Below, in pieces: positions 1-54,704 of a stretch of DNA of 54,704 nucleotides. A program made the position numbers and the translations under genes. Each line of letters opens with the position of its first letter. Position 1 is the stretch's first letter. The DNA is from Treponema sp. GTDB taxonomy: Bacteria > Spirochaetota > Spirochaetia > Treponematales > Treponemataceae. The notes beneath the pieces are model-generated. The model did not search any database. It saw only the letters and a program-made list of their open reading frames with translations, and was not told where the DNA came from. The stretch is taken from the NCBI RefSeq assembly GCF_024696245.1, contig NZ_JAILGZ010000057.1:1-54704 (forward strand). The letters run 5' to 3'.

Positions 1-840
1 GATTGTGTTTACGTTAATCATCAGCTTTTCTGGTGTGCCGGTAACAAGGGCAAGGTAAGGGAAAACGTTTATAAGGATGCCATTCTTTTTAAAATTTCTC
101 AGATGGAATACCCTCTTGTTATAAAAGATACTACAGGCTTGAGTTCCTATGGAATGGAAGTGTGCAGGACTTTTGAAGAAGCAAAAGCTTTTTTATGTTC
201 AAAGAGAAATAATTCTGACAGGGTTGTAGAGCACTTAATAGAAGGAAGGCAGCTGGGGGCAGAAGTATATTGCTGTGACGGAAAGATGACTTTTTTTAGT
301 CCCCTGGAATTTTCTGTAAACAAATATGGTATTACAAGTCCAAAGCTTAGTATAAAAAAAGGTCCTGTTAATAGAAAAGATTTTTGTCTTGAAGCGCTTG
401 AAGCCTGCTTAAAAAAGATTGCGGAAGCTTTTAAATTTAACGGGGTCTTTCAGGTTGATCTGGTTTTTGCAGAAGGCAAATGGTATGTAATAGAAATCAA
501 TCCCCGGCTCAGCGGAATGTCCTGGACTTATAGTGCGGCTTTGGGAAAGTCTCCGGTGGAGCTTCTTTTAGAAAATGCCCTGGGGCTTCTTGATGTAAGG
601 GATATGGAATACACGATAAACTTTAAGCTGCCTTTGCAGGAGATAAGTATTCTTGAAGATATTTATCGTGAAGAGGGTGTGCGTTTTGTTCATCAGGTAG
701 AAAATCTTGCTGCAAGACAGGAAAGGGAAAAGGGATATCTTGAAGTTGTTCTTTGTGGTAAAAGTCTTGAATTTATAGAAAATAAATATAAACTTCTCAA
801 AGAAAGATTTGATAAGGCGGTTGAAGATGAATCTTTATGA
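1..840 (+). CDS. ATP-grasp ligase family protein, 5' end outside window (partial)
   Basis: The reading frame is open from base 1 without a stop, so the ATG at 103 is internal and the true start lies upstream. About 279 codons are visible. The region around codons 105-180 carries the ATP-grasp end signature: FQVDLVF, then EINPRLSGM, where the acidic residues and Asn bind Mg-ATP. These enzymes join a carboxylate to an amine or thiol through an acyl-phosphate. The substrate cannot be read from the sequence. The stop overlaps the start of the following HD gene by 14 bases, which implies translational coupling. It could be a peptide or amino-acid ligase. The fold is clear but the specific function is unknown. 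Confidence 0.7.
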   Translation, partial: DCVYVNHQLFWCAGNKGKVRENVYKDAILFKISQMEYPLVIKDTTGLSSYGMEVCRTFEEAKAFLCSKRNNSDRVVEHLIEGRQLGAEVYCCDGKMTFFSPLEFSVNKYGITSPKLSIKKGPVNRKDFCLEALEACLKKIAEAFKFNGVFQVDLVFAEGKWYVIEINPRLSGMSWTYSAALGKSPVELLLENALGLLDVRDMEYTINFKLPLQEISILEDIYREEGVRFVHQVENLAARQEREKGYLEVVLCGKSLEFIENKYKLLKERFDKAVEDESL

Positions 841-1924
841 TTACTGGAAGGGAGAATATTTTGACAGGGACAAAAGCGGTTATAAGTGGAATACCGACAG
901 CTATCATAAAATTCTTTGTTCCCGGGTTCCTGATTTTCTTAAGGATTACATTCAGCTTCCTCTTGTTCAGCGTTTAAGTGGAATCGGACTTTTGTGCGGA
1001 ACAGACTGGACAAAACTTTTTAGAAACAGATTTTTTTATTCCCGCCTGGATCATTCAATAGGTACGGCTTTAATTGCATGGAATTTTTCCAGGAGTAAAA
1101 AACAGGCTATAGCGGCCCTGCTTCATGATGTATCAACTCCTGCTTTTTCTCATGTTTCTGATTTTAGGAATGGAGATGCCCTTCTTCAGGAATCTACGGA
1201 AGACCTTAACATTCAGATGATAAATGAAAATGCTTTTCTTAAGGAACTTCTTGAACGTGACGGCTATAATCTTCAGGAAGTAAATGATTACCACAAGTAT
1301 CCGATTGATGACAACAAGTGTCCGGGGCTTAGTGCAGATCGTCTTGAGTATATGTTTCCAAGCGGAGCTGCCCTTAATGAAGTCTGGACTATGGAAGAAA
1401 TAAAAGAAACTTATAAAGATGTTGCAGTACTTCGTAATGAAAAACTTCTGCCTGAACTTGGTTTTAAAACAGAAAGCATTGCCCTGGATTATCTAAAGAA
1501 GTTTACGGATGTAAGTCTTATTTTGCAGCATAACGAAGACAAGGCAGCCATGCAGTTAATGGCAGATGTAATGACAGTTGCCCTTAAGGAAAATATTATT
1601 CATGAGCTGGATCTTTATCTTCAGAGTGAAAGTGAGCTTATAGAATTTTTTGATGACTATGCAGTAAAAAATCCTTCTGTAGAATTTACCCGCCTTTATT
1701 TAACGTTTAGAAATATGGACAGGGTTATCCATTCTGAAGAAAGGATGGATGACTGCTGGTGTGTTAGTCTTGATGTAAAAAAGAGGTATGTGGATCCTCT
1801 TGTTCAGGTAGAGATGAACCGCTTTGAAAGAATATCAAAAATCAATGAAGAGGCTGATAAGGTAATTAAAGATTTTCTTTCTTATAAAGACAGTCTCTGG
1901 GGCTGTGTTCCCTATTATAAATAA
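827..1924 (+). CDS. HD-domain phosphohydrolase
   Basis: A 365-residue soluble protein. Its N-terminal half has the HD-superfamily metal-binding pattern: SRLDHSIGTALIAW (first His) followed by AIAALLHDVSTPAFSHV (the HD pair), as in dGTPase-like and YfbR/YdhJ-type hydrolases. The expected activity is metal-dependent phosphate hydrolysis on a nucleotide or similar substrate. The ATG at 827 is preferred over one at 809 because AAGG at 814-817 sits at Shine-Dalgarno distance. It overlaps the ATP-grasp gene by 14 bases and is followed after 22 bases by an AraC-type regulator, so the three probably form one operon. No membrane segment is seen. The substrate is unknown. Confidence 0.75.
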   Translation: MNLYDYWKGEYFDRDKSGYKWNTDSYHKILCSRVPDFLKDYIQLPLVQRLSGIGLLCGTDWTKLFRNRFFYSRLDHSIGTALIAWNFSRSKKQAIAALLHDVSTPAFSHVSDFRNGDALLQESTEDLNIQMINENAFLKELLERDGYNLQEVNDYHKYPIDDNKCPGLSADRLEYMFPSGAALNEVWTMEEIKETYKDVAVLRNEKLLPELGFKTESIALDYLKKFTDVSLILQHNEDKAAMQLMADVMTVALKENIIHELDLYLQSESELIEFFDDYAVKNPSVEFTRLYLTFRNMDRVIHSEERMDDCWCVSLDVKKRYVDPLVQVEMNRFERISKINEEADKVIKDFLSYKDSLWGCVPYYK

Positions 1925-1946
1925 GCGGCTTTAATCTGAGGAAAAT

Positions 1947-2636
1947 ATGCAGGGACATAAATCAAAGCGTATTGTTTTTGTAGGCAGTGATACAAAACTT
2001 CTCAAGGAATGGGCAAAGGAAAATGAGACGGAAGTAGTGTCTTCCCTTTCTTTTTTATTTTCCATGGGAACAAGATTTATGCCGGACCTGATTGTTTTTC
2101 TTAAGGTAAAGGATGCAGAGCTGAGGGAGCTTCGTAAGAATGAAGCTTTTAAGAAAACTGTAGTTCTTATTGTTCAGGAAAATTTTAAGGACGAAAATAA
2201 TTTTAATTCCATTTCTGACTTCCCCCGGGTTTTGATTTGTAATGAAGAACTGGCTTTAGAAAAATCTTTTTATGACAGTCTTATGGAAATTATAGAAGGT
2301 AAAAAAAAGATGCTGCCGGTAAAAACAGCTTCCATCGTAAAATATACAATTCTTTTTATAAATAAAAATTATTCAAAAAAGCTTACCAGAAAAAATCTTG
2401 CTGATCAGGTTGGTGTTACAGATGATTATTTAAGCAGGGTTTTTAACCAGGAGATGGGGATTCCCCTCTGGTCTTATCTTAATCTTCTTCGTCTTAATGC
2501 AGCCAGGGAATTACTGGAACAGACTGGTATTTCCGTAAAACAGGTTTCCAGTCAGTGCGGTTTTGAATCTTCTTCTTATTTTACAAACTGTTTTACAAAA
2601 AAATACGGCATGTCTCCTTCTCAGGTCCGTGAGTGA
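1947..2636 (+). CDS. AraC-family regulator with receiver-like N-terminus
   Basis: A 229-residue protein. The last ~100 residues form an AraC/XylS DNA-binding domain with two helix-turn-helix units: LTRKNLADQVGVTDDYLSRV, then VKQVSSQCGFESSSYFTNCF and the closing KKYGMSPSQVR. The first ~115 residues begin with a hydrophobic strand (KRIVFVGSD) and alternate strand and helix like a CheY receiver. The conserved acidic pocket and phospho-Asp are not evident, so it is probably a pseudo-receiver. Shine-Dalgarno TGAGGAAA precedes the ATG. It likely regulates the upstream ATP-grasp/HD operon or a distant target. The 3' end runs into an 18-bp tandem repeat. Confidence 0.75.
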   Translation: MQGHKSKRIVFVGSDTKLLKEWAKENETEVVSSLSFLFSMGTRFMPDLIVFLKVKDAELRELRKNEAFKKTVVLIVQENFKDENNFNSISDFPRVLICNEELALEKSFYDSLMEIIEGKKKMLPVKTASIVKYTILFINKNYSKKLTRKNLADQVGVTDDYLSRVFNQEMGIPLWSYLNLLRLNAARELLEQTGISVKQVSSQCGFESSSYFTNCFTKKYGMSPSQVRE

Positions 2637-2697
2637 TAAAGGCTTCGTGAGTGATTACAGGTCATCAGGTGATTACAGGTTCGTGAGTGACTTAATA
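2626..2697 (+). repeat. 18-bp tandem repeat, four imperfect copies
   Basis: Four head-to-tail 18-base units start at 2626, 2644, 2662 and 2680. Copies 2 and 3 share GGTGATTACAGG-like ends; copies 1, 2 and 4 share CGTGAGTGA. The first unit contains the last codons and stop of the AraC-type gene, so the array looks like duplication of that gene's 3' end into the spacer. It ends just before the promoter of the next gene. Confidence 0.75.
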
Positions 2698-2725
2698 GAC
2701 TTTTAAAATAAAGGCATGATATACT
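2696..2725 (+). promoter_or_regulatory. Promoter of the SpoU methyltransferase gene (leaderless)
   Basis: A TAGACT-like -35 (2696-2701), an 18-base spacer and an extended -10 TGATATACT (2717-2725). The -10 ends 7 bases before the ATG at 2733, so transcription should begin at about the A of the start codon. No Shine-Dalgarno sits at a useful distance. Confidence 0.55.
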
Positions 2726-2732
2726 TTTTTTT

Positions 2733-3506
2733 ATGAAGAATACAAAGAATAATGAACTTGCGGTTTGTGGTTTTGCCGCTGTTAAACTTTTGGAAAAAAC
2801 TAATTACCACAGAATCAGGAGACTTTATTTTTCTGAAGAAAGGGCTCCTCTTTTTGGTGGTCTTTGTAAAAAACTCTCTGCAGATAAAAAGCCCTACAAT
2901 AAAGTAAAGGATATAGTTGAACTTGAAAAACTTTGTGGCAGTGTTCATCATCAGGGTGTTGTTGCCATGATAGAGGCTCCGGAAATTCTTTCCCTTAATT
3001 CAGATATTACAGCCAAATGGATTCGTAATAATGAAAGCGCCCTTCTTCTGGACAGGGTTGGGAACGCAAACAATCTTGGTGCCATTGTCAGAAGTGCAGC
3101 TTTTTTTGGAATAAAAAATATTGTCATTCCTCTTGATGAAGCTCAGTCTTCCATTACAACCAGTTCCTATCGTGTTGCGGAAGGTGGAATGGAATTTGTA
3201 AATATTTATTCCATTAAATCCATTCCGGCCCTGCTTAAAGATATGGAAGGAAAAATGGTTCGTATTGGAACTTCCCTTGATGCAAAAAAATCTTCTGCTG
3301 ATATTAAAAATCTCTGTGGCTCAAAAAATGCAATTGTAGTTCTTGGTAACGAAGAGCATGGTATCAGTGACCAAGTAAAGGAGAATTGTGATCATCTTGT
3401 TATTATTCCTTTCTCTGGAATGGAAGCCGGTAGTGATGGTCCAAAAGTTGACAGCCTTAATGTTGCTCAGGCAGCTTCTATAATTATGTACGAAATGAGG
3501 AAGTAG
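2733..3506 (+). CDS. SpoU/TrmH-family RNA 2'-O-methyltransferase
   Basis: A 257-residue SPOUT-fold methyltransferase that should transfer methyl from SAM to a ribose 2'-OH in rRNA or tRNA. Motif 1 is GNANNLGAIVRSAAFFG (N and R catalytic), motif 2 VVLGNEEHGIS, and motif 3 DSLNVAQAASIIMYE. These are the three SpoU signatures that build the knotted SAM site. An N-terminal ~90-residue substrate-binding domain precedes them, as in RlmB/TrmH-like enzymes. Which nucleotide is modified cannot be decided here. The gene has its own apparent leaderless promoter and is followed after 3 bases by the PAP2 gene. Confidence 0.85.
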   Translation: MKNTKNNELAVCGFAAVKLLEKTNYHRIRRLYFSEERAPLFGGLCKKLSADKKPYNKVKDIVELEKLCGSVHHQGVVAMIEAPEILSLNSDITAKWIRNNESALLLDRVGNANNLGAIVRSAAFFGIKNIVIPLDEAQSSITTSSYRVAEGGMEFVNIYSIKSIPALLKDMEGKMVRIGTSLDAKKSSADIKNLCGSKNAIVVLGNEEHGISDQVKENCDHLVIIPFSGMEAGSDGPKVDSLNVAQAASIIMYEMRK

Positions 3507-3509
3507 TTT

Positions 3510-4331
3510 ATGGTAAAAAAGATTCTTTCTCTTTTAGCTTTTTCTTTATTTTCCCTTTCTTTTTTAACGGCTGAGATTCCTTTTGAAAAGGATGCCCTTG
3601 CTGACGGTCTTATTTTAGGCGGTGGTGCTGCAGTTTTTGCAGGGGGCATGCTTATGGATGAGTATGTAGACTTTGACTACCCGGAAAATCTTGATAAGGA
3701 TGATGTTAATGTTTTTGACAGCTGGTGCATTCAGGATTTTGACAAAGCTTTTGGTTATGCCGGAAATATTTCTTATGGAGCCGGTGTCCTGCTTTTTCCG
3801 GAAATACTTTTTTCTGCTTCCTATCTGAATGATTCAATTAAGGGACAGGAACTTGTAACAATTGGTCTTATGTATGTAGAAAGTTTTTTATATACAAAAG
3901 GAACCATAAACATTATTAAGAATATTGTTCAGCGTCCAAGACCTTACTCTTATTACGGTGATGTGGATTATTTTGATGAATCCGTAAAAGACCGTTACTG
4001 TTCTTTTCCAAGTGGTCATACATCTGATGCATTTATGAGTGCAGCTTTTACCACTTATGTTTTTCATGAATGTTTTCCGGATTCTAAATGGTGTCTTCCT
4101 GTAGGAATTGCTTCTTATACAATTGCAACTTCAACTGCTGCCTTCAGGATGATGAGCGGTAATCATTTCTTTACGGATGTTCTGGCTGCCGCTGGTATTG
4201 GAACTTTTTATGGTCTTGGAATTCCTTATCTTCATAAGGTGATTTATAAAAAGAAGACTGCTGAATCCCAGAGGGCAAAATTTGAAGTGACACCCCTTCC
4301 TTCCGGATTTAATTTTACCCTGAGGTTTTAG
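3510..4331 (+). CDS. PAP2-family phosphatase with signal peptide
   Basis: A 273-residue protein with a cleavable-looking signal (MVKKILSLLAFSLFSLSFLTA). It has the three PAP2 motifs: KNIVQRPRP, PSGHT, and FRMMSGNHFFTD with the catalytic His and Asp. Family members dephosphorylate lipid phosphates such as phosphatidate, undecaprenyl-PP or lipid A, at the periplasmic face. The extreme C-terminus, FNFTLRF, ends in Phe with alternating hydrophobic residues like an outer-membrane insertion signal, which is unusual for PAP2. The start follows a GAGGAAG Shine-Dalgarno inside the end of the methyltransferase gene, 3 bases away, so the two are co-transcribed. Confidence 0.8.
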   Translation: MVKKILSLLAFSLFSLSFLTAEIPFEKDALADGLILGGGAAVFAGGMLMDEYVDFDYPENLDKDDVNVFDSWCIQDFDKAFGYAGNISYGAGVLLFPEILFSASYLNDSIKGQELVTIGLMYVESFLYTKGTINIIKNIVQRPRPYSYYGDVDYFDESVKDRYCSFPSGHTSDAFMSAAFTTYVFHECFPDSKWCLPVGIASYTIATSTAAFRMMSGNHFFTDVLAAAGIGTFYGLGIPYLHKVIYKKKTAESQRAKFEVTPLPSGFNFTLRF

Positions 4332-4346
4332 AAAATATTTTAATTC

Positions 4347-4853
4347 TTACTGGATGAATCTGTAGTCTCTAAAATAGATTCCCCGGATTTTTCCAAGTAC
4401 AAGATTTTCGTTTATAAGCTGGAAAAGTTCTGTTTTAACAAGGACTTCTCCTTTTTCATTTAATTCTTCTATTGTAAAGTCTTTAAAGTAATCAGCTATG
4501 AGGTTTTCAAGCATAAGTTCCTTGTTGGAAATTTCTTCAAATAATTCTCCATCTTTTTTTTCATAAGAGAACCAGGGAGAAACTACAACAAGGGCTCCGA
4601 TTTTATTGTCACTGTCACTTTTACATCTTACCCTTATCTGTCCAAAATCAGTAAAGGCATTAAGCTTGCTTGATTCAGGTCTTTTAAGAACCTGGGCTGG
4701 GGTAGGGTCTTCTTTTCTAAGGTTCTGGCCCGGTGTGTATTTTCCTGAAGCCAGGGCAAAGGCTGTTACAAATATAATTATTAAAAGTATTGAGGCAATT
4801 ATTGCTGTAAGTATTTTTGTTGATTTTTCCCATTCAGAAAAGTTTATCTTCAT
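4347..4853 (-). CDS. FliL-like single-pass membrane protein
   Basis: A 168-residue protein with one N-terminal membrane segment (about residues 15-36) and a periplasmic remainder. The C-terminal ~55 residues read like FliL: LENLIADYF, then TIEELNEKGEVLVKTELF, LINENLVLGKIRGIYF and RDYRFIQ, matching the FliL pattern of helix, LREELLxxIN, and VYFTDFVIQ. FliL surrounds the flagellar stator and supports motor torque. It sits alone behind hflX, not in a flagellar operon, so it may be a second FliL paralogue. An AGGAAGA Shine-Dalgarno precedes the ATG, and the gene starts 15 bases after the hflX stop. Confidence 0.6.
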   Translation of the reverse strand: MKINFSEWEKSTKILTAIIASILLIIIFVTAFALASGKYTPGQNLRKEDPTPAQVLKRPESSKLNAFTDFGQIRVRCKSDSDNKIGALVVVSPWFSYEKKDGELFEEISNKELMLENLIADYFKDFTIEELNEKGEVLVKTELFQLINENLVLGKIRGIYFRDYRFIQ

Positions 4854-4868
4854 TTTATCTTCCTGTTT

Positions 4869-6161
4869 TTAGTCAAAAATATAATCCTGAACAAGGGCAA
4901 GGGTTCTTGTTGAAGCTTTACCTTCGCTGTTAATTGTTCCAGGAATTCTTGCTGTGATTTTAATTGTGTTTGCAAGCCATTCTTCTTTTTCTATTGTACC
5001 GTTTTTGCGGCAGAGTTCCACAAGGTCACTTCTGTTGATTGGGAAAATAAAGTCCCTTAAAGTGCCAAGGAGGTTTTCTGTTATGCACATAAGAAGTTCT
5101 TCAAAGCCTTCCTGAGTTTTTGCACTTACCTTTATTGCTTCTGGAAATTCGGAAGCAAGCATTGCAAGACGGGAAGGGTCTTCCTTTACAGAATCTATTT
5201 TGTTAAGAAGGATTTTCTGAGGGATATGATCTGCATGGATTTCTTTAAGAACCTTCTGTACCTGCTGATACTGGAAGATGCAGTTTTCATCAGAGGCGTC
5301 AACTGTTATAAGAAGAAGGTCGGACAGGGCTGTTTCTTCCAGTGTGGATTTAAAGGCATCTATAAGGGTGTGGGGCAGGTTTGAAATAAAACCTACTGTG
5401 TCTGTAAGAAGGACAGTGGAAGCTTCACTTAAAGAAAGTTTTCTTGTGGTAGGATCCAGGGTTGCAAAAAGTTCGTTTTCTACAAATACATCAGCTCCAG
5501 TTAAGGCATTAAGGAGACTGGATTTTCCTGCATTGGTATAACCTACAAGGGAGCAGCTGAATGTAGAAGTTCTTTCCCTTTGTTTACGCTGAATGTTTCT
5601 GTTTATCTGAACCTGTTCAAGTTCTTTTTTTATCTGAAGGATTTTGTCTTCTATCTGGCGGCGGTCAAGTTCAGCCTGAGTTTCTCCGCTTCCTTTTGAA
5701 CCATAGTTGCCACCTCTCTGACGGGCCATGTCTCCATACATGTGACTGAGTCTTGGCAGGGAGTAGGTAAGTTTTGCCAGGTTTACCTGAAGAAGGGCTT
5801 CTTTGGTCTGGGCTCTCTGGGCGAATATTCTGATAATAACTTCGTTTCTGTCAAAAACAGGTTTTGTAACAAGGCGTTCCCAGTTGCGCTGTTTGGAAGG
5901 ATCTATTTCCCAGTCAAAAATAATGCAGTCTGCCTCTGAATCCTTGGAGCGGTCTGCAATTTCCTGAGCCTTTCCGCTTCCTATTCCATAGGTAGGGGTT
6001 GGTTCAATGCGGTTAAGGACAATTACATCTGCAATTTCCATGCCTAAGGTTTTTACAAGCCCCATGAGTTCTGCTGGCTGGGGATTTTCTGCTTTTTTAT
6101 TTGGAGCGCCTACCAGAAGGCAGCGTACTTTCTTTTCTTCTTCAAGTTTTACTTCAACCAT
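4869..6161 (-). CDS. hflX: Ribosome-associated GTPase HflX
   Basis: A 430-residue GTPase that binds the 50S subunit and helps rescue or split stalled ribosomes. An N-terminal HflX domain carries the glycine-rich linker RQRGGNYGSKGSGETQAE and a coiled helix with IEDKILQIKKELEQVQ. The G domain follows: G1 GYTNAGKSSL, G3 DTVGFI, G4 NKID. The length is normal for the family. The ATG at 6161 is chosen over one at 6212 because a good promoter (-35 6192-6197, -10 6169-6174) lies between them and ends 7 bases before 6161, giving a leaderless mRNA. It is divergent from aspS and followed by the FliL-like gene. Confidence 0.92.
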   Translation of the reverse strand: MVEVKLEEEKKVRCLLVGAPNKKAENPQPAELMGLVKTLGMEIADVIVLNRIEPTPTYGIGSGKAQEIADRSKDSEADCIIFDWEIDPSKQRNWERLVTKPVFDRNEVIIRIFAQRAQTKEALLQVNLAKLTYSLPRLSHMYGDMARQRGGNYGSKGSGETQAELDRRQIEDKILQIKKELEQVQINRNIQRKQRERTSTFSCSLVGYTNAGKSSLLNALTGADVFVENELFATLDPTTRKLSLSEASTVLLTDTVGFISNLPHTLIDAFKSTLEETALSDLLLITVDASDENCIFQYQQVQKVLKEIHADHIPQKILLNKIDSVKEDPSRLAMLASEFPEAIKVSAKTQEGFEELLMCITENLLGTLRDFIFPINRSDLVELCRKNGTIEKEEWLANTIKITARIPGTINSEGKASTRTLALVQDYIFD

Positions 6162-6168
6162 AGTTACA

Positions 6169-6197
6169 AGAATACAGAAAATAAAATCCTCTTTCAA
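6169..6197 (-). promoter_or_regulatory. hflX promoter (leaderless)
   Basis: Read on the minus strand: TTGAAA (6197-6192), a 17-base spacer, TATTCT (6174-6169), then 7 bases to the ATG at 6161. No Shine-Dalgarno is present. Confidence 0.65.
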
Positions 6198-6239
6198 TTG
6201 AAGAGAGTGCATTAAATAAGGTAAAAAACGTAATAAGCG

Positions 6240-6268
6240 TAGAAAAAAAAATTCAAAAACATTAAAAT
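6240..6268 (+). promoter_or_regulatory. aspS promoter (probably leaderless)
   Basis: TAGAAA (6240-6245), a 17-base spacer and TAAAAT (6263-6268), ending 9 bases before the aspS ATG at 6278. A second TATACT abuts the ATG directly, but as a -10 box it would start transcription inside the gene. No Shine-Dalgarno is present. Confidence 0.45.
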
Positions 6269-6277
6269 CCTTATACT

Positions 6278-8110
6278 ATGGAAAACTCAAAAAGAACCGT
6301 TACCTGTGGTCAGTTAACAGCCGCAGATGTTGGTAAAAATGTAGTATTGAATGGTTGGGTCAGCCGCTCCCGTGATCTGGGAGGACTCTGTTTTATTAGC
6401 CTCCGTGACCGTTATGGAATTACTCAGGTTGTAGTTGGTGATAAAGCTTCTGATGATGTTAAGAAAACAGCTGCTTCACTGAAGAGCGAATATTGTATTG
6501 CCGTTAAAGGTGTAGTTGCTGCACGTTCTGAAAAAGACGTAAACAAGGATATGGCTACTGGTGCTATAGAAGTAGAAGCCGAAGAAATTGAAATCTTTAC
6601 AACTTCTCAGGAACTTCCTTTCTCTATTGAAGAAGTACGCCAGAAGGACGGAAGTCTTGTTCTTGCAAATGAAGATCTCCGCCTTAAGTACCGCTATCTT
6701 GATCTTCGCCGTGCTCCAATGCAGCACAATATTATCCTTCGTTCTCAGGTTGCTTTTGCTACACGTGAATATCTTACTTCTCAGGGCTTCCTGGAAATCG
6801 AAACACCTACATTCATTAAGTCTACACCGGAAGGAGCCCGTGACTATCTGGTTCCAAGCCGTGTTCATCCTGGAAAATTCTATTCACTTCCACAGAGCCC
6901 TCAGCTTTACAAACAGCTGCTTATGGTTTCTGGTTTTGACAAGTATTTTCAGATTGCAAGATGTTACCGTGACGAAGATGCCCGCGGAGACCGTCAGCCT
7001 GAATTTACTCAGATAGATATGGAAATGTCTTTTACAAACCGTGAAGAAGTTCTTACTACAACTGAAGGCATGATGCAGTACATCTTTAAGAAGACTCTTA
7101 ATTATGAACTTCCTGCAAAATTTGACCGTATCAGCTGGGATGATGCTTTTGATCTTTACGGAAGTGATAAGCCTGATTTACGTTTTGACCTTAAGATGCA
7201 GGATGCTGCATTTATGGCTTCTATTTCTGATTTTGGTGCATTTAAAGCCGGTGCTGCAAATGCAGATAAAAATATTGAACGTCATAAGAGAAGCGGACTT
7301 AAGGCTCTTGTAGTAAAGAATGTTGCAGATAAATATTCCCGCAAGATGATTGAAGCCCTTGAAGATGTTGCAAAGCGCAATCACGCTAAGGGACTTGCCT
7401 GGATGAAGGTTAATGCAGAGGGAACTTTTGAAGGCGGTATTTCAAAATTCTATGCCGGAAAAGAAAGTGAAATCTGTTCTAAACTTGGTGCAGAAAAGAA
7501 TGACCTTCTTCTCTTTGTAAGTGATGAAAAATGGCAGGTTGCCTGTGTTGCCCTTGGTGCAGTACGCAAGCAGCTGGGTAAGGACCTTAATCTTTATAAT
7601 CCTGCAGATGAATTCCATTTTGCATGGATCATCGACTTCCCTTACTTTGCATGGAACGAAGAAGAAAACCACTGGGAAACAGAACATCATATGTTTACCC
7701 TTCCACAGAAAAAATACTGGGATACTCTTGAATCAGATCCAGGTGCCGTTAAGGGTGATCTTTATGACCTGGTACTTAATGGTTATGAACTGGCTTCCGG
7801 TTCTATGCGTATTAATGACCCTGCACTTCAGCAGAGAATCTTTAAGATTGTGGGCTATACAAATGAACGTGCAGAAAAGGCATTCGGCTTCCTTGTACAG
7901 GCATTTAAGTTTGGTGCACCTCCTCATGGTGGTATTGCTCCTGGACTTGACCGCCTTATCATGCTTATGTGTCATGAAGAATCAATTCACGAAGTAATTG
8001 CCTTCCCTAAGAATAACCTTGCTGCATCTCCAATGGATGAATGTCCTTCTCCTGTTGATGAACAGCAGCTTAAGGATCTTCACATTAACTGTTATGATGT
8101 TGAAGAATAG
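6278..8110 (+). CDS. aspS: Aspartyl-tRNA synthetase
   Basis: A 610-residue class II synthetase of the bacterial type that charges tRNA-Asp (possibly also tRNA-Asn) in the cytoplasm. An N-terminal OB-fold anticodon-binding domain (about 1-110, VVLNGWVSRSRDLGG) comes first. Motif 2 is FQIARCYRDEDARGDRQPEF, followed by TQIDMEMSF. The bacterial GAD insertion occupies about 290-420. Motif 3 is GGIAPGLDRLIMLM near residue 555. The start agrees with the usual AspRS N-terminus. It stands alone between a divergent hflX promoter and a strong terminator. Confidence 0.95.
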   Translation: MENSKRTVTCGQLTAADVGKNVVLNGWVSRSRDLGGLCFISLRDRYGITQVVVGDKASDDVKKTAASLKSEYCIAVKGVVAARSEKDVNKDMATGAIEVEAEEIEIFTTSQELPFSIEEVRQKDGSLVLANEDLRLKYRYLDLRRAPMQHNIILRSQVAFATREYLTSQGFLEIETPTFIKSTPEGARDYLVPSRVHPGKFYSLPQSPQLYKQLLMVSGFDKYFQIARCYRDEDARGDRQPEFTQIDMEMSFTNREEVLTTTEGMMQYIFKKTLNYELPAKFDRISWDDAFDLYGSDKPDLRFDLKMQDAAFMASISDFGAFKAGAANADKNIERHKRSGLKALVVKNVADKYSRKMIEALEDVAKRNHAKGLAWMKVNAEGTFEGGISKFYAGKESEICSKLGAEKNDLLLFVSDEKWQVACVALGAVRKQLGKDLNLYNPADEFHFAWIIDFPYFAWNEEENHWETEHHMFTLPQKKYWDTLESDPGAVKGDLYDLVLNGYELASGSMRINDPALQQRIFKIVGYTNERAEKAFGFLVQAFKFGAPPHGGIAPGLDRLIMLMCHEESIHEVIAFPKNNLAASPMDECPSPVDEQQLKDLHINCYDVEE

Positions 8111-8144
8111 GAAAAAAATTAAAGGAAAGCTTCTTTAAAACAAG

Positions 8145-8187
8145 AAGGCCGCTGAACTTTTTATAAGAAAGCTCAGCGGCCTTTTTT
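8145..8187 (+). terminator. aspS rho-independent terminator
   Basis: AAGGCCGCTGA (8145-8155) pairs with TCAGCGGCCTT (8173-8183) around a loop that can extend the stem (CTTT/AAAG), followed by a T-run. Confidence 0.9.
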
Positions 8188-8190
8188 ATT

Positions 8191-8292
8191 GAGGGTTTAT
8201 TACAAAACCCTCAAAACGGCGAAGTCAAGGCTTTAAGCGTGAGCGTGCCTTGACTCGACGTATAAGTGCCGGTCAGAAAATGTTAGCCGGCA
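8191..8292. other. Three consecutive hairpins in the aspS/symporter convergent spacer
   Basis: After the aspS terminator come three perfect inverted repeats: GAGGGTTT/AAACCCTC (8191-8198, 8205-8212), AGTCAAGGC/GCCTTGACT (8223-8231, 8247-8255, extendable by a CG pair) and TGCCGG/CCGGCA (8267-8272, 8287-8292). They lie just past the symporter stop on its downstream side. The role is unknown: a 3' UTR structure or transcription end of the minus-strand gene, or a small repetitive element. Confidence 0.6.
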
Positions 8293-8302
8293 GGTCATTC
8301 AA

Positions 8303-9535
8303 TTATATAAACTTTTTGATTTCTACTGTGTGGAGCATTTTGTTTTTGTAAGCGATGATGTAGTTTCCAAACATTGCTGTAATTGCATCAATACCGGCAG
8401 CATAGCAGCATACTACTGGTGCTGTTTCTTTAAGAAGAAGATAGCCGGCAGAAAAACCGCTGCCTTTCATTGCACAGAGAATTGTAATTGCAAAGAAAGC
8501 TCCTCCTGTTGGAAGCTGGGCAAGTACAAAGGAAAGAAGGAAGGCACTGGCTCCAATCCAGAGAACATCTGCAAAAGGAATTCCGTAACTGCCAGAATAG
8601 AATCTGTTAATCTGAATAAAGCAGATTGTTGTTATAAGGGCAGAACCACCTCTTGAAAGAATGGAGAACATAGGAAAAGAAAAACGAGCCAGTTCATTTT
8701 TGATTCCAAGACTTTCCCTTCCGTGACGCATGTTTACTGCATAAGAGATGTTTGAGTCTCCTGTAATAAAGGCTGTAAAGAAAGGAGCTATACAGGAATA
8801 AAGAACTTTAAGGATGCGGGCTTCCGGACAGGTAATCTTAAGTGTAAGAGGAAAGATTACAAAAGTAAGGATAAGAAGGTCCACTGTAAGCATTTTTATC
8901 AGGGACTTAAAGATTCCGGAATTCCACAAAGGAATGAAATTTAAAACCCAGCGGCACATAAGGGCAATCATTCCTATAGAAAATACTTCCGTAAAGAATT
9001 TAAGTATGGTCCAGCAGATTTCTGCTAGGGAATTAATAAGGGATACGGCAGCCTTTGAATCATTTTTTTCTGCAGCAGCTGCAAATCCTGCAAAGCCGGC
9101 AAAAACAAAGGCAGGTAAAAGATAGGCATCTTCAAGAATTGCAGCGAAACCTGAATAAGGGAAAAGTTTAAGAATAAAATCCTGCAGGTTAAGGCTGGAA
9201 ATTTCCGTAGAGTTTTCTATAGACATAGGAATTTTCGGCAGGTGAACCATAAGGGCCGAAATAAGTCCGAATATTGTAAGAAGAAGGGATGCAGCTACAA
9301 TAACACCGGCTGTCCATAAAAAAGTCCTGAGCAGGCGTTTTTCGTCCCTGAGGGTAAACCAGGCAGAAGTTGCCGTAAAGAAAAGCAGTGGAAGTACAAT
9401 GTAACGTCCAAAATGAATAAAAAGGTCACTGCAGAAGTTAAGCAGTGTAAGGGAAGTGTCGCTTTTAAATGGAAAAATCACTGTAAGCAGGATGCCGATG
9501 ATAATTCCGATTATGTATTTCATCCATATTTTCAT
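8303..9535 (-). CDS. DAACS-type (dicarboxylate/amino acid:cation) symporter, divergent
   Basis: A 410-residue integral membrane protein with about eight to ten hydrophobic segments. The C-terminal half follows the glutamate/dicarboxylate symporter layout: re-entrant loop region, then LPTGGAFFAI and a last segment with GIDAITAMFGNYIIA. Residues normally forming the substrate and sodium site differ. The serine-rich loop appears as TGDSNISYAV, and the usual NMDGTA is SRGGSA, so the substrate may be atypical. The ATG at 9535 is chosen because a promoter ends 8 bases upstream of it. The longer start at 9571 lies inside that promoter's -35 region. Confidence 0.75.
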   Translation of the reverse strand: MKIWMKYIIGIIIGILLTVIFPFKSDTSLTLLNFCSDLFIHFGRYIVLPLLFFTATSAWFTLRDEKRLLRTFLWTAGVIVAASLLLTIFGLISALMVHLPKIPMSIENSTEISSLNLQDFILKLFPYSGFAAILEDAYLLPAFVFAGFAGFAAAAEKNDSKAAVSLINSLAEICWTILKFFTEVFSIGMIALMCRWVLNFIPLWNSGIFKSLIKMLTVDLLILTFVIFPLTLKITCPEARILKVLYSCIAPFFTAFITGDSNISYAVNMRHGRESLGIKNELARFSFPMFSILSRGGSALITTICFIQINRFYSGSYGIPFADVLWIGASAFLLSFVLAQLPTGGAFFAITILCAMKGSGFSAGYLLLKETAPVVCCYAAGIDAITAMFGNYIIAYKNKMLHTVEIKKFI

Positions 9536-9543
9536 GGGCAAAA

Positions 9544-9572
9544 TTATACTAAGTTTCTCTACTGTTTGCAAA
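9544..9572 (-). promoter_or_regulatory. Symporter promoter sharing its -35 box with the divergent gene
   Basis: On the minus strand: TTGCAA (9572-9567), a 17-base spacer, TATAAT (9549-9544), then 8 bases to the ATG at 9535. TTGCAA is self-complementary and also serves the plus-strand promoter. Confidence 0.65.
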
Positions 9573-9594
9573 TAAAGGTTGCTGTGGTATACTG
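9567..9594 (+). promoter_or_regulatory. Promoter of the 9602 gene (leaderless)
   Basis: TTGCAA (9567-9572), a 16-base spacer, an extended -10 TGGTATACT (9586-9594), then 7 bases to the ATG at 9602. The -35 hexamer is the same one used in the opposite direction. Confidence 0.65.
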
Positions 9595-9601
9595 AATCAT
9601 T

Positions 9602-10417
9602 ATGAGTAAAACAGTTCTTATTGCAGGTAAAAATTCAGGGGATATTGACAGATTCAGTGACGGTCTTCTTTCTTTTTCACGTCAGGTTGTAGAGACTGAC
9701 GCCATCAGCTTTCCGGAAGTAAAGACAGGACGTAAGACTATAGCAGAAAAAAAAGCAGAGCTGGCAGCTTTTGAAGAAGAAAAAGAAATTCAGTCTCAGA
9801 GTGGAATCTGTACTTTTGAATGGAATAAGGCATCGGCTTTAAGTGCAAGAAACCTTGTTCTTCAGGCAGAGAACTTTTTTGAAAGGGTTGATGAAGCTGT
9901 TCTTTATTTTGATGAAGAATTCTATGCATCTTCTGCAGAAAAAATGGATGCTGCAGAAATTTCAAGAACCTGTGATGAACTGATTCTTGGCTTTGAGTAT
10001 CTTGCAACAGAGATTCTTTCACGCTTTGAAAGAAAATATGAAGACAAGCCTTTTTCCCTGGTATTTCTTTTAAAGGAAGGTCCTAATCTTCTTGATGTTT
10101 TAAGGTCACCAGCAATTAAAAACGGAACTGTTGCCATTGCTTCTCCTTTAGTAGCCGCAGCTGCTGCAGCATTTACAAGTTTTGCAGAAAATATTGCAGC
10201 TCTTTATGGTGATGAATCTTATGTAAATATTGTTCTTGTAAGGGGAGACGCTTCTATGGAAGAAGCAAAGAAGGATGACAGTCTGGCAAAGTGGCTGGCT
10301 CCTTTCCTTGATTCCCTGGATGAACTTAAATCCAAGCTTACTGCAAAAAAATCAGCTGTCTGGATTAAGCCGGGCAGCAAAAAGGCTGGCGGTGGTTTCA
10401 GCCTCTTTAGAAAATAG
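9602..10417 (+). CDS. Conserved-looking protein of unknown function, Rossmann-like start
   Basis: A 271-residue soluble protein. It opens with a strand and Gly-rich turn, VLIAGKNSGD, reminiscent of short-chain dehydrogenases. A helical middle follows, then an Ala-rich segment (SPLVAAAAAAFTSFAENIA) where SDR proteins have their last helices. The catalytic Tyr-x-x-x-Lys is not evident, so an enzyme role is doubtful. The C-terminus is Lys/Gly-rich. It starts a transcription unit from a leaderless promoter and is followed 10 bases later by the mgtC-like gene. I do not recognise a specific family. Confidence 0.6.
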   Translation: MSKTVLIAGKNSGDIDRFSDGLLSFSRQVVETDAISFPEVKTGRKTIAEKKAELAAFEEEKEIQSQSGICTFEWNKASALSARNLVLQAENFFERVDEAVLYFDEEFYASSAEKMDAAEISRTCDELILGFEYLATEILSRFERKYEDKPFSLVFLLKEGPNLLDVLRSPAIKNGTVAIASPLVAAAAAAFTSFAENIAALYGDESYVNIVLVRGDASMEEAKKDDSLAKWLAPFLDSLDELKSKLTAKKSAVWIKPGSKKAGGGFSLFRK

Positions 10418-10427
10418 GAGGAAAGCC

Positions 10428-11090
10428 TTGTTTTTTGACTGGCCTTACATTCTGGAATGTTCAATTAAAATAGTACTCAGTTCTGTTTTTGGCTTTGTAC
10501 TTGGAATAGAAAGAAAACGCCGCAAGCAGGTAATAGGTACAAGAACCCTTATACTTATTTGTGTTTCTTCCTGTCTTCTGGCTATTCTTTCCGGCTACAC
10601 AGCTACAGGGGAAGATTCTTCCCGAATATCTGCCCAGGTTGTAAGCGGAGTTGGTTTTCTTGGTGGTGGTGCCATTATGAGGCAGGGACTTAACATAAAG
10701 GGTCTTACTTCTGCCGGTGTAATCTGGACAGCTGCAGCTCTTGGTCTTTCTTTAGGAAGCGGCCTTTACATTCAGTCAGCACTCGTTCTTGTAGTTGTTG
10801 TATTTCTTCTTGTTGCCCTTGAAAAGGTTGAAGGAAGAATGTTTCCTGCTGCCCGTAACAAGACCATTCACCTGTCTTTTGAAAATCAGATTCCAGACCT
10901 TAAGAAAATAAAGGAAATACTTAAGAAGTATAAGTTTGGTGTCCGTGACATCGACCTGAATAAAAATCTTACTACAAATATAACTGAACTTTTATATTCA
11001 GTAATTGTTCCTGTGGATTATGATATTGTTTCACTTGTTGAGGAATTGAATAAAATCGGGGATTTACTGGAGTTTTCAATAAGTGATTAA
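10428..11090 (+). CDS. MgtC/SapB-family membrane protein (TTG start)
   Basis: A 220-residue protein with about four to five N-terminal membrane segments and a C-terminal soluble ~80-residue domain. The family core is visible: GFVLGIERKRRKQVIGTRT, SGVGFLGGGAIM and GLTSAGVIWTAAALGL. MgtC proteins support growth at low magnesium or modulate the F-ATP synthase; the exact role here is not known. The start is TTG at 10428, set by AGGAGG at 10416-10421 with a 6-base gap. No ATG fits the conserved N-terminus. Confidence 0.8.
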   Translation: MFFDWPYILECSIKIVLSSVFGFVLGIERKRRKQVIGTRTLILICVSSCLLAILSGYTATGEDSSRISAQVVSGVGFLGGGAIMRQGLNIKGLTSAGVIWTAAALGLSLGSGLYIQSALVLVVVVFLLVALEKVEGRMFPAARNKTIHLSFENQIPDLKKIKEILKKYKFGVRDIDLNKNLTTNITELLYSVIVPVDYDIVSLVEELNKIGDLLEFSISD

Positions 11091-11101
11091 AAATGTATAA
11101 T
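11073..11101 (+). promoter_or_regulatory. Promoter of the XPB helicase operon (leaderless)
   Basis: TTTTCA (11073-11078), a 17-base spacer, TATAAT (11096-11101), then 8 bases to the ATG at 11110. The -35 lies in the last codons of the mgtC-like gene. No Shine-Dalgarno is present. Confidence 0.6.
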
Positions 11102-11109
11102 TACAGATT

Positions 11110-12903
11110 ATGGTAAATCCCGAAAATCCTCTCATCGTACAGTCAGATAAAACTCTCCTTCTTGATGTTCATGCAAGTCTGGCAGAGGAATGCCGCAACG
11201 CCCTTATCCCTTTTGCAGAATTAATAAGGTCTCCTGAGCATCTTCATACATATCAGCTTTCTCCTCTTTCTTTGTGGAATGCAGCAAGCGCCGGTTTTAC
11301 ATGGAAGGATGCAGTGAATGTCCTTAAAAAATATGCCCGCTATGATGTTCCTGAATCTGTAGCAGTATGGATAGAAGAAACTTCTTCAAGGTTCGGCAAG
11401 CTTCGTCTTGTTCAGGGGCCTGTGGTTACGGAAAATTCAATAGATACGGAATATCTTTTTCTTGTTACTGATTCACCTTATGTTCATAAAGAACTTATGG
11501 TTCACCCTGTTATTAAAAAGCATCTGGTTCCCTACGAATTTACTTCTGCTGGAGAAAATCAGAAGTATGCAGAAGGACTTACTGAAAACGAAAAAAAGTT
11601 CTGCTTTATTCTTCCTGTAACAGACAGGGGAACTGTAAAACAAAATCTTCTTCAGATTGGATGGCCTGTAAAAGACGAGGTTCCTCTTCTGGAAGGCAGT
11701 CCTCTTGATATAGTTTTAAAAGAAGAAAGTGCTGCAGGTAAAAAGTTTCAGGTCAGGGATTATCAGAAAAAAGCAGCAGATGCCCTTTTAGGAAGCGGTG
11801 GTCCAGGTACAGGTTACGGTACAATTGTACTTCCATGTGGTGCCGGAAAAACTGTGGTCGGCATGGAAATCATGTCCCGCATAAAAAATAATACCCTTAT
11901 CCTTACTACAAATATTTCCGCAGTTCATCAGTGGATAAATGAACTTATAGATAAGACAAATTTAAGCCCGGATGATATTGCTGAATACACCGGCGAGAAT
12001 AAAACCATTAAGCCTGTAACGGTTGCTACTTATCAGATTCTTACCTGGAGACCTGACAAGGTTGGTCCTTATCCTCACTTTTCTCTTTTCAGGCAGAATA
12101 ACTGGGGTCTGGTTATTTATGACGAAGTGCACATGCTGCCAGCTCCTGTATTCCGTGTTGTTGCGGAACTTCAGGCTGTTCATCGTGTAGGACTTACGGC
12201 AACTCTTGTCCGTGAAGACGGTTGTGAAGGTTATGTTTTTTCTCTTGTAGGACCAAAGCGCTATGACGTTCCATGGAAGGAACTGGAAAAAAGTGACTGG
12301 ATTGCACATGCTGAATGTGTTGAAGTTCGTCTGGATCTGCCGGAAGAAAGTCTTTTAAAATATTCAGCTGCAACTCAAAGGGAAAAGTTTAAGATATCCA
12401 GCCTCAATCCCCTTAAGTATCAGGTGGTAAAGGATCTGGTAGAAAAATATCCTGAAGATAAAATTCTTGTAATCGGTCAGTATCTTGATCAGCTTGGAGA
12501 AATTGCCAAACTTTTAAATGCTCCTATTATTACAGGAAAAACTCCTAATGGAGAAAGGGATACCATATATGCAGATTTCCGTTCTTCAAAAATCAGGGTG
12601 CTTGTGGTAAGTAAGGTTGCAAACTTTGCCATTGACCTTCCTGATGCCAGCCTTGCAATTCAGGTAAGCGGAACTTTTGGTTCCCGCCAGGAAGAGGCAC
12701 AGAGACTTGGAAGAATTTTAAGGCCTAAGGAAAGGACTTCCAGATTTTTTACTTTGATTACAAGAAATACCGTGGAAGAAGATTTTGGTAATAACCGCCA
12801 GAAGTTTCTTGCGGAACAGGGATACAGTTACAGGATTATCCGTTATTCAGATTCATCAGATCTTGAACAGCTGGATGAAGCACCTCTGCTTGGATGGAGT
12901 TAA
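11110..12903 (+). CDS. XPB/Rad25-type DNA repair helicase
   Basis: A 597-residue superfamily 2 helicase like bacterial XPB, an ATP-dependent 3'-5' DNA unwinder/translocase of nucleotide-excision-repair type. The N-terminus begins NPENPLIVQSDKTLLLDVHA and has the XPB damage-recognition-like region. Walker A is CGAGKT (about 243-248), Walker B is DEVH (about 338-341), and the XPB-specific RED loop is in LVREDGCEG (about 369). Helicase domain 2 ends with QEEAQRLGRILRP. The next gene overlaps the end region and looks functionally linked. Transcription probably starts at the ATG itself. Confidence 0.9.
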   Translation: MVNPENPLIVQSDKTLLLDVHASLAEECRNALIPFAELIRSPEHLHTYQLSPLSLWNAASAGFTWKDAVNVLKKYARYDVPESVAVWIEETSSRFGKLRLVQGPVVTENSIDTEYLFLVTDSPYVHKELMVHPVIKKHLVPYEFTSAGENQKYAEGLTENEKKFCFILPVTDRGTVKQNLLQIGWPVKDEVPLLEGSPLDIVLKEESAAGKKFQVRDYQKKAADALLGSGGPGTGYGTIVLPCGAGKTVVGMEIMSRIKNNTLILTTNISAVHQWINELIDKTNLSPDDIAEYTGENKTIKPVTVATYQILTWRPDKVGPYPHFSLFRQNNWGLVIYDEVHMLPAPVFRVVAELQAVHRVGLTATLVREDGCEGYVFSLVGPKRYDVPWKELEKSDWIAHAECVEVRLDLPEESLLKYSAATQREKFKISSLNPLKYQVVKDLVEKYPEDKILVIGQYLDQLGEIAKLLNAPIITGKTPNGERDTIYADFRSSKIRVLVVSKVANFAIDLPDASLAIQVSGTFGSRQEEAQRLGRILRPKERTSRFFTLITRNTVEEDFGNNRQKFLAEQGYSYRIIRYSDSSDLEQLDEAPLLGWS

Positions 12904-12905
12904 AC

Positions 12906-14978
12906 ATGGTAATCGATGAAAAAGTAAAGAACATTATGGAATGGCAGGATGCCCTTACTTCTTACAGCGATGATTATTTTTTTGAGATTGTACGTATTTA
13001 TCTTGGTGCAGTCCGTACTCCATTTAATAAACAGAATATTGTAAAACAGATTGCAAATGTCCTTAGACAGGAAGAAAGTAAAAAGATACTTTTGTCTTAT
13101 CTTACGGAAGAGGATGTTAAAATCCTTACTGCCATTAAAATCATTCCTGATTGTACTGCAAAAAAACTTTACTTATTTTTTAACAGTGAATCTGTTTACG
13201 AAAAACTTGCAAATCTTGAAGACCGCCTTATTGTTTATCATATAAAGAGTTCAAGGGACGAAAGTGTTCTTCTTAAAATTAATCCAATGATTAAAGATGA
13301 AATTGAACCTTATCTTGGAAGCGGTATACTTTTTAAAAATGCAGATAATGTAGAAAAGCAGGATTCTTCATTTACCGTAACAAAAGAATTTATTGCAGCC
13401 CTTCTGTCTTATGCAGCAGATCATGGGGATTGTTTTAAAAATGACGGAACATTTAAAAAGAAAAATCAGGCAGACATTATAGAAATCTTTGGAGAAGAAA
13501 AACTTACAGCAGTAAAAGTAATCTTTGATGCCTTAAAAAATATGAGCATTCTTTATGAATCAGAAAAAGGTTACGAAATTGAATGGGGTCGTATGGAATC
13601 TTTGTGTGACAGGGATTTCTTTGATATCCTCTGTTACATTTGCGTAAGTGCTGCTGTAAAATTTGCCAGGTCCAATTTAATTTTATATGCAGAGCTTTTA
13701 AAAAATATTCTCCTTCAGTTAAAGGGAAAGTTTTATACCAGTGATGAAATTCTTCAGCTTGCCTATCTTTTAAAAGAAGGCAGGGGGTCTGATAATTATA
13801 CTACGGGAAGATTTTCTTCCATGATGGCAAAAGTTTTTGAAACTGCAGAATCTTCCGGACAGATTATAGAAAGCATTCTTGATAAAGCTCTTGATGCAGG
13901 TCTTTTAGTTTCTGCCCGTGATACGGAAAACGGAAAGGAAGTTTTTTCTTCTGTCTGTGATGCAATTGATTCAGGTTGTGAATGTAAGGCTATAAATCTT
14001 ACTCCTGCAGGTGGTGTGAATCTTATGCCTGGCCTCAATCTTTTTAGTCTTGTTCAGCTTGCAAAGTTTATGCAGATTATTCGTTTTGATACAGTATCTT
14101 CTTTTGAAGTAAACAGACGTACTGCAGTAAGGGCCTTTAACCAGGGAATGTCCGTTACAAAAATCTGTGAGCTTATATCTTCCTTTAGTATGTATGACGT
14201 TCCCCAAAATCTTCTTCTTAATCTGAATGAATGGAATGACAGCTTTTCTTCTACTGAGTCATATTTTGGTTTTATTCTTAAAGTGAATGACAAGCAGCAG
14301 CAGATTCAGATAGAAAAAAATCCTGTTCTTGCTTCTCATATTTTAAAATTACTTGCTCCAGGTTTATATCTTTTTGATTTTGAAGACAGGCTTGAAGCAC
14401 AGTCTTTTATAGATAAATCAGGTTTAGATTTTATTGGAGAAATAAAAAATTCAAATAAGGAAGCCGTTAAACTTGTACTTCAGAAGCTTTATGCAGATAA
14501 AAGTCAGCTTTGCAGTTCTTCTCCTGTACAAAGAAGTCCTGATGAAGAAAGCTTAAAGAGCGGGGATAATTTTAAGAAGTTCCTTATTGGACAATTAAAA
14601 AAGCATGAACTTACTCAGGAACAGTATGATGGCCTTGAAGACAGAATCAGGCGTAACCTTATAATAAGTCCGGAGCAGTTAAGGGCAGAAAGTGTTCGCT
14701 TTGAAATAACCGAAGCTACGGCAATGGATCATACCGGTAAGATTCACGTAATAGAATCTGCCATGAATAACAATGATCTTCTTTTAATAAGTCTTCGCAG
14801 TAACGAAAAAATTCTGGGACAGATTCGTTCTTTTAATAAAAAGTATGATGAAGCAAGCGTAAGGATTTTTATAGAAAAACTTAACGTTGAACAGGATATT
14901 TATATTAAAAACATTATGCACGTAAAAAGATTGCGTAATCCTTCTGTATTTGTTTCTAAAGCAAGTGACAGATGGTAA
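12906..14978 (+). CDS. XPB-linked protein, possible helicase-associated domain
   Basis: A 690-residue, mostly helical protein. The opening is an amphipathic-helix region (QNIVKQIANVLRQEESKKIL, LTEEDVKILTAIKI) like the helical repeats preceding or partnering bacterial XPB. The C-terminal ~90 residues form a strand-rich domain (HTGKIHVIESAMNNNDLLLI). I read it as a candidate helicase-associated (Helicase_C_3-like) protein, on resemblance and neighbourhood only. The start at 12906 follows GGAG at 12896-12899, within the end of the helicase gene, so the two are translationally coupled. No nuclease motif was recognised. Confidence 0.55.
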   Translation: MVIDEKVKNIMEWQDALTSYSDDYFFEIVRIYLGAVRTPFNKQNIVKQIANVLRQEESKKILLSYLTEEDVKILTAIKIIPDCTAKKLYLFFNSESVYEKLANLEDRLIVYHIKSSRDESVLLKINPMIKDEIEPYLGSGILFKNADNVEKQDSSFTVTKEFIAALLSYAADHGDCFKNDGTFKKKNQADIIEIFGEEKLTAVKVIFDALKNMSILYESEKGYEIEWGRMESLCDRDFFDILCYICVSAAVKFARSNLILYAELLKNILLQLKGKFYTSDEILQLAYLLKEGRGSDNYTTGRFSSMMAKVFETAESSGQIIESILDKALDAGLLVSARDTENGKEVFSSVCDAIDSGCECKAINLTPAGGVNLMPGLNLFSLVQLAKFMQIIRFDTVSSFEVNRRTAVRAFNQGMSVTKICELISSFSMYDVPQNLLLNLNEWNDSFSSTESYFGFILKVNDKQQQIQIEKNPVLASHILKLLAPGLYLFDFEDRLEAQSFIDKSGLDFIGEIKNSNKEAVKLVLQKLYADKSQLCSSSPVQRSPDEESLKSGDNFKKFLIGQLKKHELTQEQYDGLEDRIRRNLIISPEQLRAESVRFEITEATAMDHTGKIHVIESAMNNNDLLLISLRSNEKILGQIRSFNKKYDEASVRIFIEKLNVEQDIYIKNIMHVKRLRNPSVFVSKASDRW

Positions 14979-14990
14979 GTGGGAGTAAAA

Positions 14991-16502
14991 ATGGAAAAAA
15001 CAAAAATTTGTCTGACCCTTACAGGTTCAACTATTGCACAGAATCTTGAGCTGATAGAAAAATACAGAAACTATATAGACATTGCAGAGTTAAGGGTTGA
15101 TCTTCTTGAAGATGATGAAAGATTAAGAATAAGAGAGTTTCCTTCACTGGCAGGGATTCCCTGTCTCTTAACTATCCGCAGGGAAATTGACGGCGGTCAG
15201 TATAGGGATGGAGAAGGATCAAGGGCAACTTTATTTGCCATGGCACTTTCTTTTGCCGAGGAATCAAAGGGGAAGAATTTTGAGTATGTAGATTTTGAAG
15301 AAGACTTCAGGGTATCAAGCCTTCAGGATGCGGCCCTTGCTTTTGGAATTAAAATTATCCGCAGCGTTCACAGTATGCATTCACCAATTAAAAATCTTAA
15401 GGAAAGACTTTCTTCTTTGTGTACAACAGGATTTGAAATTCCTAAGATTGCCCTTATGCCAAAAAACCTTGATGATGTAAGGGAAGTTTACGAAACTGCA
15501 GCATCATTAAAAGATAATAATCATATCCTTCTTGCCATGGGTCCTTTAGGTGTTCCTACAAGACTCCTTGGTAACAAAATGAAGAATTATCTTACTTATG
15601 TTTCTGCCCCGGATTTAAATTCAAATATTTCAAATCTTGCTCATCTTGATCCTGTTACTGTAAATGATGTTTATCACATTAAGGATGTAGATGAAGATAC
15701 AAAACTTTATGGAATTACAGGATGGCCTTTAGTTGCAACTTCAAGCCCGGCCCTTCACAATCAGGGGTATCAGGCAAAAAAGATGAATGCAATCTACATT
15801 CCATTTAAGTCAGAAAAATTTGATGAAGCCCTTCGCTTTGCAGATGCACTTTCTATAGATGGATTTTCTGTAACAATTCCTCATAAAGAAACAGCTGCCA
15901 TGAATGCTGATTTTATTGATGACAAAGTCCGGGATATCGGGGCAAGCAATACCCTTGTTAAATCTCATGGCAAATGGAATGCATACAATACAGACTGCAC
16001 AGGTTTTTCAAGAGCCCTTCTTGAGTTTACAGGACTAAAAAATCTCCGTCATAAAAAAGTTGCCATTATTGGTGCCGGTGGTGCCGCTAAGGGTATTGCC
16101 TGGGCTGTAAAAAATCTTCATGGCAGTGCCTGTGTATTTAACCGTACTATTGGAAAAGCCAAAATGCTTGCAGAACGTTACGGTTTTGAATATGCTTCAT
16201 TAGGTCCGGAATCGGCAGATAAATTAAGAAAGTACAGCAACATAATCATTCAGACAACTTCCAAGGGAATGAATTCTACGGAAGCTGCCAGCGAATCAAA
16301 TGATCCGATTTACTTTTATAATTTTACAGGTATGGAAATTCTTTATGACATTGTTTATGTACCTGCAGTAACTCCTGTAATGGAGAGGGCATCCCAGGCT
16401 GGATGTAAAGTTTGTAACGGCTATAATATGCTTAAATATCAGGGCTATGAACAGTTCGAATTATTTACGGGGGAGAAGTACGATGGCGCTCAGTCAAAGT
16501 GA
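14991..16502 (+). CDS. aroDE: Bifunctional 3-dehydroquinate dehydratase / shikimate dehydrogenase
   Basis: A 503-residue fusion catalysing shikimate-pathway steps 3 and 4. Residues 1-~225 are type I dehydroquinase: AELRVDLLE, catalytic His in IIRSVHSMHSP, and Schiff-base Lys in IPKIALMP. Residues ~235-500 are shikimate dehydrogenase: GWPLVATSSPALHN, Lys in VTIPHKE, Asp in NTDCTGF, and the NADP loop GAGGAAKGIAWA. The start at 14991 follows GGGAG 12 bases after the previous stop. The last 20 bases overlap rpiA. Fusions of this order are known in plants, chlamydiae and some other bacteria. Confidence 0.93.
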   Translation: MEKTKICLTLTGSTIAQNLELIEKYRNYIDIAELRVDLLEDDERLRIREFPSLAGIPCLLTIRREIDGGQYRDGEGSRATLFAMALSFAEESKGKNFEYVDFEEDFRVSSLQDAALAFGIKIIRSVHSMHSPIKNLKERLSSLCTTGFEIPKIALMPKNLDDVREVYETAASLKDNNHILLAMGPLGVPTRLLGNKMKNYLTYVSAPDLNSNISNLAHLDPVTVNDVYHIKDVDEDTKLYGITGWPLVATSSPALHNQGYQAKKMNAIYIPFKSEKFDEALRFADALSIDGFSVTIPHKETAAMNADFIDDKVRDIGASNTLVKSHGKWNAYNTDCTGFSRALLEFTGLKNLRHKKVAIIGAGGAAKGIAWAVKNLHGSACVFNRTIGKAKMLAERYGFEYASLGPESADKLRKYSNIIIQTTSKGMNSTEAASESNDPIYFYNFTGMEILYDIVYVPAVTPVMERASQAGCKVCNGYNMLKYQGYEQFELFTGEKYDGAQSK

Positions 16503-17202
16503 ACAGAAAGTGCTGGCTGCAAAAACAGCAGTAGACACTTTAATCAGTGAAGGACTTATTTTCAGCGGAATGAAAATAGGACTTGGGACAGGAAGTACAG
16601 CAATGCCTGCAGTTAAAAGACTTGCAGAAAGAATTGCTGATGGAACTCTTAAAGACATTAAGGCAGTTGCAACAAGTTTTCAGACCAGCCTTGCCTGTGA
16701 AGATTTAGGAATTCCGGTTTACACACTTAATGACCGTACAATTGGTGGTCAGCTTGATCTTGCCATAGACGGAGCAGACGAAGTTTCTCCTGAAAAAACT
16801 CTTATTAAAGGCGGCGGAGCTGCTTTGCTTAGAGAAAAAATTATTGCATATAATTCAAAACATTTTGCCATTGTTGCAGATGAATCAAAAAAATGTGATG
16901 GTCATGGAACAGGTTTTGCCCTTCCTGTAGAAATCATTGGCGAAGCAAGGGTTCCTGTAATTAAGGCTCTTGAAAAAACTGGTGCTGAATGCGTTCTTCG
17001 TGAAGGTGTAAAAAAAGCCGGTCCTGTAATTACTGACAATGGTAATATGATTATCGACTGCCGCTGGAAGAATAAAGTTGATGCAGCAAAACTGGAAGAT
17101 GAGATTAACGACATTACCGGTGTTGTTGAATGTGGTTTCTTTACAAAAAATGTACCAACTGTTTTTATCGCCCACAGCGATGGCAGTGTAGAAAGAATGT
17201 AA
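16483..17202 (+). CDS. rpiA: Ribose-5-phosphate isomerase A
   Basis: A 239-residue enzyme interconverting ribose-5-P and ribulose-5-P in the non-oxidative pentose-phosphate pathway. Family motifs are GLGTGSTA near residue 35, LDLAIDGADEV (catalytic Asp), and LIKGGGAALLREKI (catalytic Glu and Lys), with KNVPTVFIAHSDGSVE at the end. The start at 16483 is set by GGGGGAG just upstream and by homology of the MALSQSEQKVLAAKTA start. It overlaps the aroDE end by 20 bases, so it is the last gene of the operon, before a strong hairpin terminator. Confidence 0.95.
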   Translation: MALSQSEQKVLAAKTAVDTLISEGLIFSGMKIGLGTGSTAMPAVKRLAERIADGTLKDIKAVATSFQTSLACEDLGIPVYTLNDRTIGGQLDLAIDGADEVSPEKTLIKGGGAALLREKIIAYNSKHFAIVADESKKCDGHGTGFALPVEIIGEARVPVIKALEKTGAECVLREGVKKAGPVITDNGNMIIDCRWKNKVDAAKLEDEINDITGVVECGFFTKNVPTVFIAHSDGSVERM

Positions 17203-17227
17203 GAAATAAAAACTTATAAATAAAAAA

Positions 17228-17280
17228 GCCCTGCATTAGAAAGTGACATTAAAGTGCACTTAAAATGCAGGGCATTTTTT
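17228..17280. terminator. Bidirectional terminator between rpiA and the PASTA gene
   Basis: GCCCTGCATT (17228-17237) and AATGCAGGGC (17264-17273) form a perfect 10-bp stem around a 26-base loop. It is followed by a T-run on the plus strand and preceded by an A-run that gives the minus strand its own T-run. Confidence 0.85.
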
Positions 17281-17294
17281 TAGTCAGGTATTAA

Positions 17295-18326
17295 TTACTG
17301 AACAACTTCTTTTTTAAGTGTTTCGCCATTTACTACAAGGGAAACAGTTGATCCTTTTTTTACTTCATAAGGAATTGTTACAAGCTTACCCGGATGATTG
17401 AATTCTATGATTACAGATTCAATTCCGTCTGAATCAAGGCATTCCAGTTTCATAGGAACAGGGAATGGATATTCAGGGAGCTGAATTGTAAAGATGCCGC
17501 AGCTTGTAGTATCTTTTTCGTTCTTTGCCTTAAATGAAATGTCAGCCTTAACTCTTGAGTAAGGAGCTGCTCTTTCTACGTTATCAGAATATTCAACCTT
17601 AAACTTCTTTCCGTAAGTGTAGGTATTTGTAAGGTCAAATACCAGTTTAGAATCCTTCATAATAGTAAGAAGCTGATCTAAAGTTTTTCCTTCAAGGGAT
17701 GGAACTGATACAAGCTGTTTTTCGTTGCCGGCACTTACGATAAAAGTAAGATCAACCGGGTCAATGATTGTTGTTCCTGCTTCCGGATACTGGGCAAGAA
17801 TTGTTCCTGCATTGTTTTCGCTGGTCAGGTAAACAGGTTTCTTAACCTTAATAAGAGGAACTTCTCCTGCGTAGTGAAGGTCGATTTTATTTACTGCATC
17901 ATTATAATTGCTGCCTGTATAATCAGGAATTGAATCCAGCGCAAGGCCCCTGCTAACTGTAAGGGTTACCCTTCTGTAGGCTTTTACGATTGAACCTTCA
18001 ACAGGATCCTGGGCAATGATTTTTCCTTCATCACCTTCATTTTCTGAATCACGGAACTGGATTTTTCCGTAAAGTTCTTTCTGTTCAAGTTCAAAGAGAC
18101 CTGTGTAAATATTTTTTCCTGTTACATCAGGTACCATGACTTTTTCTTCGCCCTGTACGTTGGCAAAAAAGATTGCAATGGCTGCAGCAAACATAAGTAT
18201 GATTGAGCCCACAACTGTAATGATAAGAACTTTTCCTGAGCTTTCAATAGTTTCTGCCTGTTTCTCGATGAATACACGAAGTGTTTTTTTTGATTTGAAA
18301 AATTCCAAAGGGTTTTTGAGTTTCAT
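17295..18326 (-). CDS. PASTA-domain membrane protein
   Basis: A 343-residue protein with a ~35-residue cytoplasmic start, one membrane segment (about 33-56) and a periplasmic part with three PASTA repeats. Visible repeat starts are MVPDVTGKNIYTGLFELE, SIPDYTGSNYNDAVNKI and SVPSLEGKTLDQLLTIM, each followed by P-x-x-G-T/S-type turns such as QDPVEGSIV and QYPEAGTTI. PASTA domains sense or bind cell-wall material and are usually attached to Ser/Thr kinases or penicillin-binding proteins. No kinase or transpeptidase is attached here. It is the last gene of the hisD-def-fmt operon, 16 bases after fmt, with a GGAG Shine-Dalgarno. Confidence 0.85.
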   Translation of the reverse strand: MKLKNPLEFFKSKKTLRVFIEKQAETIESSGKVLIITVVGSIILMFAAAIAIFFANVQGEEKVMVPDVTGKNIYTGLFELEQKELYGKIQFRDSENEGDEGKIIAQDPVEGSIVKAYRRVTLTVSRGLALDSIPDYTGSNYNDAVNKIDLHYAGEVPLIKVKKPVYLTSENNAGTILAQYPEAGTTIIDPVDLTFIVSAGNEKQLVSVPSLEGKTLDQLLTIMKDSKLVFDLTNTYTYGKKFKVEYSDNVERAAPYSRVKADISFKAKNEKDTTSCGIFTIQLPEYPFPVPMKLECLDSDGIESVIIEFNHPGKLVTIPYEVKKGSTVSLVVNGETLKKEVVQ

Positions 18327-18342
18327 TTACTGTCTCCGCTTT

Positions 18343-19356
18343 TTATTCAAGAACTGTACCAATAAAATTTCTGGCACCGTTCATAAATGATTTATAGTCC
18401 ATGGCTTTTTTACTCTGCCACTGTAATTCCGTAACGATAAGGACACCGTCTCCTGTCTGAATAAGAATGCCTCTCTGTTTGTTATAGGCAAGAACTGTAC
18501 CCGGAACAGCTGCTGTGTTCTGAGGAAAGTTTGCATCCTGAATTGCTACTTTTACTGCTGCTGCTGCCTTTAAGATTCTAAGCTGCTGGCCATTGGTTTC
18601 TGTATAGCATCCCGGCCATGGTGTATAAGCCCTGATCTGTGCATCTATCTTTAATGCAGAATCCTTCCAGTTAATTTTTCCGTCAAACTTTCTTATCATT
18701 GCACAGTAACTTGGAATACCGGTCTGCTTCCAGCTTGGAGGAAGAATACCTGTTTTTGCAGTTTCACGAAGAATATTTGTAATGGCTGTTCCACCATAAA
18801 GGGCTGCATTTTTTAAAAGCATGCCTGCTGTTTCTGTTCCTGCAAGGGAAGTTTTCTGCTGATAAAGCAGGTCTCCTTCATCAATTTCCTGAGACATTTT
18901 CTGTACACTGAATCCTGTTTCTGCATCCTGATTAAGAATGCAGGCAGGCACCGGAGTAGCTCCCCTGTATTTAGGAAGGAGGGAAGGGTGAAGGTTAATT
19001 CCTCCCAGCCTGAAGATGGAAAAGAATTTTGGACCTACAATATGACCATAAGCAAAGCATACAAAAATATCAGGCTTAAGCTGAGCAATCTGTTCTCTTT
19101 CTGCCTGACCTATATGCTCTGGTGTAAAAATCTGAATGTTATCTTCACGGGCTTCATTCCAGATGCGGGTATAAGTTTCTACTTCTGTCGGAATAAGTTC
19201 CTTATGACGTCCGTGGGAAGAAGGAGGATTTGTAAGTACGCCTACAACTTTATATTCATGTTCGGGAATACTGCCAGACATAACGCTGTCTTTAAGTATA
19301 AGCTCAAGAGTCTTAGCTGAATCTGCAGGACTTCCACCATAAATTACTCTTAGCAT
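18343..19356 (-). CDS. fmt: Methionyl-tRNA formyltransferase
   Basis: A 337-residue enzyme that formylates initiator Met-tRNA with 10-formyl-THF. The formyltransferase core is INLHPSLLPKYRGATPVPA (Asn and His catalytic), then EIDEGDLLY with the catalytic Asp. A C-terminal OB-like tRNA-binding domain starts near residue 230 (INWKDSALKIDAQIRAYTPW). The gene abuts def with no gap, and AAGGAA lies in the end of def. An insertion after GGSPADSAKTLELILKD makes the N-terminal domain slightly longer than usual. Confidence 0.93.
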   Translation of the reverse strand: MLRVIYGGSPADSAKTLELILKDSVMSGSIPEHEYKVVGVLTNPPSSHGRHKELIPTEVETYTRIWNEAREDNIQIFTPEHIGQAEREQIAQLKPDIFVCFAYGHIVGPKFFSIFRLGGINLHPSLLPKYRGATPVPACILNQDAETGFSVQKMSQEIDEGDLLYQQKTSLAGTETAGMLLKNAALYGGTAITNILRETAKTGILPPSWKQTGIPSYCAMIRKFDGKINWKDSALKIDAQIRAYTPWPGCYTETNGQQLRILKAAAAVKVAIQDANFPQNTAAVPGTVLAYNKQRGILIQTGDGVLIVTELQWQSKKAMDYKSFMNGARNFIGTVLE

Positions 19357-19932
19357 TTATTTTCCTTTTTTATTTTTAGCTGCAATCTTTGCTTCTATGC
19401 TTGCTTTTTTTGCAGCCCTGGCAGCGGCTTTAGCAGCAGCTTTTTCTGCTCTCTTTTTGAATTTAGCTATAATTTCTTTTTTAAACTCTTCATCACCACG
19501 GTCAATGTAAAGAACTCCGTTAAGGTGATCGTTTTCGTGCTGAATGATTCTTGCAAGAAGACCATCTGCATCTTCTATTGTAAAGCGCTTTCCATTTTCG
19601 TTAAGGGCTGTTACTGAAACTTTTACAGGGCGTACAATTGATTCTGATTCACCTGGGATAGAGAGACAGCCTTCTTCATAAGCTACTGTTTCTGCAGAAG
19701 TTTTTGTGATTTCCGGATTAATAAAAACTCTTTTTACATCATCATCTGACATAAGAACGAAAAATCTTTTTGCAATACCAACCTGAGGTGCTGCAAGTCC
19801 GACTCCGTTTGCACTGATCATGGTATCAAACATTTCATTAAGAGTATTTCTAAAGTTGTCATCAATTTCTTCCGGCTTAACAGGTTCACATGTAAGGCTT
19901 AAAACTTCTTCACCGATTTTACATATTCTCAT
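19357..19932 (-). CDS. def: Peptide deformylase with basic C-terminal tail
   Basis: A 191-residue metalloenzyme that removes formyl from nascent proteins. Motif 1 is GVGLAAPQVG, motif 2 EEGCLS (metal Cys), and motif 3 QHENDHLNG (two metal His and catalytic Glu). After the normal core, at about residue 152, comes a ~40-residue Lys/Ala-rich tail (KKRAEKAAAKAAARAAKK and more) that is likely one basic helix, possibly for ribosome or RNA contact. It sits between hisD (28-base gap) and fmt (no gap), with a GGGAG Shine-Dalgarno. Confidence 0.95.
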   Translation of the reverse strand: MRICKIGEEVLSLTCEPVKPEEIDDNFRNTLNEMFDTMISANGVGLAAPQVGIAKRFFVLMSDDDVKRVFINPEITKTSAETVAYEEGCLSIPGESESIVRPVKVSVTALNENGKRFTIEDADGLLARIIQHENDHLNGVLYIDRGDEEFKKEIIAKFKKRAEKAAAKAAARAAKKASIEAKIAAKNKKGK

Positions 19933-19960
19933 TTTTATTCTCCCAAATTACTTGAGTTAC

Positions 19961-21277
19961 TTATTTTGTAAGACGAAGTCTGGCTGCTTTTGCATGAGCG
20001 GCAAGACCTTCTGCATCACCAAGGAAACCTGCAGCTGTTGCACTGGCAAGAGTTCCCTTTTCTCCGGCTCTTGTTTTCAAAGTTGTTACTGTTTTAAGGA
20101 AGACCCTTACGCTTAAGCCGCCTGTAAATCTTGCACTTCCTGATGTAGGCAGTGTGTGGTTAAGGCCTGCTGCGTAATCCCCGAATACTTCTGCTGAACC
20201 GTGGCCAATAAAAAGTGAACCATAGTTGTGTACCAGGGATTCAATTTTATCACGGCTGCTTCCTGCTTCCATGGCAAGTTCCAGGTGTTCCGGAGCTTTT
20301 TTGTTGGCAATTTCTGCAGCTTCTTCCAGGTCTTTTGTTATAATGATTCTTCCGCAGTTAGCAATACTCTGGGAAGCTGTTTCTTTTGTGCTTAAAGTCT
20401 GGAGCTGAAGTTCAATTTCTTCTGCAACCTTTTCTGCAAGTTTCTGGTCAGGAGTTGCAAGTACAGGCTGGGCAACAATATCATGTTCTGCCTGAGCAAG
20501 AAGGTCTGCTGCAACCCATTCAGGATTTGCACTTGAATCTGCAATGATGAATACTTCTGTAGGACCTGCAACCATGTCTATGCCAACAGTTCCGTAAACA
20601 AGTTTTTTTGCCTCTGCTACGAATTTGTTTCCTGGTCCGACAATAACATCTGTTTTAGGAATGCTTTCTGTACCAAAGGCCATAGCTCCTACAGCCTGAG
20701 CGCCGCCACATGCAAATGCTTTTGTTACTCCGCAGATGTATGCTGCAGCCATAATGTTTTCATCAGCATAGGCTTTGCTGGAACCATCAGGATTTTTTCT
20801 TGGAGGAGTGCAGAGAATTATTTCTTTTACACCTGCAGCAAGGGCTGGTGTTACGGTCATAATTACTGTACTTACAAGAGGGAATCTTCCTGCAGGAACA
20901 TAAACTCCTGCAATGTCTACAGGAATATTTTTCTGGCCTGTAATAATGCCAGGTTCAAGTTCTATTTCAAAGTCATCAAAGGATTCCTTCTGTTTTTTTG
21001 CAAACCTTAAGGCCAGGTCCCTTGAATAACAGAGGGATTTATAAAGATCAGGATTGTTTTTTTCCAGTTTTTCTGCAGCAGCTTTAAGTGTCTCCTGGGG
21101 AATTTCAAAATTATCCGGAGTAGCTGCGTCAAACTTCTGGCTGTATTCACGGAGGGCTTTATCCTTTCTTGTCTGTACGTCTTTAAGAATGTCACGTACA
21201 GTCTGGATTGAGTCACCAAAATCTCTTCCGTTAAAGAAACTTTCTTCTATTTCATTACTTTTCTGAATCTTAATCAT
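19961..21277 (-). CDS. hisD: Histidinol dehydrogenase
   Basis: A 438-residue Zn- and NAD-dependent enzyme for the last two steps of histidine synthesis. Motifs are AGVYVPAGRFPLVSTVIMT, CGGAQAVGAMAFGTESIP, VDVIVGPGNKFV-like TDVIVGPGNKFVAEAK, GPTEVFIIAD and QAEHD (catalytic His and Zn ligands), and LNHTLPTSGSARF. The ATG at 21277 is preferred over one at 21316, because a promoter lies between them and its -10 ends 7 bases before 21277. First gene of the hisD-def-fmt-PASTA operon. The joining of a histidine gene to translation genes is notable but not functionally explained. Confidence 0.94.
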   Translation of the reverse strand: MIKIQKSNEIEESFFNGRDFGDSIQTVRDILKDVQTRKDKALREYSQKFDAATPDNFEIPQETLKAAAEKLEKNNPDLYKSLCYSRDLALRFAKKQKESFDDFEIELEPGIITGQKNIPVDIAGVYVPAGRFPLVSTVIMTVTPALAAGVKEIILCTPPRKNPDGSSKAYADENIMAAAYICGVTKAFACGGAQAVGAMAFGTESIPKTDVIVGPGNKFVAEAKKLVYGTVGIDMVAGPTEVFIIADSSANPEWVAADLLAQAEHDIVAQPVLATPDQKLAEKVAEEIELQLQTLSTKETASQSIANCGRIIITKDLEEAAEIANKKAPEHLELAMEAGSSRDKIESLVHNYGSLFIGHGSAEVFGDYAAGLNHTLPTSGSARFTGGLSVRVFLKTVTTLKTRAGEKGTLASATAAGFLGDAEGLAAHAKAARLRLTK

Positions 21278-21284
21278 AAAGCAA

Positions 21285-21313
21285 AGTGTAGCATATTTGA
21301 AGAAAATTGAAAA
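21285..21313 (-). promoter_or_regulatory. hisD operon promoter (leaderless)
   Basis: On the minus strand: TTTTCA (21313-21308), a 17-base spacer, TACACT (21290-21285), then 7 bases to the ATG at 21277. No Shine-Dalgarno is present. Confidence 0.55.
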
Positions 21314-21442
21314 CAAGGGCAGTCCGGTGTGTTTGTGAACAGGGCATTGGGGCTGTTATCAGAGGCTGTTACAGGAGGAAGCTGCGGGGCGGGGGATTTT
21401 TTAAGGGACGGAGTGAATTTTAAGGAGCAGGGAAAAAGGCAT

Positions 21443-21469
21443 AAAAAAACCGCCCTGTTATCAGGACGG
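21443..21469 (-). terminator. Terminator of the 21501-22232 lipoprotein gene
   Basis: CCGCCCTG (21450-21457) and CAGGACGG (21462-21469) enclose a 4-base loop. On the minus strand the one non-Watson-Crick position is a G-U wobble, and the stem is followed by a T-run. Confidence 0.85.
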
Positions 21470-21500
21470 CTTATGACCTTATGTTTAAGTAAGGCTTTTA

Positions 21501-22232
21501 TTACTCTGCAGTAAAGTAAACTCCGTTTCCATCACCATAAACTGCTGATGATGTAGCTGGTTTAAGGCTTGAAGCGATTTCGTCAGCCATTTCGCCTGCT
21601 TTCTTAAGGTCCGGGCTGTCTGCATTAAGACCAAGCTGCTGAATGTAAGCTGCTGCCTGCTGCTGCCAGAGTTCCTTTTCGCATGCATAAACCTGAACTA
21701 CAGTGTAGTTTTCTGTTGTTTTATCGTTTTTCTTGTCTGTAACGCGCTGAAGAAGCCAGTAGTCACCAACTTTCTGGAATCCAGTAAACTTAGCTTCTGT
21801 TGCAGTTGCAGTAAGCTGTTTCTGTGTGTCTTCGTTTGTAGAAAGAGCACCAGAGAAGCGCTGGTCAACACCGTTGTTAAGTGTCTGTGCAATCTGAACC
21901 ATGTAGTTTGCTGTTACGCTGCTTTCAAGAAGCTTAAGGTCACGGTCACTTTTCTTTGCACGTGAACCGCTAACTACAACATAGTATTTGTCCTTAAGTT
22001 TGCTTGCAAGTTCTCCGTTTTCAAGTGAATCGTAATCAGAAGCAAGGGCATCATAAACCCATACTGGTGGATCACGGTTAACTACGGCACCCTGCCAGTC
22101 AATAGTTTCTCTGGTTACTGAAGAACCAGTTGAAAGAGATTTGTCAGATGTTTCTTCTGTAGAAGCACAACCAGTAAGATAAGCTCCGGCAGAGAGAATT
22201 ACAGCTGCTAAAAACAAATTTGTCTTTTTCAT
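21501..22232 (-). CDS. LPP20-like outer-membrane lipoprotein
   Basis: A 243-residue lipoprotein. The signal peptide ends in the lipobox YLTGC (Cys at about residue 22). The mature part has PPVWVYDALASD, VVSGSRAKKSDRDLKLLESSVTAN and a later DYWLLQRVT segment, a layout like LPP20-family lipoproteins (P-x-W-x, then 'A...A' helix, then 'vyvL'). It has a strong GGAGG Shine-Dalgarno and its own promoter (-35 22297-22302, -10 22274-22279), and is divergent from the HD-GYP gene. The function is unknown; it is probably periplasm-facing and envelope-associated. Confidence 0.7.
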   Translation of the reverse strand: MKKTNLFLAAVILSAGAYLTGCASTEETSDKSLSTGSSVTRETIDWQGAVVNRDPPVWVYDALASDYDSLENGELASKLKDKYYVVVSGSRAKKSDRDLKLLESSVTANYMVQIAQTLNNGVDQRFSGALSTNEDTQKQLTATATEAKFTGFQKVGDYWLLQRVTDKKNDKTTENYTVVQVYACEKELWQQQAAAYIQQLGLNADSPDLKKAGEMADEIASSLKPATSSAVYGDGNGVYFTAE

Positions 22233-22273
22233 TATTATTCCTCCAAAAATATATTCTTTAAATCTTTAACAAA

Positions 22274-22302
22274 ATCATACCTTAAAAGATACGTAAAAAC
22301 AA
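22274..22302 (-). promoter_or_regulatory. Lipoprotein gene promoter (with leader)
   Basis: On the minus strand: TTGTTT (22302-22297), a 17-base spacer, TATGAT (22279-22274). This leaves about 34 bases of leader with GGAGG before the ATG at 22232. Confidence 0.5.
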
Positions 22303-22310
22303 GAATAAAT

Positions 22311-22339
22311 TTTATTTCTCGGGGAATAGGGATTATAAT
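22311..22339 (+). promoter_or_regulatory. Promoter of the propeller/HD-GYP gene (near-leaderless)
   Basis: A weak -35 TTTATT (22311-22316), a 17-base spacer, a perfect TATAAT (22334-22339), and 10 bases to the ATG at 22350. No Shine-Dalgarno is present. Confidence 0.5.
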
Positions 22340-22349
22340 TACTACATAT

Positions 22350-25316
22350 ATGAAGACTTTTAGAAAAATATTCGTGTTTTTATTGTTTTACACAGTAATG
22401 CAGGGCTCTTTTTGTGAAGGCAGTCTTTTTTTTAATAACTACGTCCCTACCAGCTGGAATTCTGAAGACGGACTTCCGGGAAACTCCGTAACTGATATTG
22501 TCCAGGATACAAAAGGCTACATTTATATAGGAACTTATGAAGGCCTGGGGCGGTTTGACGGTATTGAATTTGAAATCATCAACAGAAATTACGATAAAAA
22601 ATACAACTTTGTAAGTGCCAGGTCTCTTTTTATTGATTCCAGGGGAAATTTGTGGAATGGTTCCAACGATGAGGGAATTTTCTGCATAGCTCCGGATGAC
22701 AGTGTAAAAAGTTATTCAGTTCAGGACGGCCTGCCTAATAATTCCATAAGGGATATCTGCCAGGATAATGAAGGCAATATCTGGGTAGGAACTTCTTCAG
22801 GAATTGCCATAATCAACAGTGAAGGTAAGGTTCTTATTCCTGAGGGAATTGAAGCACTTGGGGAAGAAAACAATATTCTCGTAAAAAATATGTTCTGTGA
22901 CTCTGCCGGAAGAATCTGGATTTGTACAGGTCAGGAAAAAAGGCTTTATCTTTATTCAGAAAGGCGTTTTACAGTTTATGAAGGTATTCACAGTTTTGAG
23001 AATCCTGTGGTTACTTATGTTACTCAGGATTCCAGCGGAACCTTCTGGTTTGGAATCAGTCCTTATTATGTTTTAAAAAAGAATAATGATGAAGAAGTTA
23101 TTTATGCTATAGGTGGAAGCAGTCAGAAAGGAACTATTGTCAGCTGTATCTTTCAGGATTCAGACGGTAACATGTGGTTTTCTACAGATACGGGCCTGGC
23201 TGTTTTATCTGATGGAGAGATTTCTTATTTTACAGAAGCCCAGGGACTTATAGATGACAAGGTTATCAGAATTATTGAAGACCGGGAGAGTAATATCTGG
23301 CTTGGTACGGACAGAGGTGGACTTGAAAAATTAAGTCAGAGCCAGTTCCGGGTAATCCGCACTAATGAAACAATTAATGCCGTAGCAGAAGATACTTTTA
23401 GAAAAGTAACCTGGCTGGCAGGAGACAAGGGCTTACGCTGTTATGACCAGAAAAAATTTGTAAGCAATGCCCTTACCCGCTATTGTGAAAATATCAGGAT
23501 TCGTGATGTTAATGTAACGGAAGAGGGAGATGTAATTGTAAGTTCCTATGCAAGTCTGGGAGTAATAAAGTATTCCCCTGACGGAAGTCTTGTAAGCTGG
23601 AAGGAAGAAGACGGCCTTACCGGTAACAGGACCAGGGTCACCCTGCTTCATTCAGACGGGGACCTTTATGTGGCAACGACCAATGGCCTTAACATAATTA
23701 AGGGTAACGCTGCCGACGGAAAAATCATTAATATTGATAAGAATGCCGGGCTGGATTCAGATTTTATCATGGCCCTTTATGAAGATAAAAATCATGATGT
23801 CTGGTGCGGAACAGATGGGGGCGGTATTTTTATAATTGATTCAGAAAGTTTTGAGATAAAACAGAAGATTACAACAAATGATGGCCTTATAGGAAACATC
23901 ATCTTTAAAATATCAGAACCTGTTGAGAATCAGATATGGGTTTGTACCGGTACAGGCTTGAGCATTATAAGTGGCAGCCGGGATCAAATGGAATTTCATA
24001 ATTTTGATTCTTCAAATGGTCTTGGTACTGACGGTGTATTCCAGGCTTTAATGGATTATACGCAAACAGTCTGGTTTACCAGTAACAAGGGAATCTTTTC
24101 CGTTCATTTAAGGGATTTTGAAAACTGTCTTTCCGGAAAAAGTTCTTCCATCTTCTCAAAGTTTTATGGCCGTTCAGATGGAATTGCTACAGCAGGTGTT
24201 ACTTCTACTTCCAAATCTGCAAAGGATTCATTTGGTCGACTCTGGTTTACCCTTGTAGACGGAGTTGCATTTTATGATCCTGTCCGGGGCAAGCTTAATA
24301 CAAAGGCACCTATAGTTCAGATTCAGGAAATAAGTGTAGATGATGAAAGCTACGTTTATGATGGCAAGCCTGTTGTAATAGGTCCGGATATAAAACGTCT
24401 CAGCATTAAATTTACAGGCTTAAGTTTTATTTCTTCTGAGCAGGTAAAATTCAGTTATATGCTTGAAGGTTATGATTCAAAATTTTCTGAATGGACAAGC
24501 CAGAGAATTGTTTCTTATACAAACCTTCCTCATGGTGAATATAAGTTTTCCGTAATTGCCATGACCAGGGATGAAGTAAAGAGCCAGCCTTCTACTATGG
24601 TTACTGTAATAAAGGAACCTTATTTGTGGGACCTTACCTGGTTCAGGCTTTTAGTTGCAGGAATTATAATAATGATTCTTCTTTCCCTGGTAGTTTACAG
24701 GTACAGGGAATTTATCAGGGAACAGAAAAAGAATAAGGAATTTACAAGTCAGGTAATTTCTGCCCTGGTTGTTGCTATTGATGCAAAGGATCAGTATACC
24801 AACGGCCACTCAAATCGTGTTTCTAAATATGCAGTAATGATTGCCCGTAAAGCCGGTAAATCAGAAGATGAACTTGAAAGAATTTTTTATGCCGGTCTTC
24901 TTCATGATGTAGGAAAGATTGGAATTCCTGATTCAATTATTTCCAAGCCGGATAAACTTACAGATGAAGAATTTAAAATCATAAAGACTCATGCTGTAAT
25001 CGGTAGTGATATTCTTAAATCCATTACTGCTGTACCTGAAGTTGTTGTTGGGGCAAGGTGGCACCATGAACGCTGGGACGGAAAGGGGTATCCTGATGGT
25101 CTAAAAGAAACAAAGATTCCAGAGGTTGCAAGAATTATCGGTGTAGCAGATGCTTATGATGCAATGACTTCTGACAGAAGTTACCGCCGTCATCTTACTC
25201 AGGATGTTGTCCGTGAACAGATAGAAAAGGGTAAGGGGTCTCAGTTTGATCCATTTTTTGCAGATATCATGCTTTCTATAATAGATTCAGATACAGATTT
25301 TAAACTTCACGAGTAG
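22350..25316 (+). CDS. Periplasmic beta-propeller sensor with cytoplasmic HD-GYP c-di-GMP phosphodiesterase
   Basis: A 988-residue inner-membrane protein. After a signal peptide come ~12 regulator-propeller repeats (pattern D-x-x-G-x-I-W-x-G-T-x-x-G-L, for example GNIWVGTSSGIAII and NIWLGTDRGGLEKL) filling ~30-650. A Y_Y_Y-type Ig domain follows (~660-755, ending LPHGEYKFSVIA). Next are one membrane segment (~765-787) and an HD-GYP domain with HDVGKIGIPD (from ~852) and HHERWDGKGYPDGL (~905). The HD-GYP domain should hydrolyse cyclic di-GMP in response to a periplasmic ligand, by analogy perhaps a polysaccharide fragment as in hybrid propeller sensors. The catalytic motif is intact. Confidence 0.88.
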   Translation: MKTFRKIFVFLLFYTVMQGSFCEGSLFFNNYVPTSWNSEDGLPGNSVTDIVQDTKGYIYIGTYEGLGRFDGIEFEIINRNYDKKYNFVSARSLFIDSRGNLWNGSNDEGIFCIAPDDSVKSYSVQDGLPNNSIRDICQDNEGNIWVGTSSGIAIINSEGKVLIPEGIEALGEENNILVKNMFCDSAGRIWICTGQEKRLYLYSERRFTVYEGIHSFENPVVTYVTQDSSGTFWFGISPYYVLKKNNDEEVIYAIGGSSQKGTIVSCIFQDSDGNMWFSTDTGLAVLSDGEISYFTEAQGLIDDKVIRIIEDRESNIWLGTDRGGLEKLSQSQFRVIRTNETINAVAEDTFRKVTWLAGDKGLRCYDQKKFVSNALTRYCENIRIRDVNVTEEGDVIVSSYASLGVIKYSPDGSLVSWKEEDGLTGNRTRVTLLHSDGDLYVATTNGLNIIKGNAADGKIINIDKNAGLDSDFIMALYEDKNHDVWCGTDGGGIFIIDSESFEIKQKITTNDGLIGNIIFKISEPVENQIWVCTGTGLSIISGSRDQMEFHNFDSSNGLGTDGVFQALMDYTQTVWFTSNKGIFSVHLRDFENCLSGKSSSIFSKFYGRSDGIATAGVTSTSKSAKDSFGRLWFTLVDGVAFYDPVRGKLNTKAPIVQIQEISVDDESYVYDGKPVVIGPDIKRLSIKFTGLSFISSEQVKFSYMLEGYDSKFSEWTSQRIVSYTNLPHGEYKFSVIAMTRDEVKSQPSTMVTVIKEPYLWDLTWFRLLVAGIIIMILLSLVVYRYREFIREQKKNKEFTSQVISALVVAIDAKDQYTNGHSNRVSKYAVMIARKAGKSEDELERIFYAGLLHDVGKIGIPDSIISKPDKLTDEEFKIIKTHAVIGSDILKSITAVPEVVVGARWHHERWDGKGYPDGLKETKIPEVARIIGVADAYDAMTSDRSYRRHLTQDVVREQIEKGKGSQFDPFFADIMLSIIDSDTDFKLHE

Positions 25317-25327
25317 GACAAAAAAAT

Positions 25328-25379
25328 ACCCCCGCTTTTGAAAGGCTCTTTATTATAGATGCCTTTTACAGACGGGGGT
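25328..25379 (-). terminator. Long composite terminator between HD-GYP and hisAIE genes
   Basis: Outer stem ACCCCCG/CGGGGGT (25328-25334, 25373-25379) and inner stem AAAGGC/GCCTTT (25341-25346, 25361-25366). On the minus strand a T-run follows, so it best ends the hisAIE transcript; the plus strand has only a weak T-rich tail. Confidence 0.75.
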
Positions 25380-25398
25380 TATTATTTAAGAAAAAGAT

Positions 25399-26706
25399 TT
25401 ATTTTTCCTTATGGCGCTTGTCCAGTTCGTTATAAACATCCTGCCAGTTAACGCCTTCCTTGTACATAAGGACGCTCATAAAGTAAAGAAGGTCAGCTGC
25501 TTCCCAGATAACATCATCTTTTGTTTCTGCTTCATCTGTAAGTTCTTCTGCTTCTTCCATTACCTTTTCACGAACCCTCTTGTCGTTAAGGGTTGCTGTA
25601 TAACTTCCAGGTTTTGGATTTGCAAAGCGTTCTGAAATTGTTCCGTAAAGACGTTCCAGTGTTGAACGTTCATCAGGGTCACTGCCAAAGCATGACCAGC
25701 TTCCTGTGTGGCAGGCTCCTCCATGAGGAATAACTGTTGCAAGAACTGTATCCCTGTCACAGTCAGCACGGAGTTTTACAACTTCAAGGAAGTGTCCTGA
25801 AGTTTCTCCCTTAGTCCAGAGACAGTTGCGGCTGCGGCTAAAGAAGGTGAGCTTGTTTGTATCAAAAGTTTTTTCAAAAGCTTCTTTGTTTGCATAGCCC
25901 ATCATCATTACCTGAGAGCTTCTTGCATCCTGGGCAATAACAGGAATCATACCCTTTTCTTTTTCAAAGTCCAGGCAGCTGATAAATGAATCTTTAAGAC
26001 TTACAGCTCCTGTGTAAAGGGCCATTCCCAGCTGAACGTCACAGCCCATTTTTTCTAACTGTGTAATCTGTTCAAGAGAGTTAACTCCACCTGCAGCAAC
26101 TACACGGCAGCTTACGGCATCACGAAGGGCCTTAACCTGTTCCATGTCTGTTCCCTGCATGCAGCCTTCTTTTTCTACACAGGTAAAGAGAAGTTCCGAT
26201 GCATATTTCTGAGCTTCTTTTGCTCCTTCAATCAGGCTTATGTTAACAGTTTCTTTCCATCCCTTTACTGCAATTTTTCCGTTAATTGCATCAACAGAAA
26301 TGATTACCCTCTGTTTTCCGATTGCAGCACAAAGTTCTTCAAGGAAAGAAACATTAAGTACAGGATCTGAATCATTTTTGCGGTCAGCGTTCCATGCAGC
26401 TGAACCAATGATTACTTTTTCTGCACCAAGAGAGATAAGCTGACGTGCTTTTTTTACGTCACGGATACCTCCTCCTACACGAACATTACCTTTATGAAGA
26501 AGAGATTTTAAAAGCTTTGTATTTGGAGTGTTACCTTTTTCGTCTGTGTTACGCATTGCAGCATCAAGGTCGATAATTGCAACTTCTCCATATTTGTTGA
26601 AGTCATTGATAAGTGCATCTGCATCATCACGCTGAAGCACCAGATCTTTTCCATTTTTAAGCTGGACAACGTGTCCGTCTTTCATATCAATTGAAGCGAT
26701 AACCAT
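25399..26706 (-). CDS. Trifunctional HisA-HisI-HisE histidine biosynthesis protein
   Basis: A 435-residue fusion. Residues 1-~240 are a HisA-type (beta-alpha)8 isomerase: ASIDMKDG and ISVDAINGK carry the two catalytic Asp, with GGIRD and AGGVNS phosphate loops. Residues ~250-340 are PRA-CH (HisI): WTKGETSG, DCDRD, GGACHTGSWSCFG. Residues ~350-435 are PRA-PH (HisE): KVMEEAEELTDEA and WEAADLLYFMSVLM. It would cover the pyrophosphohydrolase, cyclohydrolase and ProFAR-isomerase steps, which are consecutive. HisIE fusions are common; the added HisA is not. The start has a leaderless promoter. Confidence 0.88.
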   Translation of the reverse strand: MVIASIDMKDGHVVQLKNGKDLVLQRDDADALINDFNKYGEVAIIDLDAAMRNTDEKGNTPNTKLLKSLLHKGNVRVGGGIRDVKKARQLISLGAEKVIIGSAAWNADRKNDSDPVLNVSFLEELCAAIGKQRVIISVDAINGKIAVKGWKETVNISLIEGAKEAQKYASELLFTCVEKEGCMQGTDMEQVKALRDAVSCRVVAAGGVNSLEQITQLEKMGCDVQLGMALYTGAVSLKDSFISCLDFEKEKGMIPVIAQDARSSQVMMMGYANKEAFEKTFDTNKLTFFSRSRNCLWTKGETSGHFLEVVKLRADCDRDTVLATVIPHGGACHTGSWSCFGSDPDERSTLERLYGTISERFANPKPGSYTATLNDKRVREKVMEEAEELTDEAETKDDVIWEAADLLYFMSVLMYKEGVNWQDVYNELDKRHKEK

Positions 26707-26715
26707 AATACCGTA

Positions 26716-26744
26716 ATTTTACAGAAAAAAACGTGATTTGAAAA
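26716..26744 (-). promoter_or_regulatory. hisAIE promoter (leaderless)
   Basis: On the minus strand: TTTTCA (26744-26739), a 17-base spacer, TAAAAT (26721-26716), then 9 bases to the ATG at 26706. The same TTTTCA -35 and spacing as the hisD promoter. Confidence 0.55.
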
Positions 26745-26790
26745 GTAAATGTCATTACTGACTGATAAGTTTGCAGGATTATAGCATTCT

Positions 26791-26844
26791 GAACCTGATT
26801 CGGAATCTTTGCATTTTATATAGCTCAGATGCTGAATCAAGTTC
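26791..26844 (-). other. Long hairpin downstream of the beta-barrel gene
   Basis: GAACCTGATTC (26791-26801) faces GAATCAAGTTC (26834-26844), an 11-bp stem whose one imperfect position is a G-U wobble only in minus-strand RNA. An inner GCAT/ATGC can pair. No good T-run follows, so it may be a 3'-end stabiliser or a weak terminator of the beta-barrel mRNA. Confidence 0.55.
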
Positions 26845-26869
26845 ATCGTGATTATATTTTTTTATTCTG

Positions 26870-27523
26870 TTAATTCAGTTTCCATGAATATCCGGCACCA
26901 AGCTGAAGTGCTCTGAATGTTGCAATGTCACTATCGTCATCCCGAACCGGGAAAAGTCCTAAATTGTAACGGCCGTCAAGTACGATGTGTCCCGGACCTA
27001 CACTTACAAGAGCTTCAACGCCAAACAGCAGGCTTGAAAGGGAAATGGAGTCTACAGAGCCGCTGTCGCTTTGAGTAGTACCGCTAACTGTAACTTCTGA
27101 ATCACAGTCTCCCAGAATGTATCCTGCCTGGATTCCTACAAACGGAGTAAGGGCAACTGTATTCTGTGCCAGAAGGAAGTCATAGCCGAAAAGGGCTGCG
27201 AAGTTAAGGGTGTTGCAGCTGAATGTCATTTCAACGCCGTCTCCTTCAAATCCCACGACATTGTGTGCAAAACCGAATTCACCCTGAAGTACAATGTTGT
27301 TGGAGAATGTATTCTTAATAAGAAGAGTTACTCCTCCGCCGACTTCAGTTGTCGGATCTAAATTAACTCCAAAGGATTTGTAAACATCCTTTATGTCGCT
27401 GCCAAGTTCTGAGCCGACGCTGAAAGAAAGGTCTCCCCTTACGCCGATTGTAGAAATCCTTTCTGCTGTAACTGAACTTACAGCCAGAGCCATTCCCAAT
27501 GCTAATGCAATAAATTTTTTCAT
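26870..27523 (-). CDS. Small outer-membrane beta-barrel protein
   Basis: A 217-residue protein with signal peptide MKKFIALALGMALAVSSVTA. Alternating hydrophobic strands follow (VGGGVTLLIKNTFSNNIVLQ, FAALFGYDFLLA, LTPFVGIQAGYILG, IVLDGRYNLGLFPV, ALQLGAGYSWKLN), typical of an 8-10-strand outer-membrane barrel. The last strand ends with an aromatic-x-x pattern. The start at 27523 is used because AAGGAGA (27529-27535) overlaps the other candidate ATG at 27529. It has its own promoter with a consensus TTGACA. The role is unknown. Confidence 0.7.
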   Translation of the reverse strand: MKKFIALALGMALAVSSVTAERISTIGVRGDLSFSVGSELGSDIKDVYKSFGVNLDPTTEVGGGVTLLIKNTFSNNIVLQGEFGFAHNVVGFEGDGVEMTFSCNTLNFAALFGYDFLLAQNTVALTPFVGIQAGYILGDCDSEVTVSGTTQSDSGSVDSISLSSLLFGVEALVSVGPGHIVLDGRYNLGLFPVRDDDSDIATFRALQLGAGYSWKLN

Positions 27524-27559
27524 ACTCATCTCCTTAAAATAAACTTATATATGAAAAAT

Positions 27560-27587
27560 TGTATACGGCTGTAAGAAGTTCTGTCAA
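27560..27587 (-). promoter_or_regulatory. Beta-barrel gene promoter (with leader)
   Basis: On the minus strand: consensus TTGACA (27587-27582), a 16-base spacer, TATACA (27565-27560). The leader is about 30 bases with an AAGGAGA Shine-Dalgarno. Confidence 0.6.
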
Positions 27588-27631
27588 GAAAATAATAATC
27601 TGCAGCGGGAATGGTTATATTGCGTTTCAAA

Positions 27632-27660
27632 TTGAAGAAGTTGCCTAAAAAAGGTAGAAT
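27632..27660 (+). promoter_or_regulatory. ECF transporter gene promoter (leaderless)
   Basis: TTGAAG (27632-27637), a 17-base spacer, TAGAAT (27655-27660), then 7 bases to the ATG at 27668. It overlaps the upstream in-frame ATG region and so argues against a start at 27611. Confidence 0.6.
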
Positions 27661-27667
27661 GTGCCCT

Positions 27668-29803
27668 ATGTCTCTTGTGAGCCTTAAGAACGTAAACTAT
27701 AAATATCCTCAGTGCCAGACTCCTGCCCTTAAGGACATCAGTATAGAAATTAATAAGGGTGAATATATTGCCCTGGCAGGATTAAATGGCTCCGGTAAAT
27801 CAACACTGGCAAGGCTTATTGCAGGTTTTATTCAGCCTGAATCAGGAGATTTTACTGTAGAAAAAAATACTCTTCCGGGAATTGTTTTTCAGCAGCCAAA
27901 AGAACAGATTGTTGCAGGCATAGTAGAAAGGGATACCGCTTTTGGTCCCCAGAACCTTAATATGTCAAAGGCAGAGATTGAACTTCGTACTATTGAATGT
28001 CTGACTGTTGTGGGAATTGCAGATAAGGCTATGAACAGGACCTTTGAACTTTCTTTAGGACAGACTCAGCGTCTTGCATTCAGCGGCATCCTTGCACTTT
28101 TTCCATCCCTTCTTATTCTTGATGAAGTTACAGCCATGCTGGATCCTAAAGCCAGGGAAGAGCTGGTGGAATTTATAAGGCAGTGGAATGCAAAGGGACA
28201 TACTGTAATTCACGTAACCCATGATGAAGATGAAGTTTTAGCTGCAGGCAGGGTTATTGTTCTTGATAAGGGACGTAAAATCTTTGACGGCAGCAGTGAG
28301 GAATTTAAAAAGGCAGCTCCTGTTAAAGATATGCTTTTTGACAGCGGTGACCAGTGCCTTCCTTCTTCAAAAATAAATTTACAGGAGAGGGAAACAAGCC
28401 TTAAAGTAGAAAACCTTTCTTTTTCTTATGAGGGGTATGAGGTTTTTAAAAATCTTTCCTTTGAATTAAAGAAGGGCTCTCTTGTGGCATTAACAGGTCC
28501 TTCCGGCTGCGGTAAATCAACTTTATTTGAATGTCTTGCCGGTCTTAAAAAAGCAGACAGTGGCAGTATAAAAGGAAGCTGTATTCCGGCCCTTGCATTA
28601 CAGGAAAGTGAAGCTGCTTTATTTGAACGTTATGCAGCAGATGATGTAGCCTTTGGCGCAATTAATGAAGGCTTTAAAGGTAAGGAACTTGTAAGAAGGG
28701 TAAAGTCATCCATGGAACTTGCCGGCCTTAATTACAAGGAATATGGCAACCGCTCTTCCTTTAATCTTAGCGGTGGAGAAAAAAGAAAGCTTTCTATTGC
28801 AGGTATTATTGCCCTTAACAGGGATATACTTATTTTTGATGAACCTACTTCTGCCCTGGACGGAGTTTCAAGAAAGACAGTTTTAAGAACCTTAAGGCAG
28901 CTGGCTGATGAAGGAAAAACAGTTCTTTTTAGTACCCACAGAATGGAAGAAGCAGCTGCAGCAGACTGCCACATTTTATGGAAGGATTTAATTGCGACAA
29001 AGGCAGATGATAAAGCCGGTCTAGAAGCTAAAGAAGACGTAAAAACAGGCACTCAGTTAAAAAATATAGAGGCTGCATCCAATTCCCTGATATTGAATTC
29101 AATTCAAAAACTTACGGGAGTTCTGACTGCTCCTGCAAAAGTTCCATCTTCCCTTTTATCTGATAAACCGGCCTGGCTTAAGACTTTAATATTCCTCTTT
29201 TTATTTACAGCATCCCTTGCAGTTCAGTCTGTAAGTCTTTGTGCCATAATGCTGGGGCTGAATTTTATTTATGCCCTCTGTTCTTCTTTTTCTTTAAAGA
29301 AAGTATTTACTGCTTTAAGAAAGCTTCTTCCCTTTATACTTTTTTTCCTTTTACTGGAATTTATTTTTTATCCGGTAAGTAAAGGGGACTCAGAAATATT
29401 CAGATGGAAATTCATTGTTATTTCTGAATACAAAATCCTTCTTTCCGTAAAGACTTTAATCAGGGCTTTATGTTCTGTTACCTGTGTTGCTGTTTTTATA
29501 AGCTCTACCAGTGAGAGGGAAATTCTTGACGGACTTTCCGGAGTACTTCTGCCTCTGGCTAAGGCAGGAGTGCCTGTCAGGTATCTGGTTTTAGTAACCG
29601 GAATAATCTTCAGGTTTATGCCTCTGCTTCTTGACGAACTGTCGGCTATTATTAAGACTCAGATAGTCAGGGGTGCTTTTTCTCATGCAAAGGGACTAAA
29701 AAAGTTAAAGATTCTTATTCCTCTTTTTGTTCCTCTTATGCTGCAGACTTTCAGAAAGGCTCAGTTTCTGGCAGATGCTCTTACGGCAAGGTATTTTAAG
29801 TAA
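27668..29803 (+). CDS. Fused ECF transporter core: EcfA-EcfA'-EcfT in one chain
   Basis: A 711-residue protein. ATPase domain 1 (~1-230): Walker A GLNGSGKST, signature LSLGQTQRLAFSG, Walker B LLILDEVT. ATPase domain 2 (~250-455): Walker A GPSGCGKST, signature LSGGEKRKLSIAG, Walker B ILIFDEPTSALDG. The last ~200 residues are an EcfT/CbiQ-like membrane domain with several hydrophobic segments and FMPLLLDELSAIIKTQIVRG near the end. Energy-coupling-factor transporters import vitamins or metals with a separate substrate-binding S protein. No S gene is obvious next door. The start at 27668 matches both the promoter and the start of the ABC fold. Confidence 0.88.
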   Translation: MSLVSLKNVNYKYPQCQTPALKDISIEINKGEYIALAGLNGSGKSTLARLIAGFIQPESGDFTVEKNTLPGIVFQQPKEQIVAGIVERDTAFGPQNLNMSKAEIELRTIECLTVVGIADKAMNRTFELSLGQTQRLAFSGILALFPSLLILDEVTAMLDPKAREELVEFIRQWNAKGHTVIHVTHDEDEVLAAGRVIVLDKGRKIFDGSSEEFKKAAPVKDMLFDSGDQCLPSSKINLQERETSLKVENLSFSYEGYEVFKNLSFELKKGSLVALTGPSGCGKSTLFECLAGLKKADSGSIKGSCIPALALQESEAALFERYAADDVAFGAINEGFKGKELVRRVKSSMELAGLNYKEYGNRSSFNLSGGEKRKLSIAGIIALNRDILIFDEPTSALDGVSRKTVLRTLRQLADEGKTVLFSTHRMEEAAAADCHILWKDLIATKADDKAGLEAKEDVKTGTQLKNIEAASNSLILNSIQKLTGVLTAPAKVPSSLLSDKPAWLKTLIFLFLFTASLAVQSVSLCAIMLGLNFIYALCSSFSLKKVFTALRKLLPFILFFLLLEFIFYPVSKGDSEIFRWKFIVISEYKILLSVKTLIRALCSVTCVAVFISSTSEREILDGLSGVLLPLAKAGVPVRYLVLVTGIIFRFMPLLLDELSAIIKTQIVRGAFSHAKGLKKLKILIPLFVPLMLQTFRKAQFLADALTARYFK

Positions 29804-29821
29804 TTATTTAAGGGGTTAGTT

Positions 29822-30496
29822 TTGATTTTAAGTTTCTTTTCCATTCTGCTTACAGTATTTATTGCAGAGATGGGGGATAAAACTCAGCTTTTACTTGTGG
29901 CTCTTTCTTCCAGATATAAGTTAAGGGATATTGTTGCGGGAACAGCTGCTGCAATTCTGGTTTTAAATGCCCTGGCTGTTGCCCTCGGTTCTGTTGCCGG
30001 AAACCTGATTCCTTTATGGATAGTAAAGCTTACGGCCGGTCTTGTATTTTTATTATTTGCCCTTTCTTCCTTTAAAGAAGATGATGATGAAGAAGAAGAG
30101 TCTGGTGTAAAAAAATCAGGTCTGGCAATAGCTGCTGTTTTTTTTAGTTTTTTTATTGCAGAGTTTGGAGATAAAACTCAGCTTGCAGCCTTTACTTTTG
30201 GTGCCAGTGAAGGACTTTCTGTCTGCATTCCTGTATGGCTTGCCTGTTCTGCCGGTCTCTTTTTAGCAGATATGCTTGGCCTTGCCCTTTGTATTTTCCT
30301 TAAGAAAAAAGTTTCTTTATTCTTTATACATGTTCTTGCAGCCCTGCTTTTTGCCTTTTTTGGCTTTAATTCCCTTTACAGAGGCCTGGTACTTTGTCCT
30401 TACGGTCTTCCTGTGTGGAAAATATTGGCAGCTGCTGTTATAGTATTTGTACTGCTTTTTGCAGTATCTGTTTTCAGGAGAAAATCATGCAGATGA
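29822..30496 (+). CDS. GDT1/UPF0016-family cation exporter (TTG start)
   Basis: A 224-residue membrane protein with six to seven hydrophobic segments in two repeats. Each half carries the family signature E-x-G-D-K-T/S: AEMGDKTQLLLVAL near residue 15 and AEFGDKTQLAAFTF near residue 110. An acidic linker (DDDEEEE) lies between. Members export Mn2+ or exchange Ca2+/Mn2+ for protons. The TTG start at 29822 is fixed by AAGGGG at 29810-29815 and by the usual N-terminus. It is 18 bases after the ECF gene and overlaps the next gene by 10 bases. Confidence 0.85.
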   Translation: MILSFFSILLTVFIAEMGDKTQLLLVALSSRYKLRDIVAGTAAAILVLNALAVALGSVAGNLIPLWIVKLTAGLVFLLFALSSFKEDDDEEEESGVKKSGLAIAAVFFSFFIAEFGDKTQLAAFTFGASEGLSVCIPVWLACSAGLFLADMLGLALCIFLKKKVSLFFIHVLAALLFAFFGFNSLYRGLVLCPYGLPVWKILAAAVIVFVLLFAVSVFRRKSCR

Positions 30497-31839
30497 AATG
30501 GCTTGTCCTTGGTATTGCAGCAGTGATGTATTTGCTTGCAGTTGTTTTTAAGAAAAAGAGAATTTATTTTTCAAGTTTTGCAGCTTTTCTTATTATCATT
30601 CTGGGTATGATTTTTCCGGGGCAGATATTTGCCCTTCCTAAGGACCTGCTGGCTATGAATGATATTGCATCCATGAGGCTTTATGCTCCTGCCTATAGTC
30701 TGGGTACGGCAATTCCATATAATCTTATGATGATTATAGCAGGACTTATGATTATTAATGCCCTTATGGTTTATTCCAGGATTCCGGAAAAGGCTGCCAG
30801 CCTGCTGCTTTCTATTGTAAAGCTTCCTTCCCTTTCCTTAACAATGCTTTTTATTTTTACTGCAATTCTTTCTGCCTTTATGGGACCTGTTGCCGCAATG
30901 ACAGTCAGCCTGCCGGTAATTCTTTCTTTAAGTAATCAGCTTAAGTTTAATCCTGCTTTCTTTTTATTGTCCCTTGGAGCAGTTTGTATGATGGAAGCTT
31001 CTGCTTTTTACTTTGCTTCTCCAGCTTCATTTATTTTTGCAGACAGTACAGCTTTTTCCCTGGGAAATTTCTTTATTTATTCCGGTAAGATTTCCCTTTT
31101 CTTTATAGCTCAGCTCTCCCTTCTTGTTACATCCATTTTCTTCTTCATTTATTTTTCAAGAAAGCTTAAGGGCTCTTACTTTATTGCAAGGGTAAAGATT
31201 GTAAGTATTGTTCCCCTTATTCTTTACGCTGCTGTTATTGCAGTACTTATATTCTGTTCCCTTACAACTCTAAGATTTGAATGTACTTCCGGTAGTGCCG
31301 TTTTAGGAATTGCTCTGGCAGGTCTTTTGTGGTTTTTCCTCTTTGAGAAAAAGACACTTTCCGAAGTTCTGACCTTCTTAAAGGAAATGGACTGGGATAT
31401 GTTTGTTTATATTGGCGGCGTTTTTGTTATTGCAGGTGCCCTTAAAAAATCCGGCGTTTATAATGATCTGGCAGGTTTTTTACTTACAGCCTGTGGAAGT
31501 TCAAGGATTTGCATTTACTTAGTTGTATTTTTTGTATCCCTTCTTGCAGGGGCTTTTTTAGAGGGAATACCTTTTATAATCATGCTGCTTCCTGTAATAA
31601 AAATAGCAGCTGCTTCCTATGCATTTAAATCCGGCCTTCTTTCTGCTGCAATGCTGGCAGGACTTTGTTGTGGTGCTTCCCTTACTCCATTTTCTTCTGT
31701 TTCTGGTCAGTACGCCCTGGGACTTTTAAAAAGGGAATCTTATGAGATAAAAAGTCTGGACTGGATAAAGAATGTTCTTCCTGCAGGCATAATAGCAGCT
31801 GCATCTTATGGAACATTACTCTGGTTTTTGTGGAAATAA
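30487..31839 (+). CDS. Ion-transporter superfamily permease (NhaD/ArsB/SLC13-like layout)
   Basis: A 450-residue protein with about 11-12 membrane segments. The layout resembles the ion-transporter superfamily: a first half with LSAFMGPVAAMTVSLPVIL and a second half with DWDMFVYIGGVFVIAGALKKSG, GAFLEGIPFIIMLLPVI and CCGASLTPFSSVSGQYALG. The substrate (anion, Na+/H+ or dicarboxylate) cannot be read. The ATG at 30487 follows CAGGAGA inside the end of the GDT1 gene, giving a 10-base overlap, so it closes the three-gene transport operon. Confidence 0.6.
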   Translation: MQMKWLVLGIAAVMYLLAVVFKKKRIYFSSFAAFLIIILGMIFPGQIFALPKDLLAMNDIASMRLYAPAYSLGTAIPYNLMMIIAGLMIINALMVYSRIPEKAASLLLSIVKLPSLSLTMLFIFTAILSAFMGPVAAMTVSLPVILSLSNQLKFNPAFFLLSLGAVCMMEASAFYFASPASFIFADSTAFSLGNFFIYSGKISLFFIAQLSLLVTSIFFFIYFSRKLKGSYFIARVKIVSIVPLILYAAVIAVLIFCSLTTLRFECTSGSAVLGIALAGLLWFFLFEKKTLSEVLTFLKEMDWDMFVYIGGVFVIAGALKKSGVYNDLAGFLLTACGSSRICIYLVVFFVSLLAGAFLEGIPFIIMLLPVIKIAAASYAFKSGLLSAAMLAGLCCGASLTPFSSVSGQYALGLLKRESYEIKSLDWIKNVLPAGIIAAASYGTLLWFLWK

Positions 31840-31844
31840 CTTAA

Positions 31845-32246
31845 TTAAATACTGATAGATACAACAGCTCCGGCTTCCGGCATTATTCCGGCAAGTCCGT
31901 AGCTGCCTGTCTGAGCCTGGGCTGCTGCGGCAATTTCGCTTTGAATCTGCTGCTGGTACTGCTTTATAAGGGCATCCTTCTGTTCATCATTCATTCCCCC
32001 TATTTCTTCTTTTGTAAAGGAAGGGGTTTTCTTCATGTTTACAAGCTGGTTGATAAGGGTATTAAGAATGCTTACACGACTAACAGGAACGCCTCTCTGT
32101 CCTGGATCTGCTGCAATTCCGTGAACATAATCAAACTGAGAATAAATAACGGCACCAGGGCTGACCGGAACATTAAGAATTCCCCCGGAAGTATTGAAAA
32201 GAGATTTATAAGTTGATGCGTTTAAATTAATACCGTTACTAAACAT
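31845..32246 (-). CDS. Unknown small protein
   Basis: A 133-residue protein with a GAGGA Shine-Dalgarno. No signal peptide or membrane segment is seen. The middle is a helical, Lys/Glu/Gln-rich stretch (EEIGGMNDEQKDALIKQYQQ) that could form a coiled coil. The N-terminal part is Gly/Asn/Ser-rich with proline turns, and the C-terminus ends in a short hydrophobic strand (GAVVSISI). I do not recognise a family. It lies tail to tail with the permease gene, 5 bases away. Confidence 0.55.
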   Translation of the reverse strand: MFSNGINLNASTYKSLFNTSGGILNVPVSPGAVIYSQFDYVHGIAADPGQRGVPVSRVSILNTLINQLVNMKKTPSFTKEEIGGMNDEQKDALIKQYQQQIQSEIAAAAQAQTGSYGLAGIMPEAGAVVSISI

Positions 32247-32307
32247 AAGCGTATCCTCGTCATATTTAGTATCGGTATTATTTGTATTCTTATTAAGAAG
32301 TTTTTTA

Positions 32308-33579
32308 TCAATAGAACTGTTTGTTCCAGTTTTCTATTCTTGTTTTAAGGGAATCAGGCTGTTTTTTAGAATCTGTAGTTACACATTCTTCCAGATAAGG
32401 GAGAATAATTTTTTCTTTTATACTGTTCCATCTGTAAGGAAGAATATCCGGCACTACCAGATTTTTTTCTCCAGGGAGACTTCCAAGAAGCTGGCGGTAA
32501 TAAACAGGGTAGTAATTTTCGTTAGTAGCCTTTATTGAAGAAAAACCATTTGCAAGACCAAAGGTTGTTGTATCAAGCTTCATGGAAAGCTTTCTTTCTA
32601 TAAGGTGCTTTTGTGTTTTTTCGTTAAGAAGCCAGCTGATAAATACTTCTGCTTCGTTAGTGTGGCGGGTAGCTTTGTAAAGTCCAATGGAGACAATGTC
32701 ATCTTCAATAGGAATCTTGCCTTCTGCAGCAAGCCACCTGAAGTTAATGCCTTCACTCTGGCTTTCATCAAGCTTAAAGAATTCATTGCTCTTGATTGAG
32801 GCAAAAAGACTTCTTCCTGTACTGATCTGGCGGTGCTTAGGCATAAAAAGATATCTGAACTGAAAGTTTTTTTCGGTTGTAGTATCAGTGTTAAAAGTTG
32901 TAGTCCAGTTTTTCATTTGGTCTATGGTTTTGTTTACAGCCTTTTCATTCCAGATAAAGCTTCTGCCTCTTTCTGCGTAGGCGGCTCCGTTAAGCTTTGT
33001 TGCTTCGTAAAGGAAGGTGCTGTCCCATCCTGGAGCATAACCCATGGCTGTGTAAGTTCCGCTGTCATTCTTTTTGTTGAATTCAGAAGAAATCTTTTCC
33101 ATGTGCTCAAGGGTAAGGAGGTGTTCATCCTGAAGAAGATATTCATTTGCAGATGAATAGATAACCATAGGAAGGTTAAAGCTAAAAGGAATAAGGTACT
33201 GCTTGTCGTCAATAGTGCCGTACTCCAGAATCTGAGGATAAAAATCATCTTTATTTAGAAGGCCGGACTTAAACATAAAGTCCAGGGAAGCGAAGTGCTT
33301 TCTTATAGAAGAATTCATAAGCCAGCTGGCAATAACAATATCCGGCTGGAGTTCGTCAGCTGCAGGGGGAAGGGCTGCTGCAGCTTTTTCCTTGTAAACG
33401 ATTACAACTTTTGAATTATTATGACTGGCATTAAAATCTTCAGCAAAAGAGGCAAGGTCAGCTGTGTCAGTCCATACAACGAGATAATTTCTTTTATTCT
33501 GGCTGCAGCTTATAAAAGAAAAAAGTGCAGCCAGAAGGAAGAAAAACTTAAGCTTTTGCAAGTTCTTCTGCAGTGTCAT
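32308..33579 (-). CDS. Sugar ABC transporter substrate-binding lipoprotein (orphan)
   Basis: A 423-residue extracytoplasmic solute-binding protein of the MalE/UgpB-like cluster. The signal (FFFLLAALFSFISC) has a lipobox Cys near residue 26, then NYLVVWTDTADLASFAEDFN. Typical later features are LIPFSFNLPMVIYSSANEYL, SFIWNEKAVNKTIDQMKNW and AEVFISWLLNEKTQKHLIER. No permease or ATPase gene is adjacent. The start at 33579 follows a short AGG and overlaps the aminotransferase end by 32 bases, so the two are translationally coupled. Confidence 0.75.
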   Translation of the reverse strand: MTLQKNLQKLKFFFLLAALFSFISCSQNKRNYLVVWTDTADLASFAEDFNASHNNSKVVIVYKEKAAAALPPAADELQPDIVIASWLMNSSIRKHFASLDFMFKSGLLNKDDFYPQILEYGTIDDKQYLIPFSFNLPMVIYSSANEYLLQDEHLLTLEHMEKISSEFNKKNDSGTYTAMGYAPGWDSTFLYEATKLNGAAYAERGRSFIWNEKAVNKTIDQMKNWTTTFNTDTTTEKNFQFRYLFMPKHRQISTGRSLFASIKSNEFFKLDESQSEGINFRWLAAEGKIPIEDDIVSIGLYKATRHTNEAEVFISWLLNEKTQKHLIERKLSMKLDTTTFGLANGFSSIKATNENYYPVYYRQLLGSLPGEKNLVVPDILPYRWNSIKEKIILPYLEECVTTDSKKQPDSLKTRIENWNKQFY

Positions 33580-34843
33580 AAATTGCCTGGTAAACAATAT
33601 CAATCTTTTCTTCATCCAGACTTGAGAATGCCACGCGAAGGGTATGTGCGTCAATGGATATTGTTCCGATTCCCTTGTCTTTAAGAAGCTTCTGTCTTAA
33701 AACTTCTGCATCTATTGTATCAAGGTGGAATGCCATAAAGTAACCTGAGTTAAATGGAAGAGGTTTAATAAAGTCACTTTTATGAGAAGCCAGGAATTTC
33801 TTTACAAGCTTGTATCTGTTTTCAAGAACCTTGCGGAATTCAATTTTTTCTGCCTGAATGTTTCCTTCTTTGTATGCCTTAAGAACCATAGACTGTGGTG
33901 GAGTAGAAGCGCAGGAAACAGAAGAACGGATTGCAGCCATAAGTTTTTTAACAAGAGCATCATAGTGAGCATCAGAAAGACCTTTGCAGCCAAAAGTAAT
34001 AAAGCCGCAGCGGAATCCCCATGCAAAGTCTTCTTTTGTAGGTCCGTCTATTTTTGCAGCAAGAACGTTTTCGTGAAGGTCACAAAGTTCTGCAAAAAGG
34101 GACTGTGGATATATGTCGTTTTCGTAGTTAAGTCCAAAGTATGCGTCGTCGCACCATACCATAACTTTTGTACCCTTTTCTGCCAGTTCCTTAACAATAG
34201 CGATAATACGGGCAGCTTCTTCCTTTACAGGGGAATAACCTGAAGGATTCTGAGGGAAGTTAAGGATTACCCTTACTGAACCGCCTGCAGCTTCTTTTTT
34301 AAGGCATTCTTCAAGACCGTCAACGTTGAATTTTCCGTCCTTAAAGATAGGGAACTGTGTAAAAGGTGCGTTTCTTCTTGCACTGGCAATAAGAACGTAG
34401 TTGTCCCAGGATGGATCTGCTGCAATAAGTCCCTTTCCTTCATCAAGGAAGAGGTCTGCAAGGTAAGAGATACCTGCTGTAAGACCTGGTACAAGTACAG
34501 GAAGTGAGAATGATTTTCCATCAAGACCAGGATTTTTTCTGATCATTTCCTCTTTCCAGAGAGCACGAAGATCAGGATTTCCTGCAGTTGGTGCATAAGC
34601 AACAAGTTCGCCGCTCTGAAGTTCAGGTGAGTATTTGCGAACAGAAGGAAGAATTGCAGGCTTACCGTTAATTACGGTCATGCCGATAGTTCCGTTGGCA
34701 ACTTTACCAAGTTTTTTGGCCTCGCCGCTCTGGGCTATAATTCCTTTAGGAAAGTAAAGGCGCTGTCCTAAATCAGAAAGCAGTTCTCCAGGTGTTGTGC
34801 CTGCAAGAAGGTCATTTAATTCTTGTGCTAATGGATTAATCAT
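33548..34843 (-). CDS. PLP-dependent aminotransferase, class I/II
   Basis: A 431-residue fold-type I aminotransferase. Visible signatures are YAPTAGNPDLRALW (cofactor ring region), VILNFPQNPSGYSP (Asn that binds PLP O3'), VMVWCDDAYFGL (Asp pairing with the PLP nitrogen), and DGPTKEDFAWGFRCGF with the probable Schiff-base Lys and conserved Gly-x-Arg. The substrate is undetermined. The start at 34843 is fixed by a near-consensus promoter ending 9 bases upstream; the longer open frame to 34939 runs through that promoter. It is coupled with a sugar-binding lipoprotein gene. Confidence 0.8.
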   Translation of the reverse strand: MINPLAQELNDLLAGTTPGELLSDLGQRLYFPKGIIAQSGEAKKLGKVANGTIGMTVINGKPAILPSVRKYSPELQSGELVAYAPTAGNPDLRALWKEEMIRKNPGLDGKSFSLPVLVPGLTAGISYLADLFLDEGKGLIAADPSWDNYVLIASARRNAPFTQFPIFKDGKFNVDGLEECLKKEAAGGSVRVILNFPQNPSGYSPVKEEAARIIAIVKELAEKGTKVMVWCDDAYFGLNYENDIYPQSLFAELCDLHENVLAAKIDGPTKEDFAWGFRCGFITFGCKGLSDAHYDALVKKLMAAIRSSVSCASTPPQSMVLKAYKEGNIQAEKIEFRKVLENRYKLVKKFLASHKSDFIKPLPFNSGYFMAFHLDTIDAEVLRQKLLKDKGIGTISIDAHTLRVAFSSLDEEKIDIVYQAIYDTAEELAKA

Positions 34844-34852
34844 AATGGGGGA

Positions 34853-34881
34853 ATTATAGTAACTTATGTAATTTTTATCAA
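34853..34881 (-). promoter_or_regulatory. Aminotransferase promoter (near-leaderless)
   Basis: On the minus strand: TTGATA (34881-34876), a 17-base spacer, perfect TATAAT (34858-34853), then 9 bases to the ATG at 34843. No Shine-Dalgarno is present. Confidence 0.65.
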
Positions 34882-35017
34882 TTAAATTAGGGTAAAATTG
34901 CATATTTATACAATAAATCCAGTATTTTTTTATAAACAAATGAATATAAAAACTCGACTTATAAAGATTAAACTGTTAATATGAAAATAGTAGTATTTTA
35001 TTTTAGGGGGAAAAGTG

Positions 35018-35974
35018 ATGAAAAGAATAATGGCATTGCTTGCAGCTGCATTTGTTTTAATGTTTACAGGCTGTCAGAAACAGGATCTTATCGTAGGTTT
35101 TGTTCAGGCCGGACACGAATCAGCATGGCGTATTGCAAACACAGATTCTTTCAAAGAAACTTTTGACGAAAACAGCGGATACGTTCTTGATATGTATGAC
35201 TGTAACGGAAGCCGCGAACTTCAGATAGAAGCAATACGTAAGCTTCTTGATGACGGAATTGATTATCTTGTAATAGCTCCTGTAGTAGAAGATGGATGGG
35301 AAGAAGTTCTCCGTGAAGCAAAGGAAGCAGATGTTCCTGTAATCCTGGTAGACAGACAGATCAGTGCAGATTCAAACTTCTATGACTGCTGGGTAGGAAG
35401 CTACTTTGTAGGAGAAGGTCGTAATGCAATTAACTGGCTTGAAAATTATATTTCAGGTCAGGAAAGAACTAAGAAATACCTGAACATTGTAAACATTCAG
35501 GGAACAATGGGTTCTTCTGCCCAGAAGGGACGTACACAGGGTCTTGATGAAGGTCTCCGTGCCCATTCAGACTGGAAGCTTGTAGGCCGTGATACTGCTA
35601 ACTTTAGTGAATCAGAAGGCTACAATGTAATGAAGAGAATTATTGATTCCATTGGTATTGAACTGATTGACGTTGTATATGCAGAAAATGATGACATGGC
35701 AATTGGTGCTGTAGATGCTATTCGTGAAGCAGGTAGGGAACCAGGAAAAGATGTTATTGTAATTTCCTTTGATGCCGGAAGACGTGCCCTTAATCTTGTA
35801 AAGGAAGGTACCATTAACTGTGCAGTTGAATGTAATCCTCTCCATGGTCCACTTGTAAAGGATATTATTGACAGAAAAGAAAAAGGCTTTGATCCGGAAA
35901 AGATTATGAACGTAAAGGAAAGTCTTTTTGACATTAATAACGTAGATGAAGTTCTTGAAAGCCGTACATACTAA
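35018..35974 (+). CDS. Periplasmic sugar-binding lipoprotein, RbsB/MglB type (orphan)
   Basis: A 318-residue protein. The signal LLAAAFVLMFTGC gives a lipoprotein (Cys about residue 19). The mature part is a type I periplasmic-binding fold: VGFVQAGHESAWRIANT, LVIAPVVEDGWEEVLREA, DVPVILVDRQIS, GLDEGLRAHSDW, VYAENDDMAIGAVDAIREAG and VISFDAGRRAL. These match ribose/galactose/xylose-type binders. No permease or ATPase is nearby, so it may feed a distant transporter or a chemoreceptor. The start is the ATG at 35018 after GGGGG; a GTG at 35015 is the less likely alternative. Confidence 0.85.
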   Translation: MKRIMALLAAAFVLMFTGCQKQDLIVGFVQAGHESAWRIANTDSFKETFDENSGYVLDMYDCNGSRELQIEAIRKLLDDGIDYLVIAPVVEDGWEEVLREAKEADVPVILVDRQISADSNFYDCWVGSYFVGEGRNAINWLENYISGQERTKKYLNIVNIQGTMGSSAQKGRTQGLDEGLRAHSDWKLVGRDTANFSESEGYNVMKRIIDSIGIELIDVVYAENDDMAIGAVDAIREAGREPGKDVIVISFDAGRRALNLVKEGTINCAVECNPLHGPLVKDIIDRKEKGFDPEKIMNVKESLFDINNVDEVLESRTY

Positions 35975-36005
35975 GGCTTAAGAAATACTGTCTTTTATAT
36001 AAAGA

Positions 36006-36051
36006 AACCGGTTACCTGAATAATGAATGTTCATGGCAGCCGGTTTTTTTT
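36006..36051 (+). terminator. Terminator of the RbsB/MglB-type gene
   Basis: AACCGG (36006-36011) and CCGGTT (36040-36045) stem with a 28-base loop, followed directly by a run of T. Confidence 0.8.
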
Positions 36052-36070
36052 ATGGAGAAAAAGAATTTAA

Positions 36071-36100
36071 AAATAAAAAAGCCCGCCACATAAGGCAGGC
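36071..36100 (-). terminator. ptsN terminator
   Basis: GCCCGCC (36081-36087) and GGCAGGC (36094-36100) pair fully on the minus strand with one G-U wobble. A T-rich tail (complement of 36071-36080) follows. Confidence 0.85.
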
Positions 36101-36121
36101 CTGCTAGATCGTTTCCAGAAA

Positions 36122-36568
36122 CTACTCTGTCAAAATCTTAATGATTTCAGCTTTGTCCTGTGTGTTCAGAATCTGAGCACGCTTGTCAGCTGATTTGAAG
36201 AGAAGGCTTACTTCAGCAAGGAACTGAAGGTGAGGACCGGTCTTGTTTACTGGTGACAAGGTCATGATGAAGATGCGGCATGGTTCCTGGTCAAGGCTGT
36301 CGAAATCAACAGGATTGTCAGAAATACCGATGCATGCAACAAGATCAGAAACTGCATCTGTTTTTCCGTGAGGAATAGCGATACCGTGTTTCATACCTGT
36401 AGACATTTTGCGCTCTCTGTCGAGTACAACTTCTTTAGCAGAAGCTTTATCTGTGACCTTTCCTGCTTTTACGAGGATGTCGAGCAATTCGTCGATAATC
36501 TCTTCTTTTGTAGTTCCCTTGAGGTGGAGTTCTACTGTTTCTGGTGTTAATACTGTTCTTAAGTCCAT
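36122..36568 (-). CDS. ptsN: PTS IIA protein of nitrogen-PTS type
   Basis: A 148-residue EIIA of the fructose/mannitol class. The phosphorylation site is in MKHGIAIPHGKTD (conserved His in IPHGK), and later PVNKTGPHLQFLAEVS gives the second conserved His region. A single IIA without IIB/IIC normally has a regulatory role, receiving phosphate from HPr or NPr. The gene has the best promoter of the window (consensus TTGACA, 17 bases, TAGAAT), which ends only 6 bases before the ATG. It stands alone. Its regulatory target is not visible here. Confidence 0.88.
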   Translation of the reverse strand: MDLRTVLTPETVELHLKGTTKEEIIDELLDILVKAGKVTDKASAKEVVLDRERKMSTGMKHGIAIPHGKTDAVSDLVACIGISDNPVDFDSLDQEPCRIFIMTLSPVNKTGPHLQFLAEVSLLFKSADKRAQILNTQDKAEIIKILTE

Positions 36569-36574
36569 GGTTTT

Positions 36575-36603
36575 ATTCTATGTTCGCCATAAATATTTGT
36601 CAA
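36575..36603 (-). promoter_or_regulatory. ptsN promoter (leaderless)
   Basis: On the minus strand: consensus TTGACA (36603-36598), a 17-base spacer, TAGAAT (36580-36575), then 6 bases to the ATG at 36568. No Shine-Dalgarno can fit. Confidence 0.75.
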
Positions 36604-36695
36604 GAAAAATAAAGGCTCCCATTCTTAGATTTTTCGTAAAAAATTACACTTTAATGCAATAAAAAGCAATCTTTATCAATAAATGTAATCTTTAC

Positions 36696-38486
36696 CTATA
36701 TTCCAAAGGCTGCCTTAACCTGTTTAATAAAATAGTCTCCTCTTTTTTGCAGGACACTGTCTTTTTGTGAAACTCCGGATTCCCAGAGGGATTTATTATA
36801 ACCCCAGCGTTCTGCCCGGTTTTCCATATAAGGTTCTGCTTCTTTTTTAAAGCTTTCAAGAAGGACTGAAGCATTGTCATAAGAAAAAGCTTCTTCTATA
36901 TATTGTGCTCTTTCAAGAAGCCTTTTTTTAAATTTCTGATTTTTTGCAGGCTGAGAAAGAATAATGTGTTCGCAAAGGGGCAGGTACCATTTTGTCTGTC
37001 CGTTAAGGCTGTGGTTAAGGCGTTCATTCCCCAGGTAATAATCAAAATAGCTTTTTTTACCGGAAGTCCAGTTGCTGTCTGCCAGTTTTGCATCGGCTGT
37101 TGCAGAAGAAAAGCCTACGTCCAGATCATGGAGTACAAAGCGCCACCTGCAGTCTCCGTAAGTATTGCCTTCTTCTATTTCTGCACTACGCCACATCCTG
37201 AGGTTGTTAAACATAAAGTCCCAGTTTCCGGCATAACCTTCAACAAGAATCAGGTCTATCAGGGAATCTATGTCTACAAGTTTACAGAAGTCTTCGTAAA
37301 CGGAATCCTGAGTAAAGTCTTTGTAATTTTCTGAATCCTGATCATAAAGAGTCTGACTTGCCCAGTCATAGCCTAATGCCAGGTAAAGTTCTTCAAGGGC
37401 TGCAAGGTTAAGGTTCTGGTCACCATCCTTTACAGAAAAATGGTATCTGGCGTAAGAAGTTTCTGCCGTATCTCCATTCCAGGGTCTGTCTACGTAAAGG
37501 ATGTTGTCGTCATTAATGCCGTAGTTGTATTCAAAATAATCGGCGTTGTAGTGTTCCCTTATCATGTAAAAGCCCCAGTATTCCCCGTTAAGATAGAGGA
37601 TGCAGGGCCTGTATGCTGCTGTTCCTACATTAAGGCCTGCATTGTAGGCAAGCTGCTGTATAAAGGCATCTGTAAACATTGCCCCGTAAAGGTCATTGCC
37701 CCCTACATGAAGCCTGAGTCTTTTTATCTGGCCTTCTACAGGGAGTTTTGTTCCGCAGCCCTTTCTGGAATTAAAGATATTCACTTTAGGAGCCTTGTTT
37801 TTATTACCATCCTGGTCTTTTTTAAAGTTAAGGTTGATTGTTCTTACAGGGTAGTAGCGGGTCCAGTTGCCGCCTCTTTTCATCTGGCTGCTTAAAGAAA
37901 AGAATTCATTTTTTGAATAGTCAAAGTATTCAAGCCAGGCCCGGTATTTTTCATCACTTCCTGTGGCAGGGTCGGTGTTGTAAAGGCCGCCATCTCCGTC
38001 TTCTCCTATCCAGCTTTCTGGAGGAGCGGTAAGGCAGATTACAGGAATTTTTGGCCTGCTGTTTATAATAAAGCTGCCTCTTTTTTTAGCTACAGTCTGG
38101 CCTTCCTGATTTACTTCAATAAAGGAAAGGGTATGCCCCCTGTCTATGTAGGAATAGCCTGAATACCCCTGCCAGGCTTTAACTGCAGGGGTAAGTACAT
38201 AGCCGGAGGTCTGGTTTTTAAGGCTTGTAACTGAATATTTTGTTCCTGAAAATTGTGGGGATGCAGCAGAAGCTTCACTGCCGTCTTTTGTATAGAAGAT
38301 AGTGTTATTTGAATCTTCCGGGGTAACTGTCAGCGAAAACTTTAAAGTATAAATGCCCGGATCATGGGAAAAACTTAAGGCAGAAGAGCTTTGGACTTTT
38401 GAATCAGCCTGACTTTTACAGGAAAAGAGGGAGGCTGTTATAAAAACTGTTACCAGTGGAAATAAAGATTTGCGGTACTTTTTCAT
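36696..38486 (-). CDS. CotH-kinase-family lipoprotein
   Basis: A 596-residue lipoprotein (signal VFITASLFSC, Cys about residue 23). Residues ~40-110 resemble a chitobiase C-terminal-type Ig module (IFYTKDGSEASAASPQFSG). The CotH-like core follows: RLRLHVGGNDLYGAMFTDAF, YLNGEYWGFYMIREHYN and RFVLHDLDVGF, the last carrying the metal-binding Asp pair expected of CotH protein kinases. Bacterial CotH proteins are often surface-exposed and linked to spore coats or polysaccharide systems. The start overlaps the patatin stop in an ATGA, so it is the second gene of a two-gene operon. The substrate is unknown. Confidence 0.78.
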   Translation of the reverse strand: MKKYRKSLFPLVTVFITASLFSCKSQADSKVQSSSALSFSHDPGIYTLKFSLTVTPEDSNNTIFYTKDGSEASAASPQFSGTKYSVTSLKNQTSGYVLTPAVKAWQGYSGYSYIDRGHTLSFIEVNQEGQTVAKKRGSFIINSRPKIPVICLTAPPESWIGEDGDGGLYNTDPATGSDEKYRAWLEYFDYSKNEFFSLSSQMKRGGNWTRYYPVRTINLNFKKDQDGNKNKAPKVNIFNSRKGCGTKLPVEGQIKRLRLHVGGNDLYGAMFTDAFIQQLAYNAGLNVGTAAYRPCILYLNGEYWGFYMIREHYNADYFEYNYGINDDNILYVDRPWNGDTAETSYARYHFSVKDGDQNLNLAALEELYLALGYDWASQTLYDQDSENYKDFTQDSVYEDFCKLVDIDSLIDLILVEGYAGNWDFMFNNLRMWRSAEIEEGNTYGDCRWRFVLHDLDVGFSSATADAKLADSNWTSGKKSYFDYYLGNERLNHSLNGQTKWYLPLCEHIILSQPAKNQKFKKRLLERAQYIEEAFSYDNASVLLESFKKEAEPYMENRAERWGYNKSLWESGVSQKDSVLQKRGDYFIKQVKAAFGI

Positions 38487-39331
38487 TGGCTTAAGTATTC
38501 CCTAAGGGCTGGAAGGAGGGACTGGGCTCTTTTGCGGCCTTCTTCGTAGACCCGTCTCAGTTCCTTTTCGTCTTTACAGGTTCTGCTTATTCCCAGGGAT
38601 TGTTCAGGGCAGATAACAAAGGCTTTACCCTGGTCCCTGGCTTTAAATACGTATTCAGTCTGGGCATTGTACATAAGGGGCCTGTTAATAATGGTTTTAA
38701 CAAGTTCCGGGTATTTTCTTAAGGCAATCTTCATTACTGAAGAAAGTTTTGAAGGCTTTTTGCGGTAAGATTCAGCCTGGGTTAATACAACTACATTTTT
38801 TGTACAGCCGGCACCTTCTGAAAACTTAAGGGGAATGGAATCAGATATTCCACCGTCAAGAAGCAGGGTTCCCTCTGCCTTAACCGGGGTAGAAACTAAA
38901 GGCATGGATGCAGAGGCCCTCATAAGTTCAAGTTCATCATAATTACAGGTAGAAAGCTTGTGGTAGCGGGGTGTGCCCTTAATAATATCCGTAGTAACTG
39001 CAAAGAATTCCATGGGATTATTCCTGAAGCTTTCAAAATCAAAGGGGTCCAGTTTTTCCGGCAGGGTGTGGTAGCAGAATTCAGCATTAAAAAGATTTCC
39101 TGTTTTTATAAGGGATGTAATGCTTGAATAGCGCTTGTCATGAGCAAAATTAATGTTGTAGCGTAAAGCCCTTCCTATCTGTCTGGACTTAAAGTTACAT
39201 CCAAAGGCTGCCCCTGCAGATACTCCTGTCGTCATGTCAAAAGTAATTCCTTCTTCAAGAAATACATCCAGAACACCGCTTGTAAAAAGTCCTCTCATGG
39301 CTCCGCCTTCAAGAACGAGACCTGTTTTCAT
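38483..39331 (-). CDS. Patatin-like phospholipase
   Basis: A 282-residue Ser-Asp lipid acyl hydrolase. The oxyanion-hole loop is LEGGAMRGLFTSGVLD, the nucleophile elbow GVSAGA (G-x-S-x-G), and the catalytic Asp is in LLDGGISDSIP. The closest layout is the bacterial YjjU/RssA type, cytoplasmic and without a signal peptide. Shine-Dalgarno GGAAGAGGAAG lies before the ATG. It shares a 4-base ATGA overlap with the CotH gene downstream. Likely substrates are phospholipids or lysophospholipids, not proven. Confidence 0.85.
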   Translation of the reverse strand: MKTGLVLEGGAMRGLFTSGVLDVFLEEGITFDMTTGVSAGAAFGCNFKSRQIGRALRYNINFAHDKRYSSITSLIKTGNLFNAEFCYHTLPEKLDPFDFESFRNNPMEFFAVTTDIIKGTPRYHKLSTCNYDELELMRASASMPLVSTPVKAEGTLLLDGGISDSIPLKFSEGAGCTKNVVVLTQAESYRKKPSKLSSVMKIALRKYPELVKTIINRPLMYNAQTEYVFKARDQGKAFVICPEQSLGISRTCKDEKELRRVYEEGRKRAQSLLPALREYLSQ

Positions 39332-39425
39332 AATATTCTTCCTCTTCCTTAAAAATAGAAGAAGAATAACATTTTGTAAACAAGAAAGTCCTATGTAAAA
39401 AACTGTATAAAATAGAAAATAAATA

Positions 39426-39454
39426 TTGAATGAAATTTTTTTAGGGATTAGAAT
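39426..39454 (+). promoter_or_regulatory. Ribulokinase-like gene promoter (with leader)
   Basis: TTGAAT (39426-39431), a 17-base spacer, TAGAAT (39449-39454). About 30 bases of leader precede the ATG at 39491, with ACGGGGGA as Shine-Dalgarno. Confidence 0.55.
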
Positions 39455-39490
39455 CTAAGAAAAGGTTTTCATAACACTTACGGGGGATTT

Positions 39491-41086
39491 ATGACTAAAG
39501 AAAAAATCATCGAAGAGATTTCCGGTGGAAAAGCAGTTTTAGGAATTGAATTTGGTTCAACAAGAATTAAGGCTGTTCTTATTAACAGCGAACATGAACC
39601 TGTTGCAGGCGGTGCTTTTGACTGGGAAAATTCACTTGTAGACGGCATCTGGACCTATTCACTCGATGAAATTCATAATGGAATTACAACAGCTTTTGCT
39701 GAAATGAAAAAAGACGTGGCAGAAAAGTACGGCGTTAAGCTTACAAAACTTGCTGCCCTTGGTATCAGTGCCATGATGCACGGATATCTTGCCTTTGATT
39801 CAAATGACAAGCTTCTTGTTCCATTCAGAACATGGCGTAACACAATTACTGGAGAAGCTTCAAAGGCCCTTACAGAGCTCTTTAACTATCCTATTCCTGA
39901 GCGCTGGAGTATTGCCCATCTTTATCAGGCAATTCTTAACAATGAAGCTCATGTTAAGGATGTTTCTTTCTTTACAACTCTTGCAGGTTATGTTCACTGG
40001 ATCCTTACAGGAAAAAAGGTTCTTGGTACAGGTGATGCTTCGGGCATGTTCCCTATTGATGATAAGACAGGTTCTTTTAATAAAAACATGATTGCTCAGT
40101 TTGACAATCTTGTTGCAGATAAGAATTTTGGATGGAAGCTTGAAAACATTCTTCCTGAAGTTCTTCCTGCAGGAAAAGAAGCCGGAACCCTTACTGCAGA
40201 AGGTGCTGCATGGCTTGACCGTGACGGTACTCTTGAAGCTGGCTGCCTGCTTGCTCCTCCTGAAGGTGATGCAGGTACCGGTATGGCTGCTACTAATTCA
40301 GTTGCTGCCCGCACTGGTAACGTAAGTGCCGGAACTTCAATCTTCAGCATGGTTGTTCTGGAAAAGCCTCTTGCAAAAACTTATCTTGGCCTTATTGATG
40401 TTGTAACAACTCCTGACGGAAAACCTGTTGCCATGGTTCACGGAAACAACTGTACCGGTGAATATGACAAGTGGATTAAAATGTTTGGAGAAGCTGCTGC
40501 CCTTTTAGGTGCAAAATTTGACAAGGGTGCCCTTTATGATGCCATGCTTATGGCTGCACTTAAGGGAGACAAGGACTGCGGCGGATGTGTTCCTTACAAT
40601 TATATTTCCGGAGAAAGCATTACCGGCTTTAATGAAGGACGTCCTCTTTTTGTACGTACTCAGAATGCCAGCCTTAACCTTGCAAACTTTATGAGAAGCC
40701 AGCTCTTTACAGCTCTCGCTGCCTTAAGGGTAGGAATGGATGTACTTTTTGATGAAAAAGTTCCTCTTGAACGTCTTACATGCCATGGCGGTTACTTTAA
40801 GACAGAAGGTGTAGGACTTCCATTTATGGCTGCTGCAATGCACACACCTGTAAGTGCCATGTCTACTGCCGGAGAAGGTGGTCCATGGGGAATGGCTGTT
40901 CTTGCTGCATACACAATTAACGGTAAGGGTGAATCTTTAAGCAGCTATCTTGAATCAAAGGTATTTGCTTCTGCTAAGGTAGAAACAGTTAAACCTGATG
41001 CTGCAGATGTAGAAGGATTTAATGTATTCCTTGAAAACTACAAGAAGGGCCTTGCTGCAGAAAGAGCTGCCGTAGAAAACCTTTAG
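39491..41086 (+). CDS. FGGY-family carbohydrate kinase, probable L-ribulokinase
   Basis: A 531-residue sugar kinase. The N-terminal ATPase strand is VLGIEFGSTRIKAVLINS, followed by GISAMMHGYLAFD. The second-domain phosphate loop region is RTGNVSAGTSIFSMVVLE, with CHGGYFKTEGVGLPFMAAAM near the end. The next gene is araD, so ribulose is the likely substrate: ATP + L-ribulose to L-ribulose-5-P. It looks unlike the classical enterobacterial AraB N-terminus and more like the FGGY kinases of Bacteroides-type arabinose operons. Xylulose remains possible. The isomerase araA is not in the window. Confidence 0.75.
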   Translation: MTKEKIIEEISGGKAVLGIEFGSTRIKAVLINSEHEPVAGGAFDWENSLVDGIWTYSLDEIHNGITTAFAEMKKDVAEKYGVKLTKLAALGISAMMHGYLAFDSNDKLLVPFRTWRNTITGEASKALTELFNYPIPERWSIAHLYQAILNNEAHVKDVSFFTTLAGYVHWILTGKKVLGTGDASGMFPIDDKTGSFNKNMIAQFDNLVADKNFGWKLENILPEVLPAGKEAGTLTAEGAAWLDRDGTLEAGCLLAPPEGDAGTGMAATNSVAARTGNVSAGTSIFSMVVLEKPLAKTYLGLIDVVTTPDGKPVAMVHGNNCTGEYDKWIKMFGEAAALLGAKFDKGALYDAMLMAALKGDKDCGGCVPYNYISGESITGFNEGRPLFVRTQNASLNLANFMRSQLFTALAALRVGMDVLFDEKVPLERLTCHGGYFKTEGVGLPFMAAAMHTPVSAMSTAGEGGPWGMAVLAAYTINGKGESLSSYLESKVFASAKVETVKPDAADVEGFNVFLENYKKGLAAERAAVENL

Positions 41087-41127
41087 TTCTGCTTATTTTA
41101 TGAATTTTATTTATCAGGGAGATAATT

Positions 41128-41847
41128 ATGTCAAAATATCAGTCTTTAAAAGATGAAGCTTTTGAAGCAAACATGCAGATTCCAGCCCAGCACCTTGCTT
41201 TGTATACCTGGGGAAATGTAAGTGCATTTGACCCGGATCTGGGCGTATTTGCCATTAAACCAAGCGGAGTTCCATATCCTGAACTTACAGCTGACAGTAT
41301 GGTTGTAGTAGACCTTGAAGGAAAGGTTGTGGAAGGTTCTTTAAGGCCTTCTTCTGATACTCCTACACATGCAGTTCTTTACAAGGAATTTGCAGTTGCA
41401 GACAAGGCTAAAATCAGGGGAATCATTCATACTCATTCAACTTTTGCCGTTTCATGGGCTCAGGCTCTTAAGCCGGTACCTCTTTTTGGAACTACTCATG
41501 CTGATCATATTCAGACAGAAGTTCCATGTACACCTTATCTTTCCAGGGAAGCTGTAGAAAATGACTATGAAAAAGAAACAGGAAACCTTATTGTAAGCCA
41601 TTTCCGTTCCCTTAAGCTTAATCCTGATGAAGTAAACATGGTTCTTGTTGGCGGACACGGACCTTTCTGCTGGGGTGCAAATGCTGCTAAATCCGTTTAC
41701 AATGCAGCTGTTCTTGAAGAAGTAAGCCACATGGCTATGAACACCCTTGCAATTAATCCTAAGGCAGATCCATTGCCTGATTATATCATTCAGAAGCATT
41801 ACTTAAGAAAGCACGGTCCTAATGCATATTACGGACAGTCTAAGTAA
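41128..41847 (+). CDS. araD: L-ribulose-5-phosphate 4-epimerase
   Basis: A 239-residue class II aldolase-fold epimerase converting L-ribulose-5-P to D-xylulose-5-P. Motifs are YTWGNVSAFD (substrate binding), IKPSGVPYPEL, THAVLYKEF, IIHTHSTFAVSWAQAL (Zn-binding His pair), LVGGHGPFCWG (third His region) and the closing HYLRKHGPNAYYGQ. The length matches AraD. An AGGGAGA Shine-Dalgarno precedes the ATG, 41 bases after the kinase gene, so the two form an operon ended by a long hairpin. Confidence 0.93.
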   Translation: MSKYQSLKDEAFEANMQIPAQHLALYTWGNVSAFDPDLGVFAIKPSGVPYPELTADSMVVVDLEGKVVEGSLRPSSDTPTHAVLYKEFAVADKAKIRGIIHTHSTFAVSWAQALKPVPLFGTTHADHIQTEVPCTPYLSREAVENDYEKETGNLIVSHFRSLKLNPDEVNMVLVGGHGPFCWGANAAKSVYNAAVLEEVSHMAMNTLAINPKADPLPDYIIQKHYLRKHGPNAYYGQSK

Positions 41848-41868
41848 GTCTTTTAAGGCTGAATGAAT

Positions 41869-41946
41869 ATACCCCGGAGGCTGGGGCTTTTCTGATACAG
41901 TTATACCTGTAAGCAGAAAGGCTGAGTGCACCGGGGTATTTTTTTT
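41869..41946 (+). terminator. Long composite terminator after araD
   Basis: Outer stem ATACCCCGG/CCGGGGTAT (41869-41877, 41931-41939) followed by T. Inside, CTTTTCTG can pair with CAGAAAGG (one wobble), and ACAG with CTGT at the tip. The whole hairpin is 71 bases, much longer than a usual terminator. Confidence 0.8.
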
Positions 41947-41971
41947 GGGAATCCTTTATATAGGAAATAAA

Positions 41972-42196
41972 TTACATGCTTTTTTTAAAGAGGGAGTCTA
42001 CTTCTTCCTGAGTAACGCGGCAGTTTGTTATGTCAGCAAGGGATGTTTTTCCTGCACGGGCTGTGTTTTTCTTTATATTGTTTCTTATCTTGCTGCAAAA
42101 ATCAGTAACAAGCCCAGAAGTCTTTTTTTCTTCGGCATGAGCCATAAAGAGCTTGTCCAGATCACTTTGAGAAAGGGAAATTCCTGCATCTGCCAT
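41972..42196 (-). CDS. Small protein with two FliM-N-terminus-like motifs
   Basis: A 74-residue soluble protein. The start at 42196 is set by CTGGAGG 6 bases upstream; an ATG at 42220 is less likely. Residues 8-17 read LSQSDLDKLF and residues 61-70 read VTQEEVDSLF. Both fit the LSQ-x-E-I-D-x-L-L motif at the N-terminus of FliM and FliY, the peptide that docks phospho-CheY. Between them lies a basic, helical linker (SKIRNNIKKNTARAGK). No flagellar gene is adjacent. Functional inference: a CheY-P binder, decoy or adaptor. Chance similarity of short helices cannot be excluded. Confidence 0.6.
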   Translation of the reverse strand: MADAGISLSQSDLDKLFMAHAEEKKTSGLVTDFCSKIRNNIKKNTARAGKTSLADITNCRVTQEEVDSLFKKSM

Positions 42197-42320
42197 AGGG
42201 GCCTCCAGTAAGGTCAGCATTTTTTAATTGCTAATTTTATATAATTGTAAGGCATAAGTCATTATAAAACAAAGAAATTTTTTCATAATGGAGAATTTAG
42301 CTGTAGAAGAAAAAATAAAT

Positions 42321-42350
42321 TTGACAAATTTAAATCAACACGTGTAAAAT
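42321..42350 (+). promoter_or_regulatory. Promoter of the sugar ABC/GH35 operon
   Basis: Consensus TTGACA (42321-42326), an 18-base spacer, TAAAAT (42345-42350). The leader of ~33 bases has GGAGG before the ATG at 42390. Confidence 0.7.
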
Positions 42351-42367
42351 AAACGTGTTGATTTAAA
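42329..42367. promoter_or_regulatory. Operator candidate: 15-bp perfect inverted repeat around the -10 box
   Basis: Arm 42329-42343 (ending CAACACGT) and its perfect reverse complement 42353-42367 flank 9 bases that hold most of the -10 box. A repressor bound here would block the promoter. The left arm also completes a self-complementary ACACGTGT (42338-42345). The cognate regulator gene is not adjacent. Confidence 0.75.
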
Positions 42368-42389
42368 ATAAGGTGTATAGGAGGTTGGT

Positions 42390-43592
42390 ATGAGTAAAAG
42401 GTTCATATTTGTATCAGTAGTTTTTCTTGCTGCTCTTGTATGGCTTTCCATGCCTGAGTTTAAGGAAAAAGATGATGGTAAGACAACAATAACTGTCTGG
42501 GAGTCTTTAGGTGGTCCTGATGTCTTTATAAAGCAAGCCGGAGAAGCTTATTCCCGTTTGCATCCGGATGTAAAGATTAAGTTTGTAAACGTAGAACTTG
42601 GAGATGCAGTAAGCCAGGTTGCCCTGGATGCTCCTGCTGGAGTAGGGCCTGATATTTTTGCAGCTCCTCACGACAAACTTGGTGAACTTTATAATATGGG
42701 CCTTGTATTTGCAGTAGAAAACCCTGATGAAGTTAAGGCAGCTGTTCTTGACAGTTGTTCAAAGGCTGTTTCATATAAGGGTACTATGTACGGTTATCCT
42801 GTCAGTGCAGAAACCTATGCTCTTTTCTATAATAAGGATTATATTTCAGAAGAAGAAATTCCTCTTAAATGGAGCGGACTTGTAAACTGGTGCCGTGACT
42901 TTAATGCAAAAAATCCTGGTAAATACGGTTTTATGATGGATGTAGGTCAGGGTTATTATACCATCACCTTTGCATCTAAAAACGGTAACAGGCTTTTTGG
43001 TAAGGACGGAACTGATTCAGAACATACTAACCTTAATAATACTGATGCTGTCCTGGGAATGTCCTTCTTTCAGGGGATGAGAAAAGCTATGCTGGATGTG
43101 CCTTCTGCTGACTTAAGTACTGCTACCTGTGACGATTCCTTCCGTTCCGGAAAAGTTGCCATGTATATTACCGGTCTCTGGAACGTAAAGTCTTTTGAAG
43201 AAGCCGGTATTAATTTTGGTGTAGCTGCTCTTCCTGCCTTACCTGGTGAAGATACTCCTTCTCCTTCTTTTAGTGGTACCCGTGCCATGTATGTAAGTGC
43301 TTTCTCCAATCACGAAAAGATTGCTGCAGATTTTGCAAAATTCCTTATCAGTCCGGAAATGCAGAAACTCAGGTTTGAAATTACCGGAGCCCTTCCTGCA
43401 ATTGATGTTACTGTAGAAAGTCCTTATATTGCCGGCTTCCTTAAGCAGCTGGACTATTCTTTCCCGATGCCTTCCATAGACAGAATGTCTTCTTTCTGGG
43501 CTTCTATGGATAGTGCTTCCAAGAATATATGGGAGGGGGCAGATGTTCAGACAGAACTTAATGCCTGTGACCATATCATTATGAGTAACTGA
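42390..43592 (+). CDS. Sugar ABC transporter substrate-binding protein, MalE-like
   Basis: A 400-residue extracytoplasmic solute-binding protein. N-terminal hydrophobic segment FIFVSVVFLAALVWLSMPEF lacks a lipobox Cys, so it is either cleaved and soluble or stays anchored by this helix, unlike the other binding proteins of the window. The mature part has TTITVWESLGGPDVFIKQAG, GVGPDIFAAPHDKLGELYN, YGYPVSAETYALFYNKDYI and GKVAMYITGLWNVKSFEEAG, which match maltose/oligosaccharide binders. It heads an operon with two permeases and a GH35 enzyme, so a galactoside is the likely ligand. The ATPase must come from elsewhere. Confidence 0.88.
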   Translation: MSKRFIFVSVVFLAALVWLSMPEFKEKDDGKTTITVWESLGGPDVFIKQAGEAYSRLHPDVKIKFVNVELGDAVSQVALDAPAGVGPDIFAAPHDKLGELYNMGLVFAVENPDEVKAAVLDSCSKAVSYKGTMYGYPVSAETYALFYNKDYISEEEIPLKWSGLVNWCRDFNAKNPGKYGFMMDVGQGYYTITFASKNGNRLFGKDGTDSEHTNLNNTDAVLGMSFFQGMRKAMLDVPSADLSTATCDDSFRSGKVAMYITGLWNVKSFEEAGINFGVAALPALPGEDTPSPSFSGTRAMYVSAFSNHEKIAADFAKFLISPEMQKLRFEITGALPAIDVTVESPYIAGFLKQLDYSFPMPSIDRMSSFWASMDSASKNIWEGADVQTELNACDHIIMSN

Positions 43593-43616
43593 TTTAAGAA
43601 TTTTATGGAGGAAAAG

Positions 43617-44933
43617 ATGACTTTGGCTTTAGACGGAAGTTCAGGAAAGAAAATCAGGAAAACAGCCCTGTGCTTTATGGGACTTTCACATCTTATTCAT
43701 TTAAAGGAATATTTAAAGGGTGTAATTTTTGCTTTAATAGAAGTGGGCTTTATTGCCTGCATTCCATTTATTGCAGGAAAAATCAGGGATCTTATTACAT
43801 TAGGTTCTCCTCATCCGGAACTTGCAGCCCGCTATCGTGATAATTCAACTTACATGCTTATAGACGGCATTCTTGTTCTTGCCCTTATTGGTATTTTTGC
43901 TGCCCTTTATGTAATTTCAGTAAGAAGTGCAGAAAAATCTTACGGCGTTTACTGCAGGACAGGCAGGTATGCTTCCCAGAAGATTTCAGAAAGCCTGAAT
44001 AATGCCTTTCCTATAGCAGGACTTGCTCCCTGTGTAGTAATGCTTTTAGTTTTTGTTGTTGTACCTTTAGTATTCAGTATTGCAGTTGCCTTTACAAACT
44101 ATAGTTCTCCTTATCACCTTACACCTGCAAAGACAATTGACTGGGTTGGGGCAGACAACTTTATCAGCCTTATTTTTGGGGGAACAGGATGGTCTGCAGG
44201 ATTTGCCCGTGTTGCAATATGGACAATCATCTGGGCCGTTCTTTCTACATTTACCTGCTATTTTGGAGGCCTTATTGTTGCCATTTCCCTTCAGGAAAGC
44301 GGAATCAGGTTCTCTTCTGTATTCAGATTCATTTTTATCCTTCCTTATGCTGTTCCTTCTGTAATAACCATGCTTGTATGGAAGAACATGCTTAACGGAA
44401 CTTTTGGAACTATAAACAGAACCCTGTGGGCTCTGGGAATTGTAAAGCACGGAACTGTAATTCCATGGCTGGGAGATGCAACCATTGCTCAGATTATGTG
44501 TATCGTTGTAAACCTCTGGGCCGGTTTTGGTTACTTTATGATGCTTTCTATGGGTACAATGACTGCCATTCCTAAAGATTTGTATGAAGCTGCCCGTATG
44601 GACGGTGCAAACAGTAATCAGGTAATGAGGCATGTAACCCTTCCTCTGGTACTTTTCCAGACAATGCCTCTTATCATTATGAGCTTTACCCATAACATCA
44701 ATAACTTCGGAATCATTTACTTCCTTACAGGTGGTGATCCTACTGTTGCTGATACAACAACTACCCGTGCAGGTGGTACGGATATTCTTGTTACATGGAT
44801 TTATAAACTCACTATGAATCTTATGCGTTATGACTTTGCTTCGGTAATAGCTGTTCTTATCTTTGTTGTACTTGCTCCGTTTGCAATCTATCAGTTTAAG
44901 AATACCAAAGCTTATAAAGAAGGAGAGCTGTAA
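43617..44933 (+). CDS. Sugar ABC transporter permease, MalF-like
   Basis: A 438-residue inner-membrane permease. Two extra N-terminal membrane segments (FALIEVGFIACIPFIAG and LIDGILVLALIGIFAALYV) precede the usual six-helix core that starts near PIAGLAPCVVMLLVFVVVP. The EAA coupling motif is EAARMDGANSNQVMRHVTLP. The start at 43617 is chosen because GGAGGAAAAG directly upstream is an ideal Shine-Dalgarno and overlaps the ATG at 43605. It pairs with the MalG-like gene, whose ATG shares one base with its stop. Confidence 0.9.
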   Translation: MTLALDGSSGKKIRKTALCFMGLSHLIHLKEYLKGVIFALIEVGFIACIPFIAGKIRDLITLGSPHPELAARYRDNSTYMLIDGILVLALIGIFAALYVISVRSAEKSYGVYCRTGRYASQKISESLNNAFPIAGLAPCVVMLLVFVVVPLVFSIAVAFTNYSSPYHLTPAKTIDWVGADNFISLIFGGTGWSAGFARVAIWTIIWAVLSTFTCYFGGLIVAISLQESGIRFSSVFRFIFILPYAVPSVITMLVWKNMLNGTFGTINRTLWALGIVKHGTVIPWLGDATIAQIMCIVVNLWAGFGYFMMLSMGTMTAIPKDLYEAARMDGANSNQVMRHVTLPLVLFQTMPLIIMSFTHNINNFGIIYFLTGGDPTVADTTTTRAGGTDILVTWIYKLTMNLMRYDFASVIAVLIFVVLAPFAIYQFKNTKAYKEGEL

Positions 44934-46177
44934 TGACACGTGCAGGTTCTATCGTTAATAAGACGATTATTTATGTTGTATTTGTTTTGATTTCAATAGC
45001 AGTATTTTATCCTCTGGTTTATGTAGTAGCCGGAGCATTTGCACCTGGTTCAGGTATTTCTGATATGAGTATTGTTCCTTTTACCAGGGAATATACAGAA
45101 AAAAGTGAAGATGATTCAGCTGCCAGTCTGGATAAAGTTGTAGAAAATTATCGCGGTACAGGAAACATTCTTCCTCTGGTACTGGTTTCTGAACTTAAGG
45201 GCCAGGAAATCCTTGGAGTTAATATTACTGTAGAAGGGGCTGCTGCCGGTGAATGGTATACAGCTGTTGCAGGCCAGGAATGGAAAAACGAAATCCGCCT
45301 TGCTGCAGAAAGTGATCCAGAGACTTCTTCTATTGTATACAAGGGTTCTACTACTGATGGAGAATTCATTAAGGCTTATATTTCTGATGGTCTTGGACTT
45401 GCTGCCAATGCAGATGCTGCTCCTTCTAAGGTTTCGGTTTCTTTTGACATTAAAAAAACTGGTCCTGCTCCAAAAACTCATTTTACTACAAAGGGTGCCT
45501 TTACATTAAAGCACTTTAAGTATCTTTTTACTCAGACTCAGTACTGGCTCTGGTTTAAAAATACCCTTGTAATTTCTTTGTGGACAGCCTTGCTTACAGT
45601 AATTATTTCTTCCATAAGCGCTTATGTATTCTCCCGCTTCCATTTTGTATTTAAGAAGACCCTTATGATGAGCCTTCTTGTCCTTCAGATTTTCCCTTCC
45701 TTTGTAGGTATGATTGCAATTTATGTAATCCTTAACCGTATTGGGGGGCTGGATACTCTCTGGGGACTGGTGCTTGTTTATGTAGCAGGAAACATTCCTT
45801 ACAACACCTGGATGGTAAAGAGCTACATGGATACTGTAAGCCGTAACCTTGATGAAGCTGCCCGTATTGACGGTGCAAGCCACTTTAGAATTTACAGTAC
45901 GATTATTCTTCCGGTAACAAAACCTATTATTACTTTCCTGGCTATTTCCAGCTTTACAGGACCATGGATGGACTTTATCTTCCCTAAAATGGTTCTCCGC
46001 AGTCCGGAAAAACAGACTCTGGCTATAGGACTCTTTAGCTTTGTATCTGATAAAAAACAGGAATTTACTACATTTGCTGCCGGCTCCCTGATAATTTCCA
46101 TTCCATTCATTATATTCTTCCTCCTGACACAGAAGAGCATGATGGTTTCCATGGGTTCCGGGGCTGTAAAGGAATAA
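44933..46177 (+). CDS. Sugar ABC transporter permease, MalG-like, with periplasmic insertion
   Basis: A 414-residue permease, well above the usual ~280-300. The first membrane segment (about 9-33) is followed by a ~150-residue periplasmic domain (about 35-185) before TLKHFKYLFTQTQYWLWFKN, where the normal core resumes. The EAA motif is EAARIDGASHFRIYSTIILP. In the well-studied maltose system the large periplasmic loop is in MalF, so its position in the MalG partner is unusual and may contact the binding protein. It overlaps the MalF-like stop by one base. Confidence 0.9.
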   Translation: MTRAGSIVNKTIIYVVFVLISIAVFYPLVYVVAGAFAPGSGISDMSIVPFTREYTEKSEDDSAASLDKVVENYRGTGNILPLVLVSELKGQEILGVNITVEGAAAGEWYTAVAGQEWKNEIRLAAESDPETSSIVYKGSTTDGEFIKAYISDGLGLAANADAAPSKVSVSFDIKKTGPAPKTHFTTKGAFTLKHFKYLFTQTQYWLWFKNTLVISLWTALLTVIISSISAYVFSRFHFVFKKTLMMSLLVLQIFPSFVGMIAIYVILNRIGGLDTLWGLVLVYVAGNIPYNTWMVKSYMDTVSRNLDEAARIDGASHFRIYSTIILPVTKPIITFLAISSFTGPWMDFIFPKMVLRSPEKQTLAIGLFSFVSDKKQEFTTFAAGSLIISIPFIIFFLLTQKSMMVSMGSGAVKE

Positions 46178-46190
46178 TTAAAAATATAGG

Positions 46191-46228
46191 GCTGTCCTCC
46201 CAGGGATGTGTTTTCTTAGGGGGGCAGC
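46191..46228 (+). other. Hairpin between MalG-like and GH35 genes
   Basis: GCTGTCCTCC (46191-46200) pairs with GGGGGGCAGC (46219-46228), ten pairs of which two are G-U wobbles only in plus-strand RNA. The tail is TTTGT and then A-rich, so it is a poor terminator. It could attenuate read-through or protect the transporter mRNA from 3' decay. Confidence 0.55.
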
Positions 46229-46251
46229 TTTGTAAAAAAAAAGGAATTTTT

Positions 46252-48414
46252 ATGACATCTTATTCATTTGACAACAAAAGCCTTTTCAGGGACAACAAAC
46301 GCTGGTTCCCTGTAATGGGAGAGATTCACTATTCACGCTATCCTGAAGCATACTGGAAGGAAGCCCTTCTAAAAATGAAGGAGGGTGGAGTAGATATTAT
46401 AAGTTCTTACGTAATATGGATTCACCATGAAGAAATAGAAAATCAATGGGACTGGACCGGCTGCCGTAATTTAAGAAAGTTTGTTGAACTTATAAAGGAA
46501 TGCGGCCTTACTATGGTTTTAAGAATCGGGCCATGGGTTCATGCAGAAGTTCGTAACGGGGGATTCCCTGACTGGCTTTTAAAGAAGTGTCCTGATGCAA
46601 GAACAAACAGTCCTTCTTATTTTGCAGAAGTAGAAAAGCTTTATAAAAATATTTTTGAACAGGTAAAGGGGCTTTTGCTAAAAGATGGTGGTCCTGTTAT
46701 TGGTGTTCAGATTGAAAATGAATTTGGTCACTGCGGCGGACTCTGGGGAGAAGACGGAGAACTTCATATGAAGCGTCTTACTCAGATGGCAAAGGACATT
46801 GGTTTTGACCTTCCTCTTTATACTGCAACAGGCTGGGGTGGTGCTTTAACAGGAGGTCTTCTTCCTGTAATGGGTGGTTACTGTGAAGCTCCATGGGATC
46901 CCCGTGTTACAGAAATTGAACCAAGCGTTAACTACGTCTTTACCTATGAACGTAATGACCACGGAATTGGAAGTGATTATGGTCTTGGAGAAGGAATTAC
47001 CTTTGACATGAAAAAATTCCCTTATCTTACTGCAGAACTGGGAGGAGGACTTCAGGTTACTTACAAGAGACGTCCTGTTGCCAGAGGTAAGGATATTGGT
47101 GGAATGAGCCTTGCAAAAATGGGAAGCGGCTGTAATCTTTTAGGTTACTATATGTATCACGGCGGCTGTAATCCGGAAGGTAAACTTACTACCCTTGAAG
47201 AAAACACTTCTACAGGCTCAATTAATGACCTTCCTGTAAAGAATTATGACTTCCGCGCTCCTCTTGGTGAATACGGTAAGAAAAATGACAGCTATGACGA
47301 GATAAAGCTCTATTCCCTTTTTGTACATGACTTTGGAGAAGCTTTAGCAGCAACTGATACCTATATTCCTGAAGAAAATCCTGTAGATGCTGATAACCTT
47401 ACGGATTTAAGGTCTTCATGGAGATATTCAGATTGCAGGACCTGTAATAAAAAGAAGGGTTTTGTTTTTGTAAACAATTTTCAGCGCAGATATGCTATGG
47501 CTGATCATAAAAACATTGTCCTTAAAAATAAGGAAGGGGCTGCAGAGTTTAAAGCCCTGGATGTTTATGACGGAGATATGTTCTTTTTGCCATTTAATTT
47601 TTCTGTAGGAAAGAATAATCTTGCCTCTGCCCTTGTTACACCTTTGTGTTCTTTGAATAAAAAGGACTATGTATTCTACAGTGCAGCCAGTCCTGCAGGA
47701 AAAGGTCCTGTAAAAGAATCTTCCGTTAAGGGAATAAAGGAAGCTGATGGTGACTTGTATTCCTTTGATGTTCTTGAAGATGAATCAGTAAAAATCCTTA
47801 CCCTGAGCCGTAATGATGCCCTTAAAGCTCATAAAGTAAAGGCTTCTTCCGGTCAGGAGTATATTTTTATAACAGATGCTGCCCTTTATCAGGAAAACTG
47901 TAATGGAAAGACCCTGGTTCACTTTGAATCAGAGGGGGATTTTGATGTAAAGATTTACCCTGAGCTTAAGGAAGTGCCTGCCGGTCTTGACTATGTTAAG
48001 TCTGAAAATGGCTTTGCTTTATATCGTGGCAGCCCGGCAGCCGGCAGTGGTTTTGGTGTAAAATGTGAAACCCGTCAGGAAGATGGAAAGCTTAAGCTGT
48101 CTGTGGTAACAGATGCCTTTGATTCAGAAGATGCTTACATTGAAGTAGATTATACAGGTAACTGCGGCAGACTTTATCAGGATTCAAAGCTTGTGGATGA
48201 TTCCATTTATATTGGTGATGACTTTCCATGGCGTATATACCTTAAGCGCTTTGGAAAAGAAAGCCACAAATTTGAGCTGGAGATTGATCCTCTTAAGAAA
48301 AGCCAGAAAAGCTTAAACTTTATAGAAAAGTGGCCTGACTTTAACAGTGACAGTATCTGCATCGTTCGTTCAGTAAAATGCGGACTGGAGCAGAAAACAA
48401 GCATAGAGCTTTAG
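46252..48414 (+). CDS. GH35 beta-galactosidase
   Basis: A 720-residue cytoplasmic glycosidase without a signal peptide. The N-terminal barrel has the GH35 layout: GEIHYSRYPEAYWKEALLKM, VIWIHHEE, VLRIGPWVHAEVRNGGFPDW and QIENEFGHCGG, where the second Glu is the probable acid/base; the nucleophile is likely the Glu of LTAELGGG. Later residues form beta domains (~400-700). It should remove terminal galactose from imported oligosaccharides. It is the last gene of the ABC operon, 74 bases after the MalG-like gene, with an AAGGAA Shine-Dalgarno. Confidence 0.85.
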   Translation: MTSYSFDNKSLFRDNKRWFPVMGEIHYSRYPEAYWKEALLKMKEGGVDIISSYVIWIHHEEIENQWDWTGCRNLRKFVELIKECGLTMVLRIGPWVHAEVRNGGFPDWLLKKCPDARTNSPSYFAEVEKLYKNIFEQVKGLLLKDGGPVIGVQIENEFGHCGGLWGEDGELHMKRLTQMAKDIGFDLPLYTATGWGGALTGGLLPVMGGYCEAPWDPRVTEIEPSVNYVFTYERNDHGIGSDYGLGEGITFDMKKFPYLTAELGGGLQVTYKRRPVARGKDIGGMSLAKMGSGCNLLGYYMYHGGCNPEGKLTTLEENTSTGSINDLPVKNYDFRAPLGEYGKKNDSYDEIKLYSLFVHDFGEALAATDTYIPEENPVDADNLTDLRSSWRYSDCRTCNKKKGFVFVNNFQRRYAMADHKNIVLKNKEGAAEFKALDVYDGDMFFLPFNFSVGKNNLASALVTPLCSLNKKDYVFYSAASPAGKGPVKESSVKGIKEADGDLYSFDVLEDESVKILTLSRNDALKAHKVKASSGQEYIFITDAALYQENCNGKTLVHFESEGDFDVKIYPELKEVPAGLDYVKSENGFALYRGSPAAGSGFGVKCETRQEDGKLKLSVVTDAFDSEDAYIEVDYTGNCGRLYQDSKLVDDSIYIGDDFPWRIYLKRFGKESHKFELEIDPLKKSQKSLNFIEKWPDFNSDSICIVRSVKCGLEQKTSIEL

Positions 48415-48421
48415 TTTTTAT

Positions 48422-48490
48422 TCCCGGACAGAAAAAGACAGAAAAAATCCTGACAATTTCTCTGTTAATTTCTGAATCCGGGATTTTTTT
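48422..48490 (+). terminator. Long composite terminator after the GH35 gene
   Basis: Outer stem TCCCGGA/TCCGGGA (48422-48428, 48477-48483) followed by seven T. An inner stem CAGAAA/TTTCTG (48429-48434, 48469-48474) stacks on it with a two-base bulge. Confidence 0.8.
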
Positions 48491-48546
48491 TGTCCTTTTA
48501 TAAATAACTTGCATTCAATTTAATTTTCTCAATAAGTGCATTTTTA

Positions 48547-48575
48547 TTGTCACTTTTTTTTATGACGGGTATATT
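48547..48575 (+). promoter_or_regulatory. Copper operon promoter
   Basis: TTGTCA (48547-48552), a 17-base spacer, TATATT (48570-48575). The expected mRNA begins near 48582, which rules out the ATG at 48547 and fits the ATG at 48604 with CGGAGG upstream. Confidence 0.6.
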
Positions 48576-48603
48576 GTTATGTAGATATTCCGGAGGTAAT
48601 TAT

Positions 48604-48951
48604 ATGGGTACTATTGTTATTTGTGCTGTTCTGGCTGTAATCGTCCTGCTGGCATTTAAAAGCGGTCTTTCTCACTTTAAGGGAGAAGGGGGCTGCTGCG
48701 GAGGTGGTGGAGGTTCAGTTGTTCTTGAAAAAAAACTTGAAGGACCTGTGGTTTCTAAAAAAACTATTACCATAAAGGGAATGAAGTGTGACAACTGTCG
48801 TGTTAAGGCTCAGAATGCCCTTAATCAGATAGATGGTGTATTAGCAAAAGTAAACCTTAAAAAAGAAAGGGCAGAGCTTTCTTTTGACAGGGAAGTTTCT
48901 GATGAAGTAATAAAGGCCGCTGTAGAAAAATGTGGTTTTACAGTTGAATAA
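48604..48951 (+). CDS. Membrane-anchored Cys-rich protein with HMA metal-binding domain
   Basis: A 115-residue protein. One N-terminal membrane helix (IVICAVLAVIVLLAFKSG) is followed by GEGGCCGGGGG, a Cys/Gly-rich patch like that of FeoB-associated Cys-rich proteins. A heavy-metal-associated domain (~48-115) follows, with the metal motif GMKCDNC. The combination suggests a membrane-tethered copper chaperone handing Cu(I) to the ATPase next door. The start is set by CGGAGG and by the promoter position. It is 15 bases upstream of the copA-like gene, with a nearly identical Shine-Dalgarno context. Confidence 0.75.
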   Translation: MGTIVICAVLAVIVLLAFKSGLSHFKGEGGCCGGGGGSVVLEKKLEGPVVSKKTITIKGMKCDNCRVKAQNALNQIDGVLAKVNLKKERAELSFDREVSDEVIKAAVEKCGFTVE

Positions 48952-48966
48952 TCCGGAGGTAAGTTA

Positions 48967-51498
48967 ATGCAGAAATTTGCAGTGACAGGAATGACTTGTG
49001 CAGCCTGTGTTGCCAGAGTAGAAAAGGCAGTCAGCAAGGTTCCGGGTGTTAATTCAGTAAGTGTAAGTCTTTTAACCAACAGCATGGGGGTAGAAGGTAA
49101 GGCTGCTGACAGTAAAATCATAGATGCGGTTTTAAAGGCAGGTTACGGGGCAAGTTCTTTGTCTGCTGCTTCCAGTCAGGCTTCTTCTAAAAGTGAAGAA
49201 GAAAAGCTTCTTAACAAGTCAGATACTCCTCTTTTGCTCAGAAGGCTTTTGTCATCCCTGGTATTCCTTCTTGTCCTTATGTATTTCAGCATGGGGCATA
49301 TGATGTGGAATTTTCCTATACCAGCCTGGTTTGAAGGAAATCATATGGCTATGGGGCTGGTTCAGCTTTTTTTGTGCCAGATTATTCTTGTCATTAACAG
49401 AAAGTTCTTTATAAACGGCTTTAAATCCCTGCTTCATGGGTCTCCAAACATGGATACCCTTGTGGCTTTAGGTTCAGGTATTTCTTACATTTACAGTGTT
49501 GCAGCCCTCTTTCTTATGACTAAGGCTGTAGTTGATGGTAATCAGGCTCAGGTAATTCATTACATGGAAAACTTTTACTTTGAAAGTTCAGCCATGATTG
49601 TAACGTTGATTACTGTAGGTAAGCTCCTTGAGTCAATTTCCAAGGGACGTACTACAGATGCCCTTAAGGCCCTGGTTTCCCTTGCGCCGGATACAGCCCT
49701 TATAATAAGGGATGGAAAGGAAGTCGAAGTTGCCCTTGAAGAAGTTAAGCAGGGTGATATTTTTGTTGTAAAACCAGGAGATAAAATTCCTGTAGACGGA
49801 ACTGTTATTGAAGGTTCTTCTTCTGTAAATGAATCTGCCCTTACCGGAGAAAGTATTCCTGTAGATAAGGCAGAAGGTCTTGGTGTAAGTGCCGGTACCA
49901 TGAATGTGTCCGGTTACCTTAAGTGCCGGGCTGATCATGTAGGCAGCGATACTACTTTAAGTAAAATTATTCAGCTTGTAAGCGATGCTGCTGCAACAAA
50001 AGCACCTGTTGCCCGTATTGCAGATAAAGTAAGCGCTGTTTTTGTTCCTGCAGTTATAAGCATTGCTGTCATTACCTTTTCAATATGGCTCTTTAAGGGG
50101 GCAGATTTTACCTTTGCCTTAAGCCGGGGAATTGCCGTTCTTGTAATAAGCTGCCCGTGTGCATTAGGACTTGCAACCCCTGTAGCCATCATGGTTGGAA
50201 ACGGAAAGGCAGCCCGTAACGGTATTCTTTTTAAGACAAGCCTTTCTCTTGAAGAAACAGGCAGGGTAAAGATTGCAGCCCTTGATAAAACCGGAACCAT
50301 TACAAAAGGTCAGCCTGAAGTTACCAATATTCTCTGCTACGGAAATGTTGACGAAAAGACTCTCCTTACTGCAGCCCTTTCTCTTGAAGCAAAAAGCGAG
50401 CATCCTCTTGCCAGGGCAATTGTAGAAAAAGGAAGCAGTCTTGGGCTTAGTGGAGAAGAAGTCAGTGATTTTGAAGCTATTGCCGGAAAAGGTCTAAAAG
50501 CCAGATTTATTAAAGACAATAAGGAAGTTTACGGCGGAAATCAGGCCTTTATTGCTTCCTGCTGCAGTGATAGACGGGATATAAGTAAGGATATGGAAGC
50601 TTTTGCCAGTCAGGGTAAGACTCCCCTTATCTTTGCCGAAAAGGACAGGATTCTTGGAATAGTGGCTGTTGCTGATACAATTAAGGAAGACAGTGCCCTT
50701 GCCATAAGTCAGTTAAGGGCTCTTGGAATAAAAACAGTCATGCTTACGGGAGACAATGAAGTTACGGCCAGGGCTGTAGCAGAAAGTGCCGGTGTAGACC
50801 AGGTTATAGCCGGAGTTCTTCCTGATGAAAAAGAAAAATACATCCGCAGTCTTATGGAAGAAGGAAAGGTTTGTATGGTAGGAGACGGAATTAACGACGC
50901 CCCTGCCTTAACCAGGGCTGATGTGGGAATTGCCATAGGAGCCGGAACAGATGTTGCCATTGATGCCGCAGACCTTGTTCTTATGAAGTCTTCCCTTTCC
51001 GATGTAGTAAGTGCCATAAGGTTAAGCAGAAGGACCCTCCTTAATATAAAGGAAAACCTTTTCTGGGCCTTTATTTATAATATAATAGGAATACCTCTTG
51101 CTGCAGGTGTATTTGCCAGTGCTTTAGGCTGGGAATTGAATCCTATGTTTGGAGCTGCAGCTATGAGTATGAGCAGTTTCTGTGTAGTTTCCAACGCTCT
51201 CCGTCTTAATTTCTTCAGGATGAAGAATAATTTTGCCGGAAAAGCAAAAAATACAGATACAATAAACAGTAAGGAGTTTGCTATGGCAGATGTTACAGAA
51301 AAAGTAATTAAAGTAGAAGGCATGATGTGTGAACATTGTGAAGCTCATGTAAAGGAAGCCCTTGAAGCTATTAAGGGAATTGATTCAGCTAAGGCTGACC
51401 ATACTAAAAATGAAGTTCTTCTTACAATGAGTAAGGATGTTGATTCAAAGAAAATTGCAAAGGCTGTAGAAAAAGCCGGATACAAATATATTGAATAG
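48967..51498 (+). CDS. copA: Copper-translocating P-type ATPase with C-terminal CopZ-like domain
   Basis: An 843-residue P1B-type ATPase that exports Cu(I)/Ag(I) across the inner membrane. An N-terminal HMA domain carries GMTCAAC (residues ~7-13). The core has TGES (~293), the transmembrane metal site CPC in VISCPCALGLATPVAIM, phosphorylation motif DKTGT (~440), SEHPLARAIV, GDGINDAPALTRADVG (~640) and MSMSSFCVVSNALRL. After this, where CopA normally ends, comes a ~20-residue linker and a full second HMA domain (773-843, GMMCEHC). That domain starts with Met and has its own Shine-Dalgarno. Confidence 0.93.
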   Translation: MQKFAVTGMTCAACVARVEKAVSKVPGVNSVSVSLLTNSMGVEGKAADSKIIDAVLKAGYGASSLSAASSQASSKSEEEKLLNKSDTPLLLRRLLSSLVFLLVLMYFSMGHMMWNFPIPAWFEGNHMAMGLVQLFLCQIILVINRKFFINGFKSLLHGSPNMDTLVALGSGISYIYSVAALFLMTKAVVDGNQAQVIHYMENFYFESSAMIVTLITVGKLLESISKGRTTDALKALVSLAPDTALIIRDGKEVEVALEEVKQGDIFVVKPGDKIPVDGTVIEGSSSVNESALTGESIPVDKAEGLGVSAGTMNVSGYLKCRADHVGSDTTLSKIIQLVSDAAATKAPVARIADKVSAVFVPAVISIAVITFSIWLFKGADFTFALSRGIAVLVISCPCALGLATPVAIMVGNGKAARNGILFKTSLSLEETGRVKIAALDKTGTITKGQPEVTNILCYGNVDEKTLLTAALSLEAKSEHPLARAIVEKGSSLGLSGEEVSDFEAIAGKGLKARFIKDNKEVYGGNQAFIASCCSDRRDISKDMEAFASQGKTPLIFAEKDRILGIVAVADTIKEDSALAISQLRALGIKTVMLTGDNEVTARAVAESAGVDQVIAGVLPDEKEKYIRSLMEEGKVCMVGDGINDAPALTRADVGIAIGAGTDVAIDAADLVLMKSSLSDVVSAIRLSRRTLLNIKENLFWAFIYNIIGIPLAAGVFASALGWELNPMFGAAAMSMSSFCVVSNALRLNFFRMKNNFAGKAKNTDTINSKEFAMADVTEKVIKVEGMMCEHCEAHVKEALEAIKGIDSAKADHTKNEVLLTMSKDVDSKKIAKAVEKAGYKYIE
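51283..51498 (+). CDS. Possible internal translation start: free CopZ-like chaperone
   Basis: In frame inside the copA-like gene, AAGGAG (51271-51276) lies 6 bases before an ATG at 51283. From there to the shared stop is a 71-residue HMA protein with GMMCEHC, exactly CopZ-like in length and fold. The cell could make both a CopA-CopZ fusion and free CopZ from one message. This is inferred; the Shine-Dalgarno codes for Lys-Glu in the linker and could be coincidental. Confidence 0.5.
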   Translation: MADVTEKVIKVEGMMCEHCEAHVKEALEAIKGIDSAKADHTKNEVLLTMSKDVDSKKIAKAVEKAGYKYIE

Positions 51499-51520
51499 AC
51501 ACGGGCTTTAAAAAGAAAAG

Positions 51521-51562
51521 GGCTGTCTGCTTTATAGGAATAATGCAGGCAGCCTTTTTTTT
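51521..51562. terminator. Bidirectional terminator after copA
   Basis: GGCTGTCTGC (51521-51530) and GCAGGCAGCC (51545-51554) form a 10-bp stem (one wobble on the plus strand) followed by eight T. The minus strand also has a T-rich tail and can serve the convergent ATPase gene. Confidence 0.85.
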
Positions 51563-51594
51563 AGCTTAATAAGATTTCAGAAAGTTTCTGATTT

Positions 51595-52269
51595 TTATTT
51601 TGCTGTAATAAGAAGGGTCTTTGGATCAAGTTTAAGTGTTGATTCAAAGTCTGTTGCCTTACCCATCTTAAGGATAGTCATTACAGTTGTAGATGCCTTT
51701 GAAGAAAGGTGAACTACTCCTGCAAAATATGGAAGAATGGCTTTTGGTGCCTGTTCTTCAAGTTTATCTCCTGCTACTGTAGAAGAAATCCATACCTTTG
51801 TTTTTGTAGCCTTTGCATAGCTTGCAACTGCCTGAATGTCTGCTTCTTTTGCCTTAGCAAAATCAACACCGTCAATTACAACGCCAGAAACTGCAATACC
51901 ACCGGCCTTAAGGGCGTTAAGTGTGTTTACAACCTTTTCCAGGTTAAAGTTATCCTGATTAAAGTTAAGGATTGTTCTGTTGCGGACAATCAGATCCTTA
52001 GCTTCTGCAGAGATTGTCTTTTTCTTGGAAATTTCGTTAAGGATTCCATCGTACCAGACAATTACGTTAGATGAATGCTGGTCAAAGGAAACATGTACGA
52101 GCTGCTTTCCGTTAAGAAGGGTGTCCATACCAAACTGTACGAGAACAGCTGTCTTACCTAAACCTTTTTTTGCTGTAATAAGACCAAGTTCACCAGATTT
52201 AAGACCGCCGTTTGCTACTGCATCAAATGCCCTTACAGGGCTCTTTTCAAATAATTCCTGCTTTGCCAT
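51595..52269 (-). CDS. RecA/KaiC-like ATPase of unknown function
   Basis: A 224-residue single-domain RecA-fold protein. The Walker A is TAKKGLGKTAV (residues 32-42), with Ala in place of the first Gly, as in DnaB-type loops. LVHVSFDQHSSNVIVWYDG corresponds to the strand-helix after it, and SGVVIDGVDFAKA is the Walker B region. Near the end KASTTVMTILKMGK resembles the hairpin of RadA/KaiC/DnaB relatives. There is no zinc finger, Lon-like domain or DNA helicase addition, so function is not assigned. The start follows AAGGAGA, and the gene has a promoter behind the EF-G terminator. Confidence 0.65.
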   Translation of the reverse strand: MAKQELFEKSPVRAFDAVANGGLKSGELGLITAKKGLGKTAVLVQFGMDTLLNGKQLVHVSFDQHSSNVIVWYDGILNEISKKKTISAEAKDLIVRNRTILNFNQDNFNLEKVVNTLNALKAGGIAVSGVVIDGVDFAKAKEADIQAVASYAKATKTKVWISSTVAGDKLEEQAPKAILPYFAGVVHLSSKASTTVMTILKMGKATDFESTLKLDPKTLLITAK

Positions 52270-52336
52270 GATCCTGTCTCCTTAATTTTGTGATTTGAAT
52301 TTAGTTTTAAACTGGAAAGTTTTTAACTATGATTTT

Positions 52337-52365
52337 ATTTTAACACGTATTTATTCAAAAGACAA
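52337..52365 (-). promoter_or_regulatory. Promoter of the RecA-like gene (with leader)
   Basis: On the minus strand: TTGTCT (52365-52360), a 17-base spacer, TAAAAT (52342-52337). A ~60-base leader with AAGGAGA precedes the ATG at 52269. Confidence 0.55.
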
Positions 52366-52378
52366 ATTTTACGAAGAC

Positions 52379-52409
52379 AAAAAAAGGCGCCTGAAATTAA
52401 TCAGACGCC
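52379..52409 (-). terminator. fusA terminator
   Basis: GGCGCCTGA (52386-52394) and TCAGACGCC (52401-52409). The single mismatch on the plus strand becomes a G-U wobble on the minus strand, followed by seven T. Confidence 0.88.
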
Positions 52410-52449
52410 TCTTATGCTTTATAAAGCTTTAAGAATTAATCAGTATTGA

Positions 52450-54546
52450 TTATTTCTGTTCAGCCTTTTTCTTTTCCTGGTACTGTTTGATAAGTGTTTC
52501 AGAAACAGCATTTGGAACTTTTGCATATTTTTCGAATTCCATTGTGAATTCTGCTTTACCCTGTGTTGAAGAACGAAGGATAGTAGAGAATCCGAACATT
52601 TCTGAAAGTGGTACTTCAGCGTTAACTGTAGAAGTTCCGTTTTCATCAGTTGTATCAATGATAACACCACGGCGCTGGTTGATAAGACCGAACATGTTAC
52701 CCTGGAATTCTGTAGGACCTGCAATCTGTACCTTCATGATTGGTTCAAGAATAGCTGGCTTAGCTTTTGCATAACCTTCACGGAAAGCACCGATAGCTGC
52801 AGTCTGGAATGCGATATCAGAAGAGTCTACTGGGTGATACTGACCATCATTGATTGTACAGCGAACACCAACTACAGGAGCACCAATAAGTGAACCCTTT
52901 TCCATAGCTCTCCTGAATCCCTTGTCACAAGAAGGAATGTATTCGTTAGGAATAGCACCACCCTTAATTGAGTCAACGAATTCGTAATCTTTGTCTGAAA
53001 TTGGTTCCATAAATCCGGCAACACGACCGTACTGACCAGAACCACCAGTCTGCTTTTTGTGTGTATAGTTGAAGTCTGCACGTGCAGAAATTGATTCGCG
53101 GTAAGCTACTTCTGGCTGTGAAACTTCTACTTCACATTTGTATTCACGCTTCATACGTTCAACGTATACTTCAAGGTGAAGTTCACCCATACCCTTGATG
53201 ATTGTCTGATTTGATTCAGGATCAACGTAAGTCTGGAATGTTGGGTCTTCTTTTGTAAAGCGGTTAAGAGCCTTAGCCATGTTAGCAGCATCCTGCTTGT
53301 TCTTAGGAGTAATAGCCTGAGAAATAACAGGGTTTGGTACGAACATAGAAGTCATGGCGATGTTAAGACCACCACCACAGAATGTATCACCAGAAGCACA
53401 GTCAATACCGAAGAGGGCAATGATGTCACCTGGCATACCTTCGTTAATATCTTCCATGTTAGCAGAGTTCATGCGGACAATACGACCAACCTTGAACTTT
53501 TTCTGTGCACGAACGTTAAAGAGTTCATCACCTTTGCAAATCTTTCCCTGGTAGATACGAACATAAGTAAGCTGACCGAACTGACCGTCATCGAGTTTGA
53601 ATGCGAGGGCAACACAAGGCTTGTTTTCAACGTTGAAAAGTTCAACTTCTGCTTCGTTGTTATCGCGGTCAAGACCGTAGTTGTGTACTTCTGTTGGATC
53701 TGGAAGATAGCGCTGTACTGCATCGAGAAGTGGCTGGATACCCTTGTTTACGTGAGCTGAACCAAGGAATACACCTACAAACTGTTCAGCAAGAGTTCCC
53801 TTACGGATAGCAGCGATGAGCTTGTCTTCAGGAATATTGTCATATCCGTTTTCAAGAATCATTTCCATGAGTTCGTCATCAAAGTTTGATGCTGCATCAA
53901 GGAGTTCTTCACGGTATTTTTTAGCATCATCAGCAAGATGAGCTGGGATTTCTGCATAGCGGAGATCTTCACCGTTTGGTCCGTCAAAGTAAATTGCCTT
54001 CATTGCAACAAGGTCAACTACACCTTCGAGCTTATCTTCAAGACCAATAGGAAGTTCCATCATGTGTGAGTTAAGACCGAGTTTTTCACGGAGCTGTCCG
54101 CAAACACGGATTGGGTTAGCACCCTGACGGTCACATTTGTTGACAAATGCAACGCGTGGTACATGATAACGCTTAAGCTGGCGGTCAACAGTGATTGACT
54201 GAGACTGAACACCTGCAACGGCACAAAGAATCATGATAGCACCGTCAAGAACGCGGAGTGAGCGTTCAACTTCTACTGTGAAGTCTACGTGACCTGGAGT
54301 GTCGATAAGATTGATTGTGATGTCTTTCCACTGAACCTGTGTTGCAGCAGACTGAATAGTGATACCACGTTCACGTTCCAGATCCATGTTATCCATTACA
54401 GCACCGACACCGTCCTTGCCACGTACTTCGTGAATCTGGTGAATCTTGTTACAGTAGAACAAAATACGTTCTGAAGTTGTTGTCTTACCAGAGTCAATGT
54501 GGGCACTGATACCGATATTACGTACTTTAGTAATATCAAAAGCCAT
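52450..54546 (-). CDS. fusA: Elongation factor G, spirochaete/mitochondrial EFG1 type
   Basis: A 698-residue translational GTPase. G1 is AHIDSGKTT, switch [16 protein letters not shown]3 DTPGHVDF, and G4 NKCD (most EF-Gs have NKMD or NKLD). Five-domain length is normal and domain IV is intact ([20 protein letters not shown]). The stretches [20 protein letters not shown] and [20 protein letters not shown] read like mitochondrial EFG1, which places it in the spdEFG1 group (spirochaetes, planctomycetes, some deltaproteobacteria). In that group EFG1 is known or thought to act in translocation while a separate EFG2 does ribosome recycling. A GAGAGG Shine-Dalgarno and structured leader precede it. 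Confidence 0.93.
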
Positions 54547-54583
54547 ATTGTTTACCTCTCAAAAAAAAAAGTTTCCATTAGTT

Positions 54584-54609
54584 AGATTCTGCGGAAAATG
54601 ACAGAATCT
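54584..54609 (-). other. Hairpin in the fusA leader
   Basis: AGATTCTG (54584-54591) and CAGAATCT (54602-54609), a perfect 8-bp stem with a 10-base loop, about 38 bases upstream of the fusA ATG and inside the predicted 5' UTR. It could be a translational or protein-binding element. Confidence 0.55.
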
Positions 54610-54633
54610 TCCACGGAATACAATTATCGCATA

Positions 54634-54662
54634 AATATATTCTAAAAATCCGTAAAATTCAA
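54634..54662 (-). promoter_or_regulatory. fusA promoter (with leader)
   Basis: On the minus strand: TTGAAT (54662-54657), a 17-base spacer, TATATT (54639-54634). The leader of about 80 bases contains the hairpin at 54584-54609. Confidence 0.5.
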
Positions 54663-54704
54663 TAGTTTGCACCTTTTCTTGCATTTAATTTTCTTCCATT
54701 ATAT

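Follow-up and report, generated by a model that had tools for sequence, protein, structure and literature searches.

A small gene in a Treponema sp. genome encodes a 74-residue protein with a short docking motif at each end, of the type that begins the flagellar switch proteins FliM and FliY. Judged from its sequence, the protein probably binds CheY, or FlhG, away from the motor; on the fuller reading, that it is a bivalent docking protein in the chemotaxis or flagellar system, small and for the most part unfolded, and would bind phosphorylated CheY (CheY-P) in competition with FliM and FliY, our judgement is evenly balanced. The window analysed is the Treponema sp. contig NZ_JAILGZ010000057.1 (assembly GCF_024696245.1; 54,704 nt), and the source genome (labelled G000) comprises 2.66 Mb. 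The full 74-aa translation, read from window position 42196 to 41972 on the minus strand, is MADAGISLSQSDLDKLFMAHAEEKKTSGLVTDFCSKIRNNIKKNTARAGKTSLADITNCRVTQEEVDSLFKKSM, and its features are collected in Table 1. Re-reading of the open reading frame (ORF) placed both motifs and the 43-residue linker exactly where an earlier note on this DNA had put them. The note had also described the linker as lacking any other recognisable domain, and the Pfam and NCBIfam searches of the 74-aa protein, which returned zero domains, agree with it; a PDB search with the same protein gave no credible match.

Table 1. Positions of the 74-aa gene and its features in the window.
Feature	Position	Strand	Description
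74-aa ORF, including stop	41972..42196	-	No domain; an EIDAL/LSQ-type docking motif at either end; orthologue at the corresponding place in G001; purifying selection
N-terminal motif LSQSDLDKLF, residues 8-17	42146..42175	-	FliM/FliY N-terminus-like; pattern match and conservation in 10 members
C-terminal motif VTQEEVDSLF, residues 61-70	41987..42016	-	CheZ-tail-like (AGVVASQDQVDDLLDSLGF, PDB 1KMI); pattern match and conservation
43-residue basic linker, residues 18-60	42017..42145	-	Poorly conserved; weak central helix at residues 28-48
Shine-Dalgarno GGAGGC	42201..42206	-	4 nt ahead of the ATG; GGAGGC also before the start in G001

The ORF is a real gene under purifying selection, since its DNA differences from the orthologue in G001 fall 13, 9 and 45 times on codon positions 1, 2 and 3, respectively, and the Shine-Dalgarno sequence is retained there together with the reading frame. 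G001 carries the sole close relative (74% identity, same genomic place), and the comparison gave a dN of 0.18-0.23 with a dS that was saturated or about 2. These selection data largely refute the idea that the gene is a decayed, functionless remnant of a FliM/FliN-like paralogue. Two-motif FliN-like proteins do exist in relatives and the family is patchy, but with the strong third-position bias, the kept Shine-Dalgarno sequence and motifs that stay intact in distant members of only ~20-35% identity, we give the idea next to no credence.

For the genome scans, the motif was written as [hydrophobic][ST]Qx[DE][hydrophobic][DN]x[hydrophobic][LF] and back-translated to degenerate DNA, and the reversed pattern served as the control. 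The presence of two motifs in a 74-aa protein is far above chance: when the protein was shuffled 1,000,000 times, 12 shuffles contained one match and none contained two. The whole 2.66-Mb genome held four matches, namely the N-terminus of FliM (LSQDEIDQLL), the N-terminus of FliY (ISQEEIDALL) and the two in the 74-aa gene, and the reversed control gave none in the same genome. Across 89 genomes of the genus that were at least 90% complete, the pattern was matched 299 times (median of 3 per genome) versus 23 times for the reversed control, and among the matches listed a FliM-FliY pair lay ~1 kb apart in nearly every genome. The assignment of both segments to the FliM-N type in the earlier note is upheld; both are EIDAL-type motifs, with L or V replacing I.

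Structure prediction by AF2 with a nine-row alignment gave a low-confidence model (mean pLDDT 61, pTM 0.26) with helices at residues 10-21, 28-48 and 63-70; both motifs were helical, the linker had a pLDDT of ~53-64, and no compact fold was seen between the motifs. Such a model is compatible with a chain that lacks a stable core and docks through two helices, but is too weak to prove it. If the motifs were instead ordinary helix starts with S/T capping in a small folded domain, the likeness to FliM and CheZ would be convergent. Single members of the family do match unrelated small domains weakly, e.g. DUF1456; this explanation nevertheless appears very unlikely, given the extended model without a fold, the unconserved linker and the genome-wide rarity of a pattern whose matches are mostly FliM/FliY pairs.

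Stand-alone relatives were collected by a profile search of ~200 genomes of the genus, which found nine members, all with E below 1e-20. A tenth (G121, L163) was added by the pattern search and scored E 1e-20 with the final profile, itself built including this sequence. The ten members, one in each of ten genomes and all from one Treponema-type genus, are 67-86 aa long and have a motif within roughly the first 20 residues, another within roughly the last 20 and no other domain. These features define what is named in this analysis the two-ended EIDAL small-protein family, and the 74-aa protein shows all of them. The profile was also run over 393 genomes of the phylum, where the further matches were a GntR-like frame (G181, L133) and five places outside the genus; the latter sit inside open frames of 353-605 aa, aligned mostly to the N-terminal part of the profile, and most are presumably FliM/FliY-type N-termini. 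Stand-alone members are thus seen in one genus only, as the remaining matches in the phylum are a three-motif GntR-like frame and these long frames. Frames of ~460 aa from the profile search were trigger-factor-like and were discarded as chance or unrelated, as were most weak matches of the single-sequence search. Single-sequence scans of genome contigs and of viral contigs found no relative, as its divergence puts the family beyond the reach of peptide patterns, and the viral scan gave no evidence for a virus origin. Being present in ~10 of ~200 genomes of the genus, the gene is dispensable for motility in general.

That the motifs would be conserved in homologues, with their loss as the preset refutation, had been put forward in the earlier note, and the profile search across spirochaetes answered in its favour: both motifs were kept in all ten stand-alone members and the linker diverged (mean column entropy of 0.94 bits for motif 1, 0.89 for motif 2 and 2.25 for the linker). 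E. coli FliM contacts CheY through L6, Q8, I11, D12 and L14 (contact table of PMC3774744), and these positions correspond to conserved columns in both motifs of the ten members. The Q at the Q8 position is invariant in both motifs; the I11 position is L in every motif 1 and V or L in every motif 2 (V in eight of the ten); the D12 position is an invariant D in motif 2 and D or N in motif 1 (N in three of the ten). The contact table does not list positions 9 and 13; both rank with the most variable positions of motif 1, as does position 13 in motif 2. The two motifs differ consistently in all ten members, motif 1 always reading xL[DN] and motif 2 E[VL]D. Motif 2 resembles the C-terminus of CheZ, ASQDQVDDLLDSLGF, as read from PDB 1KMI, and matches the CheZ tail better than it matches FliM.

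Comparison with the known systems showed both likeness and difference. The N-terminal segment of FliM (E. coli MGDSILSQAEIDALLNGDS, CheY complex PDB 1F4V) is matched in the motif, in the CheY-contact residues and in the location within the first 20 residues. FliM, however, continues into the middle CheC-like and C-terminal SpoA (PF01052) domains of the C-ring, both missing from the 74-aa protein, which unlike FliM has a second motif at its own end. FliY of the same genome (MSEGSISQEEIDALLSGVD) shares the N-terminal motif, whereas it is a protein of ~400 aa in relatives with a SpoA (PF01052) domain. The CheY-binding tail of CheZ shares the C-terminal position and [ST]Q-x-x-V-D-x-L-[LF], a likeness in sequence only, but the four-helix-bundle phosphatase body of CheZ with its catalytic Gln is lacking (no Pfam CheZ match, variable linker), and the source genome has CheX in place of CheZ. 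A dedicated phosphatase was ruled out on the ground that the linker has no conserved motif. The motif itself is already known; searches of open-licence papers turned up no description of a protein made almost entirely of two such peptides, the first like FliM and the second like CheZ.

Several other treponemal proteins carry more than one such motif. In a set of FliN-domain proteins (L051, L054, L056, L059 and L165), two LSQ motifs likewise occur in one small protein, but they are ~30 residues apart, N-terminal and followed by FliMN_C (PF01052, 1.5e-9, tested on the L054 protein). Their genes lie outside the main fliM-fliY cluster, and the proteins are possible alternative switch components. 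A 539-aa frame with a GntR-family-like start (L133, G181:C36) has three LSQ-type motifs at ~50-residue spacing, L164 (G120:C31) encodes a FliM-like protein with two motifs, and L166 (G073:C12) encodes two neighbouring proteins in which two motif-like segments accompany a body of no recognised type. At L164 and L166, further FliM-like paralogues cluster within a few kb with other proteins bearing one or two EIDAL motifs. An N-terminal LSQ motif was also seen in frames of 213-269 aa (L039, L040, L041, L048, L139, L152 and L167); their body is FliM-middle-like by eye, and a Pfam search with one of them (L040) gave no match. Single-motif proteins of 215-225 aa were likewise judged FliM-middle-like, again with no match in Pfam.

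Because multi-motif proteins of FliN-like, FliM-like and GntR-like type occur in the genus, the 74-aa protein can be viewed as a broader theme of treponemes reduced to its minimum. Tentatively, and with slightly more doubt than confidence, we propose that the stand-alone proteins are bivalent buffers or bridges of CheY-P (or FlhG) that combine a FliM-type and a CheZ-type peptide, within a treponeme-specific multi-motif expansion rewiring chemotaxis output. The same two- and three-motif proteins of other architectures (the FliN-domain set, L164, L166 and L133) could instead point to a general docking adaptor, in which EIDAL-type modules link FliN-, FliM- and GntR-like proteins to one receiver-domain partner that they share outside the motor, with the 74-aa protein bridging two unlike partners, as its consistently unlike motifs (xLD versus EVD) would allow. 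This alternative is unlikely, however, since only FliM, FliY and the 74-aa protein match the pattern in G000, leaving no sign of a further multi-motif partner in that genome.

The genomic neighbourhood varies among the members. In G000 and G001 it is a solitary minus-strand gene, flanked by an araD-like aldolase gene (PF00596) and a sugar ABC operon. In four genomes (G018, G069, G086 and G196) it comes shortly after a gene for an SBP-like lipoprotein and is followed by a 129-aa gene, and in another four (G198, G028, G130 and G121) it has other, differing neighbours. In G000 and G001 the pair of SBP-like and 129-aa genes lies ~10 kb off on the same strand with the small gene absent between them, which suggests that the gene was locally displaced from its ancestral site. 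No chemotaxis or flagellar operon was found around the gene in any member genome inspected. A conserved operon was rejected as a guide to function, as the neighbours differ between genomes and the 129-aa gene is widespread without the small gene: of 118 related genomes in the order, 98 carry it, frequently directly after an SBP-like lipoprotein gene. Its product in the window (31854-32234, minus strand; homologues L060-L089) had no Pfam or NCBIfam match. Separately, an inverted repeat, TTAAATCAACACG-N11-CGTGTTGATTTAA (window 42330-42366), lies upstream of the sugar-ABC operon, whose start is at 42390; the repeat is mostly identical in G001 and is probably the operator of that operon.

Binding of CheY by the EIDALL motifs of FliM and FliY is established, and the source genome encodes CheY, CheX, FliM, FliY, FlhF and FlhG, with cheX adjoining cheY. 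The CheY is motor-type, its closest solved structure being Borrelia CheY3 (3HZH, E 1.9e-49). On its docking face, Y106 and V108 are identical to E. coli CheY and the changes of I95 to V and K119 to R are conservative; some E. coli contacts are lost, as A90 is G, A99 is L and K122 is A. The FlhG gene lies beside that of FlhF, and the closest solved relatives of its product are FleN/FlhG. In other bacteria the MinD-like ATPase FlhG is reported to bind the N-terminus of FliM, or FliY (PMC12826062), a contact made during C-ring assembly. As the genome encodes both proteins, CheY and FlhG are two credible partners, FlhG being the main rival to CheY.

Were FlhG the partner rather than CheY, the two peptides could engage both subunits of an FlhG dimer, withhold FlhG from FliM/FliY and so tune flagellar number or placement. 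Two motifs would suit the ATP-bound dimer, and the genomic setting beside FlhF is also in keeping with this reading. We consider it rather improbable all the same, as the second motif is CheZ-like and motif conservation follows the CheY contact map, the comparison having been made with the CheY map alone. We know of no link between CheZ and FlhG.

The CheY reading is favoured because the pattern is confined to FliM, FliY and both ends of the 74-aa protein, because the conserved positions are the CheY contacts, because the CheY docking face is partly kept, and by the CheZ-like second motif and the modelled helices on both motifs. It is weakened by the lack of a chemotaxis or flagellar operon, the N at the D12 position in three of the ten members, the altered CheY contacts, the binding of FliM N-termini by FlhG as well, and the patchy presence of the gene. 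With CheY as the partner, each terminal peptide would fold into an amphipathic helix when it docks on phosphorylated CheY at the alpha4-beta5-alpha5 face; the peptide at the N-terminus would dock in the fashion of FliM/FliY and that at the C-terminus in the fashion of the CheZ tail. The protein would then compete with FliM and FliY for CheY-P and keep one or two CheY-P off the motor, by which switching would be lowered or delayed; alternatively, it might bridge CheY-P to a second receiver. CheY binding, its dependence on phosphorylation and the effect on switching are what we infer from these comparisons.

In the usual view, motor proteins read CheY-P, and phosphatases or phosphate sinks remove it. 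If the proposed role is true, a free two-peptide protein would be a different way to control how much active CheY there is or where it resides. This may be important to cells that have periplasmic flagella and must coordinate two motor sets. With its two peptides, the protein would also be a clean system in which to find out which of CheY-P and FlhG the FliM-N segment reads, or whether it reads both.
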